Below are positions 1-64,000 of a stretch of 64,000 bases of DNA, piece after piece. Location: contig MGOY01000046.1 of the NCBI GenBank assembly GCA_001797275.1, positions 1 to 64,000 of the forward strand, read 5' to 3'. The stretch comes from Clostridiales bacterium GWF2_38_85. Its GTDB lineage: Bacteria > Bacillota > Clostridia > Oscillospirales > CAG-382. Position 1 is the first letter of the stretch, and every line of letters begins with the position of its first letter. A program made the position numbers and the translations under genes. The notes beneath the pieces were generated by a model. That model worked only from the letters and a program-made list of their open reading frames with translations. It was not told the DNA's origin and searched no databases.

Positions 1-19
1 CCTTTTCGTATTGTTGCAT
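1..19 (-). CDS. 5' end of an unidentified gene (partial)
   Basis: An ATG at 19 on the minus strand is preceded by a purine-rich ribosome binding site (GGAAAGAGGAAAG, about 5 bases upstream) and opens a frame reading MQQYEK before the window ends. A possible promoter (TTGTAA, 18 bases, TATAAT) precedes it, just after the stop of the broken DNRLRE gene. Too little is present to name it. Adjacent DNRLRE proteins are often followed by further surface or RHS-type genes, but that is only context. Confidence 0.4.
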
Positions 20-69
20 TTTTCTTTCCTCTTTCCTTTATAGTTATTATACTATATTAGGTCAAGGTG

Positions 70-1328
70 TTACAACTTTATTATACCATGACAATAATCA
101 TAAGCAATCTCATCTACTCGCCATGCTGAATTGCAACGATATAAACCAAAAGTTCTTCCAGTTGTTGTGCCTGCTGGTACTGTAATTACAAATGCAGCAT
201 TATTAATCGGCATTGTGCTATCAATATGAGGTAAACTAAATTTTATATAAGTTCTACATATATTTCCTGATTTTATACCAACATAAAATTTCTGTTCGGA
301 ACTGTGATTTAAAGAATCCCCCTGTTGAACATATGTGTCTGTAATTGCTGCGTTATATTCATTCGTTGTAATTGAAGGGTCGAGTAAAATTGGATATACT
401 CTATCTGCAGAATTCAGCCAATCTTTATCTGGTATATATGAAATAACACAATTTGAACCATTTTGTTGTATGTCAACTTTAATATTGTGTGAAACTGCAT
501 CAACTGCATCGCACATATATGGGATACTTATAGTATATTTTATTTCATTTTTATTGTCAACAAAACTTATACTATTATCACTGTTTAATATTGCGATAAG
601 GCCGTTAGTGTTCATTCTGAGTACGAAAGAAGATATATCACTTTTTTCTGTTAATATTATATCCTCTTCTACCTTATTCTGATAAACAGTATAATCAAGA
701 TCCAATTTTTGATTATTTCCAAAAGCATCACTATATTTGATCTTGCTTGTTACCTTTGGAAGATTAAAAGCCTCTTCTTCGGTCCTTATACTATTTATTT
801 TATCACTTACTTTCTCATTGTCAACTGTTATTTTTGCTGTTGTAGAATCAATGGAGTTTGTATTTGATAAAAATATTGAGTTCTCTTTAGGAGTTCCAGA
901 ACTTACTGTTTCCAGCGTCCACGATAATTCGTAACCATTCTTTTTTAATGAAATCAGTTTATTTTCACCTAAACTGTTTGAAAAGGAAACATTAAAATTT
1001 TTATTTGATGAAACATACTCATTTAATGTAGAATTATATGTCAATGTATTGTCTACATCAATCCATTCTTCTCCATCTTTATAATGTATCGCTTCAGGAT
1101 ACATTACTGCAACAAAAGAGCCGTCGGTACAATAGAAATGTTTTTCAAATTCTCCTCTTTTTGAAGTATCTTCTTCAACTATTAATTTTTCGCTCTCTTC
1201 TTTTTCAGAAGTGTTCTCAATACTATTAATGTTGTCATTTGATAATACAGTCAAAGCACTCGCTGGAATGCTGCTTAAAATCATAATAACAACAAGAACA
1301 AAACTTAACAACTTGAATTTTTACTCAT
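70..1328 (-). pseudogene. Secreted DNRLRE-domain protein, frameshifted at the start and truncated
   Basis: The readable frame encodes a secreted protein whose C-terminal part (segment ITDTYVQQGD through YIKFSLP to YRCNSAW) matches the DNRLRE domain found at the N-terminus of large surface/RHS-type proteins. Two defects are visible. First, the only well-placed start, ATG at 1328 behind AAAGGAG, is out of frame: ATG AGT is followed by five A residues (1318-1322) where six would give MSKKFKLLSFVLVVIMILSS, a perfect signal peptide. In the present sequence translation from this ATG stops after 7 codons; a TTG at 1311 is in frame but has no ribosome binding site. Second, the DNRLRE domain breaks off after NSAW and stops 16 residues later, with none of the usual downstream sequence. 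With one A restored the product would be 419 residues. Either a decayed gene, a slippage-controlled gene, or an assembly indel plus a real truncation. Confidence 0.75.
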
Positions 1329-1354
1329 ATGTAATCTCCTTTGGTGTTTGTCGT

Positions 1355-1383
1355 ATTATATTACATTAATTAACAATGGTCAA
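1355..1383 (-). promoter_or_regulatory. Housekeeping-type promoter of the DNRLRE gene
   Basis: On the minus strand TTGACC (1383-1378) is separated by exactly 17 bases from TATAAT (1360-1355), about 27 bases upstream of the ATG at 1328. This is close to the sigma-A consensus, so the broken gene still has an intact promoter. Confidence 0.7.
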
Positions 1384-1801
1384 TGCATCCATTATTAAAT
1401 ATAAATAATTAACACAATTTAATTAAATTATCCATTTAGTATACACCATTTGCTCTTAGATCTTAAGATACTAATATTGTATATTATCTTTACTTAAAAT
1501 AATTCTTTATATTGAGAGAAATGCTTAACGATAACTGAGCAGCCACTCTTTATTATAATTGATTTTTAAGCAATATACATTTCATACTTTTTACAAACCG
1601 TTTTTGTGACAAGTTTTATTTTGCTTACAAATTGTTTACAATGGTAATTGACATTGTTCGAAAATTCATTTTATTCAGCTTTACCACAATGTTAACTCCT
1701 GCAAAACAGAAAATTCGCAAAAATTTGAACTCTCGCTGTTGCAAAAGCTATATTATTATGATAGAATTAGTGGTACGATTACGAAAAGGATGTATATTTT
1801 T
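1384..1801. other. AT-rich intergenic region upstream of hom
   Basis: About 420 bases of very AT-rich DNA between the divergent DNRLRE promoter and hom. I see no convincing gene, tRNA, T-box or SAM riboswitch. A TTGACA at 1648-1653 lacks a good -10 at standard spacing. The hom promoter cannot be fixed by eye. Confidence 0.5.
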
Positions 1802-3034
1802 ATGGTTAAAATAGCAATAATGGGAATGGGTGTCGTAGGCGGCGGTGTCGCTCAGATTATCCAGGAAAACAGCGGACTTTTATCCTCACGAATCCAAAAC
1901 AGCGGATATGACGGAATTGAAGTAAAATACGTACTTGATCGCCGCAAGTTCGAAGGGCATCCCCTCGAGCATAAGGTGACAAATGATATAGATAAAATAC
2001 TCAGCGACAAAGAGGTTTCGATTGTCGTCGAAACAATGGGCGGAATCCACCCTGCGTATGAGTTCACAAAGAAAGCGCTTGAAAGCGGAAAAAGCGTTGT
2101 CACATCAAATAAAGCGATTGTTTCAGCGTGTGGTTCAGAGCTGCTTGAGTGCGCAAGAAAAAACAAAGTTTCCTATATGTTTGAGGCAAGTGTGGGCGGT
2201 GGCATCCCTATAATCAGGCCGTTAATTAATTGCCTTGCAGCAAACAACATTCTGTCCATCTACGGAATACTTAACGGAACAACTAACTATATATTAACCG
2301 AGATGAAAAGGAAAGGTACAGCCTTTGCCGACGCACTCAAGGATGCGCAAAGCAAGGGATATGCCGAGGCTGATCCGACAGCAGACATCGGCGGTGCTGA
2401 TACCTGCCGTAAAATTTGCATACTTTCAAACATAGCATACGGTACATATATCATACCCGAAGACATACATTATGAAGGTATAACAGATATACAGACCGAG
2501 GACCTCAGCCTTGCCGACAAGCTGGGCTACAAGATAAAGCTGGTCGGAAGCGCAAGCCAGGATACAGAAGGCAGAATAGCTGTATTCACAGCGCCTGTGC
2601 TTATACACGAGGAACACTCAATCGCACCTATCGACGGTGTTTACAATGCAATTTCCGTAACCGGTGATTTTGTAGATGACCTTCTTTTCTGCGGACAGGG
2701 TGCCGGCGCATTGCCGACAGCAAGTGCGGTTGTTGGAGATATAATCGACATAATAAAGCATCATCCAAAGCCTGTTGTCTGGGGCAAATCCGATAAGAGC
2801 AACCTATTCGGTTACGGTAAAATCAAAAGTAAGTATTTTGTCCGTGTTTCGGGTGAAGAAGCAACCGATGAGAACATATTTGGAGTATTCGGAAAGGTTA
2901 CGATTGTGCTTGGCGAAGATGGAAAAGCATTTATCGCTCCTTACGTTTCACTTGATGAGCAAAACTGCTGTCTTGACAAGCTGAGAAACAAGGGAATTGA
3001 GATACAGAGAGATTTGCGTGTGCTTGATAATTGA
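1802..3034 (+). CDS. hom: Homoserine dehydrogenase
   Basis: NAD(P)H-dependent reduction of aspartate semialdehyde to homoserine, the branch point to threonine and methionine. The N-terminus MVKIAIMGMGVVGGG carries the Rossmann glycine motif; the family hallmark NGTTNYIL and the substrate/catalytic segment GGADTCRKICIL are present, and the last ~80 residues (YFVRVSGEE onward) look like an ACT-type regulatory domain, giving about 410 residues, normal for monofunctional Firmicute enzymes. The start at 1802 is chosen because the protein family begins at MVKIAI and AAAAGGATG lies about 10 bases upstream; an in-frame ATG at 1790 is the alternative. It stands alone here, without thrB or thrC. The methionine genes metY, a MetH/MTHFR fusion and metH lie 12-20 kb downstream, so its product likely feeds the O-acyl-homoserine route. 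Confidence 0.95.
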   Translation: MVKIAIMGMGVVGGGVAQIIQENSGLLSSRIQNSGYDGIEVKYVLDRRKFEGHPLEHKVTNDIDKILSDKEVSIVVETMGGIHPAYEFTKKALESGKSVVTSNKAIVSACGSELLECARKNKVSYMFEASVGGGIPIIRPLINCLAANNILSIYGILNGTTNYILTEMKRKGTAFADALKDAQSKGYAEADPTADIGGADTCRKICILSNIAYGTYIIPEDIHYEGITDIQTEDLSLADKLGYKIKLVGSASQDTEGRIAVFTAPVLIHEEHSIAPIDGVYNAISVTGDFVDDLLFCGQGAGALPTASAVVGDIIDIIKHHPKPVVWGKSDKSNLFGYGKIKSKYFVRVSGEEATDENIFGVFGKVTIVLGEDGKAFIAPYVSLDEQNCCLDKLRNKGIEIQRDLRVLDN

Positions 3035-3046
3035 AGAAATGTTGAA

Positions 3047-3080
3047 ACAAAAAAACAAACACTTTTTTTGTGAGTGTTTG
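3047..3080 (-). terminator. Distal terminator hairpin, read on the minus strand
   Basis: CAAACACT (3056-3063) pairs with AGTGTTTG (3073-3080). On the minus strand the stem is followed by a run of seven T (complement of 3049-3055), the form of an intrinsic terminator. It sits 20 bases after hom but lacks a T-run in that direction. Confidence 0.6.
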
Positions 3081-3097
3081 CTGTAGATTATTAATTG

Positions 3098-3139
3098 ATA
3101 AAAAAATATCGCGAACCACTAAACGTGATTTGCGATATT
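3098..3139 (-). terminator. Intrinsic terminator of tRNA-Glu
   Basis: AATATCGC (3105-3112) pairs with GCGATATT (3132-3139); read on the minus strand the stem is followed by TTTTTTATC, 20 bases after the tRNA 3' end. Confidence 0.75.
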
Positions 3140-3158
3140 GGTTACAGGCACTGCCTGC

Positions 3159-3233
3159 TGGTGACCCGTAGGGGAGTCGAACCCCTGCCTCCGCCGTGAG
3201 AGGGCGGCGTCTTAGCCACTTGACTAACAGGCC
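3159..3233 (-). tRNA. tRNA-Glu(CTC)
   Basis: On the minus strand a complete cloverleaf runs from GGCCTGTTAG to an encoded CCA. The acceptor stem GGCCTGT pairs with ACGGGTC (one G-T), the T-loop GGTTCGACTCC is canonical, and the anticodon stem CCGCC/GGCGG encloses the loop CTCTCAC with anticodon CTC, reading the glutamate codon GAG. Discriminator base A. Followed by two terminator-like hairpins. Confidence 0.95.
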
Positions 3234-3322
3234 ATTTCAAACTGCGTAGGATATTGTAACATACAGGGGCATCTTTGTCAAGGATTTTTTATAGCGAAGT
3301 TATCGTTTTGAAAGGTAAATAC

Positions 3323-4555
3323 ATGACACTATCTGAAAAGAACAGAAAGCTGTTAACCGGGCTTTGTATAGGAGTATTGATTGCAGCAGCTTGTTATGTT
3401 GCGGTCAAATACCTTCTTCCGGTATTATATCCGTTTGTTATTGCATATGCTGTTGCACTTATATTACAACCGATTATAAATTTTCTTAATAAAAAAGCTC
3501 ATGTTCCGAAGAATCTATCGGTTTTATTATTGGTACTGGCGGTCGTCTTTGTTTTTGGGTTTATTATTTATCAGATTGGCGACAGGATATATTATGAACT
3601 GCAGGTTCTTGCCAACAATATAAAGGGCTTTGTTGATGAAATGCATAACGACTCGACAAAGATGGATAAGCTGATAGAAGACATTGCATCAAAAATCCCC
3701 TTCATTGATGTCAGAGATAATTTAAAAAACGCATGGGCGAATATTGATGAAATTATTGCCGGTGCATTGAGCTCGTTTGCTTCTCAAATCGCTGATTTTG
3801 AAACAATAATGCCTGCGATAACAAAAGTTGCAACTTTTATTCCAAAGTTGCTCATCGATACAATCATAATTATAATATCAGCATTTTATTTTTCGAACGA
3901 CTTCAAGAAAATCAACGGCTTTTTCGCCGCACAAATGCCTGAAAAAGTAAGAAAATTTGCTCGGCTTGTCAAGGCAGAATTTACATCGACAACAGGAAAA
4001 TATCTTAGAGCATATGCCCTTATTATTTTAATCACCTTCACCGAACTGTTTGTCGGGTTTACGATATTCGGCATTAGATATGCTTTGCTGATCGCATTTA
4101 TAACAGCGATTATTGATGTCTTGCCTGTGCTTGGAACGGGGACAGTACTTATCCCTTGGTCGATTTACAATATGATAATCGGGAACTGGTTTATGGCAGT
4201 CGGGTTAATTATACTGTATCTTCTGATAACAATTATAAGGCAGGTGATGGAACCGAGGATAGTCGGAGCATACATTGGGTTATATCCGCTGGTTACACTT
4301 ATTTGTATGTATGCGGGTCTGAAGCTTATGGGAATCTTCGGGCTTTTCCTGTTTCCTATTACAATTATTATATTGAAAAACCTGAATGATGCCGGAGTTA
4401 TCCATCTTTGGAAAATGCCGCCACCAGATGAGAACGCGGGTAAATCCAAAAAGAAAAAGATTTCATTATCAGATTTTTTGCATAAAAAATCTAATACTAA
4501 TTCTACTTGCGATACAGTTGATAATAATAAACACGACAGCGATGAATCTCTCTGA
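3323..4555 (+). CDS. AI-2E family (TqsA/YtvI-like) membrane transporter
   Basis: Polytopic inner-membrane protein of about 410 residues with hydrophobic pairs at the N-terminus, a more polar middle section (roughly 80-160), and a block of closely spaced helices in the C-terminal half. The segment EPRIVGAYIGLYPLVTL is the family signature. The family is named for AI-2 export but includes sporulation-linked YtvI and sodium/proton exchangers, so the substrate is not known. The start is placed at ATG 3323 behind GAAAGG; the upstream TTG at 3275 has no ribosome binding site. The C-terminal ~40 residues are charged and cytoplasmic. Single gene between a tRNA and remB. Confidence 0.85.
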   Translation: MTLSEKNRKLLTGLCIGVLIAAACYVAVKYLLPVLYPFVIAYAVALILQPIINFLNKKAHVPKNLSVLLLVLAVVFVFGFIIYQIGDRIYYELQVLANNIKGFVDEMHNDSTKMDKLIEDIASKIPFIDVRDNLKNAWANIDEIIAGALSSFASQIADFETIMPAITKVATFIPKLLIDTIIIIISAFYFSNDFKKINGFFAAQMPEKVRKFARLVKAEFTSTTGKYLRAYALIILITFTELFVGFTIFGIRYALLIAFITAIIDVLPVLGTGTVLIPWSIYNMIIGNWFMAVGLIILYLLITIIRQVMEPRIVGAYIGLYPLVTLICMYAGLKLMGIFGLFLFPITIIILKNLNDAGVIHLWKMPPPDENAGKSKKKKISLSDFLHKKSNTNSTCDTVDNNKHDSDESL

Positions 4556-4664
4556 TTGTTGACAAAAATGCGGTTTTGTGATATAATTAATTATTACTAC
4601 TATACAGAAAACGCAAAGCGTTTTAATAAAAGACAACAGTAAAAACACCGGGAGACAAAATATT

Positions 4665-4904
4665 GTGTTTGTTCATATTGGCGGCGGAAAATTTCTCAGA
4701 TCGGATACAATAATAGGCTTCTTTGATATCGAAGCTGCAACTCAGGAGCCGGCAACTAAGGAGCTGCTGAAGAAAGCGCAGGAGGAAGATAAAGTCGAAT
4801 CTTTATGCGCAGATTTGCCGAAATCAATTATTTTAACCGATAAAAAAATATATATCTCATCTTCGGCAGTGAAAACTCTTGAAAAGAGATTAACGGAAGG
4901 ATAA
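4665..4904 (+). CDS. remB: RemB-like regulator (DUF370)
   Basis: 79-residue protein beginning MFVHIGGGKFLRSDTIIG, the DUF370/RemA family of small DNA-binding or biofilm-matrix regulators. In Bacillus subtilis the homologue YaaB/RemB lies directly upstream of gyrB; the same placement is seen here, with gyrB starting 9 bases after the remB stop. GTG start at 4665 with GGGAG about 9 bases upstream. The bacillary companions recF and yaaA are not next to it. Confidence 0.85.
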   Translation: MFVHIGGGKFLRSDTIIGFFDIEAATQEPATKELLKKAQEEDKVESLCADLPKSIILTDKKIYISSSAVKTLEKRLTEG

Positions 4905-4913
4905 AAAGTATAA

Positions 4914-6842
<1,929 letters not shown>

Positions 6843-6975
6843 GGTTCATGGTTTTCTTCTGCGGTTGTGTGGGTTCAGCTTGCGGAAATGCCGTCTTACA
6901 GATGGAGGCATAAATTCGCAGGTAGAAAAAATATATATTGGAAGAAATGTTTTATATGGTTCAACCTTTAATACC

Positions 6976-7050
6976 TGTGGAAAACTTCAATTATAAAAAA
7001 CCTAATAAATCGGGCAGTTTTCAACATGCTGTGTATAAGTATGTGGATAA
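6976..7050 (+). promoter_or_regulatory. Cluster of DnaA-box-like 9-mers between gyrB and gyrA
   Basis: Three 9-mers in the same orientation match the DnaA box on the minus strand: TGTGGAAAA (6976-6984; reverse TTTTCCACA), TGTGTATAA (7030-7038; reverse TTATACACA) and TGTGGATAA (7042-7050; reverse TTATCCACA, the perfect consensus). The last two are 3 bases apart and end 21 bases before the gyrA ATG. The surrounding 229 bases are AT-rich. Could be DnaA-mediated control of gyrA, a DnaA titration site, or part of an origin. Confidence 0.55.
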
Positions 7051-7071
7051 CTTGGGCGGAAAGGTATCAAA

Positions 7072-9606
7072 ATGGACAAAAACGAGTATCAACATCATGA
7101 AAATCAGACTATTTTAGACATAGATATACAAAAAGAAGTTAAAGAGGCTTATATCGAGTACGCAATGAGTGTTATCGTAGGCAGAGCACTTCCTGATGTA
7201 CGCGACGGATTGAAGCCGGTTCACAGACGTATATTATATGCAATGTATGAAGATAAATTAACATACGATAAACCCTTCAGAAAATCTGCAACTACTGTCG
7301 GTAACGTGCTTGGTCATTACCATCCGCATGGCGATCAGGCAGTTTACGACACAATGGTTCGTATGGCGCAACCCTTCTCACTGCGTTATCCATTAATTCA
7401 GGGAAAAGGAAACTTCGGTAATATTGACGGCGATTCGGCGGCTGCTTATCGTTATACCGAAGCGCGAATGGCAAAAATCGCAGATTTTATGCTCCAGGAT
7501 ATAGAAAAAAATACAGTGGATTTTGTACCGAATTTCGATAATAAATTGCAGGAACCGACCTGCCTGCCATCCCGTTTCCCTAATCTTTTGGTGAACGGTT
7601 CGGTCGGTATTGCTGTTGGTATGGCAACAAACATACCTCCTCACAACTTGGGTGAGGTTGTTGATGCTATTATTTTTATGATAGATAATCCCGACTGCGA
7701 AGTTCAATCGCTGATACAGTATATAAAAGGACCGGACTTTCCCACTTATGGAACAATTCATGGTACAGCCGGTATTTATGAAGCTTATATGACCGGAAGA
7801 GGCCGCTTAAAAGTTCGTTCAAAGACTCATTTTGAAGAAAAGAACGGAAGAACGAGTATTATTGTTACCGAAATACCCTACCAGGTAAACCGTTCAGTGC
7901 TGCTTGAAACTATGGCGGAACATGTCAAGAATAAGCATATCGAGGGTATCTCGGATATACGCAATGAGTCGGGTCGCAACGGCATGCGTATTGTTATCGA
8001 CTTGAAACGCGATGCGAATCCTCAGATTGTGCTTAATCAACTCTTTAAAATGACACAGCTTGAGGACACCTTTGCAATAAATATGCTTGCGCTTGTCAAC
8101 GGTGAGCCAAAACAGTTGAACCTGAAACAAATGCTGTACCATTATATACGGCACCAGGAGGAAGTAACAGTCCGAAGGCTGAAGTTTGAGCTTGGGAAAG
8201 CCGAAAGAATGGCTCACATATATGAAGGTTATAAAATAGCAATCGATTATATTGACGAAGTAATAAAAATAATTCGTGCTAGCAAATCAATATCCGATTC
8301 CAAGCAAGCGCTGATTGAACGTTTCGAGCTGACAGATGTCCAGTCTCAGGCTATTGTAGATATGACACTCGGCAGACTGTCCGGCATGGAGCGTCAGAAG
8401 ATTGAAGATACACTTGCTTCGCTTTATGCTCAAATTATTGAAATTCAAGGTATTCTTGCTGATGAATCAAAGATAACAACAATAATTAAAGATGATCTTA
8501 TAGAAATAAAGAATAAATTTAATGATGAACGACGCACAGCGATTGAACAGGTTGAAAATGAAATAATGCTCGAAGACCTGATTGAACGTGTTCAGAGCGT
8601 CATCACCGTAACACACGCGGGATATATCAAGAGAATGCCGGCAGAAACCTACACCGCTCAACGCAGAGGCGGAAAAGGAATCACTGCAATGTCAACTAAA
8701 GAAGAAGACTTTGTTAAGGATGTAATTATATCCGGAAGCCATGATTTCCTGCTTATGTTCTCGAATACAGGCAGAGTATATATCAAAAAGTGTTACGAAA
8801 TTCCCGAAAGCAACCGTGCCGCAAAGGGCACTAATCTGGTTAATGTACTTATGCTTGACGAGGGCGAAAAAATTACTGCAATAATCCCGATAACCGTATT
8901 CACTGAAGATGAATATTTTGTTATGGTAACAAAATCAGGTGTTGTTAAGCGTATAAATATAATGGAGTACAAGACAAAAAGAAGCGCTGGACTTTTTGCA
9001 ATCAACCTTGATGAGGGCGATGAGCTTTTATTTGTTATGAGAACGACCGGAAAAGATAATATAATTGTTGCTTCCAATACAGGCAGAGCTATTAAATTTG
9101 CCGAAGACGATGTCAGAAGCGTCGGCAGACAGGCAAGAGGCGTCAAGGCGATGACGCTTGATGACGGTGAATTTATTGTTGGAGCAGCTACTATTCCGTC
9201 TGACTACAAGGAAAACGATAAAAAAATAATATCGATTACAGCACTCGGCTTCGGAAAACGAAGCGAGATAGATGAATACCCGGAACAGAATCGTGGAGGT
9301 AAGGGTGTAATTTGCCATAAAATCAGCGAGAAAACAGGTGAATTGGCTGGAATTGCAGTTGTTTCACCTACTGACGATATTATGCTTATAACCGACAGCG
9401 GAATAATTATCAGAACCAGTGTTGGTGAAATACCCAGTTATGGTCGTGCCGCAAGCGGTGTTATAGTTATGAGAACAAACGAAGATGCAACAATAGTAAA
9501 CTTTGCAGCGGTTACTCCGGAAGAGGACGAGGAGCTTGATTCAGAAGATGTCTCTGAGATTGAACCGGAAGTCAACATCAGCGAAAAAACGAATGACGAA
9601 ATGTAA
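7072..9606 (+). CDS. gyrA: DNA gyrase subunit A
   Basis: Breakage-reunion subunit, 844 residues. The N-terminal domain has GRALPDVRDGLKPVHRR, the catalytic tyrosine in RYTEARMA, and the quinolone region HPHGDQAVYDTMVRMAQ. The C-terminal beta-pinwheel contains the gyrase-specific GyrA box QRRGGKG, so this is GyrA and not ParC. The residue matching E. coli Ser83 is Gln (HGDQ instead of HGDS). An acidic tail closes the protein, as in many GyrA. ATG 7072 is preceded by GGAAAGG. Followed after about 45 bases by the phosphopantetheinyl transferase gene. Confidence 0.97.
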   Translation: MDKNEYQHHENQTILDIDIQKEVKEAYIEYAMSVIVGRALPDVRDGLKPVHRRILYAMYEDKLTYDKPFRKSATTVGNVLGHYHPHGDQAVYDTMVRMAQPFSLRYPLIQGKGNFGNIDGDSAAAYRYTEARMAKIADFMLQDIEKNTVDFVPNFDNKLQEPTCLPSRFPNLLVNGSVGIAVGMATNIPPHNLGEVVDAIIFMIDNPDCEVQSLIQYIKGPDFPTYGTIHGTAGIYEAYMTGRGRLKVRSKTHFEEKNGRTSIIVTEIPYQVNRSVLLETMAEHVKNKHIEGISDIRNESGRNGMRIVIDLKRDANPQIVLNQLFKMTQLEDTFAINMLALVNGEPKQLNLKQMLYHYIRHQEEVTVRRLKFELGKAERMAHIYEGYKIAIDYIDEVIKIIRASKSISDSKQALIERFELTDVQSQAIVDMTLGRLSGMERQKIEDTLASLYAQIIEIQGILADESKITTIIKDDLIEIKNKFNDERRTAIEQVENEIMLEDLIERVQSVITVTHAGYIKRMPAETYTAQRRGGKGITAMSTKEEDFVKDVIISGSHDFLLMFSNTGRVYIKKCYEIPESNRAAKGTNLVNVLMLDEGEKITAIIPITVFTEDEYFVMVTKSGVVKRINIMEYKTKRSAGLFAINLDEGDELLFVMRTTGKDNIIVASNTGRAIKFAEDDVRSVGRQARGVKAMTLDDGEFIVGAATIPSDYKENDKKIISITALGFGKRSEIDEYPEQNRGGKGVICHKISEKTGELAGIAVVSPTDDIMLITDSGIIIRTSVGEIPSYGRAASGVIVMRTNEDATIVNFAAVTPEEDEELDSEDVSEIEPEVNISEKTNDEM

Positions 9607-9611
9607 AATTG

Positions 9612-9654
9612 AAGGGAGGCAGCATACACTGCAGCCGATGATTGCAGTGTAATG
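9612..9654 (+). promoter_or_regulatory. Shine-Dalgarno separated from start codon by a hairpin
   Basis: AAGGGAGG (9612-9619) is the only good ribosome binding site here, yet the ATG at 9652 is 32 bases away. Between them ACACTGCA (9626-9633) and TGCAGTGT (9643-9650) form a perfect 8-bp stem with a 9-base loop. Folding leaves an effective spacing of 7 bases. This supports 9652 as the start and suggests structure-dependent initiation. Confidence 0.6.
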
Positions 9655-10221
9655 TTACTTTATATGAGCGTTAAGCTTATTATTTATGAATACCAGCCCA
9701 AGGAGCAGCGTCGCGAAACGCTGAAACAGGCTCTTGCTGAGTATGCGAAAAATGATAATATAGAACTGCTTTTTACCGCAAACGGCAAACCCTATGTCAA
9801 AGAAGAATATGGAATTTATCTCAGTGTGACAACCACAGGCGAAATTATGATTTTTGCATTTGCCGATTCACCGATTGGGATTGACGGAGAATATATGCCG
9901 AGACTTGCTGATCCGCACAGAAAAACAGATTATTCAGTTCTGGCGGAAAGATTCTTTACTCCTGATGAAGCTGATTATGTCAGAAGCGGTGAAAATACCG
10001 CAGTCAGATTCGCGAAGGTTTGGATTCGCAAGGAAGCGTATGCCAAGTACACCGGACGAGGAATGATTGAATTTCCGAAATTCTCTGTCAGTGATGGGAT
10101 GGCATTCTATGAGAAAGTATTCAATATACCGATTAAGACATTTAAACCCGATTTTCCGATGAGTGATGATTATATCTTTGCTATTGCAGGGAATTTTGAG
10201 CTTAGTGACATAATTCAATAA
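9652..10221 (+). CDS. 4'-phosphopantetheinyl transferase (Sfp-like)
   Basis: Transfers the phosphopantetheine arm from CoA to the serine of carrier proteins. 189 residues. The two family motifs are present: GIDGE (usual GIDIE/GVDIE, magnesium binding) near residue 77 and RFAKVWIRKEAYAKYTG (W-x-x-KEA) near residue 120. Sfp-type enzymes usually have about 220 residues, so this one is short. ATG 9652 is placed by the hairpin-spaced ribosome binding site; ATG 9664 is an alternative. No NRPS or PKS gene lies in the window, so the carrier protein is unknown; it may be the general ACP enzyme of this organism. Confidence 0.85.
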   Translation: MLLYMSVKLIIYEYQPKEQRRETLKQALAEYAKNDNIELLFTANGKPYVKEEYGIYLSVTTTGEIMIFAFADSPIGIDGEYMPRLADPHRKTDYSVLAERFFTPDEADYVRSGENTAVRFAKVWIRKEAYAKYTGRGMIEFPKFSVSDGMAFYEKVFNIPIKTFKPDFPMSDDYIFAIAGNFELSDIIQ

Positions 10222-10343
10222 GAATAACCTTTTTACTGCTTATGCAGCGGCGGTGTGCAGAAGCAATACCGAAATATTTACTTTGATATTTCGGAGTACA
10301 TATACAAAGGTCAGTTTAATCCCGCCGAGAAACGGATCTGCTT

Positions 10344-11273
10344 ATGTCTTCAGGATTCAGAAACTTTTTTATAACATTTGTACTTGCATTAATCGTGTTC
10401 GGTATCGGTGCATATAAAATTATGCCGGCAGTAATTGATTTTATTATTCCGCCCGAAACAAGCGAAACGGAATCAGAGGTATCAGAGACCTCATCAGAAC
10501 CGAACTCACAAGCTGAGTCGCAGACGACAAGTACTAACACTTCGGAACCCGAAGTTAAGGGTGAATCGTTCACTTCGATTATACTCGGCAAGGACTTATA
10601 CGGTAATATAGATGCTATAATGCTTATAAAAGTAAATAAAGAGACGAAATCTTATATAATTTCGTCCATACCTGCTGATACTATGCTTCAGATTGACGGA
10701 GCCAATATAAGACTCAGAGATTTGCTTAAAACACGCGATATTAGCTTTTATAAGGATAAAATCACCGCAATAACCGGTCTTGCTGTCGATTATTATGCTA
10801 TTCTTGACATTGAAGGGCTTATCAGTATGACTGATATGCTTGACGGTTTGTATTATAATATACCGAGAGATATGTTCTATGAAGATCCCGAACAGGACCT
10901 TGTCATCGATCTTAAAAAGGGCAGAACAAAGCTGACAGGCGATATTGTTGGTCAGCTGGTACGATTTGTCCCGGAAAACGGCGATCTTGGTCGAATCGAA
11001 TTACAAAGAGACCTGATACAGTCGATGTTTGTCCAAATGCTGACACTTGAGAATGTCTCGAAGGCACCTTCATTGTTTGATAAAATGCTTGAAAATGCAG
11101 AGACCAACTTCACGATGGAGATGTTCAATAACAATGTTGAGCTGATATTCTCATATGCGTCATATTCGAAAATAGTTGTCCAGTACCCGGGTTCAATGAA
11201 AACATCGGGCGGCGAAACATATTTCGAACCAAAGTTGGATGAAGCAATCAGTATGTTCAAATCTCAGAAATAG
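10344..11273 (+). CDS. LytR-CpsA-Psr (LCP) family cell-envelope protein, divergent
   Basis: Membrane-anchored extracytoplasmic protein of 309 residues: an N-terminal transmembrane helix (about 8-30), a Ser/Thr/Glu-rich linker (35-75), then an LCP-like domain. LCP enzymes attach teichoic acids or glycopolymers to peptidoglycan. Recognisable blocks are DAIMLIKVNKETKSYIISSIPADT and GDLGRIELQRDLIQSM read in pieces. The conserved arginine of the usual SIPRDT motif is Ala here (SIPADT), a residue that binds the pyrophosphate head group in characterised LCP proteins, so catalysis may be altered. The start lacks a strong ribosome binding site. It stands alone 120 bases after the phosphopantetheinyl transferase. 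Confidence 0.75.
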   Translation: MSSGFRNFFITFVLALIVFGIGAYKIMPAVIDFIIPPETSETESEVSETSSEPNSQAESQTTSTNTSEPEVKGESFTSIILGKDLYGNIDAIMLIKVNKETKSYIISSIPADTMLQIDGANIRLRDLLKTRDISFYKDKITAITGLAVDYYAILDIEGLISMTDMLDGLYYNIPRDMFYEDPEQDLVIDLKKGRTKLTGDIVGQLVRFVPENGDLGRIELQRDLIQSMFVQMLTLENVSKAPSLFDKMLENAETNFTMEMFNNNVELIFSYASYSKIVVQYPGSMKTSGGETYFEPKLDEAISMFKSQK

Positions 11274-11407
11274 CAGCGTGATGCTGCACTCACTTTCGCA
11301 CACAAAAAGGGATTAAAGATAGGGTGTTCTCACCTGCATCATATGCATTACAGAATTCTATTGAATAAAATTATCTCCCCGAGCGGCAAATATAATTATA
11401 TTAATTC

Positions 11408-11452
11408 GTAGGGGTTGCCATGCACAAATCGGCAACCCTTACTTTTGCATTT
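11408..11452 (+). terminator. Terminator-like hairpin after the LCP gene
   Basis: GTAGGGGTTGCC (11408-11419) pairs with GGCAACCCTTAC (11431-11442), 12 bp with one G-T, then TTTTGCATTT. The hairpin is 135 bases after the LCP stop, in a 315-base gene-poor gap, and resembles dispersed TAGGGG-type intergenic hairpins of Clostridia. Confidence 0.55.
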
Positions 11453-11459
11453 ATAACTA

Positions 11460-11546
11460 GGAAATTATTTCGAAAAAGCTGTATCAGAAGGCAAGTATAA
11501 AGTGTATATGTTGGCTGAAAATGATTATATTTTTGTTAATGAATAG
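11460..11546 (+). pseudogene. C-terminal remnant of an unknown gene
   Basis: A frame reading GNYFEKAVSEGKYKVYMLAE then NDYIFVNE and stop has protein-like composition but no start and a stop codon immediately upstream. It looks like the last ~28 codons of a lost gene, lying between the LCP terminator and the methyltransferase. Inference from composition only; the parent family is not identified. Confidence 0.3.
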
Positions 11547-11588
11547 AATTTAAATTGATTGAAATAGAATTTATCAGGTGATTAGATT

Positions 11589-12413
11589 ATGACAGATTTC
11601 AATAAAATAAAGCATTATTATTCATTGTTTGATGAGCAACACAGGTTAGAAAAATCAGAAGGACGTCTTGAATTTGATATTACTTTTAATATCATACTTC
11701 AATATTTAAAAAAATCAGATAACATTTTGGATTTAGGCGGTGGTGCTGGAAAGTACTCAATTGAGCTTGCAAAGCAGGGCTTTAAGGTTACTCTCGCTGA
11801 TTTATCAGAACGTTTACTTGAGCAGGCAAAACTGTATATTAATGAGAACAGTTTACCACAGCTACAAGGTTTTGATATTGTAAATGCAATTGATTTAAAC
11901 TGTTATAAAGACGAAAGCTTTGATTCTGTTTTATTATTTGGACCATTATATCATTTATTGGAAAGCGATGAACGCAATAAATGTGTCTCAGAAGTGTGGC
12001 GTGTATTAAAGCCAAATGGAATTGTATTTGCAAGTTATATTCCTTATCTGTCAGGTGCTATAGGTATTGTTAACAGAGCAATGTATTTCTCAGATCAAGT
12101 TGATATAAACAATTTAGAAGCGGTATTTGAATCAGGCAAATTTCGAAATAATTCCAATAGAGGATTTCAAGAGGGTTATTACCCAACATCAAATGAAATT
12201 GAGCAATTATTTAACAAAAACAATTTCACAAAAATTATATTACGTTCAATTAGAGGAATAGGTTATAATAAGGAAGAAAAAATATATGAAATATCAGATA
12301 AGAAGCGCTCTCTTTTCGATGTAATTTTAAAACTAATAAATGAAACAGCGACAAATCCATCAATCGTCGAAACAGGTGGACATGCAATATATATAGGATG
12401 TAAAAATACATAA
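11589..12413 (+). CDS. Class I SAM-dependent methyltransferase
   Basis: 274 residues. Motif I is clear, LDLGGGAGKYSIELAKQG (about residues 44-61), followed by the acidic loop LADLSERLL and motif IV/post-motif block LLFGPLYHLL and VLKPNGIVFASYI. This is a Methyltransf_11/25-type fold with unknown substrate. The ribosome binding site is weak (AGGTGATTAG). Codon use is AT-rich compared with the neighbouring core genes, and it heads a run of four accessory genes (methyltransferase, ABM-fold protein, dCTP deaminase, GNAT) inserted between the LCP gene and metY. Probably acquired. Confidence 0.8.
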   Translation: MTDFNKIKHYYSLFDEQHRLEKSEGRLEFDITFNIILQYLKKSDNILDLGGGAGKYSIELAKQGFKVTLADLSERLLEQAKLYINENSLPQLQGFDIVNAIDLNCYKDESFDSVLLFGPLYHLLESDERNKCVSEVWRVLKPNGIVFASYIPYLSGAIGIVNRAMYFSDQVDINNLEAVFESGKFRNNSNRGFQEGYYPTSNEIEQLFNKNNFTKIILRSIRGIGYNKEEKIYEISDKKRSLFDVILKLINETATNPSIVETGGHAIYIGCKNT

Positions 12414-12483
12414 TACGTAAAATAAATTTTCAATGAATATCAAATTGAGTAATATATTATAAATGTATAGGAGTTTGTTGTTT

Positions 12484-12816
12484 ATGTTTTCGGAAGTGAA
12501 ATGTTTTCAAGTTAACCCGACAAAAATAGATGAATTTGAAGAAATAATCAAGGAAATGCGAAAAGAACAAGCAAAACAAGCTGGTTGTGTGAAAATCAGC
12601 TATATGAAGCGGTTTTATACACTTGAGGACTTACAGCCAAGAAAACTGACCAAAATTGTAAAGTGTGTTAAATACTTTTCATATTGGGAATTCGATTGTA
12701 TAGATAATTACTCAATTGCTGTCAAATGGTTCTTTGAAACATATTTGAAACCGATACAAAAGCTTCTTATAATGCCTTTTGATGTGTACAGTGGTGAAAC
12801 AATTGATTCTATTTAA
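12484..12816 (+). CDS. ABM-fold (antibiotic biosynthesis monooxygenase-like) small protein
   Basis: 110 residues. The opening MFSEVKCFQVNPTKIDEFEE with the helix IKEMRKEQAKQAGCVK fits the dimeric alpha/beta-barrel ABM superfamily, which includes monooxygenases and heme-degrading proteins. The C-terminal half (YMKRFYTLEDLQ onward, aromatic rich) is less typical and the function is unknown. ATG 12484 is chosen because AGGAG sits 10 bases upstream; the ATG at 12463 has none. AT-rich, part of the accessory run. Confidence 0.55.
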   Translation: MFSEVKCFQVNPTKIDEFEEIIKEMRKEQAKQAGCVKISYMKRFYTLEDLQPRKLTKIVKCVKYFSYWEFDCIDNYSIAVKWFFETYLKPIQKLLIMPFDVYSGETIDSI

Positions 12817-12881
12817 TATAATTAAAATAACATATATAAATCCTGAAAGAAAAGCTAAAATGAGAAGGAAGATAGATTACT

Positions 12882-13415
12882 ATGATTTTGTCGGATAAAA
12901 CTATTATTAAGATGTTGAAAAACAAAACTTTATCGATTTTGCCTTTGAATATAGAACAAATTCAACCTGCGAGCGTTGATGTGCGTCTTGGTGATACTTT
13001 TTGTATTGTGGAAGATTCAGCAAGCAGTATTATTACATTAGAAAATAAGATATCATATAAAACAATTAAAACAGACACATATATTTTGCTTCCAGGACAA
13101 TTTGTTCTCGCAACAACAATGGAATTTATAGATTTACCTGACAATTTGACCGCTTTTGTTGAAGGCAGAAGCTCACTTGGAAGAATGGGACTATTCATAC
13201 AAAATGCAGGGTGGGTTGATCCTGGTTTCAAAGGTGAAATAACACTTGAATTATATAATGCTAATCGTTGTGCAATTGAACTGAAATCCGGACGTAGAGT
13301 AGGACAGCTTGTGTTTGCAGAGATGGATGATTTCGCTGCCAAACCTTATAATGGGAAATATCAACGTCAAAAAGGAGCAACAGGTTCGAGAGTATATTTG
13401 GACAATGATTTATAG
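12882..13415 (+). CDS. dcd: dCTP deaminase
   Basis: Deaminates dCTP to dUTP (or dUMP in bifunctional members) for dTTP synthesis. 177 residues. The trimeric dUTPase-fold signatures are visible: [24 protein letters not shown] and [16 protein letters not shown], the last containing the catalytic glutamate. C-terminal [13 protein letters not shown] is the flexible nucleotide-covering tail. Start supported by AAGGAAG about 10 bases upstream. It lies in an AT-rich accessory run rather than with nucleotide genes; whether it is the only copy cannot be judged. Confidence 0.9.
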
Positions 13416-13474
13416 TAATTATTTATTATAAATCAAATAAATTTTTTATTAAATTGGACAGGTGTGATATATTA

Positions 13475-13900
13475 TTGCAAGACATTAATTTTAAGAGATT
13501 AATTGCAGAAGATATTGCTTTAATGAAAAATATTATTGAGAGTGATGGAAAGAAATTTCTACCTCAAAATATAGAAAAATTTTTAGCAGATGATAGAGTT
13601 TATGCTTTCGGTGTAAAAATAAATAATAAAATAATGGGTTTAATTTATGGATATTCATTAATAAGAATGGATAATAAACCAATGTTTTATATACATGAGG
13701 TAGATATTCTACCTGAGTATCAAAATATGGGTATTGGAAGTAAATTTATAAAATATGTTATTGAATACGCAAAAGACAATGGGTTTTCAAAGTGTTTTCT
13801 TATTACAGAAAAGAAAAACTATCGTGCTTGCAGAATCTACGAAAAAGCAGGGGGCATAAATACTAACGATGACGAAATAGTTTATAGTTATAAGTTTTAA
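13475..13900 (+). CDS. GNAT family N-acetyltransferase
   Basis: About 141 residues. Acetyl-CoA binding motif A is clear: VDILPEYQNMGIGSKFIKYV (Q/N-x-x-G-x-G/A form), followed by ACRIYEKAGG as motif B. The arrangement of an N-terminal RLIAEDIALMKN, a central YIHEVDILPEYQNMGIG and a short end after the AGG block resembles the AAC(3)-I branch, but this is inference from gross layout. The start is a TTG at 13475 with AGGTG upstream; the TTG at 13454 is less well placed. AT-rich, last gene of the accessory run before metY. Confidence 0.75.
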   Translation: MQDINFKRLIAEDIALMKNIIESDGKKFLPQNIEKFLADDRVYAFGVKINNKIMGLIYGYSLIRMDNKPMFYIHEVDILPEYQNMGIGSKFIKYVIEYAKDNGFSKCFLITEKKNYRACRIYEKAGGINTNDDEIVYSYKF

Positions 13901-13942
13901 TATAAATAAATATAATCAATTCCCCCTGAAAGGAAAATAAAA

Positions 13943-15199
13943 ATGAGAATAGAAACAAAATGCCTGCATGAAGGCTATCATGCGGAAAACGGACAGGCTT
14001 TAGGACTTCCGATATATCAGTCCACAACCTTCAGATATTCGTCGCCCGATGAGATAGCAAAGCTGTTTGACCTCGGGCCTGGACATATGTACTCACGCAT
14101 CAGCAACCCGACCGTTGAATGTGTAGAGAACAAAATTGCTGCACTTGAAGGCGGTGTTGCCGCACTCTGTGTATCATCAGGTCAGTCAGCGTCCTTCCTT
14201 GCGATCACAAATATACTGTCAGCCGGCGATCATTTCATCGCCTCGTCAAAACTTTATGGCGGAACAGTAAACCTTTTTGCTGTCACACTTAAACGCTTTG
14301 GTATCGAATGTACCTTTGTCGAGCCTGACTTAGAAATCGATGAGCTTCAAAAAGTAATAAAGCCAAATACAAAGGCTGTTTTTGCAGAGGTTATCGCAAA
14401 TCCCGTAATTTCAGTGCTTGATATAGAAAAGTTCGCAAAATTCGCACATTCAAACGGTGTACCGTTAATTATAGACAACACTTTCCCGACACCCATACTC
14501 TGCCGCCCGATTGAATTTGGAGCGGATATTGTTATCCATTCTACAACAAAATACATGGAAGGACATGCTATCCAGATAGGAGGTGTTGTTGTTGACAGCG
14601 GTAAGTTCGATTGGAAGGATTACCCCTTGCTGACAACACCCGACGAGTCCTACCATGGCTTGATATATGCAGAGTATTTCGGGAAAGCGGCATATGTTGC
14701 CAAGATGAGAGTTCAGCTTGTGCGCGACATCGGAAACTGCCAGTCCGCAATGGGTGCGTTCTTTCTTGACCTTGGGCTTCAGACACTTGCGGTTCGTATT
14801 GAAAAGCACTCGAAAAACGCAGATATCGTAGCAAAAGCACTCGAAAAAAATGACAAAATCGAATTTGTAAACTACCCCACTCTTGCAAGCAGCCCATATA
14901 AAGCACTTGCGGAAAAATATCTGCCAAACGGATGCAGCGGTGTCCTTTCGTTCTCAATTAAGGGCAGTCGTGAGAGGGCGATTAAATTCATGGAAGGGTT
15001 GCAGCTTGCGAATAATGTTGTTCATGTCGCTGATGTACGCACCTGCGTGCTTCATCCCGCTTCTTCTACTCACCGTCAGCTTACGGACGAGCAGTTAGTT
15101 GGTTGCGGTATCACTCCGGGCATGATAAGACTGTCGGTTGGAATAGAGAATGTCGATGATATCCTTGAGGATATTCTCGTCTCATTAAATAAAATCTGA
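13943..15199 (+). CDS. metY: O-acetylhomoserine sulfhydrylase (Cys/Met PLP enzyme)
   Basis: PLP enzyme that makes homocysteine from O-acetylhomoserine and sulfide. 418 residues, typical for MetY and longer than most cystathionine gamma-synthases. The PLP lysine is in HSTTKYMEGHAIQIGG; MYSRISNPTVECVENKIAALEGG is the N-terminal family signature, and the C-terminal RTCVLHPASSTHRQL is the substrate-binding block. ATG 13943 has AAAGGA upstream. The stop overlaps the rlmH start (TGATG), so the two are coupled. With hom, metH and the MetH/MTHFR fusion in the window it completes direct sulfhydrylation to methionine. Confidence 0.9.
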   Translation: MRIETKCLHEGYHAENGQALGLPIYQSTTFRYSSPDEIAKLFDLGPGHMYSRISNPTVECVENKIAALEGGVAALCVSSGQSASFLAITNILSAGDHFIASSKLYGGTVNLFAVTLKRFGIECTFVEPDLEIDELQKVIKPNTKAVFAEVIANPVISVLDIEKFAKFAHSNGVPLIIDNTFPTPILCRPIEFGADIVIHSTTKYMEGHAIQIGGVVVDSGKFDWKDYPLLTTPDESYHGLIYAEYFGKAAYVAKMRVQLVRDIGNCQSAMGAFFLDLGLQTLAVRIEKHSKNADIVAKALEKNDKIEFVNYPTLASSPYKALAEKYLPNGCSGVLSFSIKGSRERAIKFMEGLQLANNVVHVADVRTCVLHPASSTHRQLTDEQLVGCGITPGMIRLSVGIENVDDILEDILVSLNKI

Positions 15200-15684
15200 T
15201 GAATATAACTATAATTCATGTCGGGCAGATGAAGGAATCATATTTTACCGAAGCAGTTGCAGAATATGAAAAAAGACTGAGCAAATTCTGCACGGTAAAG
15301 AATATTTATATTAAAGAAGCTCGAATTGATGACAATAATGTCAGCGAAACTGAAATAAGCTCTGCACTTGAACTTGAGGCAGAAAATATTCTTGAAGCAT
15401 TGCCGCCTGCAGCAAAGTGTGTGAACATTGCACTCTGCATCGAAGGCAAGCTGTTCTCTACCGAGAAACTTTACGATATGATCAACAGTGCAAGACTTGA
15501 CAGCAAAGATCTTTGCTTTGTTATCGGTGGCAGTCGAGGACTTTCTGAGCAGGTCAAGAGCAAGTGTACGTACCGAATGTCGATGTCGCCCATGACATTC
15601 CCTCACCATCTGGCAAGAGTTATGCTGCTTGAACAGATATATAGGTGTGCATCGATAATACAGGGAAGTAAATATCATAAATAA
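15199..15684 (+). CDS. rlmH: 23S rRNA (pseudouridine1915-N3)-methyltransferase
   Basis: SPOUT-family methyltransferase of helix 69 of 23S rRNA. 161 residues, the usual length. The knot motifs FVIGGSRGLSEQV and MSPMTFPHHLARVMLLEQIY are diagnostic. Translationally coupled to metY through a one-base overlap, an unusual pairing because rlmH generally sits alone or near the origin. Confidence 0.95.
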   Translation: MNITIIHVGQMKESYFTEAVAEYEKRLSKFCTVKNIYIKEARIDDNNVSETEISSALELEAENILEALPPAAKCVNIALCIEGKLFSTEKLYDMINSARLDSKDLCFVIGGSRGLSEQVKSKCTYRMSMSPMTFPHHLARVMLLEQIYRCASIIQGSKYHK

Positions 15685-15702
15685 ATACATTTAGGGGAAG
15701 GT

Positions 15703-17199
15703 ATGGAACAAAATATGAGAATCGGATTCGATAATGACAAATATATCCGGTTGCAATCCGGACATATCAAGAGCCGTATTCGCAATTTCGGGGGGAAGCT
15801 GTATCTGGAGTTTGGCGGCAAGCTGTTTGATGACTATCATGCAGCAAGAGTTCTGCCCGGCTTCAAGCCTGACAGCAAGGTAAACATGCTGCTTCAACTG
15901 AAGGATGAAGCTGAAATTGTTATTGCAGTAAATGCAAATGACATTCAGAAAAACAAGGTACGCGGTGACCTTGGAATTACATATGATCTTGATGTTCTGC
16001 GGCTTATTGATGCATTCCGCGGGATAGGTCTTTATGTTAGCAGCGTTGTTCTCACTCATTTTATGTCACAGCCTTCAGCTATTGCTTTCGAAAAAAGGCT
16101 TGAGAAGCTTGGAGTGAAAACATACCGTCATTATCTCATAGACGGATATCCAAATGATCTTGCTAATATCGTCAGCGATAACGGTTACGGCAAGAATGAT
16201 TACATAGAAACGACAAGAGAGCTTGTAGTTATAAGCGCACCCGGACCGGGTAGCGGTAAAATGGCAACCTGTCTTTCTCAGCTGTATCATGACCACAAAC
16301 GTGGAATTACAGCCGGATATGCAAAATTCGAGACTTTCCCAATCTGGAACCTGCCGCTTAAGCATCCGGTCAACCTTGCATACGAGGCAGCAACCGCTGA
16401 TCTCAGCGACGTAAATATGATCGATCCATTCCATCTCGAAGCGTATGGTGTTACAACTATTAATTATAACCGCGATGTCGAAATTTTTCCTGTTCTGCAA
16501 GCGATGTTTGAACGTATTTTTGGAACCTCACCGTATAAATCTCCTACCGATATGGGAGTCAACATGGCAGGTAATTGTATAATTGATAATGATGTTGTTG
16601 AAGGATCAGCAAAACAGGAGATAATCCGCCGTTATTATGGCGAGCTTTGTGCAAGAAGAAAAGGGCATGAAAACGATAAGGCAGTATTTAAACTTGAGCT
16701 TCTGATGAAACAAGCAGGTATCAGTGCTGCCGACAGACCTGTTATAAAAGCTGCTCTTGAGAAATCCGAGAAAACCGATGGTGCTCCGGCTGCAGCGTTA
16801 CAGCTTCCCGATGGTAAAATTGTAACCGGGAAAACCTCGTCGTTGCTCGGTGCATCTGCAGCATTATTGCTGAACGCGCTCAAGGAGCTTGGCAGGATAA
16901 ACGAGGATATAATGTTGATTTCGCCGGTTGTTATTGAACCGATACAGGATTTGAAGGTAAATCACCTCGGCAATCATAACCCGAGACTGCATATGGATGA
17001 GGTGCTGGTTGCACTGTCGATCTGTGCGACTACCAATCCGACAGCAGAGCTTGCAATGCGTCAGCTACACAATTTGAGGGGTTGTGAAGCACATTCAACC
17101 GTCCTTCTCTCACAGGTTGACGAGACTGTTTTTAAAAAGCTTGGAATAAATCTTACATGTGAGCCGGTATATCAGACCAAAAAGCTGTATCACAATTAA
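15703..17199 (+). CDS. DUF1846 domain-containing protein
   Basis: 498 residues, full length for the DUF1846 family (structure known from a streptococcal member, function unassigned). A P-loop-like segment ISAPGPGSGKMATCLSQL lies near residue 180, and conserved blocks KAVNANDIQ-like (IVIAVNANDIQ), GYAKFETFPIWNLP and NHLGNHNPRLHMDEVL are present. Starts 18 bases after rlmH behind GGGGAAGG, so likely in the metY-rlmH unit. A bidirectional terminator follows. Confidence 0.85.
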   Translation: MEQNMRIGFDNDKYIRLQSGHIKSRIRNFGGKLYLEFGGKLFDDYHAARVLPGFKPDSKVNMLLQLKDEAEIVIAVNANDIQKNKVRGDLGITYDLDVLRLIDAFRGIGLYVSSVVLTHFMSQPSAIAFEKRLEKLGVKTYRHYLIDGYPNDLANIVSDNGYGKNDYIETTRELVVISAPGPGSGKMATCLSQLYHDHKRGITAGYAKFETFPIWNLPLKHPVNLAYEAATADLSDVNMIDPFHLEAYGVTTINYNRDVEIFPVLQAMFERIFGTSPYKSPTDMGVNMAGNCIIDNDVVEGSAKQEIIRRYYGELCARRKGHENDKAVFKLELLMKQAGISAADRPVIKAALEKSEKTDGAPAAALQLPDGKIVTGKTSSLLGASAALLLNALKELGRINEDIMLISPVVIEPIQDLKVNHLGNHNPRLHMDEVLVALSICATTNPTAELAMRQLHNLRGCEAHSTVLLSQVDETVFKKLGINLTCEPVYQTKKLYHN

Positions 17200-17217
17200 T
17201 AAAATTCATAAAAACTT

Positions 17218-17255
17218 AGGCAGGGAAACGAAAAATCGTTAACCTGCCTGTATTT
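17218..17255. terminator. Bidirectional terminator between convergent genes
   Basis: AGGCAGG (17218-17224) pairs with CCTGCCT (17243-17249), with an inner AACG/CGTT pairing. Plus strand continues TATTTTAT; minus strand continues AAGTTTTTATG. It serves the DUF1846 gene and the convergent MetH/MTHFR gene. Confidence 0.8.
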
Positions 17256-17277
17256 TATACTGGGAAAAGGTCGTTCT

Positions 17278-19026
17278 CTACAATTTCATATTTTTAAGAA
17301 TTTTTCCTATTAATTCAACCCTGCTGAATGGGGTTATCAGGTAATAACCGTTGCAGAAATTTTTAATTTTCTCAATTGTTTCGTTTGAAATTCGCACAGC
17401 TAAAATTTCAGCTGTTTCACGGTCAAGTCCGTTATACTGCTCGACAATACTGTCGGGTATATCGATTCCCGACATCTCGTTCTGCATAAACAGAGCATTG
17501 CGGTAGCTGACAATGGGTATTATCCCGCCTAAAATGAAGGCATTTAAAGTATTATGTGCAAGCTTTAGATTTTCGATTGCTTTATCTGTGAATATGGGTT
17601 GTGTCAGGAAAAAATCGACTCCCGCTTCAACCTTCCGTTCAGCTTTTCGCAACTCTGCGGTAAAGTTTGGTGCATTGACATTGAGAGCACCGCCGACTGT
17701 GAACCGCTTACCTGTCTGTTCGCCAAGCAGCTTTATATACTTTGCGAGCACAACCGAATTAAAGCTGTAAACGCCTTTGATTTCATCACGGTTTGCGCTG
17801 GGTATCGGATCGCCGGTAACAACAAGTACATTTTCAACGCCTTCAATTCCTAATCCCAGCAACAACGCTTTTGTTGCGTTTATATTTCTGTCACGGCAGG
17901 TCATATGCGGCACGGTATCAATTCCGAACTCGCGTTTGAGTTTTGCTGCAAGCATTGATGAATCGGCACGCACTCTTGCAACCGGGCAGTCGGCAATGGT
18001 GATAACATCAATATCGAAGCTTTTCAGTCTTCCGGACCCTTTGATAAAAGGTGTAATATCCGCATCGCTCGGTGGGTCAAGTTCGACAGCGATGACTTTC
18101 TTTCCGCTTTTCAGCTTTTTCAGGAATTTGCCTTCAGTTATAGCATCATGTATCGCAGGAATAGAATAACCGTTTGTCAAATCAAGCACCTTGCTTGACA
18201 GCGACTTGAAGGCTTCGAAGATATATTCGGGGGTTGTGCCGCAGCAACCGCCGATGATGTCAGCTTTCTGTGCTATTCGTGCAATTTGTTCGGCAAAATA
18301 TTTCGCCCCGTCCGGGTAGTATGTGCGGCCGCCTACGACTGTCGGGTAACCGGAGTTAGGCATAATAGAAAGCGGTTTCTTCAAGGATGGTAATTGTTTT
18401 ATAAATTTCAACAGATGTGCAGGTCCCGAAACACAGTTCAGACCGACTGTATCGGTATTTCTATCCTCACAAAGCAGCTTGAGCAACTCTGCAGCCGATT
18501 CACCCTGCCTGGTGTACCCGTCGGGTGCTGCAGCAACCGATATGATAATAAACACATCAGGAGATATGGACTTAATGAACTCAGCGGTCTTGATTGCGTT
18601 TGTTACATCGGGCAGAGTTTCAAACAGGAAATTTGTAGCGCCAAGCAACAGAAATTTTTCTGCAATATGCCTGTATTCAACCTCTGCATTATCACCTGTA
18701 ATATATCCGATGTCTGCAAATATATAGATATCTTTATTCTTTGCTTTACCGACAGCAGCTAATGCTGCTGTCCAGGATTTTTCGATTATATCATCAACAA
18801 GTGTGATTCCGCCCTCAAGTACGGTCGTATTTGCGCCGAATGAGTTGGTTTTTATTGCTTTAGCACCTGCTTCGATATATTCGTTGTGTATTCGGACAAT
18901 TCTCTCGGGATGTTCGAGCAGGGCAAGCTCACATGGGGTTGTTTCGTTGTAAAGCGAAGCATAATATGTCCCCATCGCACCGTCGAAAATCAATTTATTA
19001 TTTTTTATATATTCTCGAATATTCAT
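17278..19026 (-). CDS. Bifunctional homocysteine S-methyltransferase / methylenetetrahydrofolate reductase
   Basis: 582 residues, YitJ-like fusion. The N-terminal half (about 1-290) is a homocysteine S-methyltransferase barrel with LIFDGAMGTYYASLYN and zinc cysteines in GLNCVSGP and GGCCGTTPEY. The C-terminal half (about 300-582) is a MetF-type FAD barrel with KVIAVELDPPSDAD, PHMTCRDRN and FFLTQPIFTDKAIENL. It can make methyl-THF and pass the methyl group to homocysteine. No pterin or B12 domain, so it complements the neighbouring MetH. The ribosome binding site is weak. Separated from msrA-metH by a terminator, so independently transcribed. Confidence 0.9.
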   Translation of the reverse strand: MNIREYIKNNKLIFDGAMGTYYASLYNETTPCELALLEHPERIVRIHNEYIEAGAKAIKTNSFGANTTVLEGGITLVDDIIEKSWTAALAAVGKAKNKDIYIFADIGYITGDNAEVEYRHIAEKFLLLGATNFLFETLPDVTNAIKTAEFIKSISPDVFIIISVAAAPDGYTRQGESAAELLKLLCEDRNTDTVGLNCVSGPAHLLKFIKQLPSLKKPLSIMPNSGYPTVVGGRTYYPDGAKYFAEQIARIAQKADIIGGCCGTTPEYIFEAFKSLSSKVLDLTNGYSIPAIHDAITEGKFLKKLKSGKKVIAVELDPPSDADITPFIKGSGRLKSFDIDVITIADCPVARVRADSSMLAAKLKREFGIDTVPHMTCRDRNINATKALLLGLGIEGVENVLVVTGDPIPSANRDEIKGVYSFNSVVLAKYIKLLGEQTGKRFTVGGALNVNAPNFTAELRKAERKVEAGVDFFLTQPIFTDKAIENLKLAHNTLNAFILGGIIPIVSYRNALFMQNEMSGIDIPDSIVEQYNGLDRETAEILAVRISNETIEKIKNFCNGYYLITPFSRVELIGKILKNMKL

Positions 19027-19118
19027 ATCAGTCTTTTTAATTCGCTTTCTTTGCTTTCTCGAACTTGTCCTTTGCCGATAATACTATTTCTCATAAGAAA
19101 CAATAGATAAAATACTTC

Positions 19119-19146
19119 AAAAAAGTCCGTCAAGCAAGGACTTTTT
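19119..19146 (-). terminator. Terminator downstream of metH-msrA
   Basis: AAAAAAGTCC (19119-19128) pairs with GGACTTTTT (19138-19146) around a 9-base loop; on the minus strand it ends in TTTTTTG. It follows the msrA stop by about 40 bases. Confidence 0.8.
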
Positions 19147-19183
19147 CTTGAATTTTATAACTGTTTCTAAATCGAATTAGTAT

Positions 19184-19640
19184 TTAACAATATCCGTTCG
19201 GGTTTTTATTAAGGTATTTCCGGTGATATTCCTCCGCAGGATAGAAGTTTTCGAGCTGTTTTAATTTGGTTGCTATAGGCTTTATATATTTTTCCTGAAC
19301 TTCTGTAATTATATTCTTTATAATAGGCAGATCTTTTTTATCGGTATAATATATTCCTGTACGGTATTGTGTACCAATATCTCCGCATTGCATGTTTACA
19401 GCTGTTGGATCAATAACATCAAAATATAAATTTAACAGAAATTCGAGCGAAACGATCTGAGGATTGTAGACAACCTCAATCGTTTCGGCATGACCCGTGT
19501 TGTTATGGCATACTTCCTCATATGTTGGGGTTGCGGCTCTGCCGTTTGCATATCCGACCATGGTTGATTGAACACCGTTTATCAGAGAGATATTTCTCCA
19601 TCCCCCAGAAGCAGCCGCCTGCGAGATATATTGTCGCCAT
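19184..19640 (-). pseudogene. msrA: Peptide methionine (S)-S-oxide reductase, frameshifted after the active site
   Basis: The natural start ATG at 19640 (behind AGGAGAG, 12 bases after the metH stop) reads MATIYLAGGCFWGMEKY, including the catalytic GCFWG cysteine. After TAT (19592-19590) the frame breaks: the family continuation FSLINGVQSTMVGYANG is in another frame, and two bases are missing where TTC for Phe is expected (TAT-C-TCT). The rest, PTYEEVCHNNTGHAE to PNGYC, is conserved. Restoring two bases gives a 152-residue MsrA of normal length. A long open frame reading through from upstream lacks the GCFWG motif. Repairs oxidised methionine; its place after metH suggests a methionine operon. 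Either an assembly indel or a recent null mutation. Confidence 0.85.
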
Positions 19641-19652
19641 AACTCAACTCTC

Positions 19653-21998
19653 CTACCCGAATATTTTTCTTGCAATGTCAACAGCCTGCTTTGCGTCAGC
19701 TGCATAAAAATCTGCGCCGATACGGTTTGCAACTTCATTGGTTATAACTGCTCCGCCGATCATTATTTTTGTGTCGGGAGTTTTTTCTCTGAGCATCTTT
19801 ATAGTGGCTTCCATGCTGGTGATTGTTGTTGTCATCAACGCACTAAGACCTGCCAGCTTTGCATCGTGTTCGATTACAGCTTCGACGACAGCTTCGGCAC
19901 TGACATCTCTGCCCAGGTCGATAACATCGTAACCGTAGTTTTCGAGCAGAGTTCTGACTATATTTTTGCCGATATCATGTATATCGCCCTTAACTGTGCA
20001 GATAACAATCGTTCCCTTGCCTTTTACTACCGACCCTGATGATTTATAATAATTTTTTATAACATTAAAGGCCGCTTCCGCTGCGTTTGCGGAGGATATC
20101 AGCTGCGGTAAAAAGAAAACACCTCTCTCAAATTTCGCGCCGACAGTATCAAGCGCCGGTATCAGTCTCTTTTTAATAATTGCTTCTGCAGAGGATACTT
20201 TTAAAGCTTCTATTGTCAGGTCGGCAGCTTCAGCCGCAAGTCCTTTTATTACTGCGAGCTTCAGTGGGTCGCTTTCGTCTGCAGAATTATCTTTTGCCAT
20301 CATGTCAATATAATTACCTGCATCCCTATCTTCACCAAGCAAAACTTTAAGTGCAGCAACAGTCTCTTTGGTTTCTGTTGTCGAAGGGTTAATTATTGCA
20401 AGGTTGAGCCCTGCCTGAACAGCAAGTACAAGGAAGGTTGTATTGATAAGCGGTCTGTCGGGAAGGCCGAAGGATATATTAGATACACCGAGTAATGTTT
20501 TCAATCCTAATTCTTCGCGGACTGTGCGGATTGCTTTAAGGGTTTCAACAGCCTGCTCCTGCTGTGCCGAAACAGTGAGTGTTAGGCAGTCGATTATAAG
20601 TTTATGTTTGGGTATGCCGTGTTTTTCTGCGGCAGTCATAATACGTTTTGCAATTTCGATTCGTTCTTTTGCAGTCTGAGGAATTCCTGCTTCATCAAGG
20701 CACAAGCCTACAACAAAAGCACCGTATTTCTTTGATATAGGAAGAATAGCTTCAAGCGATTCGGGTTTACCGTTAACAGAATTGATTATTGCCACACCGT
20801 TGAAAGCTCGAAGTCCGGCTTCGATAGCTTTAGGATCGGACGAATCTATTTGAAGAGGCAGTGAGGTTATTTCCTGCACCGTTGTGACTACCTTAGCCAT
20901 CGTTTCTGCTTCGTTTATTCCCGAAACACCGACATTAATATCAAGAACATCGGCTCCATCAATGGTTTGTTCCGATGCCTGAGCGAGTACATAATCCATA
21001 TTACCGTCTATAATTGCTGCTGTCATCTTCTTTTTACCTGTAGGGTTCAACCGTTCACCTACCAGCTTCAAACCGAAGTCCAAGTCAATTACTTTTGTTG
21101 ACGAGCAGACGATGCTTTTTGGGATGTATTCACGCTCTGGAGGAATAAAATCAACATAACGCTTTTTCAACTCACGTATATAATCGGGGTTGGAACCGCA
21201 GCAGCCGCCGATGAATTTGACGCCGAAGTTCAATATCGGCTCGAAATAATCCGAGAACAGGCAATTGTCTATATTATAATATCCGCACTGGTCCGGCAGT
21301 CCGGCATTGGGTTTTACGATAACGGGCAGGCTTGTATTTTCACAAATTTCTTTAACAACAGAAACAACATCGTTCGGGCCGAGTGAACAGTTCATTCCGA
21401 TTGCGTCAACACCGAGAGCAGATATTGTCTGAGCAAAAGTAACTGCGGAACAACCGGTGAATGTTCTGGCGTTCTTTTCAAAGGTCATTGTTGCCATAAC
21501 CGGTAGATCTGTGTTTTCCTTTGCGGCAAGAACAGCGGCACGCATCTCAATAAGGTCTGATATGGTTTCAAAAACGATGATATCAGCACCGGCTTTTTCT
21601 CCGGAGATAACAAGAGGTTTGAATGCGTTGTATAGTTCATCAAAAGAAATAAACATCTGACCTGTTGAACCAAGCGATAAAGCTACAGCCGCGCCATAGG
21701 GCTTTGCGGCAGAAACAGCGATTTTAACTGCGGCATTAATAAGCTCCTCGGGAGTGTACGGAGCCGGTACCTTGTACTTATTTGCTCCGAAGGTGTTTGT
21801 GTAAATGATATCTGCTCCTGCGGCAAGGTATTTTTCGTGTACCGCTCTGATTTTGTCGGGGACAGTCAGGTTGAGCAGCTCAGGTGAAAAGCCGGGCGGT
21901 AAAATGCCGTCCTGAAGCATGGTACCCATTGCACCGTCAAGAAATATTATATTTTTTTTCAGAAGCTGACTGAATTTATTATTCATAATAAGGCACAT
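19653..21998 (-). CDS. metH: Cobalamin-dependent methionine synthase (short form)
   Basis: Transfers methyl from methyl-THF via cobalamin to homocysteine. About 781 residues in three modules: homocysteine-binding barrel with zinc cysteines (GMNCSLGP, GGCCGSNPDYI), pterin-binding barrel (GERLNPTGKKKM, ADVLDINVG) and the B12-binding pair of domains (GDIHDIGKNIV with the axial histidine). The C-terminal SAM-dependent reactivation domain of E. coli MetH is absent, as is usual in Clostridia, where reactivation is done by a separate protein; none is seen here. Start set at 21998 (AAAGGAAAG just upstream); ATG 21986 is an alternative. Followed after 12 bases by msrA. Confidence 0.92.
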   Translation of the reverse strand: MCLIMNNKFSQLLKKNIIFLDGAMGTMLQDGILPPGFSPELLNLTVPDKIRAVHEKYLAAGADIIYTNTFGANKYKVPAPYTPEELINAAVKIAVSAAKPYGAAVALSLGSTGQMFISFDELYNAFKPLVISGEKAGADIIVFETISDLIEMRAAVLAAKENTDLPVMATMTFEKNARTFTGCSAVTFAQTISALGVDAIGMNCSLGPNDVVSVVKEICENTSLPVIVKPNAGLPDQCGYYNIDNCLFSDYFEPILNFGVKFIGGCCGSNPDYIRELKKRYVDFIPPEREYIPKSIVCSSTKVIDLDFGLKLVGERLNPTGKKKMTAAIIDGNMDYVLAQASEQTIDGADVLDINVGVSGINEAETMAKVVTTVQEITSLPLQIDSSDPKAIEAGLRAFNGVAIINSVNGKPESLEAILPISKKYGAFVVGLCLDEAGIPQTAKERIEIAKRIMTAAEKHGIPKHKLIIDCLTLTVSAQQEQAVETLKAIRTVREELGLKTLLGVSNISFGLPDRPLINTTFLVLAVQAGLNLAIINPSTTETKETVAALKVLLGEDRDAGNYIDMMAKDNSADESDPLKLAVIKGLAAEAADLTIEALKVSSAEAIIKKRLIPALDTVGAKFERGVFFLPQLISSANAAEAAFNVIKNYYKSSGSVVKGKGTIVICTVKGDIHDIGKNIVRTLLENYGYDVIDLGRDVSAEAVVEAVIEHDAKLAGLSALMTTTITSMEATIKMLREKTPDTKIMIGGAVITNEVANRIGADFYAADAKQAVDIARKIFG

Positions 21999-22345
21999 AC
22001 TTTCCTTTAGAATTTGTGTGGTTTTAGCTTGCCGAAATTCCGTCGTGCCGACGTAAAGCATAAATTCTTAGGTTGAACAAATTAAGATTGTAAGAAATTC
22101 TTCTTTATGTTCACCCAAAACCTTTTTAGGCAATCGATAATGAAACTGATATTATTTTTTTCATTGTAACATAAAACCGTCATGAAATCAATTATTTTAT
22201 CTATCAATTCAAGATTTCCTAGCAAAAATTTTTAATTTATAAAAAATCATATTTGCAAAAGAATAGTTGTTGTGTTATAATTACAGAAAGTGATGTTTTT
22301 CGGCTGAAAGCATTATAAATACGTAACACAAGATGGAGTTTTAAT
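21999..22345. other. AT-rich gap upstream of dnaA (possible origin region without clear DnaA boxes)
   Basis: About 350 bases between divergent metH and dnaA, with A/T tracts (22150-22250) of the kind seen in unwinding elements. I find no 9-mer within one mismatch of TTATCCACA here or between dnaA and dnaN. A dnaA promoter is visible at its end. No SAM riboswitch is recognisable on the metH side. Confidence 0.4.
22253..22281 (+). promoter_or_regulatory. dnaA promoter
   Basis: TTGCAA (22253-22258), 17-base spacer, TATAAT (22276-22281), about 65 bases before the dnaA ATG. Confidence 0.7.
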
Positions 22346-23701
22346 ATGAATACCGCAATTTTCAAGGATGTATGGAGCAGTGTGCTTGAGTCACTTGCCC
22401 AGCAATATAGCGATATTACCATGCGGTTATGGTTTAATAACCTTGAGCTTGCGTATGTAAGTGAAGACACTGCCTATCTTGTCGCAGATAACGAATTTAA
22501 AAAAGATATTGTCGAAAAGAAATATCTTAATGAAATAAAAGATCAAATTGAGAAAGTACTTGGATTTCCGGTTAGTGTTGCTGTTACTCTGAAAAACGAA
22601 GCAGCGCAATCAGCATCAAAGACTGCTGTTGCTGCAGCGGAAGAAATTGTTGCAGAGACAGATGAAATTCGTGGCGAGAAACCGCTTATCAATCCTAATT
22701 ACACTTTCGATAGCTTTGTTATCGGTTCATCGAATAAGCTTGCACACGCAGCCTGCTCAGCAGTTGCAAACTCACCCGCAAGAGCATATAACCCGCTTTT
22801 TATATATGGTGAATCCGGACTCGGTAAAACCCATCTGTTGTTTGCAACAATAAATGCAATCAAAAAGAAATTTCCGAGCTTTAATGTTGTCTATGTTAAA
22901 GGTGAAGAATTCACCAACCAGATGATAGATTCAATCTCAAAGCACAAGCCTGTTGCATTCAGGGAAAAATTCCGCAATGCGGATGTATTGCTTGTGGATG
23001 ACATACAGTTTATCGCCGGAAAGGAAGGTACCCAGGAGGAATTCTTCCACACCTTCAATGCGCTGTATGAACAGAATAAACAAATCGTGCTGACCAGTGA
23101 CCGTCCGCCAAAGGACATTCAGACACTTGAGGGCAGATTACGCTCACGTTTCGAATGGGGACTTATTGCTGACATACAACCGCCGGATTACGAGCTTCGT
23201 GTAGCAATACTCAAGCGCAAGGCCGAAGTACTTAAAATACCGGTTTCGAATGAAGTGTTGTCGTATCTGGCTGAAAATATAAAGGACAACATCAGACAAA
23301 TCGAAGGAGCTATCAAAAAACTTAACGCATACAGTCTTGTTTCAGGCAACGGAATCACAATGGAGCTTGCAAAACGGGCGATCAATGATATAATATCGGA
23401 ATCAAAGAGCAATGAGCTTACGGCAGATACAATAATTAAGGGTGTTTCCGCAAGATATGATCTTTCTATAACCGACATCAAAGGCAGAAAACGCAACTCA
23501 AACATAATTAGAGCAAGAAACATTGCAATACATCTAATGCGTTCCTCAATCGGGATGTCACTCCCTGCAATAGGACGCTTTTTCGAACGTGATCATACAA
23601 CAATTTTAAATTCGGTAACAAATATTGAAAGCGAACTGAAATCAAACCCTGCTTTAATCAAAGAAATAGATGAATTAGTAGAATCGATAAAAAATTCTTA
23701 A
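22346..23701 (+). CDS. dnaA: Chromosomal replication initiator protein DnaA
   Basis: 451 residues, standard architecture: N-terminal interaction domain I (1-85), short variable linker (~90-110), AAA+ domain with Walker A GESGLGKTHLL and Walker B LLVDDIQF, and domain IV ending with the DnaA-box recognition signature FERDHTTILNSV. ATG 22346 has GGAG about 8 bases upstream. It opens a dnaA-dnaN-tgt-mutS run. Unlike in Bacillus, remB-gyrB-gyrA is 13-18 kb upstream and recF is not adjacent. Confidence 0.97.
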   Translation: MNTAIFKDVWSSVLESLAQQYSDITMRLWFNNLELAYVSEDTAYLVADNEFKKDIVEKKYLNEIKDQIEKVLGFPVSVAVTLKNEAAQSASKTAVAAAEEIVAETDEIRGEKPLINPNYTFDSFVIGSSNKLAHAACSAVANSPARAYNPLFIYGESGLGKTHLLFATINAIKKKFPSFNVVYVKGEEFTNQMIDSISKHKPVAFREKFRNADVLLVDDIQFIAGKEGTQEEFFHTFNALYEQNKQIVLTSDRPPKDIQTLEGRLRSRFEWGLIADIQPPDYELRVAILKRKAEVLKIPVSNEVLSYLAENIKDNIRQIEGAIKKLNAYSLVSGNGITMELAKRAINDIISESKSNELTADTIIKGVSARYDLSITDIKGRKRNSNIIRARNIAIHLMRSSIGMSLPAIGRFFERDHTTILNSVTNIESELKSNPALIKEIDELVESIKNS

Positions 23702-23742
23702 AGGCAAGCAGTAAACAATGTTATCGAAAAAAGGATGGTTAT

Positions 23743-23829
23743 AAGTTTGAAAATAAATTTTCAAACTATGGTTTTGTGTCTTTTGGCCAACAGAGTGGCG
23801 AAAGTTTTACTTCGTAAAACACGGCACAA
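23743..23829 (+). repeat. Structured intergenic element, copy A (dnaA-dnaN gap)
   Basis: Four stems can be drawn: P1 GTTTGAAAA/TTTTCAAAC (23745-23766); P2 TTGTGTC (23774-23780) with GGCACAA (23823-23829); P3 GCCA (23786-23789) with TGGC (23796-23799); P4 GTTTTAC/GTAAAAC (23804-23820). The same arrangement with different bases recurs at 59238-59323, including the shared string CAAACTATGG before P2. The dnaN ribosome binding site (GAAAGGA) lies 15-20 bases after P2. Confidence 0.6.
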
Positions 23830-23862
23830 TTCCCGACCACATAGAAAGGAACATTCATAAAT

Positions 23863-24981
23863 ATGAAATTCAGAATTGAAAAAAAAGATCTTCTTGACCT
23901 TATCATTCCTGCGCAAGCGGCTTGTTCAACAAAGGCAACGCTTCCGGCACTCGAAGGTCTGCTGCTGTCGGTTACCGGCGATACAATTGTTATCAGCGGT
24001 TATGACCTTGAAAAGGGTGTTCGCGCCGAAGGCGTTATTATGGATGGTGAAGATGGCGAAATAATACTCAATGCACAGAAATTTGTTGCCATTATAAGGA
24101 ATATGCCTGATAACGATCAAATTATATTTATCTCGGATGATAAAAACAATGCGACCGTATCGGGAGGCAATGCTGAATTCAATATTCACGGTATACCTGC
24201 AAGTGCATTTCCGACACTTCCCGAACTTGATAATGATACCTCATTCTCAATTTCTCAGAGAACATTGAAAGAACTTATAACAACTACTATCTTTTCGGTT
24301 GCCCAGAATGACACGCGTCCGATTCTTACAGGCGAGCTTCTGAAAATTGAAGGTTCAAATATAGCTGTTGTTGCAATCGATAATTGCCGAATGGCAATCC
24401 GTCATGCGTACAATGCGATAATCAATAATACCGAAAATTACAGCGTGGTTGTACCCGGTAAAGCACTCAGCGAGCTTGTCAGACTGTTAAGCGATAGCGA
24501 AGAGCAAATCAGCATAGAGCTTACCAGAAAAAATATTGTGTTCAAGCTTAAAAACATAATAATGTTTACCAGACTTCTTGAAGGTGAATTTCTTGATTTT
24601 GAGAATCTTATACCGAAGTCACCAAAGATATTTATGAAGGTTCCGACCATCGCTTTACTTGACAGTGTAGAAAGAGTATCATTGATGGTCGACGAAAAGC
24701 TTAAGACACCAATCAAGTGTGTTATCACAGACAGAGCAATCGAAATATCCTGTGCAAATCAGTTCGGTAAGGTTGTGGATATTGTACCGATAGAAAAACA
24801 AGGTATAGATCTTGAAATCGGGTTTAACAATAAATATATCATCGATGCAATGCGTTTCTGCAAGAGTGAGCTTATTGATATTGAGCTTACGACGGCCTTG
24901 ATGGGTATGGTAATAAAGCCTGCAGTCAAAGATGAAAACAGCGATTATACATACATGGTTCTTCCCTGCCGTATAAAATAG
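23863..24981 (+). CDS. dnaN: DNA polymerase III sliding clamp (beta subunit)
   Basis: Ring-shaped processivity clamp; 372 residues in three repeated domains, the normal length. The start MKFRIEKKDLLDLI, the segment LPALEGLLLSVTGDTIVISG and the C-terminal YTYMVLPCRIK are typical; the final MxLPxR block forms part of the peptide-binding pocket. AAAGGAAC lies upstream of ATG 23863. Between dnaA and dnaN lies a structured element that could control the dnaA/dnaN ratio. Confidence 0.96.
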   Translation: MKFRIEKKDLLDLIIPAQAACSTKATLPALEGLLLSVTGDTIVISGYDLEKGVRAEGVIMDGEDGEIILNAQKFVAIIRNMPDNDQIIFISDDKNNATVSGGNAEFNIHGIPASAFPTLPELDNDTSFSISQRTLKELITTTIFSVAQNDTRPILTGELLKIEGSNIAVVAIDNCRMAIRHAYNAIINNTENYSVVVPGKALSELVRLLSDSEEQISIELTRKNIVFKLKNIIMFTRLLEGEFLDFENLIPKSPKIFMKVPTIALLDSVERVSLMVDEKLKTPIKCVITDRAIEISCANQFGKVVDIVPIEKQGIDLEIGFNNKYIIDAMRFCKSELIDIELTTALMGMVIKPAVKDENSDYTYMVLPCRIK

Positions 24982-24993
24982 TATAAAAATTAA

Positions 24994-26244
<1,251 letters not shown>

Positions 26245-26263
26245 TTAGAAGGATTGAAGATAT

Positions 26264-28840
26264 ATGGCAATGACTCCAATGATGGAGCAATATCTTGAAG
26301 TCAAGGAACGAAATAAAGATTGCCTGTTATTTTACCGTCTCGGGGATTTTTACGAGATGTTTTTTGACGATGCAAAAATAGCTGCAAGAGAACTTGATCT
26401 TGTACTGACAGGCAGAGCCTGCGGTGAAGAAGAGCGCGCACCTATGTGCGGTGTGCCATATCATGCAGTTGACGGCTATATTGCAAAGCTGATTTCAAAG
26501 GGATACCGTATCGCTGTATGTGAACAGCTTGAAGATCCTGCGTTGGCAAAAGGAATAGTAAAGCGTGATGTTATCCGTGTTATTTCTCCCGGAACAGTTA
26601 CTGAAGGAAGCTACCTTTCCGACGACAAGAACAATTTCCTTGCAGCAGTGTATGTTGCCGAAACAAACATCGGCATTGCTTTTGCCGATATATCGACAGG
26701 CGAGGTTTTTGCGCGTGAGCTTGAAAAGAACGCATATGCTGAGCTTTTCTCCGAATTCGCTTCATATATGCCCAGCGAGACTCTCTGCCAGAACTCTATT
26801 CCCAAGACAATAAGCGAATATCTCAGCTATAAAATCGGTACACTTATCACCCGGAATATCAGTGAACTTTTTGAAGCTTCTGATTGTATTGCCGAAGTCA
26901 AAAAACAGCTTGGCGATGATTTTGAGGCGAAATATGAGGTTGAAGAGAACAGCCCGGCAGTTGTCGCTGTCGGTACATTGTTGAGATTTGTCGAACGCAC
27001 GCAAAAAATAGACACCGGATACATAAGACATATCGAATTCTATACCGATTCGATGATTCTAAAACTTGATATGTTCACAAGACGCAGTCTTGAGTTAACC
27101 GAGAGCATGCGCAACAAAGACAAGAAGGATAGCCTTCTCGGTGTGCTTGACAAAACAAAGACCAGCGCAGGCGCAAGATTGCTGCGTAAATGGATAGACA
27201 GGCCGTTGATAAACTGCAAGCAGATAAAACAGCGTCAGGATGCGGTTGAGGCAATGACCGGCGATACTATTATCCGTGAGAACATTATTGATGAGTTGAA
27301 GCAGATTACAGACATCGAAAGGCTACTGACAAGGTTAATTTACGGCACAGGCAATGCGAAGGATTTAAAAGCCTTAGGCTTAACACTGAAACGGATTCCC
27401 TATATAAAATCACAACTGAAAGACTTTATTGAAACCGAAATAAAAACGATTTATATAACAATAGAACCGTTTACAGAACTTTGCGATAAAATTGAAACGA
27501 TAATTGTTGAAAATCCACCGCTTAGTATTAAAGAGGGCGGTATAATCAACCGCGGATACAATACTGAACTTGATCATCTGATCGATGTTGCCGAAAACGG
27601 AATCGGTATGCTCAAGGAGCTTGAGGAGAAGGAACGTCAGGCAACAGGAATCAAGAACCTGAGAGTGAGTTATAACCGCGTATTCGGATATTATATTGAG
27701 GTATCAAAGAGTAACATCTCGCAGGTGCCGGATCACTACATAAGAAAACAAACACTGACCAATGGTGAAAGATATATCATTCCTGAGTTGAAGGAATTTG
27801 AATCAGAGGTTCTGACTGCAAGCGAAAAACGCAAGGAGCTTGAATATCAGCTGTTTGACGAACTTCGTGAACAGGTGCTGGACAACCTTGTCAAGCTGCA
27901 GGCTACAGCTGTTACGCTTGCCGCACTTGATGTCTACACAACACTTGCAGCTGTTGCAGTGCGGAACAATTATACACGACCTGAGGTTGACTATTCGGAT
28001 ATAATCAAGATTAAAGACGGACGGCATCCGGTTGTTGAAAATGGTGCAAGCGACTTTTATTTTGTACCCAACGATGTTGAGCTTGATTGCAAAAACAACA
28101 GACTTATGTTGATTACAGGTCCGAATATGGCAGGTAAATCAACCTATATGCGTCAGGTTGCAATTATCACCGTAATGGCACAGCTCGGCTCGTTTATTCC
28201 TGCAAAGGAAGCGAGAATCGGTATTGTCGACCGCATCTTTACCCGTGTCGGCGCGTCAGACGATCTGGTAAGCGGCCAGTCAACCTTTATGGTCGAGATG
28301 GTTGAGGTAGCGTCAATCCTTACAAATGCAACAAACAAAAGCCTTATCATATACGATGAAATCGGGCGTGGAACCGCAACCTATGATGGAATGAGCATTG
28401 CAAGAGCTGTTATTGAGTACACAGTAAAGAAAATCGGAGCAAAAACACTGTTCGCAACCCACTATCATGAGCTGACAGTTTTGCAGAATGAGCTTGACGG
28501 TGTTGTCAACTACAATATCGCAGCGAAAAAGCGTGGTGACGAGATTGTATTCCTGCGTAAGATTGTAAAAGGCAGCGCTGACGAAAGCTACGGAATTGAG
28601 GTTGCAGGACTTGCAGGTGTGCCGAAATCGGTTATTAAGCGAGCAAAGGAAATCCTTGCAACACACGGTCAGGTGTTGCCTCAGCGAACCACAACCACAT
28701 CTGATGAGGATAATAATATATCGTTCGAAGATATCAGGCTGAAAAACACAGTCGAAAAGATTAGAAACATTGATATAAATACCTTGACTCCCTTTGAAGC
28801 GCTTTCATTTCTTTATGAAATAAAAAAGGATTTGGGATAA
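26264..28840 (+). CDS. mutS: DNA mismatch repair protein MutS
   Basis: 858 residues, MutS1 length. N-terminal mismatch-binding domain with GDFYEMFFDDA (the wedge Phe-x-Glu), connector and lever domains, then the ATPase with ITGPNMAGKSTYMRQ, Walker B SLIIYDEIGRGTATYDG and the final helix-turn-helix. Recognises mismatches and recruits MutL. It follows tgt by 20 bases, with AGAAGGA upstream. The usual partner mutL is 2 kb downstream, separated by accessory genes. Confidence 0.97.
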   Translation: MAMTPMMEQYLEVKERNKDCLLFYRLGDFYEMFFDDAKIAARELDLVLTGRACGEEERAPMCGVPYHAVDGYIAKLISKGYRIAVCEQLEDPALAKGIVKRDVIRVISPGTVTEGSYLSDDKNNFLAAVYVAETNIGIAFADISTGEVFARELEKNAYAELFSEFASYMPSETLCQNSIPKTISEYLSYKIGTLITRNISELFEASDCIAEVKKQLGDDFEAKYEVEENSPAVVAVGTLLRFVERTQKIDTGYIRHIEFYTDSMILKLDMFTRRSLELTESMRNKDKKDSLLGVLDKTKTSAGARLLRKWIDRPLINCKQIKQRQDAVEAMTGDTIIRENIIDELKQITDIERLLTRLIYGTGNAKDLKALGLTLKRIPYIKSQLKDFIETEIKTIYITIEPFTELCDKIETIIVENPPLSIKEGGIINRGYNTELDHLIDVAENGIGMLKELEEKERQATGIKNLRVSYNRVFGYYIEVSKSNISQVPDHYIRKQTLTNGERYIIPELKEFESEVLTASEKRKELEYQLFDELREQVLDNLVKLQATAVTLAALDVYTTLAAVAVRNNYTRPEVDYSDIIKIKDGRHPVVENGASDFYFVPNDVELDCKNNRLMLITGPNMAGKSTYMRQVAIITVMAQLGSFIPAKEARIGIVDRIFTRVGASDDLVSGQSTFMVEMVEVASILTNATNKSLIIYDEIGRGTATYDGMSIARAVIEYTVKKIGAKTLFATHYHELTVLQNELDGVVNYNIAAKKRGDEIVFLRKIVKGSADESYGIEVAGLAGVPKSVIKRAKEILATHGQVLPQRTTTTSDEDNNISFEDIRLKNTVEKIRNIDINTLTPFEALSFLYEIKKDLG

Positions 28841-28873
28841 TACTTTACAACAGGATAAATAAATGGTAAAATG

Positions 28874-28907
28874 TATGGGCGAATATTAAATCCGCCCATA
28901 TTGTTAT
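28874..28907 (+). terminator. Terminator-like hairpin after mutS
   Basis: TATGGGCG (28874-28881) pairs with CGCCCATA (28893-28900), then TTGTTAT. It precedes the acetyltransferase gene and probably separates the tgt-mutS unit from the inserted genes. Confidence 0.6.
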
Positions 28908-28923
28908 AGGAGTTTTTAAGTAT

Positions 28924-29382
28924 ATGAGTAATATAAAATATAGAATAGCTAAACAATCTGATATTGATAAGCTGATAAAATTAATGTTATTGTTATATAA
29001 GAATACAAGTTATGAAGAGTTGCTTGCTGAGATAGAACCGGATATTGAAAGCAATAATTTTGTGTTTTTTCTTGCTTTAGATAACGGAAAATTCGTTGGA
29101 TTTTCGCATTGTGCCGTCAGACATGATTATGTGGAAGGGACAAACGGTGGTAATGTCGGCTATCTTGAAGGGATATTCGTGCTGCCGGAGTATAGACGAA
29201 AGGGAATTGCAAAGCATCTTCTTGCTCTTTGTGAAGGTTGGTCAAGAGAAAAAGGGTGTAAAGAGTTTGCGAGCGATTGTGAAATAGGCAATACAGAAAG
29301 TTATAACTTTCATATAAAAATGAATTTCTCTGAAGCGAACAGAGTAATATGTTTTGCAAAAAGAATAGATGATCAGGAATAG
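28924..29382 (+). CDS. AAC(6')-like GNAT acetyltransferase
   Basis: 152 residues. The layout matches aminoglycoside 6'-N-acetyltransferases of the AAC(6')-I type: FVGFSHCAVRHDYVEG, YLEGIFVLPEYRRKGIAKHL (acetyl-CoA motif A), LCEGWSREKGCKEFASDCE and a C-terminal FHIKMNFSEANRVICFAK. Members acetylate the 6'-amino group of aminoglycosides, though many chromosomal relatives have other or unknown substrates. AGGAG 11 bases before ATG 28924. AT-rich codon use and position between mutS and mutL suggest acquisition. Confidence 0.75.
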   Translation: MSNIKYRIAKQSDIDKLIKLMLLLYKNTSYEELLAEIEPDIESNNFVFFLALDNGKFVGFSHCAVRHDYVEGTNGGNVGYLEGIFVLPEYRRKGIAKHLLALCEGWSREKGCKEFASDCEIGNTESYNFHIKMNFSEANRVICFAKRIDDQE

Positions 29383-29397
29383 AATAGGTGGATAAAT

Positions 29398-29864
29398 TTG
29401 AAAATATTTATTTTCGGAAGTGTAGCAAGCGGTAAAACTACATATTCAAGAGATTTATCAAAAAATACGATATACCCTGTTACGAGGGTGATTGTATTGT
29501 ACATCAAAAAACAAAAGTTGGTAGATATAGAAGAACACCTGAAGAACAAATACAAGTGATAAATGAAATCGATAAATCGGGTTCATGGATTATTGAAGGC
29601 GTATACAGAGAAAGCCAAAAATGTCTTTTTGAGCTTGCGGATAAGATAATATTCCTTGATACACCGTTATATATCCGAAAATTCAAGATAATTAAAAGAT
29701 TCGTAAAGCAAAAACTGAAACTTGAAGAATGCCACTATATTTCCGACCTAAAAATGCTAAAGCTGATGTTTAAATGGACTAATGATTTTGAACGCAATAG
29801 AGATAAATACATGGAGTTGCTTGAAACATATCGAGAAAAAGTAACAATATTGTTGAAAACATAA
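29398..29864 (+). pseudogene. P-loop nucleotide kinase (FlaR/adenylate-kinase-like), frameshifted in an A-run
   Basis: A TTG at 29398 behind AGGTGGA reads KIFIFGSVASGKTTYSRDLS, an intact Walker A. The frame then runs out, while the continuation (KKYDIPCYEGDCIVHQKTK, then TPEEQIQVINEIDKSGSWII and ADKIIFLDTP) is in the +1-shifted frame. Six A residues are present at 29460-29465 where seven would join the halves into 155 residues. The family (small P-loop proteins such as DNA topology modulation protein FlaR) binds NTP; its role is unclear. Same type of defect as the DNRLRE gene at 1318-1322. Confidence 0.8.
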
Positions 29865-29880
29865 AAATGAGGTAATGACG

Positions 29881-30480
29881 TTGAAATTATTGTACGGAAC
29901 AGGAAATCAAGCAAAGTTAGATTGGATGCGGAGTATTCTGAAGGGTCTTGAGATAGAAATTATTGGACTCAAAGATTTGGGTTGTGATATACCAACAGTT
30001 GAGGAAACAGGCAATTCTCCGCTTGAAAACGCACGAATAAAAGCAAAAGCATATTATAAAGCATTCGGTATGCCGGTGTTTTCATGTGATTCGGGGTTGT
30101 ATTTTGAGAACATACCCGAAAACCTGCAACCCGGTGTTAATGTCAGAAATGTAGGCGGGAAATACCTTAATGACGATGAGATGCTCGAGCATTACAGTAG
30201 TCTTGTCGGTAAATATGGCGACTTAGTAGCAAAATATAAGAATGGGATATGTCTTATCATTGATGATGAGCATATTTACGAGAGCATGGACGACAGCTTA
30301 TCGGGTAATAGGTTCTTGATAGTCAAAACACCACATCCAAAGAAAGTTGAAGGCTTTCCGCTCGACAGACTTTCGGTACATATATCAAGCGGAAAATATT
30401 ATTACGATATTGATAATAAAAGTAGTGATCGTTCTGCTTTCAATGAGGGATTTCGTAAGTTTTTCAGGGAATTATTGTGA
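29881..30480 (+). CDS. Non-canonical purine NTP pyrophosphatase (RdgB/HAM1-like)
   Basis: Removes ITP, dITP and XTP from the nucleotide pool. About 199 residues. Family blocks: KLLYGTGNQAKLDWMRSIL (N-terminal SGNxxK variant), VEETGNSPLENARIKAKAYY and FSCDSGLYFENIP, close to the usual T-F-x-EN-A and DDSGL motifs. The C-terminal half is divergent. TTG 29881 is preferred because GAGG lies 8 bases upstream; ATG 29875 is only 2 bases from it. Its stop overlaps the next start (TGATG). May be an extra, acquired copy, given its AT-rich context. Confidence 0.75.
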   Translation: MKLLYGTGNQAKLDWMRSILKGLEIEIIGLKDLGCDIPTVEETGNSPLENARIKAKAYYKAFGMPVFSCDSGLYFENIPENLQPGVNVRNVGGKYLNDDEMLEHYSSLVGKYGDLVAKYKNGICLIIDDEHIYESMDDSLSGNRFLIVKTPHPKKVEGFPLDRLSVHISSGKYYYDIDNKSSDRSAFNEGFRKFFRELL

Positions 30481-30872
30481 TGAAAAAAAGGATTTTATAT
30501 TCAATAGCATTTATAGTACTTGTATATGTTGAGGCATTAACTGCACTTTTTGTGCATGACAGCATTATCAGGCCATATGGCGGTGATGTGATTGTTGTTA
30601 TTGTGCTGTACTGTTTTATCAGAATATTTATACCCGAAAAGGTAAAGCTGTTACCGCTTTATATCTTTCTGTTTGCGGTAGCGGTCGAGTTTGCACAGTA
30701 TTTTGAATATGTAAAACTTTTAGGTTTTCAGGATAATAAATTCATGAGGGTATTGCTTGGCACCTCATTTTCGTGGTATGATATATTAAGCTATGCGATA
30801 GGGTGTGTTGTGTTGGTTGGTATTGAAATGTTAAGACATAGAATAACAAAACATAATCACAATTCTATTTAA
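30480..30872 (+). CDS. DUF2809 membrane protein
   Basis: 130 residues with four predicted membrane helices. The conserved segment VAVEFAQYFEYVKLLG followed by LLGTSFSWYDILSYAIG is the DUF2809 signature. Function unknown. Start codon overlaps the stop of the rdgB-like gene by one base, so they are translationally coupled. Last accessory gene before mutL. Confidence 0.85.
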   Translation: MKKRILYSIAFIVLVYVEALTALFVHDSIIRPYGGDVIVVIVLYCFIRIFIPEKVKLLPLYIFLFAVAVEFAQYFEYVKLLGFQDNKFMRVLLGTSFSWYDILSYAIGCVVLVGIEMLRHRITKHNHNSI

Positions 30873-30908
30873 ATAATGAATCTTATTTTATATATGTGGG
30901 GTGTTTGA

Positions 30909-32882
30909 ATGGGTATAATCAATCTGCTTGATTTGCAGACAGCGAATCTGATTGCGGCGGGCGAGGTTGTCGAGAGGGCAGCTTCGGTTGTCAAGGAGCT
31001 TTGCGAAAACAGCATAGATGCGAAGGCAAAAAATATTACAATAGAAATTAAAAGTGGCGGCAATACATACATCCGTATCAGCGATGACGGTGTCGGAATC
31101 AGCGAGGATGATATGCCGAAAACAATCCTTCGCCATGCAACCAGCAAGATAAAGACCGGCAAGGACCTTGACGCAATCGGTACGCTCGGCTTCAGAGGTG
31201 AAGCGCTTGCGGCCGTTAGCTCTGTCGCAAGGTTGACTATTATCAGCAAGCAGCCATCGGCAAAATCCGGTTCTATGCTTGAAGCGAACGATACCGACGG
31301 AGTTGTCATACGAGAAACCGGTTGTCCCGACGGAACGACCATCATTGTCCGCGACCTTTTCTACAACGTGCCTGCGAGACGAAAATTTATGAAAAAAGAC
31401 AGCATCGAAGCGATGGCGATTGCTGCTGTTGTTGAAAAGCTTGTTTTATCACATCCTGAGATATCCTTCAAGCTTATCTCAGACGGTGAGGTTAAGTTCT
31501 CAACCTCCGGAGACGGTAAGCTGTTGTCTGCGATATACAGTGTTATAGGCAAAGTATTTGCTTCATCTCTCGAAGAAGTGGAGTATGAGTACGAAGGGCT
31601 TAAGCTGAAAGGTTATATTTCACGCCCCGAAGAAACCCGAGGGACGAGAAGTGCCCAGAGCTTCTTTGTCAACAACCGCTTTATACGCTCAAAAACCATG
31701 AGTGCGGCGCTTGACGAGGCATTCAGGTCATTTATGCCGATTGGAAGGTTTTCGGCAGCAGTGCTGTTACTGGATATGGACTTGCATACAGTCGATGTAA
31801 ATGTACATCCATCAAAGCTTGAAGTCAGGTTTTCGAATGAAAAGTCTGTATTTGATACAGTATATTACGGAGTTAAAAGTGTACTCGAAAGCGGCTTTGA
31901 AAAGAATGCCGAGAAGCCTGTTGCAAATAATTCTGAGCCGTGGAAGTATGTTGATTACACAAAACCTCAGACAGTTTCCGAAATAACAGAGTTGGCGCGG
32001 GATATGATAAATTCATATAATAAGCCTGAACCCAATGAACAAATTAATGTATCAACATTAAATGCCGGAATGCAGATGATTCTGCAGGAGAAAGCAACAG
32101 ATAAAAACCGCGAATTTATCATAGATACCTCATATGCAAACAATACAAAGCTAACTGAGCGAGCGGTGCTTGAAGGCAAGACCGACAGTGACGGTAAATT
32201 TGAACCCGAATATGACTACAGCAAGGTCAGCCGTGTAGGTATGCTTAATGTTCCGGAGGATAAGAAAGCTGAAGAATTTATACCTGATGATTTTATACCA
32301 ACAAAATTTGAAGATACAGCTGAATTCAGGATAGTCGGCGAGGTATTTAAGACATACATTGTTGTTGAACTGCCTGATTCGGTTGCGTTTATTGATAAGC
32401 ATGCCGCGCACGAGCGAATACTCTATGAGAAGCTCAGAAAAACAAATAAAAAGTATGCTCAAATGTTGTTTGAACCGATTATGCTTGAGTTCAACGAAAT
32501 AGAAAGCCAGACATTGTTTGAAAGCAAGCAATATCTTGAAAGTTATGGATTTTTGATTGAAAAGAAAGATAATAAATTGTATCTTTCGGGAATCCCCGAG
32601 CCGATGATGCAGTCGGCAGGCGACCTCAGAAGCATAATCGGCGTGTTCGTTAACGAGCTGATGCAGAGCGGACAAATACCTGTAAATGTCAGAGCAGACA
32701 GAGCATTATATACAATCGCCTGCAAGGCAGCCGTCAAGGCAGGGAGGACACTTGAGACAGCACACCTTGAGTGGATTGTCAGAAATGTAATGACCGACAA
32801 GGGGATAAGGTATTGTCCGCACGGAAGGCCGATAATGCATATAATAGATCATCGTGCCTTGGCAAAAATGTTCGGAAGGTAA
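30909..32882 (+). CDS. mutL: DNA mismatch repair protein MutL
   Basis: 657 residues. GHKL ATPase N-terminus with LIAAGEVVERAASVVKELCE, SDDGVGI and GTLGFRGEALAAVSSV; variable linker around 330-460; C-terminal dimerisation/endonuclease domain with IDKHAAHERILYE (the metal site, K in place of the more common Q) and YCPHGRP. These two C-terminal motifs indicate a nicking MutL, as expected in organisms without MutH. Separated from mutS by about 2 kb of accessory DNA. Confidence 0.96.
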   Translation: MGIINLLDLQTANLIAAGEVVERAASVVKELCENSIDAKAKNITIEIKSGGNTYIRISDDGVGISEDDMPKTILRHATSKIKTGKDLDAIGTLGFRGEALAAVSSVARLTIISKQPSAKSGSMLEANDTDGVVIRETGCPDGTTIIVRDLFYNVPARRKFMKKDSIEAMAIAAVVEKLVLSHPEISFKLISDGEVKFSTSGDGKLLSAIYSVIGKVFASSLEEVEYEYEGLKLKGYISRPEETRGTRSAQSFFVNNRFIRSKTMSAALDEAFRSFMPIGRFSAAVLLLDMDLHTVDVNVHPSKLEVRFSNEKSVFDTVYYGVKSVLESGFEKNAEKPVANNSEPWKYVDYTKPQTVSEITELARDMINSYNKPEPNEQINVSTLNAGMQMILQEKATDKNREFIIDTSYANNTKLTERAVLEGKTDSDGKFEPEYDYSKVSRVGMLNVPEDKKAEEFIPDDFIPTKFEDTAEFRIVGEVFKTYIVVELPDSVAFIDKHAAHERILYEKLRKTNKKYAQMLFEPIMLEFNEIESQTLFESKQYLESYGFLIEKKDNKLYLSGIPEPMMQSAGDLRSIIGVFVNELMQSGQIPVNVRADRALYTIACKAAVKAGRTLETAHLEWIVRNVMTDKGIRYCPHGRPIMHIIDHRALAKMFGR

Positions 32883-32895
32883 TTAGCAACAAAAT

Positions 32896-32930
32896 AACAG
32901 CAGGTTGCATATGCTTCCTGCTGTTTCTAT
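32896..32930. terminator. Bidirectional terminator between mutL and the glycosidase lipoprotein
   Basis: AACAGCAGG (32896-32904) pairs with CCTGCTGTT (32917-32925). On the minus strand ATTTTGTTGCTAATT follows; the same 15-base tail recurs at the terminator near 39910-39924. Confidence 0.8.
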
Positions 32931-32932
32931 CT

Positions 32933-35866
32933 TTATGTATATTTTTTAATTGCTTTCAGCTGTTCAAGAACCTTAATTTGTACCTGCTCCTCAAGCGATT
33001 GCTTTGCGAAGGTTATTATATTGTCGATATTATCCGAATTGTTCAGCATATCTGCGATTGAAGTCAACTCAGCAGAGTAATTTGTGTTTGGTTTATACAG
33101 ATTTTCGATTTTATCAAGCAAATCTGCTTTTATTGCACTTGCAGCATTGACTGAATAAACCGGTATTGCTTTTTCACGATATACTCCTTTGGTCAACAGG
33201 TGAACATATTCGGGTTTTGTTAAAGAAAACAGTGTGAAATAACAGACCCCATCACCGATTTCACGCATATATTCAATCTGTTCAAGAATAACATCGGGAG
33301 TGTAAAATTCAAATGTACCAATTCCCATGGTAAGATATGTGCCGTTGTTTTTGACAACATCAACACCACGCAGTGAATATTTCGAGAAATTTTTAAAGGA
33401 TGGAGTATAGTTCATTGGCATTATTGTATCAACTGCACCCCTGTCGCACCAGTCTCTTGCATTCTGGAAGATTGAGGTTGTCATCTCATCAAGACCAGCG
33501 AAAACAGCGGCAGAGATAACTATATCTTCGTTTGCATTTCGGACAGCAGCTGAGCATTCCTCAACAAAATCCGAAACAATGTCGCATCTGAATTCGCACC
33601 ATTTTCTCCAAAGCACTTCGCCTTCTTTATAGGTCTTAGGATTTTTAGCTGTATTGTATTGCTCCATAAATACAGAAATTATGTCGTCATTATATCCGAA
33701 GTCAGCTGTCTCTTCACTCGGCTGCGGGAAGCGTGTATAGTCATAATGAAAGCCTTTTATATCATATTTGGCTGAAAGTTCGGTTGCAATTGCAATCAGA
33801 TAAGCTCTTGCTTCGCGGTTATAGGGATTGAGGGTGTAATACTTGCCATCGCCGGTTATACTGTAATTGTATCCTGTTTTAGAGAGAAGAAACCAATCCT
33901 TATGCTCCGAAACATGACCTTCCGGATAAGTGTAATCTGCGTTACCGGCAACAAATCCACTCATACTTACATGGATATCTATACCATATTCGTTTCCCAG
34001 CCTTGTAAAGGCTTCGATCGGATCAAAATCACCGAACTCAGGATTTTTCAAAACGCCTTCAAGATCTGTATTGTATAGCACATAACCGTTTGACCATGTA
34101 TCAATTATAATATGGTTCAGGTTTATACTTGCAGCGAATTCGAGTGCCTTTCTGACCTGATCATCATTCTTTTCGGTTAATACATGCCATGCACCTCTGT
34201 CTTCGACAACCTTTGTCGGAATAAGCTTATATGCCAGCTCGTTGATTTTTCCCATCGCATTGCATCTGATTGTGTATGCTTCTGTTGCATCTGCATTATC
34301 AGCCTGAACAAGTAGGTTTGTTATGACATCAATATCTTGATTTATAGCTATATAATCAAGGTCTTCAAGTGCGGCAAGAGATTCTTCAGCCTTTGTTCTT
34401 AACTGTTCGAATAATACGACCGAACTGTCAATGTCATGCATAAGTGTTTTAACAATATATATACTTGAATTTTTTCTATCAATATAAACAGTTGCACCAA
34501 GTGAGAAGGCATCCATCAACTCCTGTTTCGGTGTACCAATAGCAGAGAGAACATATCCATCTGCTGGTATTGTTGCGTTTCCTGCTGCATCCTGCATTAT
34601 AACAACACTATTTTTATCGACGACGATCTCAAATCCCCATTCGTTTGTTCCGGTTGTGTTTCCGTAACTTGAGTTGAATATTACAAGATAGTCTGCATTT
34701 CGGGGTGTATTTATTCCGTTATAAGTTAATTTATTTATTTTATAACCACTGTTATCTGTATAAAATTCAACTTCATCTCCAACCTTTAGTCCATTAAGAT
34801 TATTATATATATCCCAATCTTCGGGATAGCTTATTACATAGCCGTTATCAGGGATCACAGAATTACCGCTGTTTGATTGCCCCCAAGGAACAACCTTCGT
34901 TATAACGCTGTCTTCAACGGTTATTTCGCGTCCCCACATATTTGTCTGTGTTGTATCGGAATAGAAATTTGGTGTGTATACAACGACCATTCCAGCTCCA
35001 CGTATTGTATTTATATTATTGATGGGAATATTATCATTTTTAAATGACAATCCGGTTGCTGCAAGAACTTCAAGATCAAGATAACAATTGTCAACCTCAT
35101 CACCGATTTTAATGTCCTTCAGTTTTTCTGTGTTTTCAATGCCTGCAAAGCATATTATGTATCCATTTTTCCCCGGAATGATGACTTTTTCTCCGGCTTC
35201 TCCGATATAGAATACACTGTTGTCTATGACAGCGATTTCCTTTGTCCCTGCATTTGAAACGGAAGTAACGTCATTTCCGTATCTGTAATCAAAAATATAA
35301 ATGCCATTGCTGTTATATTCAGAAGGATTTACGGTGTTGTTTGGGCTGATTTCTATATTTGCTATTTTTATTGTCGGTTTATAATACATTATTGAGACCT
35401 CCGAAAGCTTGTTTAGTGTAAGCTGCAAATCCTTTGTATAAACAGCTTTGGCAAAATTAACATTAAACTCACCGATAAAAATAAGGTATACACCACTATT
35501 CGCCTTTATATCTGCAACATCAATTTCAACAACCTTGTATGTTTCAAGTATAACTTTTACAACCTTAATACAATATGCTTTTTCGGGTATAACAATTTCT
35601 TTGTTATAATCTGAATTTATATAAACTATTGTATCCTCTGAAGGTAACCCATCTACAGGATTCTTAATATTAATCGCACGTGTTTTATCTTTAACATCTT
35701 TTATACCTATTGTACCAAAATCAAGGCTTTCACCTTCCGGAGTAACGAAATTGTTATTTGCGGTTGACTCATAATCCGAACTGCTTTCATTATTATTTTG
35801 TTTTATACAAGCAGTAAATATAAACATCATAGCTAATAATAAAAATACAATTTTTTTATCAAGCAT
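32933..35866 (-). CDS. Lipoprotein with family-10-like glycoside hydrolase domain (GHL10/DUF187)
   Basis: 977 residues. An N-terminal lipoprotein signal (MMFIFTAC, lipobox Cys near residue 20) anchors it outside the membrane. Residues ~180-480 hold three repeats of about 100 residues that share the frame TNxWGxEI/GxKEI, a short V-rich strand, IPxxGYVxS and a GDEV-type end. A coiled helical linker follows (~480-570). The C-terminal barrel starts at EDRGAWHVLTEKND and includes HIIIDTWSNGYVLY, GFHYDYTRFP and DTIMPMNYTP, blocks of the GHL10 clade, which contains putative glycosidases. Probably acts on cell wall or polysaccharide. Strong AAAGGAG upstream of the start. Confidence 0.8.
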   Translation of the reverse strand: MLDKKIVFLLLAMMFIFTACIKQNNNESSSDYESTANNNFVTPEGESLDFGTIGIKDVKDKTRAINIKNPVDGLPSEDTIVYINSDYNKEIVIPEKAYCIKVVKVILETYKVVEIDVADIKANSGVYLIFIGEFNVNFAKAVYTKDLQLTLNKLSEVSIMYYKPTIKIANIEISPNNTVNPSEYNSNGIYIFDYRYGNDVTSVSNAGTKEIAVIDNSVFYIGEAGEKVIIPGKNGYIICFAGIENTEKLKDIKIGDEVDNCYLDLEVLAATGLSFKNDNIPINNINTIRGAGMVVVYTPNFYSDTTQTNMWGREITVEDSVITKVVPWGQSNSGNSVIPDNGYVISYPEDWDIYNNLNGLKVGDEVEFYTDNSGYKINKLTYNGINTPRNADYLVIFNSSYGNTTGTNEWGFEIVVDKNSVVIMQDAAGNATIPADGYVLSAIGTPKQELMDAFSLGATVYIDRKNSSIYIVKTLMHDIDSSVVLFEQLRTKAEESLAALEDLDYIAINQDIDVITNLLVQADNADATEAYTIRCNAMGKINELAYKLIPTKVVEDRGAWHVLTEKNDDQVRKALEFAASINLNHIIIDTWSNGYVLYNTDLEGVLKNPEFGDFDPIEAFTRLGNEYGIDIHVSMSGFVAGNADYTYPEGHVSEHKDWFLLSKTGYNYSITGDGKYYTLNPYNREARAYLIAIATELSAKYDIKGFHYDYTRFPQPSEETADFGYNDDIISVFMEQYNTAKNPKTYKEGEVLWRKWCEFRCDIVSDFVEECSAAVRNANEDIVISAAVFAGLDEMTTSIFQNARDWCDRGAVDTIMPMNYTPSFKNFSKYSLRGVDVVKNNGTYLTMGIGTFEFYTPDVILEQIEYMREIGDGVCYFTLFSLTKPEYVHLLTKGVYREKAIPVYSVNAASAIKADLLDKIENLYKPNTNYSAELTSIADMLNNSDNIDNIITFAKQSLEEQVQIKVLEQLKAIKKYT

Positions 35867-36203
35867 AGAAACTCCTTTAAAAGTTAAGTTACATATATTC
35901 TACTCTTTTAAAAAAATTTATCAATATGTAAAAACTAATTGAAGTTATAAAATATCACAAAAGTGGTTGTAGCAAAATGCATAGAACACACAAAACAAAT
36001 GTTTATTAAAATTATAATTAGAATTAAATTATCACTAATAATATTTTTGAGATGAGGAAAGCGCACTAAAAAGCACGCTTTCTTTGATTCAATCAGAGTT
36101 TTGTTCTATCAACAAATGTCACCTCTCGCAGTAGTTTTCTACAGCTTCGGGTTCCATTTGTTGATTCTGCATTATTTTGATACAGCCACTTGGCAGTTAA
36201 CTT
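35867..36203 (-). other. Gene-free gap between glyA and the GHL10 gene with a structured element
   Basis: On the minus strand, downstream of glyA, an 11-bp stem ATCAACAAATG/CATTTGTTGAT (about 36107-36167) encloses asymmetric purine-rich loops (GGAACCCGAAG and GAGAGGTGAC) and a small hairpin GTAG-AAAA-CTAC. It is followed by a second hairpin, GAAAGCGTGC/GTGCGCTTTC (about 36057-36082), fully paired only on the minus-strand RNA because of two G-U pairs. The remaining 180 bases are AT-rich leader of the GHL10 gene. Could be a glyA 3' end, a small RNA or a leader. Confidence 0.45.
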
Positions 36204-37448
36204 TTATTTGTATAATGGATATGCGTTGCACATAACCGATACACGTTCTCTGATTTCACCGGCTTTTGTTTCAAACTCGGTTGCTGTAAGCTTGAAGAGC
36301 TTTGCAATTTCGACCATTTCCTTTTCACGGAAGCCTCTGGTGGTTACAGCAGGTGTTCCAACGCGAATACCGCTTGTTATTGTAGGCTTTTCAGGATCGA
36401 AAGGTATAGCATTCTTGTTTACGGTTATATATACTTCATCGAGTCTGTGTTCAAACTCTTTACCTGTGAGCTTTACGGGGCGAAGGTCAACGAGCATCAG
36501 GTGGTTGTCAGTACCGCCCGAAACTAGGTCGAAGCCTTCAGCCATGAGCGAATCGGCAAGGACTGCCGCGTTCTTGATTATTTGCTGCTGATAATCCTTG
36601 AAATCATCTCTCAGCGCTTCACCAAAGGCGACAGCCTTTGCTGCAATTATATGCATAAGCGGACCGCCCTGAGTGCCGGGGAAAATCGCTTTATCAATCT
36701 TTGCCGCAAGCTCTTCTTTGCAGAGAATAAGTCCACCTCTTGGGCCTCTGAGGGTTTTGTGGGTGGTTGAGGTAACAACATCAGCATAAGGGACAGGATT
36801 TGGATGAAGTCCTGCGGCAACAAGTCCGGCGATGTGCGCCATATCAACCATGAAATACGCGCCGACCTTTTTTGCAATTGCTGAAAACTTTTCAAAATCA
36901 ATTGTTCTCGGATAAGCGGATGCTCCGGCAAGTATAAGCTTTGGTTTATTCTCGATAGCAAGTCTTTCGAGCTCATCGTAATCTATTCGTCCGGTTTCGG
37001 CGTCAACACCGTAAGGAACTATGTTAAAATATTTGCCTGAGAAGTTCACCTTACTGCCGTGGGTTAGATGTCCGCCATGTGCAAGATTCATTCCCATGAT
37101 TGTGTCGCCATGTTCAAGCAATGCAACATAAACAGCAGTATTAGCCTGTGCTCCACTGTGTGGCTGTACATTCGCATGTTCGGCGCCGAACAGTTTTTTT
37201 ACACGCTCAATAGCAATGTTTTCAGCAATATCAACACATTGGCAACCACCGTAATAACGCTTTCCGGGATAACCTTCTGCGTATTTATTTGTGAGAACTG
37301 TACCCATTGCTGCAAGGACTGCTTCAGAAACAAAGTTTTCGGATGCAATTAACTCAATATTTCTGCGTTGTCTTTCAAGCTCGAGGGTAACAGCATCTGC
37401 TATTTCCTTATCATATTGTGCGAGGAACTCAATATTCTTGTCAACCAT
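36204..37448 (-). CDS. glyA: Serine hydroxymethyltransferase
   Basis: PLP enzyme interconverting serine and glycine while charging tetrahydrofolate with a one-carbon unit; it supplies the methylene-THF used by the MTHFR/methionine synthase genes at 17-22 kb. 414 residues. Motifs: [29 protein letters not shown], and the PLP lysine in [15 protein letters not shown]. The start at 37448 has AAGGTGG upstream. Monocistronic and divergent from the flippase gene. Confidence 0.97.
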
Positions 37449-37628
37449 TATTTAAAACCACCTTATATTGAATAATAAAAATATATATTTAATTATAGTA
37501 TAACATAGCCTAAAACTCAAAGCAAGCATTTTTTCTTGTCGTTTCACATAAAAATGTAGAGGAGCTATTGTTGCTCCCACTGTACATTATACAATTTCCC
37601 TCAAAAAACGACGGAGAAATCAATACAT

Positions 37629-39056
37629 ATGGCAAAATCAAAATTTAAAAATCGATCCCCGCTTGCTTACGGTGCTGTTATATTGACTGCATTCACGTTG
37701 ATATGCAGATTTCTCGGAATGGCATTCCGAATGTACCTGACCACCAGGATCGGCAGTGAGGGTATCGGACTGTATCAGCTTATCATGTCTGTATACACAC
37801 TGTTTGCAACTTTATCTACCGCAGGTTTTACAATAGCGGTATCAAGACTTGCCGCTGAAAGATTGGCGGTTACGGATGAAGCCAAGGGTAATGCGTCGGC
37901 AAGAAAAATTTTCAAGGTTTCATCGGTTATATCACTGACAATAGCAACTGTCATGATGATTATTATGGTAGTTTCAGCACAGTCTGTTGCCGAACTGTTA
38001 CTCAAGGATACTAGAGTTACCGTTCCATTAAGAGTTCTTGCACTGACAATGCCTTTTATTGCATTATCCTCCTGCCTGAAAGGATATTTTCTGGCAAAGC
38101 GCAATATGTGGATGAATGCTTCAGCTATGCTGTTTGAACAAATAGTCAAGATAGCAGTTATTATGTGCTTTATCGGAATTTATATGAGTAACACCAACGA
38201 TATAGGCAGGCTTTGTATGGCTGTTGTCGGCGGGGCAACATTGGGCGAGGTGGCATCGTATATTTATCTGTTGATAATGTACTATATAGTTAAGTGCAAG
38301 GATAAAACCGCAAAGGAAATAAAAATTGTTATTGATAACCCTATAAAAACCGTGCTTAGTGTTACTCTTCCGATTGCAGCGAGCGCATATGTAACAAACT
38401 TTTTGCATACAGGCGAAAACATTATTATTCCGATGGGGTTTGTCAGTTACGGAAGCGAGTATTCGAAAGCACTTGCCGATTTCGGTATAATCAGAGGAAT
38501 GGCTATTCCTGCGCTCTTCTTTCCTTTTGCTTTTCTGTCTTCACTGGTTGCAGTACTTATCCCGGAAATATCGAGAGAAAATAGTGTAGATAAATATGCT
38601 GCGAATAATCGTATAACCAAAGTAATGAATCTGTCATTTATTTTCAGTATTATATCCGGTGCGATTTTTTTCTTCTTTTCATCCAAAATAAGCTATCTGT
38701 TTTATCATACAGAGGAAGCTGCATTCGCGATAAAAATGCTTGCCACAGTGACACCGCTGATGTATATGGAAACGATATGCGACGGTCTTTTAAAAGGAAT
38801 CGGTCAGCAGATGGCAACCCTGCGTTACAACATATATAATTCGATTCTGCGGATTATAGCTATAATGATTCTGATTCCGAAGTTTGGAGTTATCGGATAC
38901 TTAATAATTTTGATTATTTCAAATACATTTTCGTTCTTTTTGATGTATTGCAAACTGAAAAAGATAACAGAATTCAAACAAAGATATTTAACGAGTATAA
39001 TTATACCATTAATAATATCGGTTATAACAGGTATTTTTATTATAATTCTTCATTAA
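37629..39056 (+). CDS. SpoVB/MurJ-like oligosaccharide flippase
   Basis: 475 residues with about 13-14 membrane helices, MOP/MATE superfamily, polysaccharide biosynthesis branch. The N-terminal ILTAFTLICRFLGMAFRMYL and IGLYQLIMSVYTLFATLSTAG blocks are typical of SpoVB/YtgP proteins, which export lipid-linked precursors; one clade acts in spore cortex formation. Whether this is the sporulation paralogue or a general lipid II flippase cannot be decided. GGAG upstream of ATG 37629. Confidence 0.85.
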   Translation: MAKSKFKNRSPLAYGAVILTAFTLICRFLGMAFRMYLTTRIGSEGIGLYQLIMSVYTLFATLSTAGFTIAVSRLAAERLAVTDEAKGNASARKIFKVSSVISLTIATVMMIIMVVSAQSVAELLLKDTRVTVPLRVLALTMPFIALSSCLKGYFLAKRNMWMNASAMLFEQIVKIAVIMCFIGIYMSNTNDIGRLCMAVVGGATLGEVASYIYLLIMYYIVKCKDKTAKEIKIVIDNPIKTVLSVTLPIAASAYVTNFLHTGENIIIPMGFVSYGSEYSKALADFGIIRGMAIPALFFPFAFLSSLVAVLIPEISRENSVDKYAANNRITKVMNLSFIFSIISGAIFFFFSSKISYLFYHTEEAAFAIKMLATVTPLMYMETICDGLLKGIGQQMATLRYNIYNSILRIIAIMILIPKFGVIGYLIILIISNTFSFFLMYCKLKKITEFKQRYLTSIIIPLIISVITGIFIIILH

Positions 39057-39114
39057 AAAAATTTGTATTTTGAACAAATTAAATACATATGATAGTTTTT
39101 AAAAAAAAATTATA

Positions 39115-39143
39115 TTGACAAAAAACAAACAAGTGGGTATAAT
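39115..39143 (+). promoter_or_regulatory. Consensus promoter of the discoidin-like lipoprotein
   Basis: TTGACA (39115-39120), 17-base spacer, TATAAT (39138-39143): a perfect sigma-A promoter. The short leader contains GTTGC/GCAAC with inner AGCAT/ATGCT (39153-39177) before the GGAGGAGG site. Confidence 0.85.
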
Positions 39144-39208
39144 ATATTCAATTGTTGCAGAGCATAATGCTAAGCAACCAAAATTTCGGAGGAGGAGAAT
39201 AATTTAAA

Positions 39209-39901
39209 ATGAAAAAGCTTAGTTTGTTTTTAACCTTGGTTATGATTTTAACTACATGCTTATTTGCTTTTGCTTCATGTAATGAAAAAGCAGATGAGAG
39301 TCAGGCAACATCATCAGAAGTTTCCGAAGCTGTAAGTGAGGCTGTAAGTGAGGCTGTAAGTGAAGCAGTCAGCGAGGAAGTATCGGTTCCCGATATATTC
39401 CTTTATGACATCGATCGCACAAAGACAAAGACAGTTAAAACAGTCGGTAAAACCTATGAAGTTGATGCAACAACACCAATAGCTGAAGCATGGCCTGACG
39501 TTGAAGGTAAAGATCTTACCGATGGTATTTATGGTGCAGCTGATGGCGCTGACGCAGCATATGCAGGAATATCCGGCGTTTCCACAGCTTTTATCGTAGT
39601 TGATCTTGGTGAAGCTATCGAAGGACTTGCTGATTTTGAAGTCACAGCGCTTAATGGTAACTGGGGTGTTTATGCACCACCTAAGGTAACAGTATATGTA
39701 TCCGAAGACGGTGACATTTTCTATGAAGCAGGTTCAGTTGAAACAGATATCGCTTATCCTGAAGCAGGCAGCGAAGAATGGACTACCCACACAATATCCG
39801 TTCAACTTGAAAAAGGCGTAAAGGCAAGATTCGTTAAATTTGCAATTGATCTTTCTGGTTGGTTGTTTATAAGCGAGCTTGAAGCATCAACCTACGAATA
39901 A
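39209..39901 (+). CDS. Lipoprotein with discoidin-like (F5/8-C) domain and SEAV repeat linker
   Basis: 230 residues. Lipoprotein signal ending FAFASC, then a linker made of SEAV repeats (about residues 35-52) encoded by near-identical 12-base units, then a beta-sandwich-like domain: DLTDGIYGAAD, FIVVDLGEAIEG, VTVYVSEDGDIFYEAGS and VKARFVKFAIDLSGWLFI, the pattern of F5/8 type C carbohydrate-binding modules. No catalytic domain, so probably surface binding. A perfect promoter and strong GGAGGAGG suggest high expression. Related to the lipoprotein at 63313. Confidence 0.75.
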   Translation: MKKLSLFLTLVMILTTCLFAFASCNEKADESQATSSEVSEAVSEAVSEAVSEAVSEEVSVPDIFLYDIDRTKTKTVKTVGKTYEVDATTPIAEAWPDVEGKDLTDGIYGAADGADAAYAGISGVSTAFIVVDLGEAIEGLADFEVTALNGNWGVYAPPKVTVYVSEDGDIFYEAGSVETDIAYPEAGSEEWTTHTISVQLEKGVKARFVKFAIDLSGWLFISELEASTYE

Positions 39902-39923
39902 ACCATAATAAAATTAGCAACAA

Positions 39924-39955
39924 AATGGCATCGGAAATCTCCGATGCCATTATTC
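39924..39955. terminator. Bidirectional terminator, lipoprotein / prsW
   Basis: ATGGCATCGGA (39925-39935) pairs with TCCGATGCCAT (39940-39950), 11 bp with a 4-base loop; T-rich on both exits. Confidence 0.85.
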
Positions 39956-41034
39956 TATTGGGGTTGATATATATTTTCATCAAACCTTGTTATTTGCTTA
40001 AGTCCCTTGTCAATCAGAGTAAATATAAACAGCCAGCCTATCAATGTAAGTAAAATCTGAATAAAGTTTATGTTTTGTAGAAATGGGATTGGCATGTCCC
40101 ATACTGCATGTAGTAAAACCGGAACGGCGAACAGCTTTAGAAAGTCAACATTAAACAGCATTGATGTATCGAATACTTTGTCCTGTTTAACAAGACAGAG
40201 CGCTCCCCCGGTTATAGCTGCCCAGATAATATGACCGCCGGCGGCAAGGAAACCGCGCAGGTAGATAATACCGAACATTGATGAGTAGCTTTCTGCGTAG
40301 GCATATGCATATCCGGCTGATTCAAATACCGAGAAGCCTGCACCGATTGCTGCACCGATCAGAATACCGTTAAGTATATATTTTGGCTTGAGTAAAGTAA
40401 TGAATATCGCAACAATAACCGCTTTCCCGATTTCTTCGATTATACCTACTATAATTGCATCGATATATGTCATCGGGAACGAAAGAGTAACAAACTGAAA
40501 CATAAGCAATGATACAAAAAGCGAAGCGCAGCCACCTATAAAGAACATTTTCAACACATTAAAAATACTGATATTTCTCGGCGCATTTGCTTCGAAAAAG
40601 AAGATCAGTAGTGTGAACGGAACAGAAAGAGAACCGATAAACATTATACCCGGAACCATAAGCTCATTACTGAATGCGTTGAAGCTCAAACATAACAGAA
40701 TATAAGTTACAGCCATTAGGATAAATATTCTTGAATAAAGCCAAGGCTTCGGCCATGAGGCTGATATTTCCCACTCGGCAGGGATTGTTTTGGTTGTGCC
40801 GCTGATAAATATTTCTTCGGTTTCTTCTTTGGTATGTTTTTTAAAAACATTGACAACCAGGTCCTTCAACTTTAATATATCCTGACCGGTCGATTTAATA
40901 TCTTTGAACCGATTAACAACTTCATCAAGAATCTCGTCACTCTCGGATTTTTGAGTGTTTTTTTGTTGCTGAGGTATACCACAGTTAGGACAAAAACGGG
41001 AATTGACAGGTGTTCCGCAGTTAGAACAGTACAT
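39955..41034 (-). CDS. PrsW-family intramembrane metalloprotease with zinc ribbon
   Basis: About 359 residues. The N-terminus MYCSNCGTPVNSRFCPNCG is a double CxxC zinc ribbon, followed by a soluble linker and about eight membrane helices. PrsW-type motifs: IIEEIGKAVIVA (EExxK), GFSVFESAGYA (FxxxE) and HIIWAAITG with later HAVWDMPI. PrsW cleaves anti-sigma factors (RsiW in Bacillus) in the glutamic/metal-type CAAX superfamily. An ECF sigma factor with a membrane partner lies 10 kb away, but no link can be shown. ATG 41034 has AAGGAAGG upstream; TTG 41043 is also possible. Confidence 0.85.
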   Translation of the reverse strand: MYCSNCGTPVNSRFCPNCGIPQQQKNTQKSESDEILDEVVNRFKDIKSTGQDILKLKDLVVNVFKKHTKEETEEIFISGTTKTIPAEWEISASWPKPWLYSRIFILMAVTYILLCLSFNAFSNELMVPGIMFIGSLSVPFTLLIFFFEANAPRNISIFNVLKMFFIGGCASLFVSLLMFQFVTLSFPMTYIDAIIVGIIEEIGKAVIVAIFITLLKPKYILNGILIGAAIGAGFSVFESAGYAYAYAESYSSMFGIIYLRGFLAAGGHIIWAAITGGALCLVKQDKVFDTSMLFNVDFLKLFAVPVLLHAVWDMPIPFLQNINFIQILLTLIGWLFIFTLIDKGLKQITRFDENIYQPQ

Positions 41035-41066
41035 ATTTTTCAAAGCCTTCCTTACATATTATTATT

Positions 41067-42005
41067 TTATTCTTTAACTTCATTTTTATCGATAAATATT
41101 TTAACTTCCTCAGCAGAAGGCAGTGAGTTGAATGCACCCGGTTTTGTAACTGTCAGAGCACCGACAGCGTTAGCATACTTGCAGGCAGCTGTGATATTTT
41201 TTCCGTTCCTTATATACTCGGTAGCAAGAGCTGCTGTAAACGCATCGCCGGCAGCGGTTGTATCGACAGCAGTGACACTGTATGATGACACAATATCAAA
41301 GTATTTACCGTCGTAGATATATGCACCTCTGTCACCCAGCTTTAAAACGACATATTTCATTTCAGTACGGTTGCTGAGTGCAATTGAAGCGCGGAGACAA
41401 TCCTCCATGTTTCTGGGCTGGATGCCTGTCAGGATGAAGGTTTCAGTTTCGTTGGGTGAAAAAACCTCGATTTTGCCGAGCTTATCAATCGGATAGTCAG
41501 CTCGCGCAGGCCCGGCATCAACAATGAGAGGTACTCCGTTTTCGTTTGCGGCTTTTGCAGTGTACAGAACGGCATCCTCGCCTATTTCGAACTGTGTCAG
41601 AACTGCGTCAGGGTATGTCATAAAAGCGTCTTCGATATCCCTGTCAGTGATTTTTGTGTTTGCACCCGGATAAACGATGATTCTGTTAGTGCCGGTCTTC
41701 TCAACCATAACGACTGCAAGCCCTGTCTGCTCCACCTTATCGGTGAAAACACAACGCATATCGATACCGACACTATCATAAAGCTTATATAGTTTAGAGC
41801 CATTGGAATCATTGCCGATTCTTGTACAGAATACGACATCGGCACCAACCTTCTTTGCGGCAACTGCTGCATTGGCGCCTTTTCCGCCCGGTGCAAAACC
41901 ATATGTATCATATGACAGAACTGTTTCTCCGGCGGACGGAATTCTGTCACAGCGAAGTATCATGTCCATGTTGGCACTGCCAACAACAAGCAAACGATTA
42001 TCCAT
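41067..42005 (-). CDS. rbsK: Ribokinase
   Basis: PfkB-family kinase, 312 residues from MDNRLLVVGSANMDM. The N-terminal signature PGGKGANAAVAAKKVGADV and the C-terminal ATP/anion-hole motif VDTTAAGDAFTAAL with the catalytic Asp are intact. Phosphorylates ribose to ribose-5-phosphate; other PfkB sugars are possible. No ribose transporter is adjacent. Start 42005 chosen by GAGGAGAAG just upstream. Upstream of prsW with about 24 bases between, so possibly cotranscribed. Confidence 0.85.
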   Translation of the reverse strand: MDNRLLVVGSANMDMILRCDRIPSAGETVLSYDTYGFAPGGKGANAAVAAKKVGADVVFCTRIGNDSNGSKLYKLYDSVGIDMRCVFTDKVEQTGLAVVMVEKTGTNRIIVYPGANTKITDRDIEDAFMTYPDAVLTQFEIGEDAVLYTAKAANENGVPLIVDAGPARADYPIDKLGKIEVFSPNETETFILTGIQPRNMEDCLRASIALSNRTEMKYVVLKLGDRGAYIYDGKYFDIVSSYSVTAVDTTAAGDAFTAALATEYIRNGKNITAACKYANAVGALTVTKPGAFNSLPSAEEVKIFIDKNEVKE

Positions 42006-42128
42006 ACTTCTCCTCTTTTCCGTAAATACAATTGTTGAATTCTTTGTTTGTATTTTAGCACATAATCTGACACAATTCAAGCTTTTTATATTTGGGTACT
42101 TATATTAAAACAATTTCAGAATTAATAC

Positions 42129-42157
42129 TTGACAAGCAGATAGTTATATAGTATAAT
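42129..42157 (+). promoter_or_regulatory. Consensus promoter of the ylxM-ffh block
   Basis: TTGACA (42129-42134), 17-base spacer, TATAAT (42152-42157), about 50 bases before ylxM. Confidence 0.85.
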
Positions 42158-42209
42158 ATTGCCTGTAAAGTGTTTTTCTTTACAGACACATCAATAGGAG
42201 GTTCGAAAC

Positions 42210-42521
42210 ATGATGGACAGAGTTACGGTTTCGTCACTTTTTGATGTTTATGGCGGACTGCTGACCGAAAAACAACAGCTGATGCTGGATTTATACTGCA
42301 ATGAAGATCTGTCGCTTGCGGAAATCAGCGAAAATGTTGGTATAACCAGGCAGGGTGTAAGAGATGCTGTCAACAAAGCTGTGAAAATATTGGACGATGC
42401 CGAAGAAAAACTGCATATCAATGAGAAAAATCAAAAAATTACGACTCTTATTAAAGAGATTATAGATACGACGACAGATAAAAACACAGCAGCAATAGCA
42501 AAAGAAATAATATCGTTGTGA
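42210..42521 (+). CDS. ylxM: YlxM-family SRP-associated DNA-binding protein
   Basis: 103 residues with a sigma-70 region-4-like helix-turn-helix: LTEKQQLMLDLYCNEDLSL and ISENVGITRQGVRDAVNKA. YlxM is encoded directly before ffh across Firmicutes and is linked to SRP function. AGGAGG upstream; ATG 42210 or 42213. Starts the ylxM-ffh-rpsP-khpA run. Confidence 0.9.
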   Translation: MMDRVTVSSLFDVYGGLLTEKQQLMLDLYCNEDLSLAEISENVGITRQGVRDAVNKAVKILDDAEEKLHINEKNQKITTLIKEIIDTTTDKNTAAIAKEIISL

Positions 42522-42551
42522 TATCCGTCTCAGACACGAAAGGGAATTGTT

Positions 42552-43877
42552 ATGTTGCAAGGTCTTGCAGATAAATTAGCGGAAGCTTTCAAGAAATTTA
42601 GGAATAAAGGAGTTCTGACCGACTCTGATATAAAAGAAGGAATGCGTGCAATAAAGCTCGCGCTCCTTGAAGCGGATGTAAACTTTACGGTTGTTAAGGA
42701 ATTTATAGCAAAGGTATCCGAACGTGCCAAAGGCAAGGAAGTGCTTGAAAGTCTGATGCCGGCACAGCAGATTGTTAAAATAGTCAATGAGGAGCTTATT
42801 GCTCTGATGGGCGGCAGCAATTCAAAACTGACAATCGCATCAAAACCGCCAACAGTCCTCCTGATGTGCGGACTTCAAGGTAGCGGTAAAACAACACATA
42901 CCGGTAAGCTTGCGAAAATGTACAAAAAGCAGGGTAAGAGCCCGTTGCTTGTTGCCTGCGATATATACAGACCTGCAGCAATAAAACAACTGCAGATAGT
43001 CGGAGAACAGGCAGGAGTTCCTGTGTTTGAAAAAGGAACACAGAATCCGGTTAAGACAGTAAAGGAAGCGCTCACTCATGCAATCAAGTATGGGCATGAC
43101 ATGGTATTTCTTGATACAGCAGGTCGTCTGCATATCGATGAAGAACTTATGAACGAACTTAAAGAAATAAAAGATGTTGCAAAGCCTACCGAAATACTCC
43201 TTGTTGTCGATGCAATGACAGGCCAGGATGCAGTCAATGTATCCGACAGCTTTAACAAACTGCTTGATATCACAGGCGTTATTCTCACAAAAATGGACGG
43301 CGACACCAGAGGCGGCGCTGCGTTGTCGGTAAGATATGTAACCGGTAAACCAATAAAGTTCATAGGAACAGGCGAAAAGCTTGACAACATAGAACCGTTC
43401 TACCCTGACCGTATGGCAAGCAGAATCCTCGGTATGGGCGATGTGCTTTCGCTGATTGAAAAGGCTGAAGCCCAGTTTGACGAGAAGAAATCAGCTGAGC
43501 TTGAAGCAAAAATAATGAAGAATTCCTTCACACTGACAGATTATCTGGATCAGCTTTCACAGATAAAAGGAATGGGTTCGCTTGACCAGATAGCCGGAAT
43601 GATACCCGGAATTAAGCCGGGACAGCTCAAGGATGCGAAGATTGATGAAAAGCTGCTGTCACATACCGAAGCAATTATTCTGTCCATGACAAAAAAAGAA
43701 CGCAATCATCCCGATGTTCTCAACTATTCGAGGAAGAAACGTATTGCAGCTGGAAGCGGAACCTCACTTGAGGAAATTAATAAGGTGCTTAAGCAATACG
43801 ATCAGATGAAGCAGATGATGAAACAGTTTTCAAAAGGCAAATTTGGGAAACGCGGAATGCCATTCCAGATGGGCTGA
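42552..43877 (+). CDS. ffh: Signal recognition particle GTPase Ffh
   Basis: SRP54 subunit that targets nascent membrane proteins to FtsY. 441 residues: N domain (1-85), G domain with [26 protein letters not shown] and [13 protein letters not shown], and a methionine-rich M domain at the C-terminus ([19 protein letters not shown]). Normal length. Follows ylxM by 30 bases. Confidence 0.97.
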
Positions 43878-43978
43878 ATAAAACAATAGGTTTAATAATA
43901 TTCAATATTAAATTTTTAACAAGATTAAATTGCTTAGACGCATTTAATAAATATCAAATAATACAGGAGGAAATAAAT

Positions 43979-44224
43979 ATGGCAGTTAAAATCAGACTTA
44001 AGAGATTAGGCGCAAAAAAGGCTCCTTTCTATAGAGTTGTTGTTGCAGATTCACGTTTTCCCCGCGACGGCAGATTTATCGAAGAAATCGGAACCTACAA
44101 CCCCAAGACCGATCCATCAGAATTTACTATTGATGCTGAGAAGGCAAAAAAATGGATTGCTAACGGTGCACAACCTACCGATACAGTCCGCGCATTGCTT
44201 AAGAAAAACGGAATTATTGGTTAA
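43979..44224 (+). CDS. rpsP: 30S ribosomal protein S16
   Basis: 81 residues beginning [19 protein letters not shown], the S16 hallmark, with [19 protein letters not shown]. Strong AGGAGG before ATG 43979. Its usual followers in Firmicutes are khpA, rimM, trmD and rplS; only khpA is present, after a 145-base structured gap. Confidence 0.97.
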
Positions 44225-44246
44225 AGATCGGACAAACCGGACTTTT

Positions 44247-44315
44247 AAGGAGGTTGTCTGAAAGAAATTCTTTCAGACAACGAGATTTATGCTTTTCAGC
44301 ATAAATCAAAGCTGA
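44247..44315 (+). promoter_or_regulatory. Orphan Shine-Dalgarno followed by two hairpins in the rpsP-khpA gap
   Basis: A perfect AAGGAGG (44247-44253) runs into a 13-bp inverted repeat (44254-44266 with 44268-44280), then eight bases, then an ATG (44289) that opens only MLFSINQS and stop. A second stem, GATTTATGC/GCATAAATC (44284-44307), covers that ATG. The khpA start is a further 60 bases on with its own ribosome binding site. Looks like a leader peptide or attenuation element rather than a terminator, as no T-run follows. Confidence 0.45.
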
Positions 44316-44369
44316 AATTTCGAAAGCGAAACCGCACAAAACATCGATGTATAATCGAGAAGGATGGTT

Positions 44370-44603
44370 ATGGTTATGAAGCAAGTTTTAGTAGACATCG
44401 CGAAAGCAATCGTTGAGTTTCCCGATGAGGTTATAGTCAATGAAAAGGAAAGCGGAGATATGGTTATCCTTGAGCTTTCGGTCGCCAAAAGCGATATGGG
44501 TAAGGTTATAGGCAAGCAGGGCAGAATAGCAAAGGCTATCCGCACCCTTGTCAGAGCATCGGCTAACCTTCAGAATAAGAGAGTTATCGTCGATATTGTT
44601 TAA
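44370..44603 (+). CDS. khpA: KH-domain RNA-binding protein KhpA
   Basis: About 77 residues. Single KH domain with VIGKQGRIAKAIRTLVRA (GxxG loop) and the N-terminal VDIAKAIVEFPDEV typical of KhpA/YlqC, a partner of KhpB in small-RNA binding and cell division. The start is ambiguous among ATG 44364, 44370 and 44376; GAGAAGGA (44357-44364) favours 44370. Last gene of the SRP/S16 block; a terminator follows. Confidence 0.92.
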   Translation: MVMKQVLVDIAKAIVEFPDEVIVNEKESGDMVILELSVAKSDMGKVIGKQGRIAKAIRTLVRASANLQNKRVIVDIV

Positions 44604-44662
44604 TTCTTACCATATTATACTAAGTTGTATATATTTCTTATGAAACTTAATGTTTATCAGGA

Positions 44663-44692
44663 GGACGGACTTTGTTCGTCCTTTTCTCTTCT
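44663..44692 (+). terminator. Terminator of the ylxM-ffh-rpsP-khpA block
   Basis: GGACGGAC (44663-44670) pairs with GTTCGTCC (44674-44681, one G-T), followed by TTTTCTCTTCTT. It ends the block where rimM-trmD-rplS would usually follow. Confidence 0.85.
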
Positions 44693-44789
44693 TATGTCTG
44701 TATTATGCTAATCTCGATTAAAAACATAGATAAAATTCAAGAAAAAACCTTTGCTTTATGGTTTTTCTGCAGAATTTTATTGTAATGTT

Positions 44790-46928
44790 TTATGAGAGAT
44801 TAGTATTACAGCATTTAATTTTTTCTGTTGCTGCAGCACAGATTTCAGATGCTGTTTCTGCATTTAATGCTTCCGCAAATAACCTGAATCCTGTCGGATT
44901 CGGGATAACTAACACACTGCCTGCTTCGAAATCAATCCGTACCCCTTCTTTGTCGGGATGAGCGGTTTCATGACAAAGCGTACGCATTGTACCTGCTATG
45001 TTTTCAGGTTTATGCTCAAAGCCGGATTCCACCGTAAAAAAGGGCGGAAGCTCTTCGACCAGTTCAGTAATTTGTTTGCCCGAACGGTTAACAAGACTGC
45101 ACAATTTCATAGCAAGTATACTCCCGTCACGCAGCCAAAGCTGTTTGCCTGCCAGCTGTCGTCCCTCTCTGTCATCATTGTCTACGGGCGAAATGGCATA
45201 TCCTGCAACCATGCCGCCAAGAGAGCTAATATATTCAACGACACCGCGTGGGCAAACAAAAGGCAAAGCAAACTTCTTCTCTCTGCCGTTCGTTAATTCA
45301 TCAGTGATCACAACAGCGGCAATATGCCAATAATCAACATCGCTAAATTCAAGGGTGGTTCCATCAGAGCCGACCTTGAGTCCATCGGACTCCGACAGTT
45401 TGGTAACTGCACTGCATTCCTGCAAGGCTTGTATAAGAAAATCGGGTGATGAAGTGTTGACATTGATTTTAAAATTCGATAAATCACCGCCAAGTTTGTA
45501 AAGCTGTTTCCTATAGCGTTCGCTTATATCCGTAATGCTGACAACACCGATTTCTTTATCTGATATCGGTTTATTTTCGATGAATTCGGATGTTATTTTC
45601 CGTTCAAGTACTCTAGAAGGAGGAAGAGCATGTTTGTCTAAAATCGAAACACAGGCATTATCATTGTCTGAGCTGATAAAAATCATTCCATCAAGTCCAA
45701 GCTCCGATACAGCAAAGGCTGACATTGCATAACTACCGTTTCCGCAGTCGATACAACCGGAACCGTTTTCACATATACCGTTCAGAACAGAGTTTTTTAA
45801 CAGTCTGCTGTCAGGATTGTTATCACACATAACTCCGAATGTACCGTTGACCGCTCTTGCAAAAGCAGCACCCAGCCTGACACAAAATCCGCAGTCAAAA
45901 ACCTTTCGTGAACCGCATAGTTGACCTTCACATATCTTCCTGCTATCGCCGTTATAAAACATATCGTTACCTGCCTTGACTATTTTATTTATACCGATTA
46001 CAGATCCTGCCGTTAAATTAACGTTATCTCTTATTATACTGTATGCTCCGACAACACAACCTTCATTAATTACGCAACCGCTGCCGATTTTGACACCCTC
46101 ACAGATAATACTATTTTTGATTATGCAATTGTCACCGACCGTAACTCTCTCATGTATAATACATTTCTCTACTATGGAATTCCCATAGATAAAATCGTCT
46201 GCAACAGTTGATTTTTTACCTTTCAGCTTAACTTTGCCTTCGGCAGCATCAAAATTGCATCTGTAATAAGCATCAAGGTCACCGATATCGCACCAATATC
46301 CATCGCATTCGTATGCTGCTATTCTTTCGCCGTCGGAAAGCATTTTTGAAAATAAATCCTTTGCAAAGTCATATGGTTCTCCAATTGGGATTTTACTCAA
46401 TATAGTCTTATTCAGAATATAGATACCGCTACTGACGGTATCGGTTATTGCCTGCCGCCAAGCGGGCTTTTCAATGAACCTGTCGACAAATCCGTTTCTT
46501 GACAGAACACCGCCGTATTCAAGCGGTATTGTTGATTTTGCAAGCAGGATTGTAGCTTCAGCACCTTTTTCAAGATGGTATTTGACTGCTGCTGACAAAT
46601 CGAAATCGCAAATTGCATCACCGCTGATAACAATGAAGGTATTATACAGTGCAGGCTCTGCATTCTTAACACAGCCGGCGGTACCAAGAGGAGAATTTTC
46701 GGTATAATAATGCAGCATTATTTTATCATGCTTCAGACAGGTTATCATTTCAGCCTTATATGCAACCGCAACAGCGGCATCTATTACACGATGCTCTGCG
46801 AGCAGGTCAAGGATATGCATATAAGCACTTTGCCCAACTACCGGAGCTAACGGTTTTGGCAGATGATCTGTTATAGGGCGGAGCCGTGTACCCATACCGC
46901 CGGCAAGTACGATTGCATTATAATTCAT
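44790..46928 (-). CDS. Fusion of sugar-1-phosphate nucleotidyltransferase and degenerate phosphohexomutase
   Basis: 712 residues. The N-terminal ~235 are a nucleotidyltransferase (IVLAGGMGTRLRPITDHLPK, VISGDAICDFDL), then left-handed beta-helix repeats (~245-330: VGDNCIIKNSIICEGVKIGS), then a phosphoglucomutase/phosphomannomutase-like region from about 340. The mutase phosphoserine loop (usual TASHNP) cannot be found; the equivalent area reads GNGSYAMSAFAVSELGLDGM, so the mutase part may be regulatory or inactive. Probably makes GDP-mannose or another sugar nucleotide for surface glycans. Upstream of it, divergently, lies ribF. Confidence 0.75.
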   Translation of the reverse strand: MNYNAIVLAGGMGTRLRPITDHLPKPLAPVVGQSAYMHILDLLAEHRVIDAAVAVAYKAEMITCLKHDKIMLHYYTENSPLGTAGCVKNAEPALYNTFIVISGDAICDFDLSAAVKYHLEKGAEATILLAKSTIPLEYGGVLSRNGFVDRFIEKPAWRQAITDTVSSGIYILNKTILSKIPIGEPYDFAKDLFSKMLSDGERIAAYECDGYWCDIGDLDAYYRCNFDAAEGKVKLKGKKSTVADDFIYGNSIVEKCIIHERVTVGDNCIIKNSIICEGVKIGSGCVINEGCVVGAYSIIRDNVNLTAGSVIGINKIVKAGNDMFYNGDSRKICEGQLCGSRKVFDCGFCVRLGAAFARAVNGTFGVMCDNNPDSRLLKNSVLNGICENGSGCIDCGNGSYAMSAFAVSELGLDGMIFISSDNDNACVSILDKHALPPSRVLERKITSEFIENKPISDKEIGVVSITDISERYRKQLYKLGGDLSNFKINVNTSSPDFLIQALQECSAVTKLSESDGLKVGSDGTTLEFSDVDYWHIAAVVITDELTNGREKKFALPFVCPRGVVEYISSLGGMVAGYAISPVDNDDREGRQLAGKQLWLRDGSILAMKLCSLVNRSGKQITELVEELPPFFTVESGFEHKPENIAGTMRTLCHETAHPDKEGVRIDFEAGSVLVIPNPTGFRLFAEALNAETASEICAAATEKIKCCNTNLS

Positions 46929-47022
46929 CAGATGTCAAGCCTCCGTTACATCTCAAAACCTTAGTTAATCATTGGTTTGATATACATATTGTAAACGATT
47001 TTGTTCATTTTATGCTTTTAGC

Positions 47023-47051
47023 TTGACAAAGTGCACAATTGATTGTAAAAT
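47023..47051 (+). promoter_or_regulatory. ribF promoter
   Basis: TTGACA (47023-47028), 17-base spacer, TAAAAT (47046-47051). Transcription from here starts too close to ATG 47070 for a ribosome binding site, which supports the downstream TTG start of ribF. Confidence 0.7.
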
Positions 47052-47090
47052 AATAGTCACATCAGTTATATGGAAACGGAGAGTAGAAGC

Positions 47091-48017
47091 TTGATAGAAA
47101 TTTTAACAGATGCTCAGCTGCCGCTTGAACAGGGCTGCGTTTTGTCGCTCGGAAATTTCGATGGTGTCCATATCGGTCATGCGAGATTGATTGATACTCT
47201 TGCTTCCGAAAAACAGCATTGCAAAGCTGCCGTATTTACTTTTGCAGAGCATCCATTAAATCTTATTTCTGATCGCAAAATTGTAAAATATATAATCGGC
47301 TCAAGCGATAAGATGAAATATCTATACGAGCTTGGGGCAGATGCTATATATTTTGCTGATTTTGAAGCTATGAAGGACTACACTCCCGAGAAATTTGTTG
47401 ATAAGATTCTTATGAAGAAATTCAATCCCCGCCTTATAGTCTGCGGCGAGAATTTTACCTTTGGGCGCGGGAAAAGCGGAAACACAAAGGATTTAGGCAG
47501 GATGTTGACCGAAAGAGGCGTTGAATGTAGGATAATGCCGCCGGTTACATATGAAGGACAGGTTGTCAGTTCAACCTTGATACGTTCGTTGATTACAAAC
47601 GGAGATATGGAAAAAGCCGAAAAACTGCTTGGAAGAAAGTACAGCATCATGCTTCCTGTTATTCACGGACGTGAAATCGGCAGGAAAATAGGTGTTCCCA
47701 CAATAAATCAACTGTTTCCGCACGATAGAGTAGTGCCTAAATTCGGTGTTTATGCCTGTGTTTGCGAGATAAACGGTGTTATGCATAATGGAATTGCAAA
47801 TGTTGGAGTAAGACCTACAGTGTCTGAAAATGAACCCGGTCCTATATGCGAAACGCATATATTTGAATTTGGCGAACTGCTGTATGATAAGGATGTCAGG
47901 GTTTCATTCTGTAAGCTTATCAGAAGTGAAACGAAATTCGATTCAATTGCCGAACTGAAGGAACAAATCTATAAAGATATAGAAGAATGTAAAAATTATT
48001 TTCGAGGAATGAATTAA
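47091..48017 (+). CDS. ribF: Bifunctional riboflavin kinase / FAD synthetase
   Basis: Makes FMN and FAD from riboflavin. About 308 residues: FAD synthetase domain with SLGNFDGVHIGHARLI and GENFTFGRGKSG, then riboflavin kinase domain with GREIGRKIGVPTIN and GVYACVCEINGVMHNGIANVG in overlapping blocks. TTG 47091 is preferred because GGAGAG (47077-47082) is 8 bases upstream, and ATG 47070 would have almost no leader. Usually next to truB and rpsO; those are not here. Confidence 0.93.
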   Translation: MIEILTDAQLPLEQGCVLSLGNFDGVHIGHARLIDTLASEKQHCKAAVFTFAEHPLNLISDRKIVKYIIGSSDKMKYLYELGADAIYFADFEAMKDYTPEKFVDKILMKKFNPRLIVCGENFTFGRGKSGNTKDLGRMLTERGVECRIMPPVTYEGQVVSSTLIRSLITNGDMEKAEKLLGRKYSIMLPVIHGREIGRKIGVPTINQLFPHDRVVPKFGVYACVCEINGVMHNGIANVGVRPTVSENEPGPICETHIFEFGELLYDKDVRVSFCKLIRSETKFDSIAELKEQIYKDIEECKNYFRGMN

Positions 48018-48069
48018 CTATATTAATAAATAAAACGGGATATATCAAACAACTTACGGAGGTTTCGTA

Positions 48070-49539
48070 ATGAAAAAAAGAAATAGAATTATCAGTGTTT
48101 TAATTACGGTTATAATTCTTGTTTGTATGTTTTCTTCTGCCTTGGTTTCCGCAGCTACCGAAATACCGGCAGACCAGCCGGTATTGGAAACCAAATATAT
48201 TGCAATCAGGAATACGCAAACCGGACAGGTTGTTTACAGCAAAGATGCCGAAACAAGAATTGCACCGGCTTCAACGGTAAAGCTGATGGTTGCTTTATTA
48301 ACTTATGAAAATATTGATAATTTATCAACAATAATTCCGGCAACAAAAAGTGCACTTAATGGTGTTACCGGAAACAATATTAACATAAGAGAAGGCGAAG
48401 AAATAACAGCAAAAGACCTCCTTGCAGCTGTCATGATCAGCTGCGCAAACGATGCTTGTAACGTGCTTGCAGAGCATATCGGCAGCAGTGTTTCCGGATT
48501 TGTTCAGATGATGAATGAAAAGGCAACCGAGCTTGGAATGACAAATACCAATTATACCAACCCGACAGGTATAGATGACGACAGTATGTATACAACTGCA
48601 GCAGATACAGCAATACTTGCCGAAGCTGTCTACAAGGTCAATGATCTTACGACTCTTGCGAATACGGCGAAATATATCATGCCTATCACGAATAAATCCT
48701 CGAATGTACGCAATCTGCTCAATAAAAATCATCTTGTTTCTACCTTTGTTACTTTAAAGTATTACTTTGCAGATGCAATAGGGTTAAACGCGGGATATAC
48801 AGATAAGGGCGGACATTGCCTGGTAACCGCAAGTGAAAAAGAAGGACTCAGTTATGTATATGTTCTTATGGGATGGCAGGGGCCGAGCAACAGCGCAACC
48901 GAGGATACAATAAAAAATTATACAGAATCAAAAGCACTTATCAGCTGGACACATAATGTATTTAAGCCTTTTACAATCAAAGCTTCTTCCGAAATGCTTG
49001 GAGAAGTAACAGTCAATCTCGGTTCGGGGGTTGATAAAGTCATTGTACGCCCGGCTGAGGATTTCGATATTGTAATAGATAACCGATTAGTAAATGAAAT
49101 AACATATCAAACGGATAAACCGATTGAGGAAATAATACTTGATGCACCGGTAGAAGCTGACATGGCTGTCGGTAAGGTTGACATACTGCTTAATGGTGTA
49201 GTAATAAAAACAACCGATCTTGTTACAATGAGCGGTGTTGAAAGAAACGAATTCCAGTATATAATGGATCAGATCGGGAATTTCTTCAAAAGCAAAACAT
49301 TAAGAACAATAATTATTGTTTTTGTTATACTGATTGCTTTGTATATCGCACTTTCAATTACTTTGAATATCTTAAAGCTGGTAAAGAAATACAAAAAGAG
49401 AAAAGCCCGCAAAGAACGCCAGCGCAGAGAACGTGAGGAGTTTAAAAACGACCCCAAGAATGCTGTTCAGGTTCGTCGCAAACATCGTAATTATGAGGAT
49501 GATGACGACGATGAATACGAGGATGAAGACGACTATTAA
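48070..49539 (+). CDS. D-alanyl-D-alanine carboxypeptidase (DacF-like)
   Basis: Penicillin-binding protein that trims the terminal D-Ala of peptidoglycan stems. 489 residues: signal peptide (1-28), peptidase S11 domain with APASTVKLM (SxxK), SCANDACN (SxN) and DKGGHCLVTA (KTG replaced by KGG), then a C-terminal extension with a transmembrane helix (about 425-445) and a highly charged cytoplasmic tail ending in Asp/Glu repeats. The C-terminal anchor as a true transmembrane helix plus acidic tail differs from the amphipathic helix of classical DacA. Strong AGGAGG-like site (CGGAGG). Terminator follows. Confidence 0.88.
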   Translation: MKKRNRIISVLITVIILVCMFSSALVSAATEIPADQPVLETKYIAIRNTQTGQVVYSKDAETRIAPASTVKLMVALLTYENIDNLSTIIPATKSALNGVTGNNINIREGEEITAKDLLAAVMISCANDACNVLAEHIGSSVSGFVQMMNEKATELGMTNTNYTNPTGIDDDSMYTTAADTAILAEAVYKVNDLTTLANTAKYIMPITNKSSNVRNLLNKNHLVSTFVTLKYYFADAIGLNAGYTDKGGHCLVTASEKEGLSYVYVLMGWQGPSNSATEDTIKNYTESKALISWTHNVFKPFTIKASSEMLGEVTVNLGSGVDKVIVRPAEDFDIVIDNRLVNEITYQTDKPIEEIILDAPVEADMAVGKVDILLNGVVIKTTDLVTMSGVERNEFQYIMDQIGNFFKSKTLRTIIIVFVILIALYIALSITLNILKLVKKYKKRKARKERQRREREEFKNDPKNAVQVRRKHRNYEDDDDDEYEDEDDY

Positions 49540-49656
49540 ATTCAAAAATAATTTTTTAAATTGCGAGTTTTTTGCTTTTCGGTATTATACATAGCTAAAA
49601 TTTTATAAATGTAAAAAACACATAAAACATATATAAAATATATATGAGAAAATAAA

Positions 49657-49684
49657 GGCTTTCGATTGCGGTCGAAAGCCTTTT
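49657..49684 (+). terminator. Terminator after the carboxypeptidase
   Basis: GGCTTTCGA (49657-49665) pairs with TCGAAAGCC (49672-49680), then TTTT. Purine-rich on the other side, so it may also serve the convergent vWA gene. Confidence 0.85.
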
Positions 49685-49705
49685 AACGTGGATTTAGAAA
49701 TTATT

Positions 49706-51271
49706 TTACTGTAAATATTCATTTATTATTTTAGTTATTCCCTCAGTAAATTCATATAGCTTGAAGTTACCGACAGTATTCTTAACATCGTATTTAATAT
49801 CACCTGCATTCTTATAGAAGAATGTATAGGTTCCGCCTGTCGCAGTTGCGAGCGAGCGTGCCAGAAATTCTGTAACCGTATCGGTGCCGGACGATGTAAC
49901 CGGTATTATCCTGATTCCTTGCTCTGTCGCTGTTTTCACCGCATCTATAATCCTTGCGTTTGCTTCAACTGTCTGCCTCGGCGGAGAGTCGTTCATTACA
50001 AACAGCAGCTTTGCGTATGCGTTATCCGACCAGGAATGCTCGTAAACAGCATTTACAAGAGCATAATCCAATGCTTCCTCATAATCACCGCTACCCAAAC
50101 AACTCTGGCTCTTCATTATATTAATTGCGATATCAGTGTTTTCAAAAAACTTAAATGGACGGGTTAAATACAACTCGCTTTTATCCCTGTAAAAATTAAT
50201 ACTTAGTCTTACTTTAATGCCTGGATTTTGTGATCGTATATTTTGTATAATATCAGAAATAGAATTTTTAATTGTTTCAAATTCGTCCTTCATGCTTGAT
50301 TTTGTATTAATTATAAACATCAGATCGAGTATCTTTTCATCAGCTTCAACAGCGGTACCGCTTAAGTCAACATCAATAATATCAGCTCCGGCATTTATGG
50401 TTTCTGTAACATCATTTTTCGATACTTCAATATATTTTATTTTATTGTCAGCAGATTTATCAAAGACATTGTTAAATAAATATGCTCTGCCGTTATTGTC
50501 CGAAACAGCTTTGTAAACAGCGCAGTCCTTTTCATTATATCCGATAACGGTTGCTCTGTTTACCGGAATGCCATTACTGATCACGCTGATCTTGATTCGG
50601 TCTGTCAGGGTCATACCGAAAACACCATCGGTCGGCAACTTGATAACAGTGCTGGAACCTGAGCTATCAATGCTTGATGATAACGCTGAAAGAGATTTCA
50701 AGCTGCATGAAGATACCCAGTTCTTGTTGTCATTCCACTCACCGATATATTTATTGCTTTCATCAATAACAATACTTTCACCGACATTCTCATTCGATAT
50801 CCCGTCTTCAAGACAAGAAATAATATTTGAATTGAAGCTATTATAATAAGAATATGACACCGTTGATTTTTTTTCTTTATCTGTCATTAACGCTTTACCG
50901 GAATAATTGAAAAATTCAACAAAATCATCAATTAAATTCGGAGATTTATTATAACTATGATCATAATATGCGGTGTTGTTCCCACAACTTTGCGAGCAGG
51001 TGGATAGATTGTCATTATAATGATTGAACTCTTTTTGAGGAGTATATTTCGGGCATAATATCGAAAAGGTTATACACATAAGAATAAACATAGCTGCAAC
51101 AGATGAGATACGCTTGTAATTCAAACGACTGCGTTTAGCAGTTGTCTGTGTTAGATTATATTTTGCGATTCTTTCGAGTGTCTTAGCTTTCAAACTTTCA
51201 TCCGGCTTTATATTGTCCAGCGATTTCAAACTTTCCTTGATTAATAAGCCCAACGAATCGTCATGTTTCAT
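49706..51271 (-). CDS. Membrane vWA-domain protein, candidate anti-sigma factor
   Basis: 521 residues. A cytoplasmic N-terminus of about 55 residues with a helical LIKESLKSLDNIKPDESLKA, one transmembrane helix (~56-76), a low-complexity region, a small beta domain (VISNGIPVNRATVIGYNE, NNGRAYLF; carboxypeptidase-regulatory-like) and a von Willebrand A domain from about residue 320. The metal site is degenerate: LDLMFIINTKSSM where DxSxS is expected has Asn for the first Asp. Its start lies inside the end of the ECF sigma gene (11-base overlap) behind AAAGGAGGAG, the standard layout for an anti-sigma partner; no zinc-binding HxxxCxxC is present. Function inferred from position. Confidence 0.7.
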   Translation of the reverse strand: MKHDDSLGLLIKESLKSLDNIKPDESLKAKTLERIAKYNLTQTTAKRSRLNYKRISSVAAMFILMCITFSILCPKYTPQKEFNHYNDNLSTCSQSCGNNTAYYDHSYNKSPNLIDDFVEFFNYSGKALMTDKEKKSTVSYSYYNSFNSNIISCLEDGISNENVGESIVIDESNKYIGEWNDNKNWVSSCSLKSLSALSSSIDSSGSSTVIKLPTDGVFGMTLTDRIKISVISNGIPVNRATVIGYNEKDCAVYKAVSDNNGRAYLFNNVFDKSADNKIKYIEVSKNDVTETINAGADIIDVDLSGTAVEADEKILDLMFIINTKSSMKDEFETIKNSISDIIQNIRSQNPGIKVRLSINFYRDKSELYLTRPFKFFENTDIAINIMKSQSCLGSGDYEEALDYALVNAVYEHSWSDNAYAKLLFVMNDSPPRQTVEANARIIDAVKTATEQGIRIIPVTSSGTDTVTEFLARSLATATGGTYTFFYKNAGDIKYDVKNTVGNFKLYEFTEGITKIINEYLQ

Positions 51272-51803
51272 CTTTACTCCTCCTTTCAAGTATTTTCTTT
51301 ATTAATTTTCTTGCTCGCGTAAGAGCTGTACGTATAGCTCCATCGCTTCTGCTTAACATATCAGCGATTTCATTTGTGGAATATTGTTCGTAATAGAACA
51401 GATAAATTACCTGATGGTATTTATCGGGCAGCTCCAGAATATAATCTGCAATTCCTGCATGGTATGGGTCGGAAGCGCTGCTGATGAAATTCTCGTCCAA
51501 CTGGACATCATTGCGACGACTGGCGGTATTCTTCATGGTTTTACATTGGTTTATTGTAACTCGGATAAGCCATGCTTTTATATGTTCTTCATTTTCAAAC
51601 GGGTCGGTATCATCTTTATTGTTTAATTTTAAATGCAGCTTGAGAAATACATCCTGGTATGCATCTTCGGCATCATATTGGTGCTTCATGTTAATGATGC
51701 ACAGGTGATAAACCATGTCCGAGTATCTGTCAATAAGTGCTGAGATGTCAGAACATATATCACTGCGGAGGTCTGCGTCAGGGGAGACGCCACCTTTTGG
51801 CAT
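51261..51803 (-). CDS. ECF-type RNA polymerase sigma factor
   Basis: 180 residues. Region 2 (YSDMVYHLCIINMKHQYDAE with DAYQDVFLKLH) binds the -10 element and core polymerase; region 4 (ELPDKYHQVIYLFYYEQYST, IADMLSRSDGAIRTALTRAR) binds the -35. Start 51803 chosen by GGAGG about 8 bases upstream; ATG 51821 lacks a site. Coupled to the vWA membrane protein. A TGTAAC about 50 bases upstream could be an ECF-type -35 for autoregulation, but this is a guess. Confidence 0.9.
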   Translation of the reverse strand: MPKGGVSPDADLRSDICSDISALIDRYSDMVYHLCIINMKHQYDAEDAYQDVFLKLHLKLNNKDDTDPFENEEHIKAWLIRVTINQCKTMKNTASRRNDVQLDENFISSASDPYHAGIADYILELPDKYHQVIYLFYYEQYSTNEIADMLSRSDGAIRTALTRARKLIKKILERRSKDET

Positions 51804-51896
51804 ACCTTTTCCTCCGTTCATATATAATACAATTTAAAAGGTTAAAATGTTACACTCTTTAATAAAATATTTGAGAATTATCGAAAAATTCAATAT

Positions 51897-51922
51897 CGCC
51901 GCATTTTGGATTTTATGCGGCG
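51897..51922 (-). terminator. Terminator after the SGNH lipoprotein
   Basis: CGCCGCAT (51897-51904) pairs with ATGCGGCG (51915-51922), 8 bp with a 10-base loop, 45 bases after the lipoprotein stop on the minus strand; the exit is only moderately T-rich (ATATTGAATTTTT). Confidence 0.65.
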
Positions 51923-51966
51923 ACAAAAATTCTATTTTAAATACATCACTTAAATATACAAATATA

Positions 51967-53277
51967 TCATTTTGATATATTAAGTAAGTTCATCTCACTG
52001 AGGATGTAAATTACATAATCGGGTTGGAATGAACTAAGTTCAGCTGTGTCAAATCCAAATTCCCACATCTGTTTCATCAGAGTTTTATTACAGCGTTCGG
52101 CAATATAATCAAACATCATTACGGAATATGAGTCGCGGAGAATTAAAACATCCGGTTTTCCCTCACCATCGGGATTCTGAAGAAGGTGCTCATATGTCGG
52201 CTCATCGGTAATCCTAATCTCACCCTCGCGGAATTTAGCGAAGTTGATTGGGGTATCAAATTTTGGGTTCGCGAAGGTTGTAAGCTCATGGAACAGGGTG
52301 TTATCCATTGCCAGATCGAAATACAAATCGCCAAGCTGACGGTATACATTTTCAAAACCGAAGTCTTCCATTGATCTCGGTGAAGCTGCTGGGAACTTTT
52401 CTGCAATCTTGTTCATTAAGGCAGTATAACCGAAGAAAGCACCGTATTCGGTCCAGTGGCTATCAGTGTTATGGTAGATGGAAAATTCGTCGTTCTTATG
52501 TTCGGTCAAAACTTCAGTCAGATCAAATACTGTTGCACCGCCTGCTTCAAGGCTTTCCGCAACCTGCTCACGCAAAGTTATACCATCAGGCCTTTCAATC
52601 CCCTCGGGCATGTATTCGGGGTAGATTGTATTTGGATTGGGAACCAAGATATATATCAATTTCGCACCGTTACAATTTTGTTCAAGCCAGTCAACACGTT
52701 GCTGAGTTTTATTTGTCAGTGCAGCTTTTTCGGAATCATTGAACAATACAGATTTTAAGTATTGAGTTCGTGTATTGGTGAAGAACAGCCAGAAATCCTT
52801 GCCAACCCATACATAATTGGCGAACTCAGATTCTTGTACCGGACGGTATTTTGCAGTTTCTTCTACAGCTTCGCTAAGATTTTTACCGTCAGATTTTGCA
52901 TAAATTTTTATATCCCAAGGAGAGGTTGAACTTTTGGGAGTAACCTCAAAGAAATAATTGCCTTCTGCTGATTTTGTTGATAATAGAAGTTTGTCCTTGT
53001 ATTCAACATAAATTGTCGCTCCTTCTTCACAGTTGCCGGAAAAGACTGCTCTGCCCTTTTCAACAACTCTTGTTTCAACTACAGAAGGAGTCTCAGTTGT
53101 TTCAAGAGTATTGTCATATTTGAACATTTCGCTGAAGGCTACGTCGCTCTCAGTGTCAAAGGATTCGCTCTGATCATTTTCAGATGATGATTTACTTTCT
53201 GTGCCAGCAGGCTGACAGGATGCCAGGAGCGGAAAACATAAAAGAATAAAGAGTAAAAATGCAAAAACCTTTTTCAT
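51967..53277 (-). CDS. SGNH-hydrolase-like lipoprotein (AlgX/DHHW type)
   Basis: 436 residues. Lipoprotein signal ending PLLASC, an Asp/Glu/Ser-rich linker, a small beta domain (~70-140) and a C-terminal SGNH-like acetyltransferase domain: KDFWLFFTNTRTQYL, YILVPNPNTIYPEYMP, IYHNTDSHWTEYGAFFGY (D-x-H-W) and VLILRDSYSVMMFDY with the likely serine nucleophile. Such proteins usually O-acetylate polysaccharide together with an MBOAT partner, which is not adjacent here. Outer face of the membrane. Confidence 0.8.
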   Translation of the reverse strand: MKKVFAFLLFILLCFPLLASCQPAGTESKSSSENDQSESFDTESDVAFSEMFKYDNTLETTETPSVVETRVVEKGRAVFSGNCEEGATIYVEYKDKLLLSTKSAEGNYFFEVTPKSSTSPWDIKIYAKSDGKNLSEAVEETAKYRPVQESEFANYVWVGKDFWLFFTNTRTQYLKSVLFNDSEKAALTNKTQQRVDWLEQNCNGAKLIYILVPNPNTIYPEYMPEGIERPDGITLREQVAESLEAGGATVFDLTEVLTEHKNDEFSIYHNTDSHWTEYGAFFGYTALMNKIAEKFPAASPRSMEDFGFENVYRQLGDLYFDLAMDNTLFHELTTFANPKFDTPINFAKFREGEIRITDEPTYEHLLQNPDGEGKPDVLILRDSYSVMMFDYIAERCNKTLMKQMWEFGFDTAELSSFQPDYVIYILSEMNLLNISK

Positions 53278-53420
53278 TTGGGAGCCCCCATGCTTTAATT
53301 TTTATTTATTAAGCTATGTTAGACAATATTGTTGTTTTTATGATATGAAAAATAGTGCTCTTCATAATTGTATTAGCACCATAAATAAACATACCGAAGT
53401 AAAACAACGTCTAATTATGC

Positions 53421-54359
53421 TTATACTATACAATGTTTTGCATTTGAATTGAGCCAATCAATAATAAAATCGAATCTTTCTTTCGTCAATCCATGACCAC
53501 CTCGATATCTCTTGTGGTATAGGTGGTTTAAAGCATTAAGCTCTGCATAAGCCGGGCTGGCTTTTTCAACGATATAAGTCGCATCTCTTGAATATTTATC
53601 ATCTTCCGCAGAAACAATAAGTAGCCGTCTTGGTGCAATACATGATACCAAATTGAATATATCATATTTGCTATGGAAGTTCGGAATTACACTCGCCATT
53701 TCAATCCCTACATAGTTTAACATTCGATTTTCATAAGTACAAGCGCTGCCGCTTGCACAGCTAAAAGCTATTCGTTCATCAACCGCAGAAAGAAATAAAA
53801 CAGTATTCCCGCCATATGAATGTCCAAGTGTGCCAATATTTTTGTTATCGACATAAGTAAACCCAGAAAGTAAAGTAATCCCATTTATAGCATCATTAAG
53901 CACTTTTTTCATCAAGCAATCGCCTTTTATGATACGATAGCACATTTCATTATAATGCTGTAAAAAGTTGCCATCGTCTGAAAGGGGTTCCGTTCCATGT
54001 GCATTTTTGCGTCTTTCTTCAAAGCATATCGAATCAGGAGCCAACACAACAAATCCCTTTTTCGCCAGTTCAGGACCGAAAGCTTGCAAGGGATTTCCAG
54101 TTAAACCGCAAACTTCGCTCTTTCCTAAATGACGTTCACCATTGTGTTGATGATTGATAAGAATTGCGGGATTTTTGTCAAGTATATCCGGAAGCAAAAG
54201 AAAAGCAATGACTTTGTCTTCGTAAGAATCATACTCTATTAAATGTCTTGTATATCCACTTTCCTTTGTAGAGTCCAGCAGTCTGTACTCAATATGAGGT
54301 ATGATATTAGGACATGTAATTCCAATTGCTTCTGTTATCTCATTTCTTAAATTTGCCAT
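53421..54359 (-). CDS. Alpha/beta hydrolase (dienelactone hydrolase-like / acetyl esterase type)
   Basis: About 312 residues, no signal peptide. Nucleophile elbow GTLGHSYGGNTVLFL, catalytic Asp candidate in VSAEDDKYSRDATY and His in RYRGGHGLTKE; N-terminal PAILINHQHNGERHLGK and VVLAPDSICFEERR fit the acetyl-xylan esterase/dienelactone hydrolase group. Substrate unknown. ATG 54359 with AAGGTGG upstream. A palindrome CAACAAATACGAATATTTGTTG (54405-54426) lies 46 bases upstream and could be an operator, but it also overlaps the left end of the IS element. Confidence 0.75.
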   Translation of the reverse strand: MANLRNEITEAIGITCPNIIPHIEYRLLDSTKESGYTRHLIEYDSYEDKVIAFLLLPDILDKNPAILINHQHNGERHLGKSEVCGLTGNPLQAFGPELAKKGFVVLAPDSICFEERRKNAHGTEPLSDDGNFLQHYNEMCYRIIKGDCLMKKVLNDAINGITLLSGFTYVDNKNIGTLGHSYGGNTVLFLSAVDERIAFSCASGSACTYENRMLNYVGIEMASVIPNFHSKYDIFNLVSCIAPRRLLIVSAEDDKYSRDATYIVEKASPAYAELNALNHLYHKRYRGGHGLTKERFDFIIDWLNSNAKHCIV

Positions 54360-54414
54360 GTTAACCACCTTGCTTAATATAAAATATTAGCACTTCATAA
54401 TATCCAACAAATAC

Positions 54415-55563
54415 GAATATTTGTTGTTCTAATACTATCTCGTATAGATGTCCATGTCAAGTTTATGAAAATCATACAAATATAGGCTCACGTTTTTGAT
54501 ATTGCTTGATTTTGCAGTCTATAAATCTTGTTGCACTATGGACGATTATATTCTTTGCTTTCACAGTTTCCTTATCAGCTTTAAAATTCTGAAGCCATTT
54601 GAACCAATGAATATAGTTTGCAAGGTATTTCGTTGAAACTCCGTTAAACGGTCTTAACCAGCCTTTAAACAAGCTATGCAAGCTATTGATGTGTGAAATA
54701 TGGTATATGCCGTTTTTATGGTGTCCCCTCTTAATTTGAATATGCTCAATATTCTGATTTTTTGAAAACTGTATATAGCTTTTGTGAGAGTCCGTGCATA
54801 TGATAGAGCCATCGACCAGGTGTTCTCCGTATAAACGTTCAAGGTCTTTAGAACGTATCCTGCTTTTGCAAACCATTTCCATAATAATATTGTTGTTTCT
54901 ATCAATCGCAGTGGCGATGCAAACTTGTTCATTACTGATACCACGTTTGCTTACTTCCTTGCCCCTTTTGCGAGATTTTCGTGGCATAGTAAAACCGCTT
55001 TTCCGCTGGTTTCCCTTAAAGCTTTCTGCAACAAAGGTTTCATCCATCTCTACAACCCCAGACACATCACCGATACCCATATATATTCTTATTGCATCAA
55101 GTATTTTGTGCCTCATAAAGAATGAAGTCTTTACTCCAACACCTACTATGGATGCACTCTTTCTTATTGAGTAGCCGAGGAGGATACACTTGGCATATTC
55201 AAGCCATTTAACTAAAGGCAGTTTTGAATTTGCAAGAGCAGATAACGAAAAATCATTAAAGGTTTTGCCACAGTTCTTGCACCTAAAGCGTTGACGACCA
55301 TTAAGCTTGCCATGTTTTATAATACTTTCAGCCTTACAGTATGGACATACAGGGCCACTTGCAAACCTTGATTCTCTACAATCTTTCGGCAAATTACGGG
55401 TCAATGTGCTTATTGCCATGATTTCACCAATGTAATTGAACAAATCATGTAGGTCATGCTCGGCTAACGAGGCTATATCTGTCTTAATTGCTGTTATTGT
55501 TGGCATAATACCACTCCTGACGATGATAGTGGTACAATTATACTACAAACCGAACAAATGTTC
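54415..55563 (-). mobile_element. IS1595-family insertion sequence
   Basis: About 1.15 kb containing one transposase gene. Candidate imperfect terminal inverted repeats begin GAATATTTGTT at 54415 and GAACATTTGTT read inward from 55563, with scattered matches over about 24 bases. I could not find an 8-bp target duplication, so the ends are approximate. It sits between the ester hydrolase and trmL. Confidence 0.65.
54472..55506 (-). CDS. IS1595-family transposase
   Basis: 344 residues, apparently full length. N-terminal zinc ribbon (CPYCKAESIIKHGKLNGRQ, then FRCKNCGKTF), helix-turn-helix region (LLGYSIRKSASIVGVGVKTS) and an ISXO2-type DDE domain: EMDETFVAES, ICTDSHKSYIQFSK and the late HISHINSLHSLFKGWLR where the family has its final catalytic N/E block. 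Intact, so transposition may be possible. Confidence 0.88.
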   Translation of the reverse strand: MPTITAIKTDIASLAEHDLHDLFNYIGEIMAISTLTRNLPKDCRESRFASGPVCPYCKAESIIKHGKLNGRQRFRCKNCGKTFNDFSLSALANSKLPLVKWLEYAKCILLGYSIRKSASIVGVGVKTSFFMRHKILDAIRIYMGIGDVSGVVEMDETFVAESFKGNQRKSGFTMPRKSRKRGKEVSKRGISNEQVCIATAIDRNNNIIMEMVCKSRIRSKDLERLYGEHLVDGSIICTDSHKSYIQFSKNQNIEHIQIKRGHHKNGIYHISHINSLHSLFKGWLRPFNGVSTKYLANYIHWFKWLQNFKADKETVKAKNIIVHSATRFIDCKIKQYQKREPIFV

Positions 55564-55590
55564 AATTAACAACAATTATATCTAACAGAG

Positions 55591-56082
55591 CTATTTATTA
55601 AAATAATTGCTTTCCTTATCAAGCCCACTAAATCCCTGTTGTCTTAAAACCTCATATGCAGCAATTGCCGCAGCGTTTGACAAATTGAGGCTGCGCAGTG
55701 AATTTAACATCGGAATCCTTACACAGCGTTCGGGTTTTGATGTGAGCAGTGGTTCAGGCAGTCCTTTGGTTTCTTTGCCGAACAGAAGAAATACATTTCC
55801 GCCATAATTAATATCAGAATAACATTTCGCAGCTTTAGTTGTGAAATAATAGAAGCTACCATCAGGATATTTATTAAATAGTTCTTCAATGCTGTCATAA
55901 TAATAAAGCTCAAGCTTGTCCCAGTAGTCAAGCCCTGCTCTTTTCAGCTTAGAGTCTGTAATTATAAATGCAGTCGGACGAATGATATGGAGCGCTGCAT
56001 CTGTAACTGCACAGGTCCTTGAGATATTACCGGTATTCTGAGGTATTTCAGGTTCGTGAAGCACTATATTAAGCTTAAACAT
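55591..56082 (-). CDS. trmL: tRNA (cytidine/uridine-34-2'-O)-methyltransferase
   Basis: SPOUT methyltransferase of the wobble base of tRNA-Leu. 163 residues, normal. Opening LNIVLHEPEIPQNTGNISRT, then LFGKETKGLPEPLL and the knot IPMLNSLRSLNLSNAAAIAA. Single gene, divergent from secA; the IS lies just downstream. Confidence 0.95.
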   Translation of the reverse strand: MFKLNIVLHEPEIPQNTGNISRTCAVTDAALHIIRPTAFIITDSKLKRAGLDYWDKLELYYYDSIEELFNKYPDGSFYYFTTKAAKCYSDINYGGNVFLLFGKETKGLPEPLLTSKPERCVRIPMLNSLRSLNLSNAAAIAAYEVLRQQGFSGLDKESNYFNK

Positions 56083-56344
56083 GAAAAAATCCTTTTGTTT
56101 GAACGTTATCGGCTATATTATATAATATTTAGAAGCCAAATGCAATTAATTTTACAAAAACGACTACTATTTTTTTATTTCATATGTTATAATACACCTT
56201 GATTATTTGAAATAAAAATATATTGCGTCATTCGGGCTATTTTTCGATCGAAAAAACACCTTCAAAGCGATCAAATTGAGTCGCATTCGGTTTGGGAACC
56301 CCGTTAGATTTCAGAACGGAAGGAAAAACCCGCCCAAGAGCGGT
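56083..56344 (+). promoter_or_regulatory. secA promoter and first part of its long leader
   Basis: An extended -10 promoter TGTTATAAT (TATAAT at 56188-56193, no clear -35) would start transcription near 56200, about 275 bases before secA. The leader can form GGTT/AACC (56289-56300), CCGTT/AACGG (about 56311-56329) and CCGC/GCGG (about 56330-56343) hairpins. The first 100 bases upstream of the promoter are AT-rich, without other features. Confidence 0.5.
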
Positions 56345-56467
56345 AAACAAATTTATGCCTTGAAAGGCGTGGAGGTTAGCGTGATGAATGTTGGAATTAA
56401 GGACACATATATGCGTACCTCCGCTGAATTAACAAACAAATTTATGCCTTGTAAGGCGTGGAGGTTA
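56345..56467 (+). repeat. 34-bp direct repeat carrying two copies of the secA Shine-Dalgarno region
   Basis: 56345-56378 and 56434-56467 are identical except for one base (A 56363, T 56452). Each contains a small GCCT/AGGC hairpin and GTGGAGGT. Between them ACCTCCGC (56417-56424) can pair over 8 bp with the GTGGAGGT of either copy (56369-56376 or 56458-56465). This gives two mutually exclusive structures in the secA leader. Confidence 0.8.
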
Positions 56468-56473
56468 TATTGA
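56384..56473 (+). CDS. 29-codon leader ORF coupled to secA
   Basis: ATG 56384 lies 8 bases after the first GGAGG and opens a frame reading MNVGIKDTYMRTSAELTNKF and nine more residues, ending TGA at 56471-56473, 2 bases before the secA ATG. The codons for Arg11-Ala14 overlay the ACCTCCGC anti-Shine-Dalgarno, and the last codons cover the second repeat. The peptide has no hydrophobic segment, so it is unlike SecM. Translation would open the secA ribosome binding site by removing the pairing. Inferred; no family known. Confidence 0.5.
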   Translation: MNVGIKDTYMRTSAELTNKFMPCKAWRLY

Positions 56474-56475
56474 TA

Positions 56476-59220
56476 ATGGGATTGATTCAAAAAATATTCG
56501 GTTCATACAGCGACCATCAGGTAAAAAAGCTGAAGGTCATAGCAGATAAGATAGAAGCATTGAGCGAAAAATATGCAGCAATGGACGAGACAACACTAAT
56601 ACAGCAGACAGAAATCTTAAAGAGCAGACTTACGAACGGCGAAACCCTCAACGATATTTTGCCGGATGCTTTTGCTGTTGTAAGAGAAGCATCAACCCGT
56701 GTGCTTGGTAAAAGACACTATTACTGTCAGTTGCTTGGTGGTATTGTAATACATCAGGGACGAATCGCAGAGATGAGAACCGGCGAAGGTAAAACCCTTG
56801 TTGCTACCCTTCCGGCATACCTTAATGCGTTAGCTGGAAACGGTGTACACATTATTACTGTCAACGATTATCTTGCAAAGCGTGACAGCGAGTGGATGGG
56901 TAATATATACAGGTATCTGGGGATGTCGGTCGGTCTTATTGTAAACGGACTTACACCTGACGAACGCAGGATTGCATATAATGCGGATATCACCTACGGA
57001 ACAAACAACGAATTCGGATTCGATTATTTGCGTGATAATATGGTAATATATAAAGAAAGCATGGTCCAGAGAGGTCATAACTTTGCAATCGTCGATGAGG
57101 TTGACTCAATCCTTATAGATGAAGCAAGAACACCCCTTATTATATCCGGTCAGGCTGAAGAGAGTACCCCGCTTTACGGTCAGGCTGACAACTTTGTCAA
57201 ACACCTTCGTCTGTTTAAAATCAAAGAGCTTGATGCTAAAGAGCATCATGATAATATCGATGCGGATTATATAGTTGACGAAAAAGCAAGGACCGCAGTG
57301 TTCACGACTCAGGGCATCAAAAAAGCTGAGAGCGCTTTCCATGTTGAAAATCTTGCAGATCCTGAAAATGCAACGCTTATGCACCACCTGACCAATGCAA
57401 TTCGTGCGAGAGGTGTTATGCAGACTGATGTCGATTATGTTATCAAGGATGGCGAGGTGTTTATCGTCGATGCATTCACCGGTCGTATTATGGTAGGCAG
57501 ACGCTATTCTGATGGTTTGCATCAGGCAATCGAAGCCAAGGAAGGCGTAAACATCAGACGCGAGAGTAAGACTTTTGCAACAATAACCTTCCAAAACTAT
57601 TTCAGAATGTATAAAAAGCTCTCCGGCATGACAGGTACAGCACTTACAGAAGAAGATGAATTCCGTGAGATTTATTCTCTCGATGTTGTAGTCATTCCGA
57701 CAAATAAACCTATGATCCGTCTGGATCAGAACGATCTTGTTTACCGTAACCAAGCAGGAAAGTATAAAGCGATAATTGAGCAGATAAACGAATGCAAGAA
57801 AAAAGGGCAGCCGGTGCTTGTCGGTACTGTTTCAATCGAAAAATCCGAATATCTTTCAAAGCTGCTGATTAAGCAGGACATAAAACATACGGTTCTTAAT
57901 GCGAAATATCATGACAAGGAAGCAGAAATTATTGCACAGGCTGGTATGTTCGGAAGTGTAACAATCTCGACAAACATGGCAGGCCGTGGTACTGATATCA
58001 TGCTTGGCGGTAATAGCGAATACCTCGCTAAGAGCAAGCTTCGTGCAGAGGGCATGGATGAGCATATGATATTTGAAGCATCGGGTTATGGTCAGAACGA
58101 CGATGCAGATATTATCACTGCAAGAGTAAGATATAAAGAATTATTTGAGAAATACGAAGCAGAGATAAAGATCGAAGCCGAAAAAGTTAAAGCTGCAGGC
58201 GGTCTTTTCATACTAGGCACAGAACGACACGAAAGCCGTCGTATTGATAATCAGTTGCGTGGCCGTGCAGGACGTCAGGGCGATCCCGGCGAGAGCAGGT
58301 TCTTCCTTTCACTTGAGGATGATCTGATGCGTTTGTTCGGCTCAGAACGTATTGGCAGCTTAGTTGAAAAACTGGGTCTTCCGGAGGACCAACCTATCGA
58401 TGCCAAAATGCTTTCCAACTCAATCGAAACAGCTCAGAAACGGCTTGAAGGTACAAACTTTGAGCGTCGAAAGAACGTTCTCAGTTACGATGATGTTATG
58501 AATCAACAGAGAACTCTTATTTACAAACAGCGCCGTGATGTTCTTGACGGTGCAAACCTAAAAGATAAAATTCTTGATATGATAGATTTTTATGTAACAA
58601 GCGGGCTTGATCTGTATGCCGCAAGCGAGCTTCCTGATGATTGGAATACCGATGCTCTCAGAGGTTATTATTACGGTGTTCTGACAACCGACGATGACTT
58701 TAAATATACACGTGAAGAAAGAGATACGATATCACGCGAAAGCGTTCATGATATGTTGTTTGAAAGAGCAAAGGAACGTTATGCTCAGAAGGAAGAGCTG
58801 TTTACATCCGAAAGAATGCGTGAAATCGAACGTATTATATTGCTGCGTAACGTTGATCGCAGATGGATAGATCATATAGATGCAATGGATGATCTTGTGT
58901 CAGGAATCGGGCTACGCGCTTATGCACAGCATAATCCGATAACCGAATACAAGATTGAAGGCTCGAATATGTTTGAGGAAATGTCAGCTTCGATAAAAAT
59001 TGAAACTGCAAGAATGGTTATGACAGTTGTTTCGAAGGATAGAATGGAACGCAGCCAGGTTATGAAGGTTTCAACTGCAACACAAGGACCGAAAGGCGAA
59101 AAGGTTGTCAAGGCACCAACAAGAAAGAAAGAAAAAATAGGTGTAAATGACCCCTGTCCCTGCGGAAGCGGACTAAAATATAAAAAATGTTGTATGGGTA
59201 AGGACATAAATAAAAATTAA
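56476..59220 (+). CDS. secA: Preprotein translocase ATPase SecA
   Basis: Motor of the Sec export pathway. 914 residues. DEAD-motor motifs MRTGEGKTLVATLPAYL and FAIVDEVDSILIDEARTPL, the preprotein crosslinking domain inserted after it, NBD2 with MAGRGTDIMLGGN and ESRRIDNQLRGRAGRQGDPG, helical scaffold, and a C-terminal zinc SEC-C motif NDPCPCGSGLKYKKCC. ATG 56476 is 11 bases after GGAGG; an in-frame TTG at 56470 is 5 bases after it and could be used instead. prfB, often downstream, is absent; the next genes are membrane proteins. Confidence 0.96.
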   Translation: MGLIQKIFGSYSDHQVKKLKVIADKIEALSEKYAAMDETTLIQQTEILKSRLTNGETLNDILPDAFAVVREASTRVLGKRHYYCQLLGGIVIHQGRIAEMRTGEGKTLVATLPAYLNALAGNGVHIITVNDYLAKRDSEWMGNIYRYLGMSVGLIVNGLTPDERRIAYNADITYGTNNEFGFDYLRDNMVIYKESMVQRGHNFAIVDEVDSILIDEARTPLIISGQAEESTPLYGQADNFVKHLRLFKIKELDAKEHHDNIDADYIVDEKARTAVFTTQGIKKAESAFHVENLADPENATLMHHLTNAIRARGVMQTDVDYVIKDGEVFIVDAFTGRIMVGRRYSDGLHQAIEAKEGVNIRRESKTFATITFQNYFRMYKKLSGMTGTALTEEDEFREIYSLDVVVIPTNKPMIRLDQNDLVYRNQAGKYKAIIEQINECKKKGQPVLVGTVSIEKSEYLSKLLIKQDIKHTVLNAKYHDKEAEIIAQAGMFGSVTISTNMAGRGTDIMLGGNSEYLAKSKLRAEGMDEHMIFEASGYGQNDDADIITARVRYKELFEKYEAEIKIEAEKVKAAGGLFILGTERHESRRIDNQLRGRAGRQGDPGESRFFLSLEDDLMRLFGSERIGSLVEKLGLPEDQPIDAKMLSNSIETAQKRLEGTNFERRKNVLSYDDVMNQQRTLIYKQRRDVLDGANLKDKILDMIDFYVTSGLDLYAASELPDDWNTDALRGYYYGVLTTDDDFKYTREERDTISRESVHDMLFERAKERYAQKEELFTSERMREIERIILLRNVDRRWIDHIDAMDDLVSGIGLRAYAQHNPITEYKIEGSNMFEEMSASIKIETARMVMTVVSKDRMERSQVMKVSTATQGPKGEKVVKAPTRKKEKIGVNDPCPCGSGLKYKKCCMGKDINKN

Positions 59221-59237
59221 TAATATTGAGGATAAAA

Positions 59238-59323
59238 TTTGAAAGATTAATCTTTCAAACTATGGGTTTGTGTCTTCTGCACCATTGACATGGAGTAAAT
59301 CAGGCTTTATCAGAATGACACAA
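59238..59323 (+). repeat. Structured intergenic element, copy B (after secA)
   Basis: Same arrangement as at 23743-23829 with altered bases that keep pairing: P1 TTTGAAAGAT/ATCTTTCAAA (59238-59259), P2 TTGTGTC (59268-59274) with GACACAA (59317-59323), P3 CCAT (59282-59285) with ATGG (59290-59293), P4 TAAA (59296-59299) with TTTA (59306-59309). The shared CAAACTATGG joins P1 to P2. The next gene starts 33 bases after P2. Confidence 0.6.
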
Positions 59324-59355
59324 TCCCCACTCACTATATAAGGAATATTATAGTT

Positions 59356-59976
59356 ATGGGATTCGGAATTTGCTTTTTTGCAAACACATTGCTGCTTTTT
59401 GATATATTCGGGACAGAAGTTTTTGCTTTTGCCTTGTTCGGCTATGGCTTTGCTTTGTTGATGGCATCAGATCGAAGATTCAAGCTCGGAGCATTGTTTG
59501 CCGGACTTGCCATAACCCCATCATTGTTTAAACTTTTCAATACAACAAGAATAATTGACTTGTCAAATGAACCTGAGCTGAACCTGATTATTCATATAGC
59601 GATTTCTGTTTTCATGCTTCTGATGTACTCAGTGCTCTTTATCGGAGTGAAGAAAATCGCAGCCGAAGGCGGAGATCTGAAGTTATCAAAGCAAAGCAGT
59701 TGGGTAATGCGCATTACCTTTACTGTATTGATTTTGTACAGCACAGCGCAGATTCTGAGTCTTGAATTTTTCAATGTCGATTCATCTGTTCTTTCTGCGC
59801 TTGGGATAACACTTATACTCAGGTATATTATGCTAATAATCAACACAGTATATCTTTATTTCTGTTATGCAACAATAACAACACCACAGCTTCTTAAAAA
59901 AGAACAGAAATCAGATATTGAATATGAATTAAAGCAAAAAAAGAAAAAGGAGAAAAACGATTCAGAAGAGGAGTAA
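59356..59976 (+). CDS. Membrane protein of unknown function (four to five helices)
   Basis: 206 residues. About five hydrophobic segments (near 2-18, 22-50, 74-96, 115-135 and 145-170) and a highly charged Lys/Glu tail (about 180-206). No family recognised. The following membrane protein starts 5 bases later, so the pair is likely one unit and may form a complex. ATG 59356 has AAGGAA upstream. Confidence 0.7.
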   Translation: MGFGICFFANTLLLFDIFGTEVFAFALFGYGFALLMASDRRFKLGALFAGLAITPSLFKLFNTTRIIDLSNEPELNLIIHIAISVFMLLMYSVLFIGVKKIAAEGGDLKLSKQSSWVMRITFTVLILYSTAQILSLEFFNVDSSVLSALGITLILRYIMLIINTVYLYFCYATITTPQLLKKEQKSDIEYELKQKKKKEKNDSEEE

Positions 59977-59981
59977 AAACA

Positions 59982-61262
59982 TTGAAATCTATAGAAAAGA
60001 ACAATAAAAACAAAATTCTGTCTCCACTAATATTATTTGGGCTTGCATTTTTCATTCTGCCGAACTTTGAGATTTTTGATTTTATGCCTGACTTGATCGG
60101 GTTTATACTTCTATATTTTTCGCTTGAAAGAATAGCAGAGTTTGATAGCAGGACCGAGCAGGCCCGTAAGTTGATGTTGTGGTTTTCGTTGATTTCGGGT
60201 GTAAGAATTATTGTTGCATTAACTTCGCTGAGTTTTAGTGATAGCAGTGATACAATGACAGTTATTACAATCTTTGCAATTTGCGAAGGGATTTTGTTCT
60301 TTATCTTAGCAAATAATTTCTTTGAGGGACTTTCATATACATTGACACGCAATGAATCCGGAAATGCAATCAAGACGGTTTCTGATGCGAAATTTATTAC
60401 AATGTTTTTCGGGTTCACCAAAATCGGGTTAAATCTGATACCTTCTCTCTTTGCAATCCTTGAAGTTGATAAATATCAGACCCAAAATTTACAGTATTTT
60501 CAGGAACTTGAACAAATTCAGAATCTTGCTATGTTACTTTGCATAACTATATCCCTGATTTTCGGCATTTACTGGTTTTCAGTAATATTAAAATTCTACA
60601 ATACACTCAGGAAAGACGACGAATTCATCCGGTTTGTATCCGAACGGTATGAAAATGAGATAGCAAAAAATACAAAATACCTTGCAAAAAAGCATTATAT
60701 GGTTGCAAAAATTACAGGACTTTTGTCAATAATTTTTCTGTTTACAGTACAGATTGATGGGCAGCTGCTGATGCCTGAATTTATCAGCGGTGCTTTAGTC
60801 GTTTTTACAGCAATTATACTGATCCAAGCTTATAAAAAGTACAGCATTCATCCATTGATCGGAGCAAATAAAAACATTTGGATTGCAGCAATAGTACTGA
60901 CTGCGATACAGGTAGCAGCTTATTTCTACAGACTAACTCTCACTATGGAGATATATGTAAAAATGAGTTGGCAAGAAACTCTGCTTCTTGCTTTATTTTC
61001 CGCTGCAACCGGGCTGTTGCTTGCATATATCTGGTTGAACCTGCAAATTGGCTTCAGGCAGGCAGAAGAAGAACTTTATAACGTTAATTTGAAAAATCGG
61101 TATGAGTGGCAGAAATATACCGCAATCGGTTTTATATTGCTCAGAACAATAACACTTGCGGCACCACCGGCGAGAAAATATCTCGGTGGGTTTGAGATCG
61201 TATTTTTGATTGCATGGATTGTGACATATATGTGGTATTTAAATAAAACCAATAATGAATAA
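59982..61262 (+). CDS. Membrane protein of unknown function (about 10 helices)
   Basis: 426 residues. An N-terminal helix pair (LILFGLAFFILPNFEIFDFM then LIGFILLYFSLERIA), a charged stretch around 215-235 (RYENEIAKNTKYLAKKHY) and several C-terminal helices. No known domain recognised. TTG start at 59982 with GAGGAG 7 bases upstream, inside the end of the previous gene. Co-conserved pairs of this kind occur in Clostridia, but I cannot name a function. Confidence 0.7.
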   Translation: MKSIEKNNKNKILSPLILFGLAFFILPNFEIFDFMPDLIGFILLYFSLERIAEFDSRTEQARKLMLWFSLISGVRIIVALTSLSFSDSSDTMTVITIFAICEGILFFILANNFFEGLSYTLTRNESGNAIKTVSDAKFITMFFGFTKIGLNLIPSLFAILEVDKYQTQNLQYFQELEQIQNLAMLLCITISLIFGIYWFSVILKFYNTLRKDDEFIRFVSERYENEIAKNTKYLAKKHYMVAKITGLLSIIFLFTVQIDGQLLMPEFISGALVVFTAIILIQAYKKYSIHPLIGANKNIWIAAIVLTAIQVAAYFYRLTLTMEIYVKMSWQETLLLALFSAATGLLLAYIWLNLQIGFRQAEEELYNVNLKNRYEWQKYTAIGFILLRTITLAAPPARKYLGGFEIVFLIAWIVTYMWYLNKTNNE

Positions 61263-61271
61263 CAATATTAT

Positions 61272-61311
61272 AATTCGAAAAAGTCCAACAATCGAAGACT
61301 TTTTTCGAATT
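61272..61311. terminator. AT-rich terminator-like hairpin before asnB
   Basis: AATTCGAAAAAGTC (61272-61285) pairs with GACTTTTTTCGAATT (61297-61311), 14 bp with one bulged T. It follows the membrane-protein pair by 10 bases; T-run inside the right arm. Confidence 0.55.
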
Positions 61312-61396
61312 GCGATGAAATTCATGGTTTTATCACAAAGAAGAAAATTAAACTTGAAAGGAAATTATCAGTCAACAGACGGATAATCAAAATATA

Positions 61397-63271
61397 ATGT
61401 GCGGACTTATCGGTATATTCGGTAAAATTACAGATGATGAAATAAAAACTGTGGAAAAGATGTCGAACTCAATCAGACATCGCGGTCCCGACTGGTCAAA
61501 TACCTGGTCGGACGAAAAGGTCTGCTTTGGTTTCAGAAGACTTTCGATCATCGATCTTGAGGGCGGAAACCAGCCTTTTGAAGCTGAGTTTGACAATTGC
61601 ACCTATGTCGCAGTTTACAACGGTGAGGTTTACAACTACCTTGAGCTGAAGGCTGAGCTTGAAAAAGACGGAATTGTATTCAAAACGAACAGCGAAATTG
61701 AAGTCATGCTTGCGATGTATCATAAATCAGGAGCCGACTTTGTCAAAAGGCTTCGCGGTATGTTTGCATTCCTTATATATGACAAACAAAAAGGCACCTT
61801 ATTGGCTGCGAGAGATTCGTTTGGAATCAAGCCGATGTATTATATCAAGCATGACAACAACATCGTATTTTCAAGTGAAATGAAGGCTTACCTTTTTGAT
61901 GATGGATACGACGAATTCAAGGTTGACCGCCGTCAGCTTCAGCATTATCTTACATTCCAGTATGTTACTGAACCCGATACAATCTGCGGAGATATTAAAA
62001 TACTCTCCAAAGGCTCATACATGCTTTGCACCGGAGACGGTGAAACTATAACCGAATACAACCGCTATATTTTCAAGCCTGATAAAAGCATTTCGTACGA
62101 TGAAAAGAAAAAACGCCTCAGAAAAGCAATTGAAAGCTCGGTTGAATATCATCTGCTTTCAGATGTTCCGGTCGGGTCTTTCCTGTCCAGCGGTATTGAT
62201 TCAGCGATTATAACAGCTGTTGCAAGCCGATTGTCTCCCGGTCTTAAAGCATTCACAGTCGGATTCGATGTCGAGGGTTATTCCGAACTGGAAAATGCAA
62301 CTCAGATATCAAAACATCTCAATATCGAGCATGTCAAGCTGCAATGTACTCTCGATGATTTCGTAGCAAATTATGAAAATGTAATATATCACCTTGATTC
62401 ACCCGTTGCCGATCCATCAACAGTTGCAATATATTTGATTTGTCGGACAGCCGGAAGTCAGGTAAAGACGGTTTTGTCAGGTGAAGGCTCGGATGAATTG
62501 TTCGCCGGATACAGACAGTATTCGGATTCGATACCGACAAGCAAAATATTCAGACTTCCCAGACCTATTAAAGACATTCTCGGCTTCCTCGCAAAAATAC
62601 TACTCGACAATGTAAAGGGTAAGGGACTTATTACAAGAGGAATAACACCGGTTGAAAAGCGTTTCGTCGGCAATTCTTTTGTGTTCGTTGAAAAAGACAA
62701 GCCGAAAATTTTGAACGGTTATGACAGTTCGATTAATTTTACGGAACGCACAGCAGAAATTTATTCGCAAAGCACTGAATACTCACAGCTGTTGAAAATG
62801 CAGCACTGCGATCTGCATACATGGTTGGCAAGTGATATTCTTGTAAAAGGCGACAGACTTAGCATGGCACATTCGCTTGAGGTACGTGTTCCCTATCTTG
62901 ACCGTGAGGTATTTGAAGCCGCAAGCGTTCTTTGCGATAATGAAAAATTGTCGCATGACACAACAAAATATATACTACGTGATGCTTTCTCAGATTTAAT
63001 AAATCATGAAACGCTTGTTCGTCCAAAGCTCGGATATCCGGTGCCCGTCAGAAAGTGGTTAGGGGATGAGCTGTATGAGTGGGCAAAGGACATAATAAAA
63101 AATTCAACTGCCGATGAATATATAAATACTGTTGAAGCACTGAAGTTGCTTGAGCTTCACCGCAGCGGAAAGCGTGATTTATATCACCAAATATGGGTTA
63201 TACTTGTGTTTATCACCTGGTATAAGCTTTATGTTACCGATTCGGAAGAAACGAGAAAATTAAGAGGATAA
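61397..63271 (+). CDS. asnB: Asparagine synthase (glutamine-hydrolysing)
   Basis: Makes asparagine from aspartate, glutamine and ATP. 624 residues. The N-terminal class II amidotransferase starts MCGLIGIFGKI with the nucleophile Cys2, then RHRGPD and YNGEVYNYLELK; the synthetase domain has FLSSGIDSAIITAVA (PP-loop) and LSGEGSDELFAGY. Intact Cys2 means glutamine-dependent. The start codon is far from GAAAGGAAA (61356-61364): an ATTATC/GATAAT stem (61364-61387) lies between, a weaker example of the arrangement at 9612. Asparagine or a modified peptide/cell-wall amidation are both possible for AsnB proteins. Confidence 0.93.
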   Translation: MCGLIGIFGKITDDEIKTVEKMSNSIRHRGPDWSNTWSDEKVCFGFRRLSIIDLEGGNQPFEAEFDNCTYVAVYNGEVYNYLELKAELEKDGIVFKTNSEIEVMLAMYHKSGADFVKRLRGMFAFLIYDKQKGTLLAARDSFGIKPMYYIKHDNNIVFSSEMKAYLFDDGYDEFKVDRRQLQHYLTFQYVTEPDTICGDIKILSKGSYMLCTGDGETITEYNRYIFKPDKSISYDEKKKRLRKAIESSVEYHLLSDVPVGSFLSSGIDSAIITAVASRLSPGLKAFTVGFDVEGYSELENATQISKHLNIEHVKLQCTLDDFVANYENVIYHLDSPVADPSTVAIYLICRTAGSQVKTVLSGEGSDELFAGYRQYSDSIPTSKIFRLPRPIKDILGFLAKILLDNVKGKGLITRGITPVEKRFVGNSFVFVEKDKPKILNGYDSSINFTERTAEIYSQSTEYSQLLKMQHCDLHTWLASDILVKGDRLSMAHSLEVRVPYLDREVFEAASVLCDNEKLSHDTTKYILRDAFSDLINHETLVRPKLGYPVPVRKWLGDELYEWAKDIIKNSTADEYINTVEALKLLELHRSGKRDLYHQIWVILVFITWYKLYVTDSEETRKLRG

Positions 63272-63312
63272 ATCTCTTTTTATAAAATATCTATATTTTT
63301 GAGAGGAACATT

Positions 63313-64000
63313 ATGAAAAAATTAGCACTATTACTTGCACTCCTTATAATAGCAACCACTATTATCGGCTGTACTCCGGGTGATACGACATCGGGTGATG
63401 ACAGCTCATCAAATACCAGTAAGTCTGAAATGGGCGGTGATGCAAAGGAAATTGTTGAAGCAATTGATAATACCTTAAAGTATGTTGTCAACAGAGGAGA
63501 GGGTTACGAGAGAAAAAATATTATAAACGGTGATAAATATACTCTCAACACAGACCCTTCCGACACATATCCCGATGACGGCAAAAAGCTGACCGATACC
63601 GTTATTGCAAAAGCAGGTTCGGACTATGCTGCATCCGAATGGATTGGATTTGTTGCAAAAAAAGAAATTGAAATTGTTGTTGAATTAAATAAACAGACGA
63701 GCGAGCTTGCTGAGTTCGGTATCAATATTCTTTATGATATGAGTAACGGCCGCAGCGCTCCTAAATATGCGGATTTTTATGTTTCGCTTGATGGAACTGA
63801 TTATGTAAAAGTCGGTTCATCTGTTGCAACTAACGATTATTCAAGCGGCACTGTATTCACCCATCTTGTAAAGCTCCAGAAGGGTGTTGATGCAAAGTAT
63901 GTAAAGGTTGTTTTAAGCGGAATAACAACAAACTGGGTACAGATTGACTCCTTCCAGGCGTATATATATGAAGAAGCAGCACCGGTTGAAACGGTTGATC
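63313..64000 (+). CDS. Lipoprotein with discoidin-like domain (3' end beyond the window)
   Basis: ATG 63313 (GAGAGGAAC upstream) reads MKKLALLLALLIIATTIIGC, a lipoprotein signal with lipobox Cys20, then a Gly/Ser/Asp linker and a domain related to that of the lipoprotein at 39209: KKLTDTVIAKAGSDYAASEW, IEIVVELNK, ADFYVSLDGTDYVKVGSS and VDAKYVKVVLSGITTNWVQI. The frame is open to base 64000, so the protein continues (over 229 residues) with a further domain expected. Likely a cell-surface carbohydrate-binding or glycan-active protein. Confidence 0.75.
   Translation, partial: MKKLALLLALLIIATTIIGCTPGDTTSGDDSSSNTSKSEMGGDAKEIVEAIDNTLKYVVNRGEGYERKNIINGDKYTLNTDPSDTYPDDGKKLTDTVIAKAGSDYAASEWIGFVAKKEIEIVVELNKQTSELAEFGINILYDMSNGRSAPKYADFYVSLDGTDYVKVGSSVATNDYSSGTVFTHLVKLQKGVDAKYVKVVLSGITTNWVQIDSFQAYIYEEAAPVETVD

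Follow-up and report, generated by a model that had tools for sequence, protein, structure and literature searches.

A family of hairpin-rich elements between Shine-Dalgarno-like sequences and start codons in Clostridiales bacterium GWF2_38_85 and other genomes

Copies of the element in the window

The stretch of Clostridiales bacterium GWF2_38_85 DNA analysed here (the window, 64,000 nt in full) contains, among the neighbour genes assigned by NCBIfam, those for DnaA, DnaN, SecA, a KH-domain protein and a MetH-like protein, the KH and MetH matches lying below their cut-offs. An earlier sequence-only reading described two copies of a structured element here, one before dnaN and one after secA, and inspection of the sequence confirmed both, with the stems and the linker given for them. 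Both copies have the order P1, short linker, P2 enclosing a junction of P3 and P4, and tail; CAAACTATGG is common to both, and P1 starts at 23745 in the dnaN copy and at 59237 in the copy after secA. The feature extends beyond the end noted earlier, through a Shine-Dalgarno (SD)-like tail that runs up to the start codons at 23863 and 59356.

The dnaN copy lies on the plus strand (model match 23745-23865, E 2.7e-18). Its P1 hairpin, GTTTGAAAAT/ATTTTCAAAC, occupies 23745..23766 and is followed by P2 (TTGTGTC/GGCACAA, 23774..23829), which surrounds P3 (GCCA/TGGC, 23786-23799) and P4 (GTTTTAC/GTAAAAC, 23804-23820), these three stems being assigned from the sequence and from covariation in the family. 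The tail (23830..23862), assigned from the sequence and from an 80-copy tail consensus, contains the SD-like AGAAAGGA at 23843-23850 and leads into the dnaN start codon at 23863. The 5′ flank on the same strand, with the SD-like AAAAAAGGATGGTTATAA (23727..23744), matches a degenerate pattern of the element's tail exactly and is either the native SD or the remnant of an earlier copy; such a tail-like 5′ flank was seen in 4 of 121 copies.

The second copy (59237..59355, plus strand; model match 59237-59358, E 6.3e-11) lies between secA and a gene starting at 59356 for which no NCBIfam family matched; its P1 spans 59237-59260, the AAGG of its tail lies at 59340-59343, and an SD-like GAGG precedes it at 59228..59231. 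The covariance model added a third copy on the plus strand (44256..44375; model match 44256-44378, E 3.2e-7), which belongs to the GTCTGAAAG subfamily, lies before the KH-domain protein gene and has AAGGAGGTT directly upstream, and a weak fourth copy of the long-P1 subfamily on the minus strand (21984..22116), which ends at the start codon of the MetH-like gene and scores E 0.0079, or 0.515 in the whole-genome search.

Two other features of the window were observed. Before secA (56345-56475), AACAAATTTATGCCTTGNAAGGCGTGGAGGTTA occurs twice about 86 nt apart, each time with a small hairpin, an SD and a start, and a short ORF begins at the first copy and runs as far as the secA start region; this might represent a leader ORF or, alternatively, another type of duplicated ribosome-binding site. 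After dnaN (25028-25096) lies a G+C-richer stretch with repeated GGAAGGC/GCCTTCC units and a long imperfect palindrome (GTGCCTTTCCGTGCCGGAAGGC ... GCCTTCCGGCACGGAAAGGC).

Extent and structure of the family

The description of the element as two-copy proved wrong, because a covariance model finds 77 matches in the same genome. The resemblance of the copies is no coincidence: the 13-mer TTTCAAACTATGG occurs exactly eight times in the 2.83 Mb genome, and by inspection seven of these occurrences fall in element copies, locus L004 being the exception; the same architecture was found in 12 of the 15 loci retrieved by this 13-mer with at most one mismatch. The 77 matches were obtained at E<=1 with a first model built from four own-genome copies; 10 were discounted from their coordinates because P1 is a palindrome that can be read on the other strand, and the remaining 67 were taken as distinct, although the weakest of these may include chance matches. 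A second model, built from 66 copies, gave 45 own-genome matches at E<=1e-4. The copy set used below comprises 138 matches minus 17 judged to be opposite-strand palindromic P1, that is 121 copies, of which 18 without seven consecutive P1 pairs were dropped for flank statistics, leaving 103; throughout, E-values are rough and the genomes are drafts.

The search with a covariance model that the earlier reading had asked for thus yielded further copies both in the genome itself and in its relatives. Matches at E<=1e-4 were present in 9 of 63 genomes of the family, 24 of 394 in a sample of the order and 3 of 391 in a sample of the class, counts that include the own genome and are lower bounds because few candidates per genome are scored in large samples. 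The distribution is patchy: at the same threshold, one genome (G025) has 30 matches and its congeners G005 and G017 have none, and another (G030) has seven and its congeners G011, G022 and G084 none. Carriage by phages or plasmids is unsupported, since one exact pattern of the element matched no viral contig and one element copy matched none of the plasmids and phages.

Element length is mostly about 95-170 nt, with a few copies reduced to about 50 nt. The subfamilies differ in the sequence of P1 and of P3/P4, and some copies carry an additional hairpin in P3 or several hairpins replacing P4. Six loci (L115, L116, L119, L120, L121 and L154) consist of P1 and tail without P2-P4, with differing junctions, which gives these short forms the appearance of having lost the foldback domain by a deletion at its base. 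Tandem arrays of two or three head-to-tail copies were observed in G025 (L138, 1342-1595; L058; L135; L133). A pattern of the tail gave 39 matches in the own genome and none in the control; seven of them have no adjacent model match, one of which (L268) looks like a copy without P1, and the approximately 230 nt upstream of five of these seven tails contained no large element that could represent a longer autonomous version.

No named motif had been recognised in the element, and this agrees with Rfam 15, in which only a tRNA reached the gathering score across the window, the element being unmatched; at E<=1, 14 loci gave six matches, all below gathering, none over the element and none plausible. 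The compensatory base changes reported for the two copies hold for the family as a whole. Across the 66 copies, 94.4% of cells are paired and 27 of the 29 pairs have changes on both sides; the covariation score reaches 0.525, compared with 0.164 for shuffled alignments and 0.04-0.07 for slid partners, which bears out the covariation in an expanded alignment that had been named beforehand as a test. The result was repeated in 27 copies of other genomes, none of them in the model, with two-sided changes in 24 of 29 pairs and a score of 0.560 vs 0.162. Both alignments were fitted to the model, so that the counts lean towards it, but the large gap to the slid-partner controls makes a pure fitting artefact unlikely, and genuine covariation of the stems is strongly supported.

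The further step taken in the sequence-only reading, from covariation to selection on RNA structure, is not established by our data. A-C cells are G-U pairs only when the other strand is read, and under selection on RNA, G-U would be expected to outnumber A-C clearly; in the fitted alignments, A-C is about as frequent as G-U (55 G-U vs 48 A-C in one, 13 vs 18 in the other). When arms were placed by Watson-Crick pairs only, P1 had 17 G-U vs 7 A-C and the internal hairpins 7 vs 5, so that G-U was modestly in excess, and nine tRNAs gave 20 vs 0, a comparison in which the tRNA finder itself disfavours A-C. To us this suggests a weak or absent preference for the RNA strand, which is consistent with, rather than proof of, hairpins that matter as DNA, and it is a caution that covariation in intergenic repeats need not reflect selection on RNA.

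Position between ribosome-binding site and start codon

A key feature absent from the earlier reading is that the copies sit between an SD-like sequence and a start codon. An SD-like 4-mer lies within 16 nt 5′ of P1 in 77 of 103 copies, compared with 16 and 20 of 103 for two control windows upstream; the SD end is most often 5-6 nt away from P1, with a median of 6 nt. In copies of other genomes the figure is 20 of 26, vs 7 and 4 in the controls. Since this flank lies outside the model, the enrichment is independent evidence. The remaining 26 of 103 copies lack such a 4-mer there, the own pheT copy being among them by eye. At the other end, the conserved 3′ tail AGAAAGGAATGGTCATA is itself SD-like, and its spacing to the start codon is almost constant: the consensus of the 3′ end before the start codon in 80 copies is AGAAAGGAATGGTCATAnnn, the AAGG lies exactly 13 nt before the start in 58 of the 73 copies that have one, and about 3 variable nt separate the conserved tail from the start codon. 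An SD this far from the start is not peculiar to the element, because 8 of the 20 SD-bearing window genes without a called element have theirs 12-13 nt from the start (20 of 31 such genes have an SD-like 4-mer, at a median of 9.5 nt). In some copies from other families (L170, L285, L289, L290 and L291), a further hairpin separates the start codon from the SD-like sequence of the element, and from its position it would either hold SD and start apart or loop them together.

The copies are in sense orientation relative to the downstream gene. At the 3′ end of 58 of 66 own-genome copies there is a start codon whose ORF either spans at least 60 aa or runs off the locus, and in other genomes the figures are 15 of 15 (G001), 11 of 28 (G025), 3 of 5 (G030) and, for the others, 7 of 7; of 4000 places drawn at random in the window, 695 conformed to this loose rule. 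An ORF start exactly at the model end was found for 74 of 103 copies, vs 90 of 20000 random places; since ATG forms the end of the model itself, these start-codon counts are partly ascertained. Tandem copies, which put the next element directly after, account in part for the low figure in G025, and some G025 copies have no gene start within reach; likewise, one own-genome miss (L027) has another copy directly after it. A family of trans-acting small RNAs would account for a stable, conserved fold in many copies, but own-genome copies are almost always joined to a start codon and some lie inside operons such as pheS-pheT, and we regard this explanation as extremely improbable. Translation of a leader peptide from the upstream SD was also considered: counting CTG, an NTG lies in the first 9 nt of P1 in 93 of 103 copies, but the reading was rejected because the stop positions are scattered (51 lie over 40 nt upstream of the real start, 16 at most 40 nt before it, 14 at most 30 nt after it and 12 further).

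The median of 6 nt between SD and P1 plus the approximately 3 nt left by the start codon comes near the 9.5 nt of element-free genes, so that removal of the element would leave an ordinary SD-start spacing. This is what would be expected of an intron-like or ribosome-bypassed insert, which is removed or skipped in the RNA and rejoins the native SD to the start. An AAGG at near-constant spacing would be needless if the insert were spliced, however, and the lack of an upstream SD-like 4-mer in about a quarter of the copies, of any Rfam intron or ribozyme match, and of a reverse transcriptase in G001, G025 and G030 also stands against this explanation, which we consider very unlikely.

Mobility, host genes and a proposed mode of insertion

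Eighteen within-genome pairs of copies are at least 88% identical, the best reaching 95.9% and 95.2% over about 145 nt (L101 with L103 and L105), and their flanks are unrelated save in one tandem pair; the similarity extends from P1 to about 3 nt short of the start codon. Orthologues of dnaN, pheT and hemW were located in 28 of 30, 58 of 63 and 16 of 16 genomes searched. With the second model, the element was absent at 69 of 72 orthologous loci of these three genes, and the three loci that have it are the own dnaN, the own pheT and, within a tandem array, the G025 hemW; the orthologues at element-free sites were too diverged for their flanks to be aligned. By eye, 17 other pheT loci of 19 inspected have a short pheS-pheT gap, in most cases with an SD resembling GGAG or GGGG, the G025 pheT leader resembles a decayed copy, and the own pheT copy begins at the pheS stop with no SD left; in G017, lepA and hemW overlap. 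Near-identical copies at unrelated sites together with absence at orthologous sites are what is generally expected of a mobile element.

These data bear on the alternative that a once-mobile element is now kept as a translation module, as an mRNA stabiliser or as an insulator that keeps the ribosome-binding site open. Its location in the leader would suit such a role, and the mean unpaired probability of the tail SD is 0.545 vs 0.412 for the SDs of the 20 window genes without a called element, although 6 and 4 nt, respectively, were measured and the two values are not strictly comparable. Shuffling the element barely alters the accessibility of the tail SD (0.545 vs 0.510, higher in 41 of 72), so that opening of the SD by the folded element is unsupported, and the absence at orthologous loci and the persistence of short forms argue further against a retained module, which we judge distinctly unlikely.

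The host genes are unrelated in function. Proteins encoded downstream of own-genome copies include, by NCBIfam, IleS, RpoC, DnaN, PheT, UvrB, AsnS, ProA, DapB, IlvE and glucose-6-phosphate isomerase (truncation at the locus end leaves IleS and RpoC just under the curated cut-off), with further hosts encoding the KH-domain protein, the MetH-like protein, MiaA, HisD, ribosomal protein L9 (G001), SecE (G030) and RpoC (G601). Several of these genes are essential, and the element also occurs inside operons, such as pheS-pheT. In BLAST comparisons, the two congeneric species had no orthologue in common among the genes downstream of the compared copies; across genomes, downstream proteins reached at best about 30% identity over full length, or 38% over 58 aa, whereas the DnaN proteins of the two congeners are 61% identical. 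This set covered a subset of copies (62 proteins from the own genome, G000, 15 from G001, 23 from G025, 3 from G030 and 7 from others) and retained opposite-strand matches, so that a few of its proteins are spurious, such as the one from the plus strand of L020. The gene rpoC carries a copy in the own genome (L043) and in G601 (L292), in different families and with different subfamily sequences, which reflects either the same landing site used twice or old retention.

Conserved structure directly before start codons, with an SD-like sequence within the tail, is what a cis-regulatory RNA leader (a riboswitch, a thermometer or a protein-bound leader) controlling a large regulon at translation would present. 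The functionally related or orthologous targets of a riboswitch or leader were not found, and the congeners without any match, the copies without the P2-P4 domain, the weak or absent G-U preference and a tail SD that stays nearly as unpaired when the element is shuffled weigh in the same direction; we consider a regulatory leader unlikely. Among the options named in the sequence-only reading, the mobile structured repeat fits best, and the cis-regulator and the small RNA are less favoured.

With respect to the class of the element, it is short, highly base-paired, multi-copy and extragenic, as are MITEs. Target-site duplication was limited to a weak 2-nt excess (17 observed vs 10.0 expected, 5 of 500 shuffles), 3-nt duplications were at 4 vs 3.4, and local alignment of the 5′ flank with the 3′ end gave 5.44 vs 5.33 (87 of 500 shuffles). 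By inspection, the 5′ end GTTTGAAAG and the 3′ end GGTCATA(A) do not form terminal inverted repeats; the sequence complementary to the 5′ end is located within P1. A Y1 (RAYT) transposase gene, expected in genomes with REP or REPIN sequences, was not found in the own genome or its congener: Pfam Y1_Tnp had no match in G000 or its congener G001, an absence that is not absolute in draft genomes, one partial match in the copy-rich G025 and three in the element-free G005. For a retroelement or group II intron, a reverse transcriptase would be expected in copy-rich genomes, yet RVT_1 had one match in G000 and none in G001, G025 and G030 (draft genomes), and it was present in the element-free G011, G022, G014 and G012. 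Neither gene tracks copy number, and both were rejected as mobilisers; because the element shows neither terminal inverted repeats nor a target duplication beyond 2 nt, and the own genome no Y1 match, we do not class it as a MITE or a REP.

Taken together, our data point to a mobile, non-autonomous, hairpin-rich insertion element that lands in sense in the spacer between SD and start codon and carries an SD-like tail, a reading that we regard as probable. We propose that the element lands just after the SD region of a gene and before its start codon, and that its tail takes over initiation as a replacement ribosome-binding site, as suggested by sequence and spacing; insertions would then be nearly neutral even in essential operons. 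The hairpins would be recognised by the mobilising machinery, probably as DNA, and the folded core would keep its shape while its sequence drifts, copies without P2-P4 surviving. The target and the end of the element may follow one sequence rule, which would account for both the SD-like tail and the tandem stacking of copies; the tandem copies, which begin right after an existing tail, fit the tail being a good target itself.

Small structured repeats are known in bacteria, and we know of none that is addressed to the gap between SD and start codon and supplies a substitute signal. The literature covered, mainly titles and abstracts, held analogues only and no repeat with such an address. The BOX, RUP and SPRITE repeats of Streptococcus are short, strongly structured, proliferate in genomes and are viewed as parasitic (PMC3049150). 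The present element resembles them in being a short interspersed repeat with strong predicted structure and modular size (in BOX, a variable number of boxB); it differs in sequence, structure and hosts and in its SD-start address, which is not described for them in the parts of that account used here (PMC3049150), and set against them it has neither a terminal inverted repeat nor a target duplication of more than 2 nt. Like REP and REPIN sequences, it is non-autonomous hairpin DNA in many extragenic copies, but REPs are 20-60 nt long and the present element is a hairpin plus a three-way junction (PMC3116915). In IS200/IS605-type single-strand DNA transposition, the ends are hairpins and the target flanking the left end interacts with a guide in the element (PMC6006769); unlike in these systems and in REP/REPIN, the Y1 transposase family is unmatched in the own genome and its congener. 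Of these, the element stands closest to BOX, RUP and REPINs in kind, and to IS200/IS605-type single-strand elements in possible mechanism. Candidate structured RNAs from the human microbiome include 508 within 25 bp upstream of genes, among which the present family could be catalogued under a number (PMC8040213); in the main text of that study, 'mobile' and 'Shine-Dalgarno' appear nowhere, and the upstream examples considered here are each tied to one gene family.

More tentatively, we suggest as a possibility somewhat short of even that the element is a parasite of ribosome-binding sites, a DNA element whose landing rule is the SD region itself and which is moved by a novel enzyme. The 3′ end of such a parasite must look like its target, so that each insertion would rebuild an SD before the start codon. 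If true, a selfish element could colonise the essential genes rpoC, ileS, dnaN and pheT at little cost; this would explain the presence of a parasite inside essential operons, would amount to a natural replacement of ribosome-binding sites genome-wide, and would point to a new mobilising enzyme with SD-like specificity.
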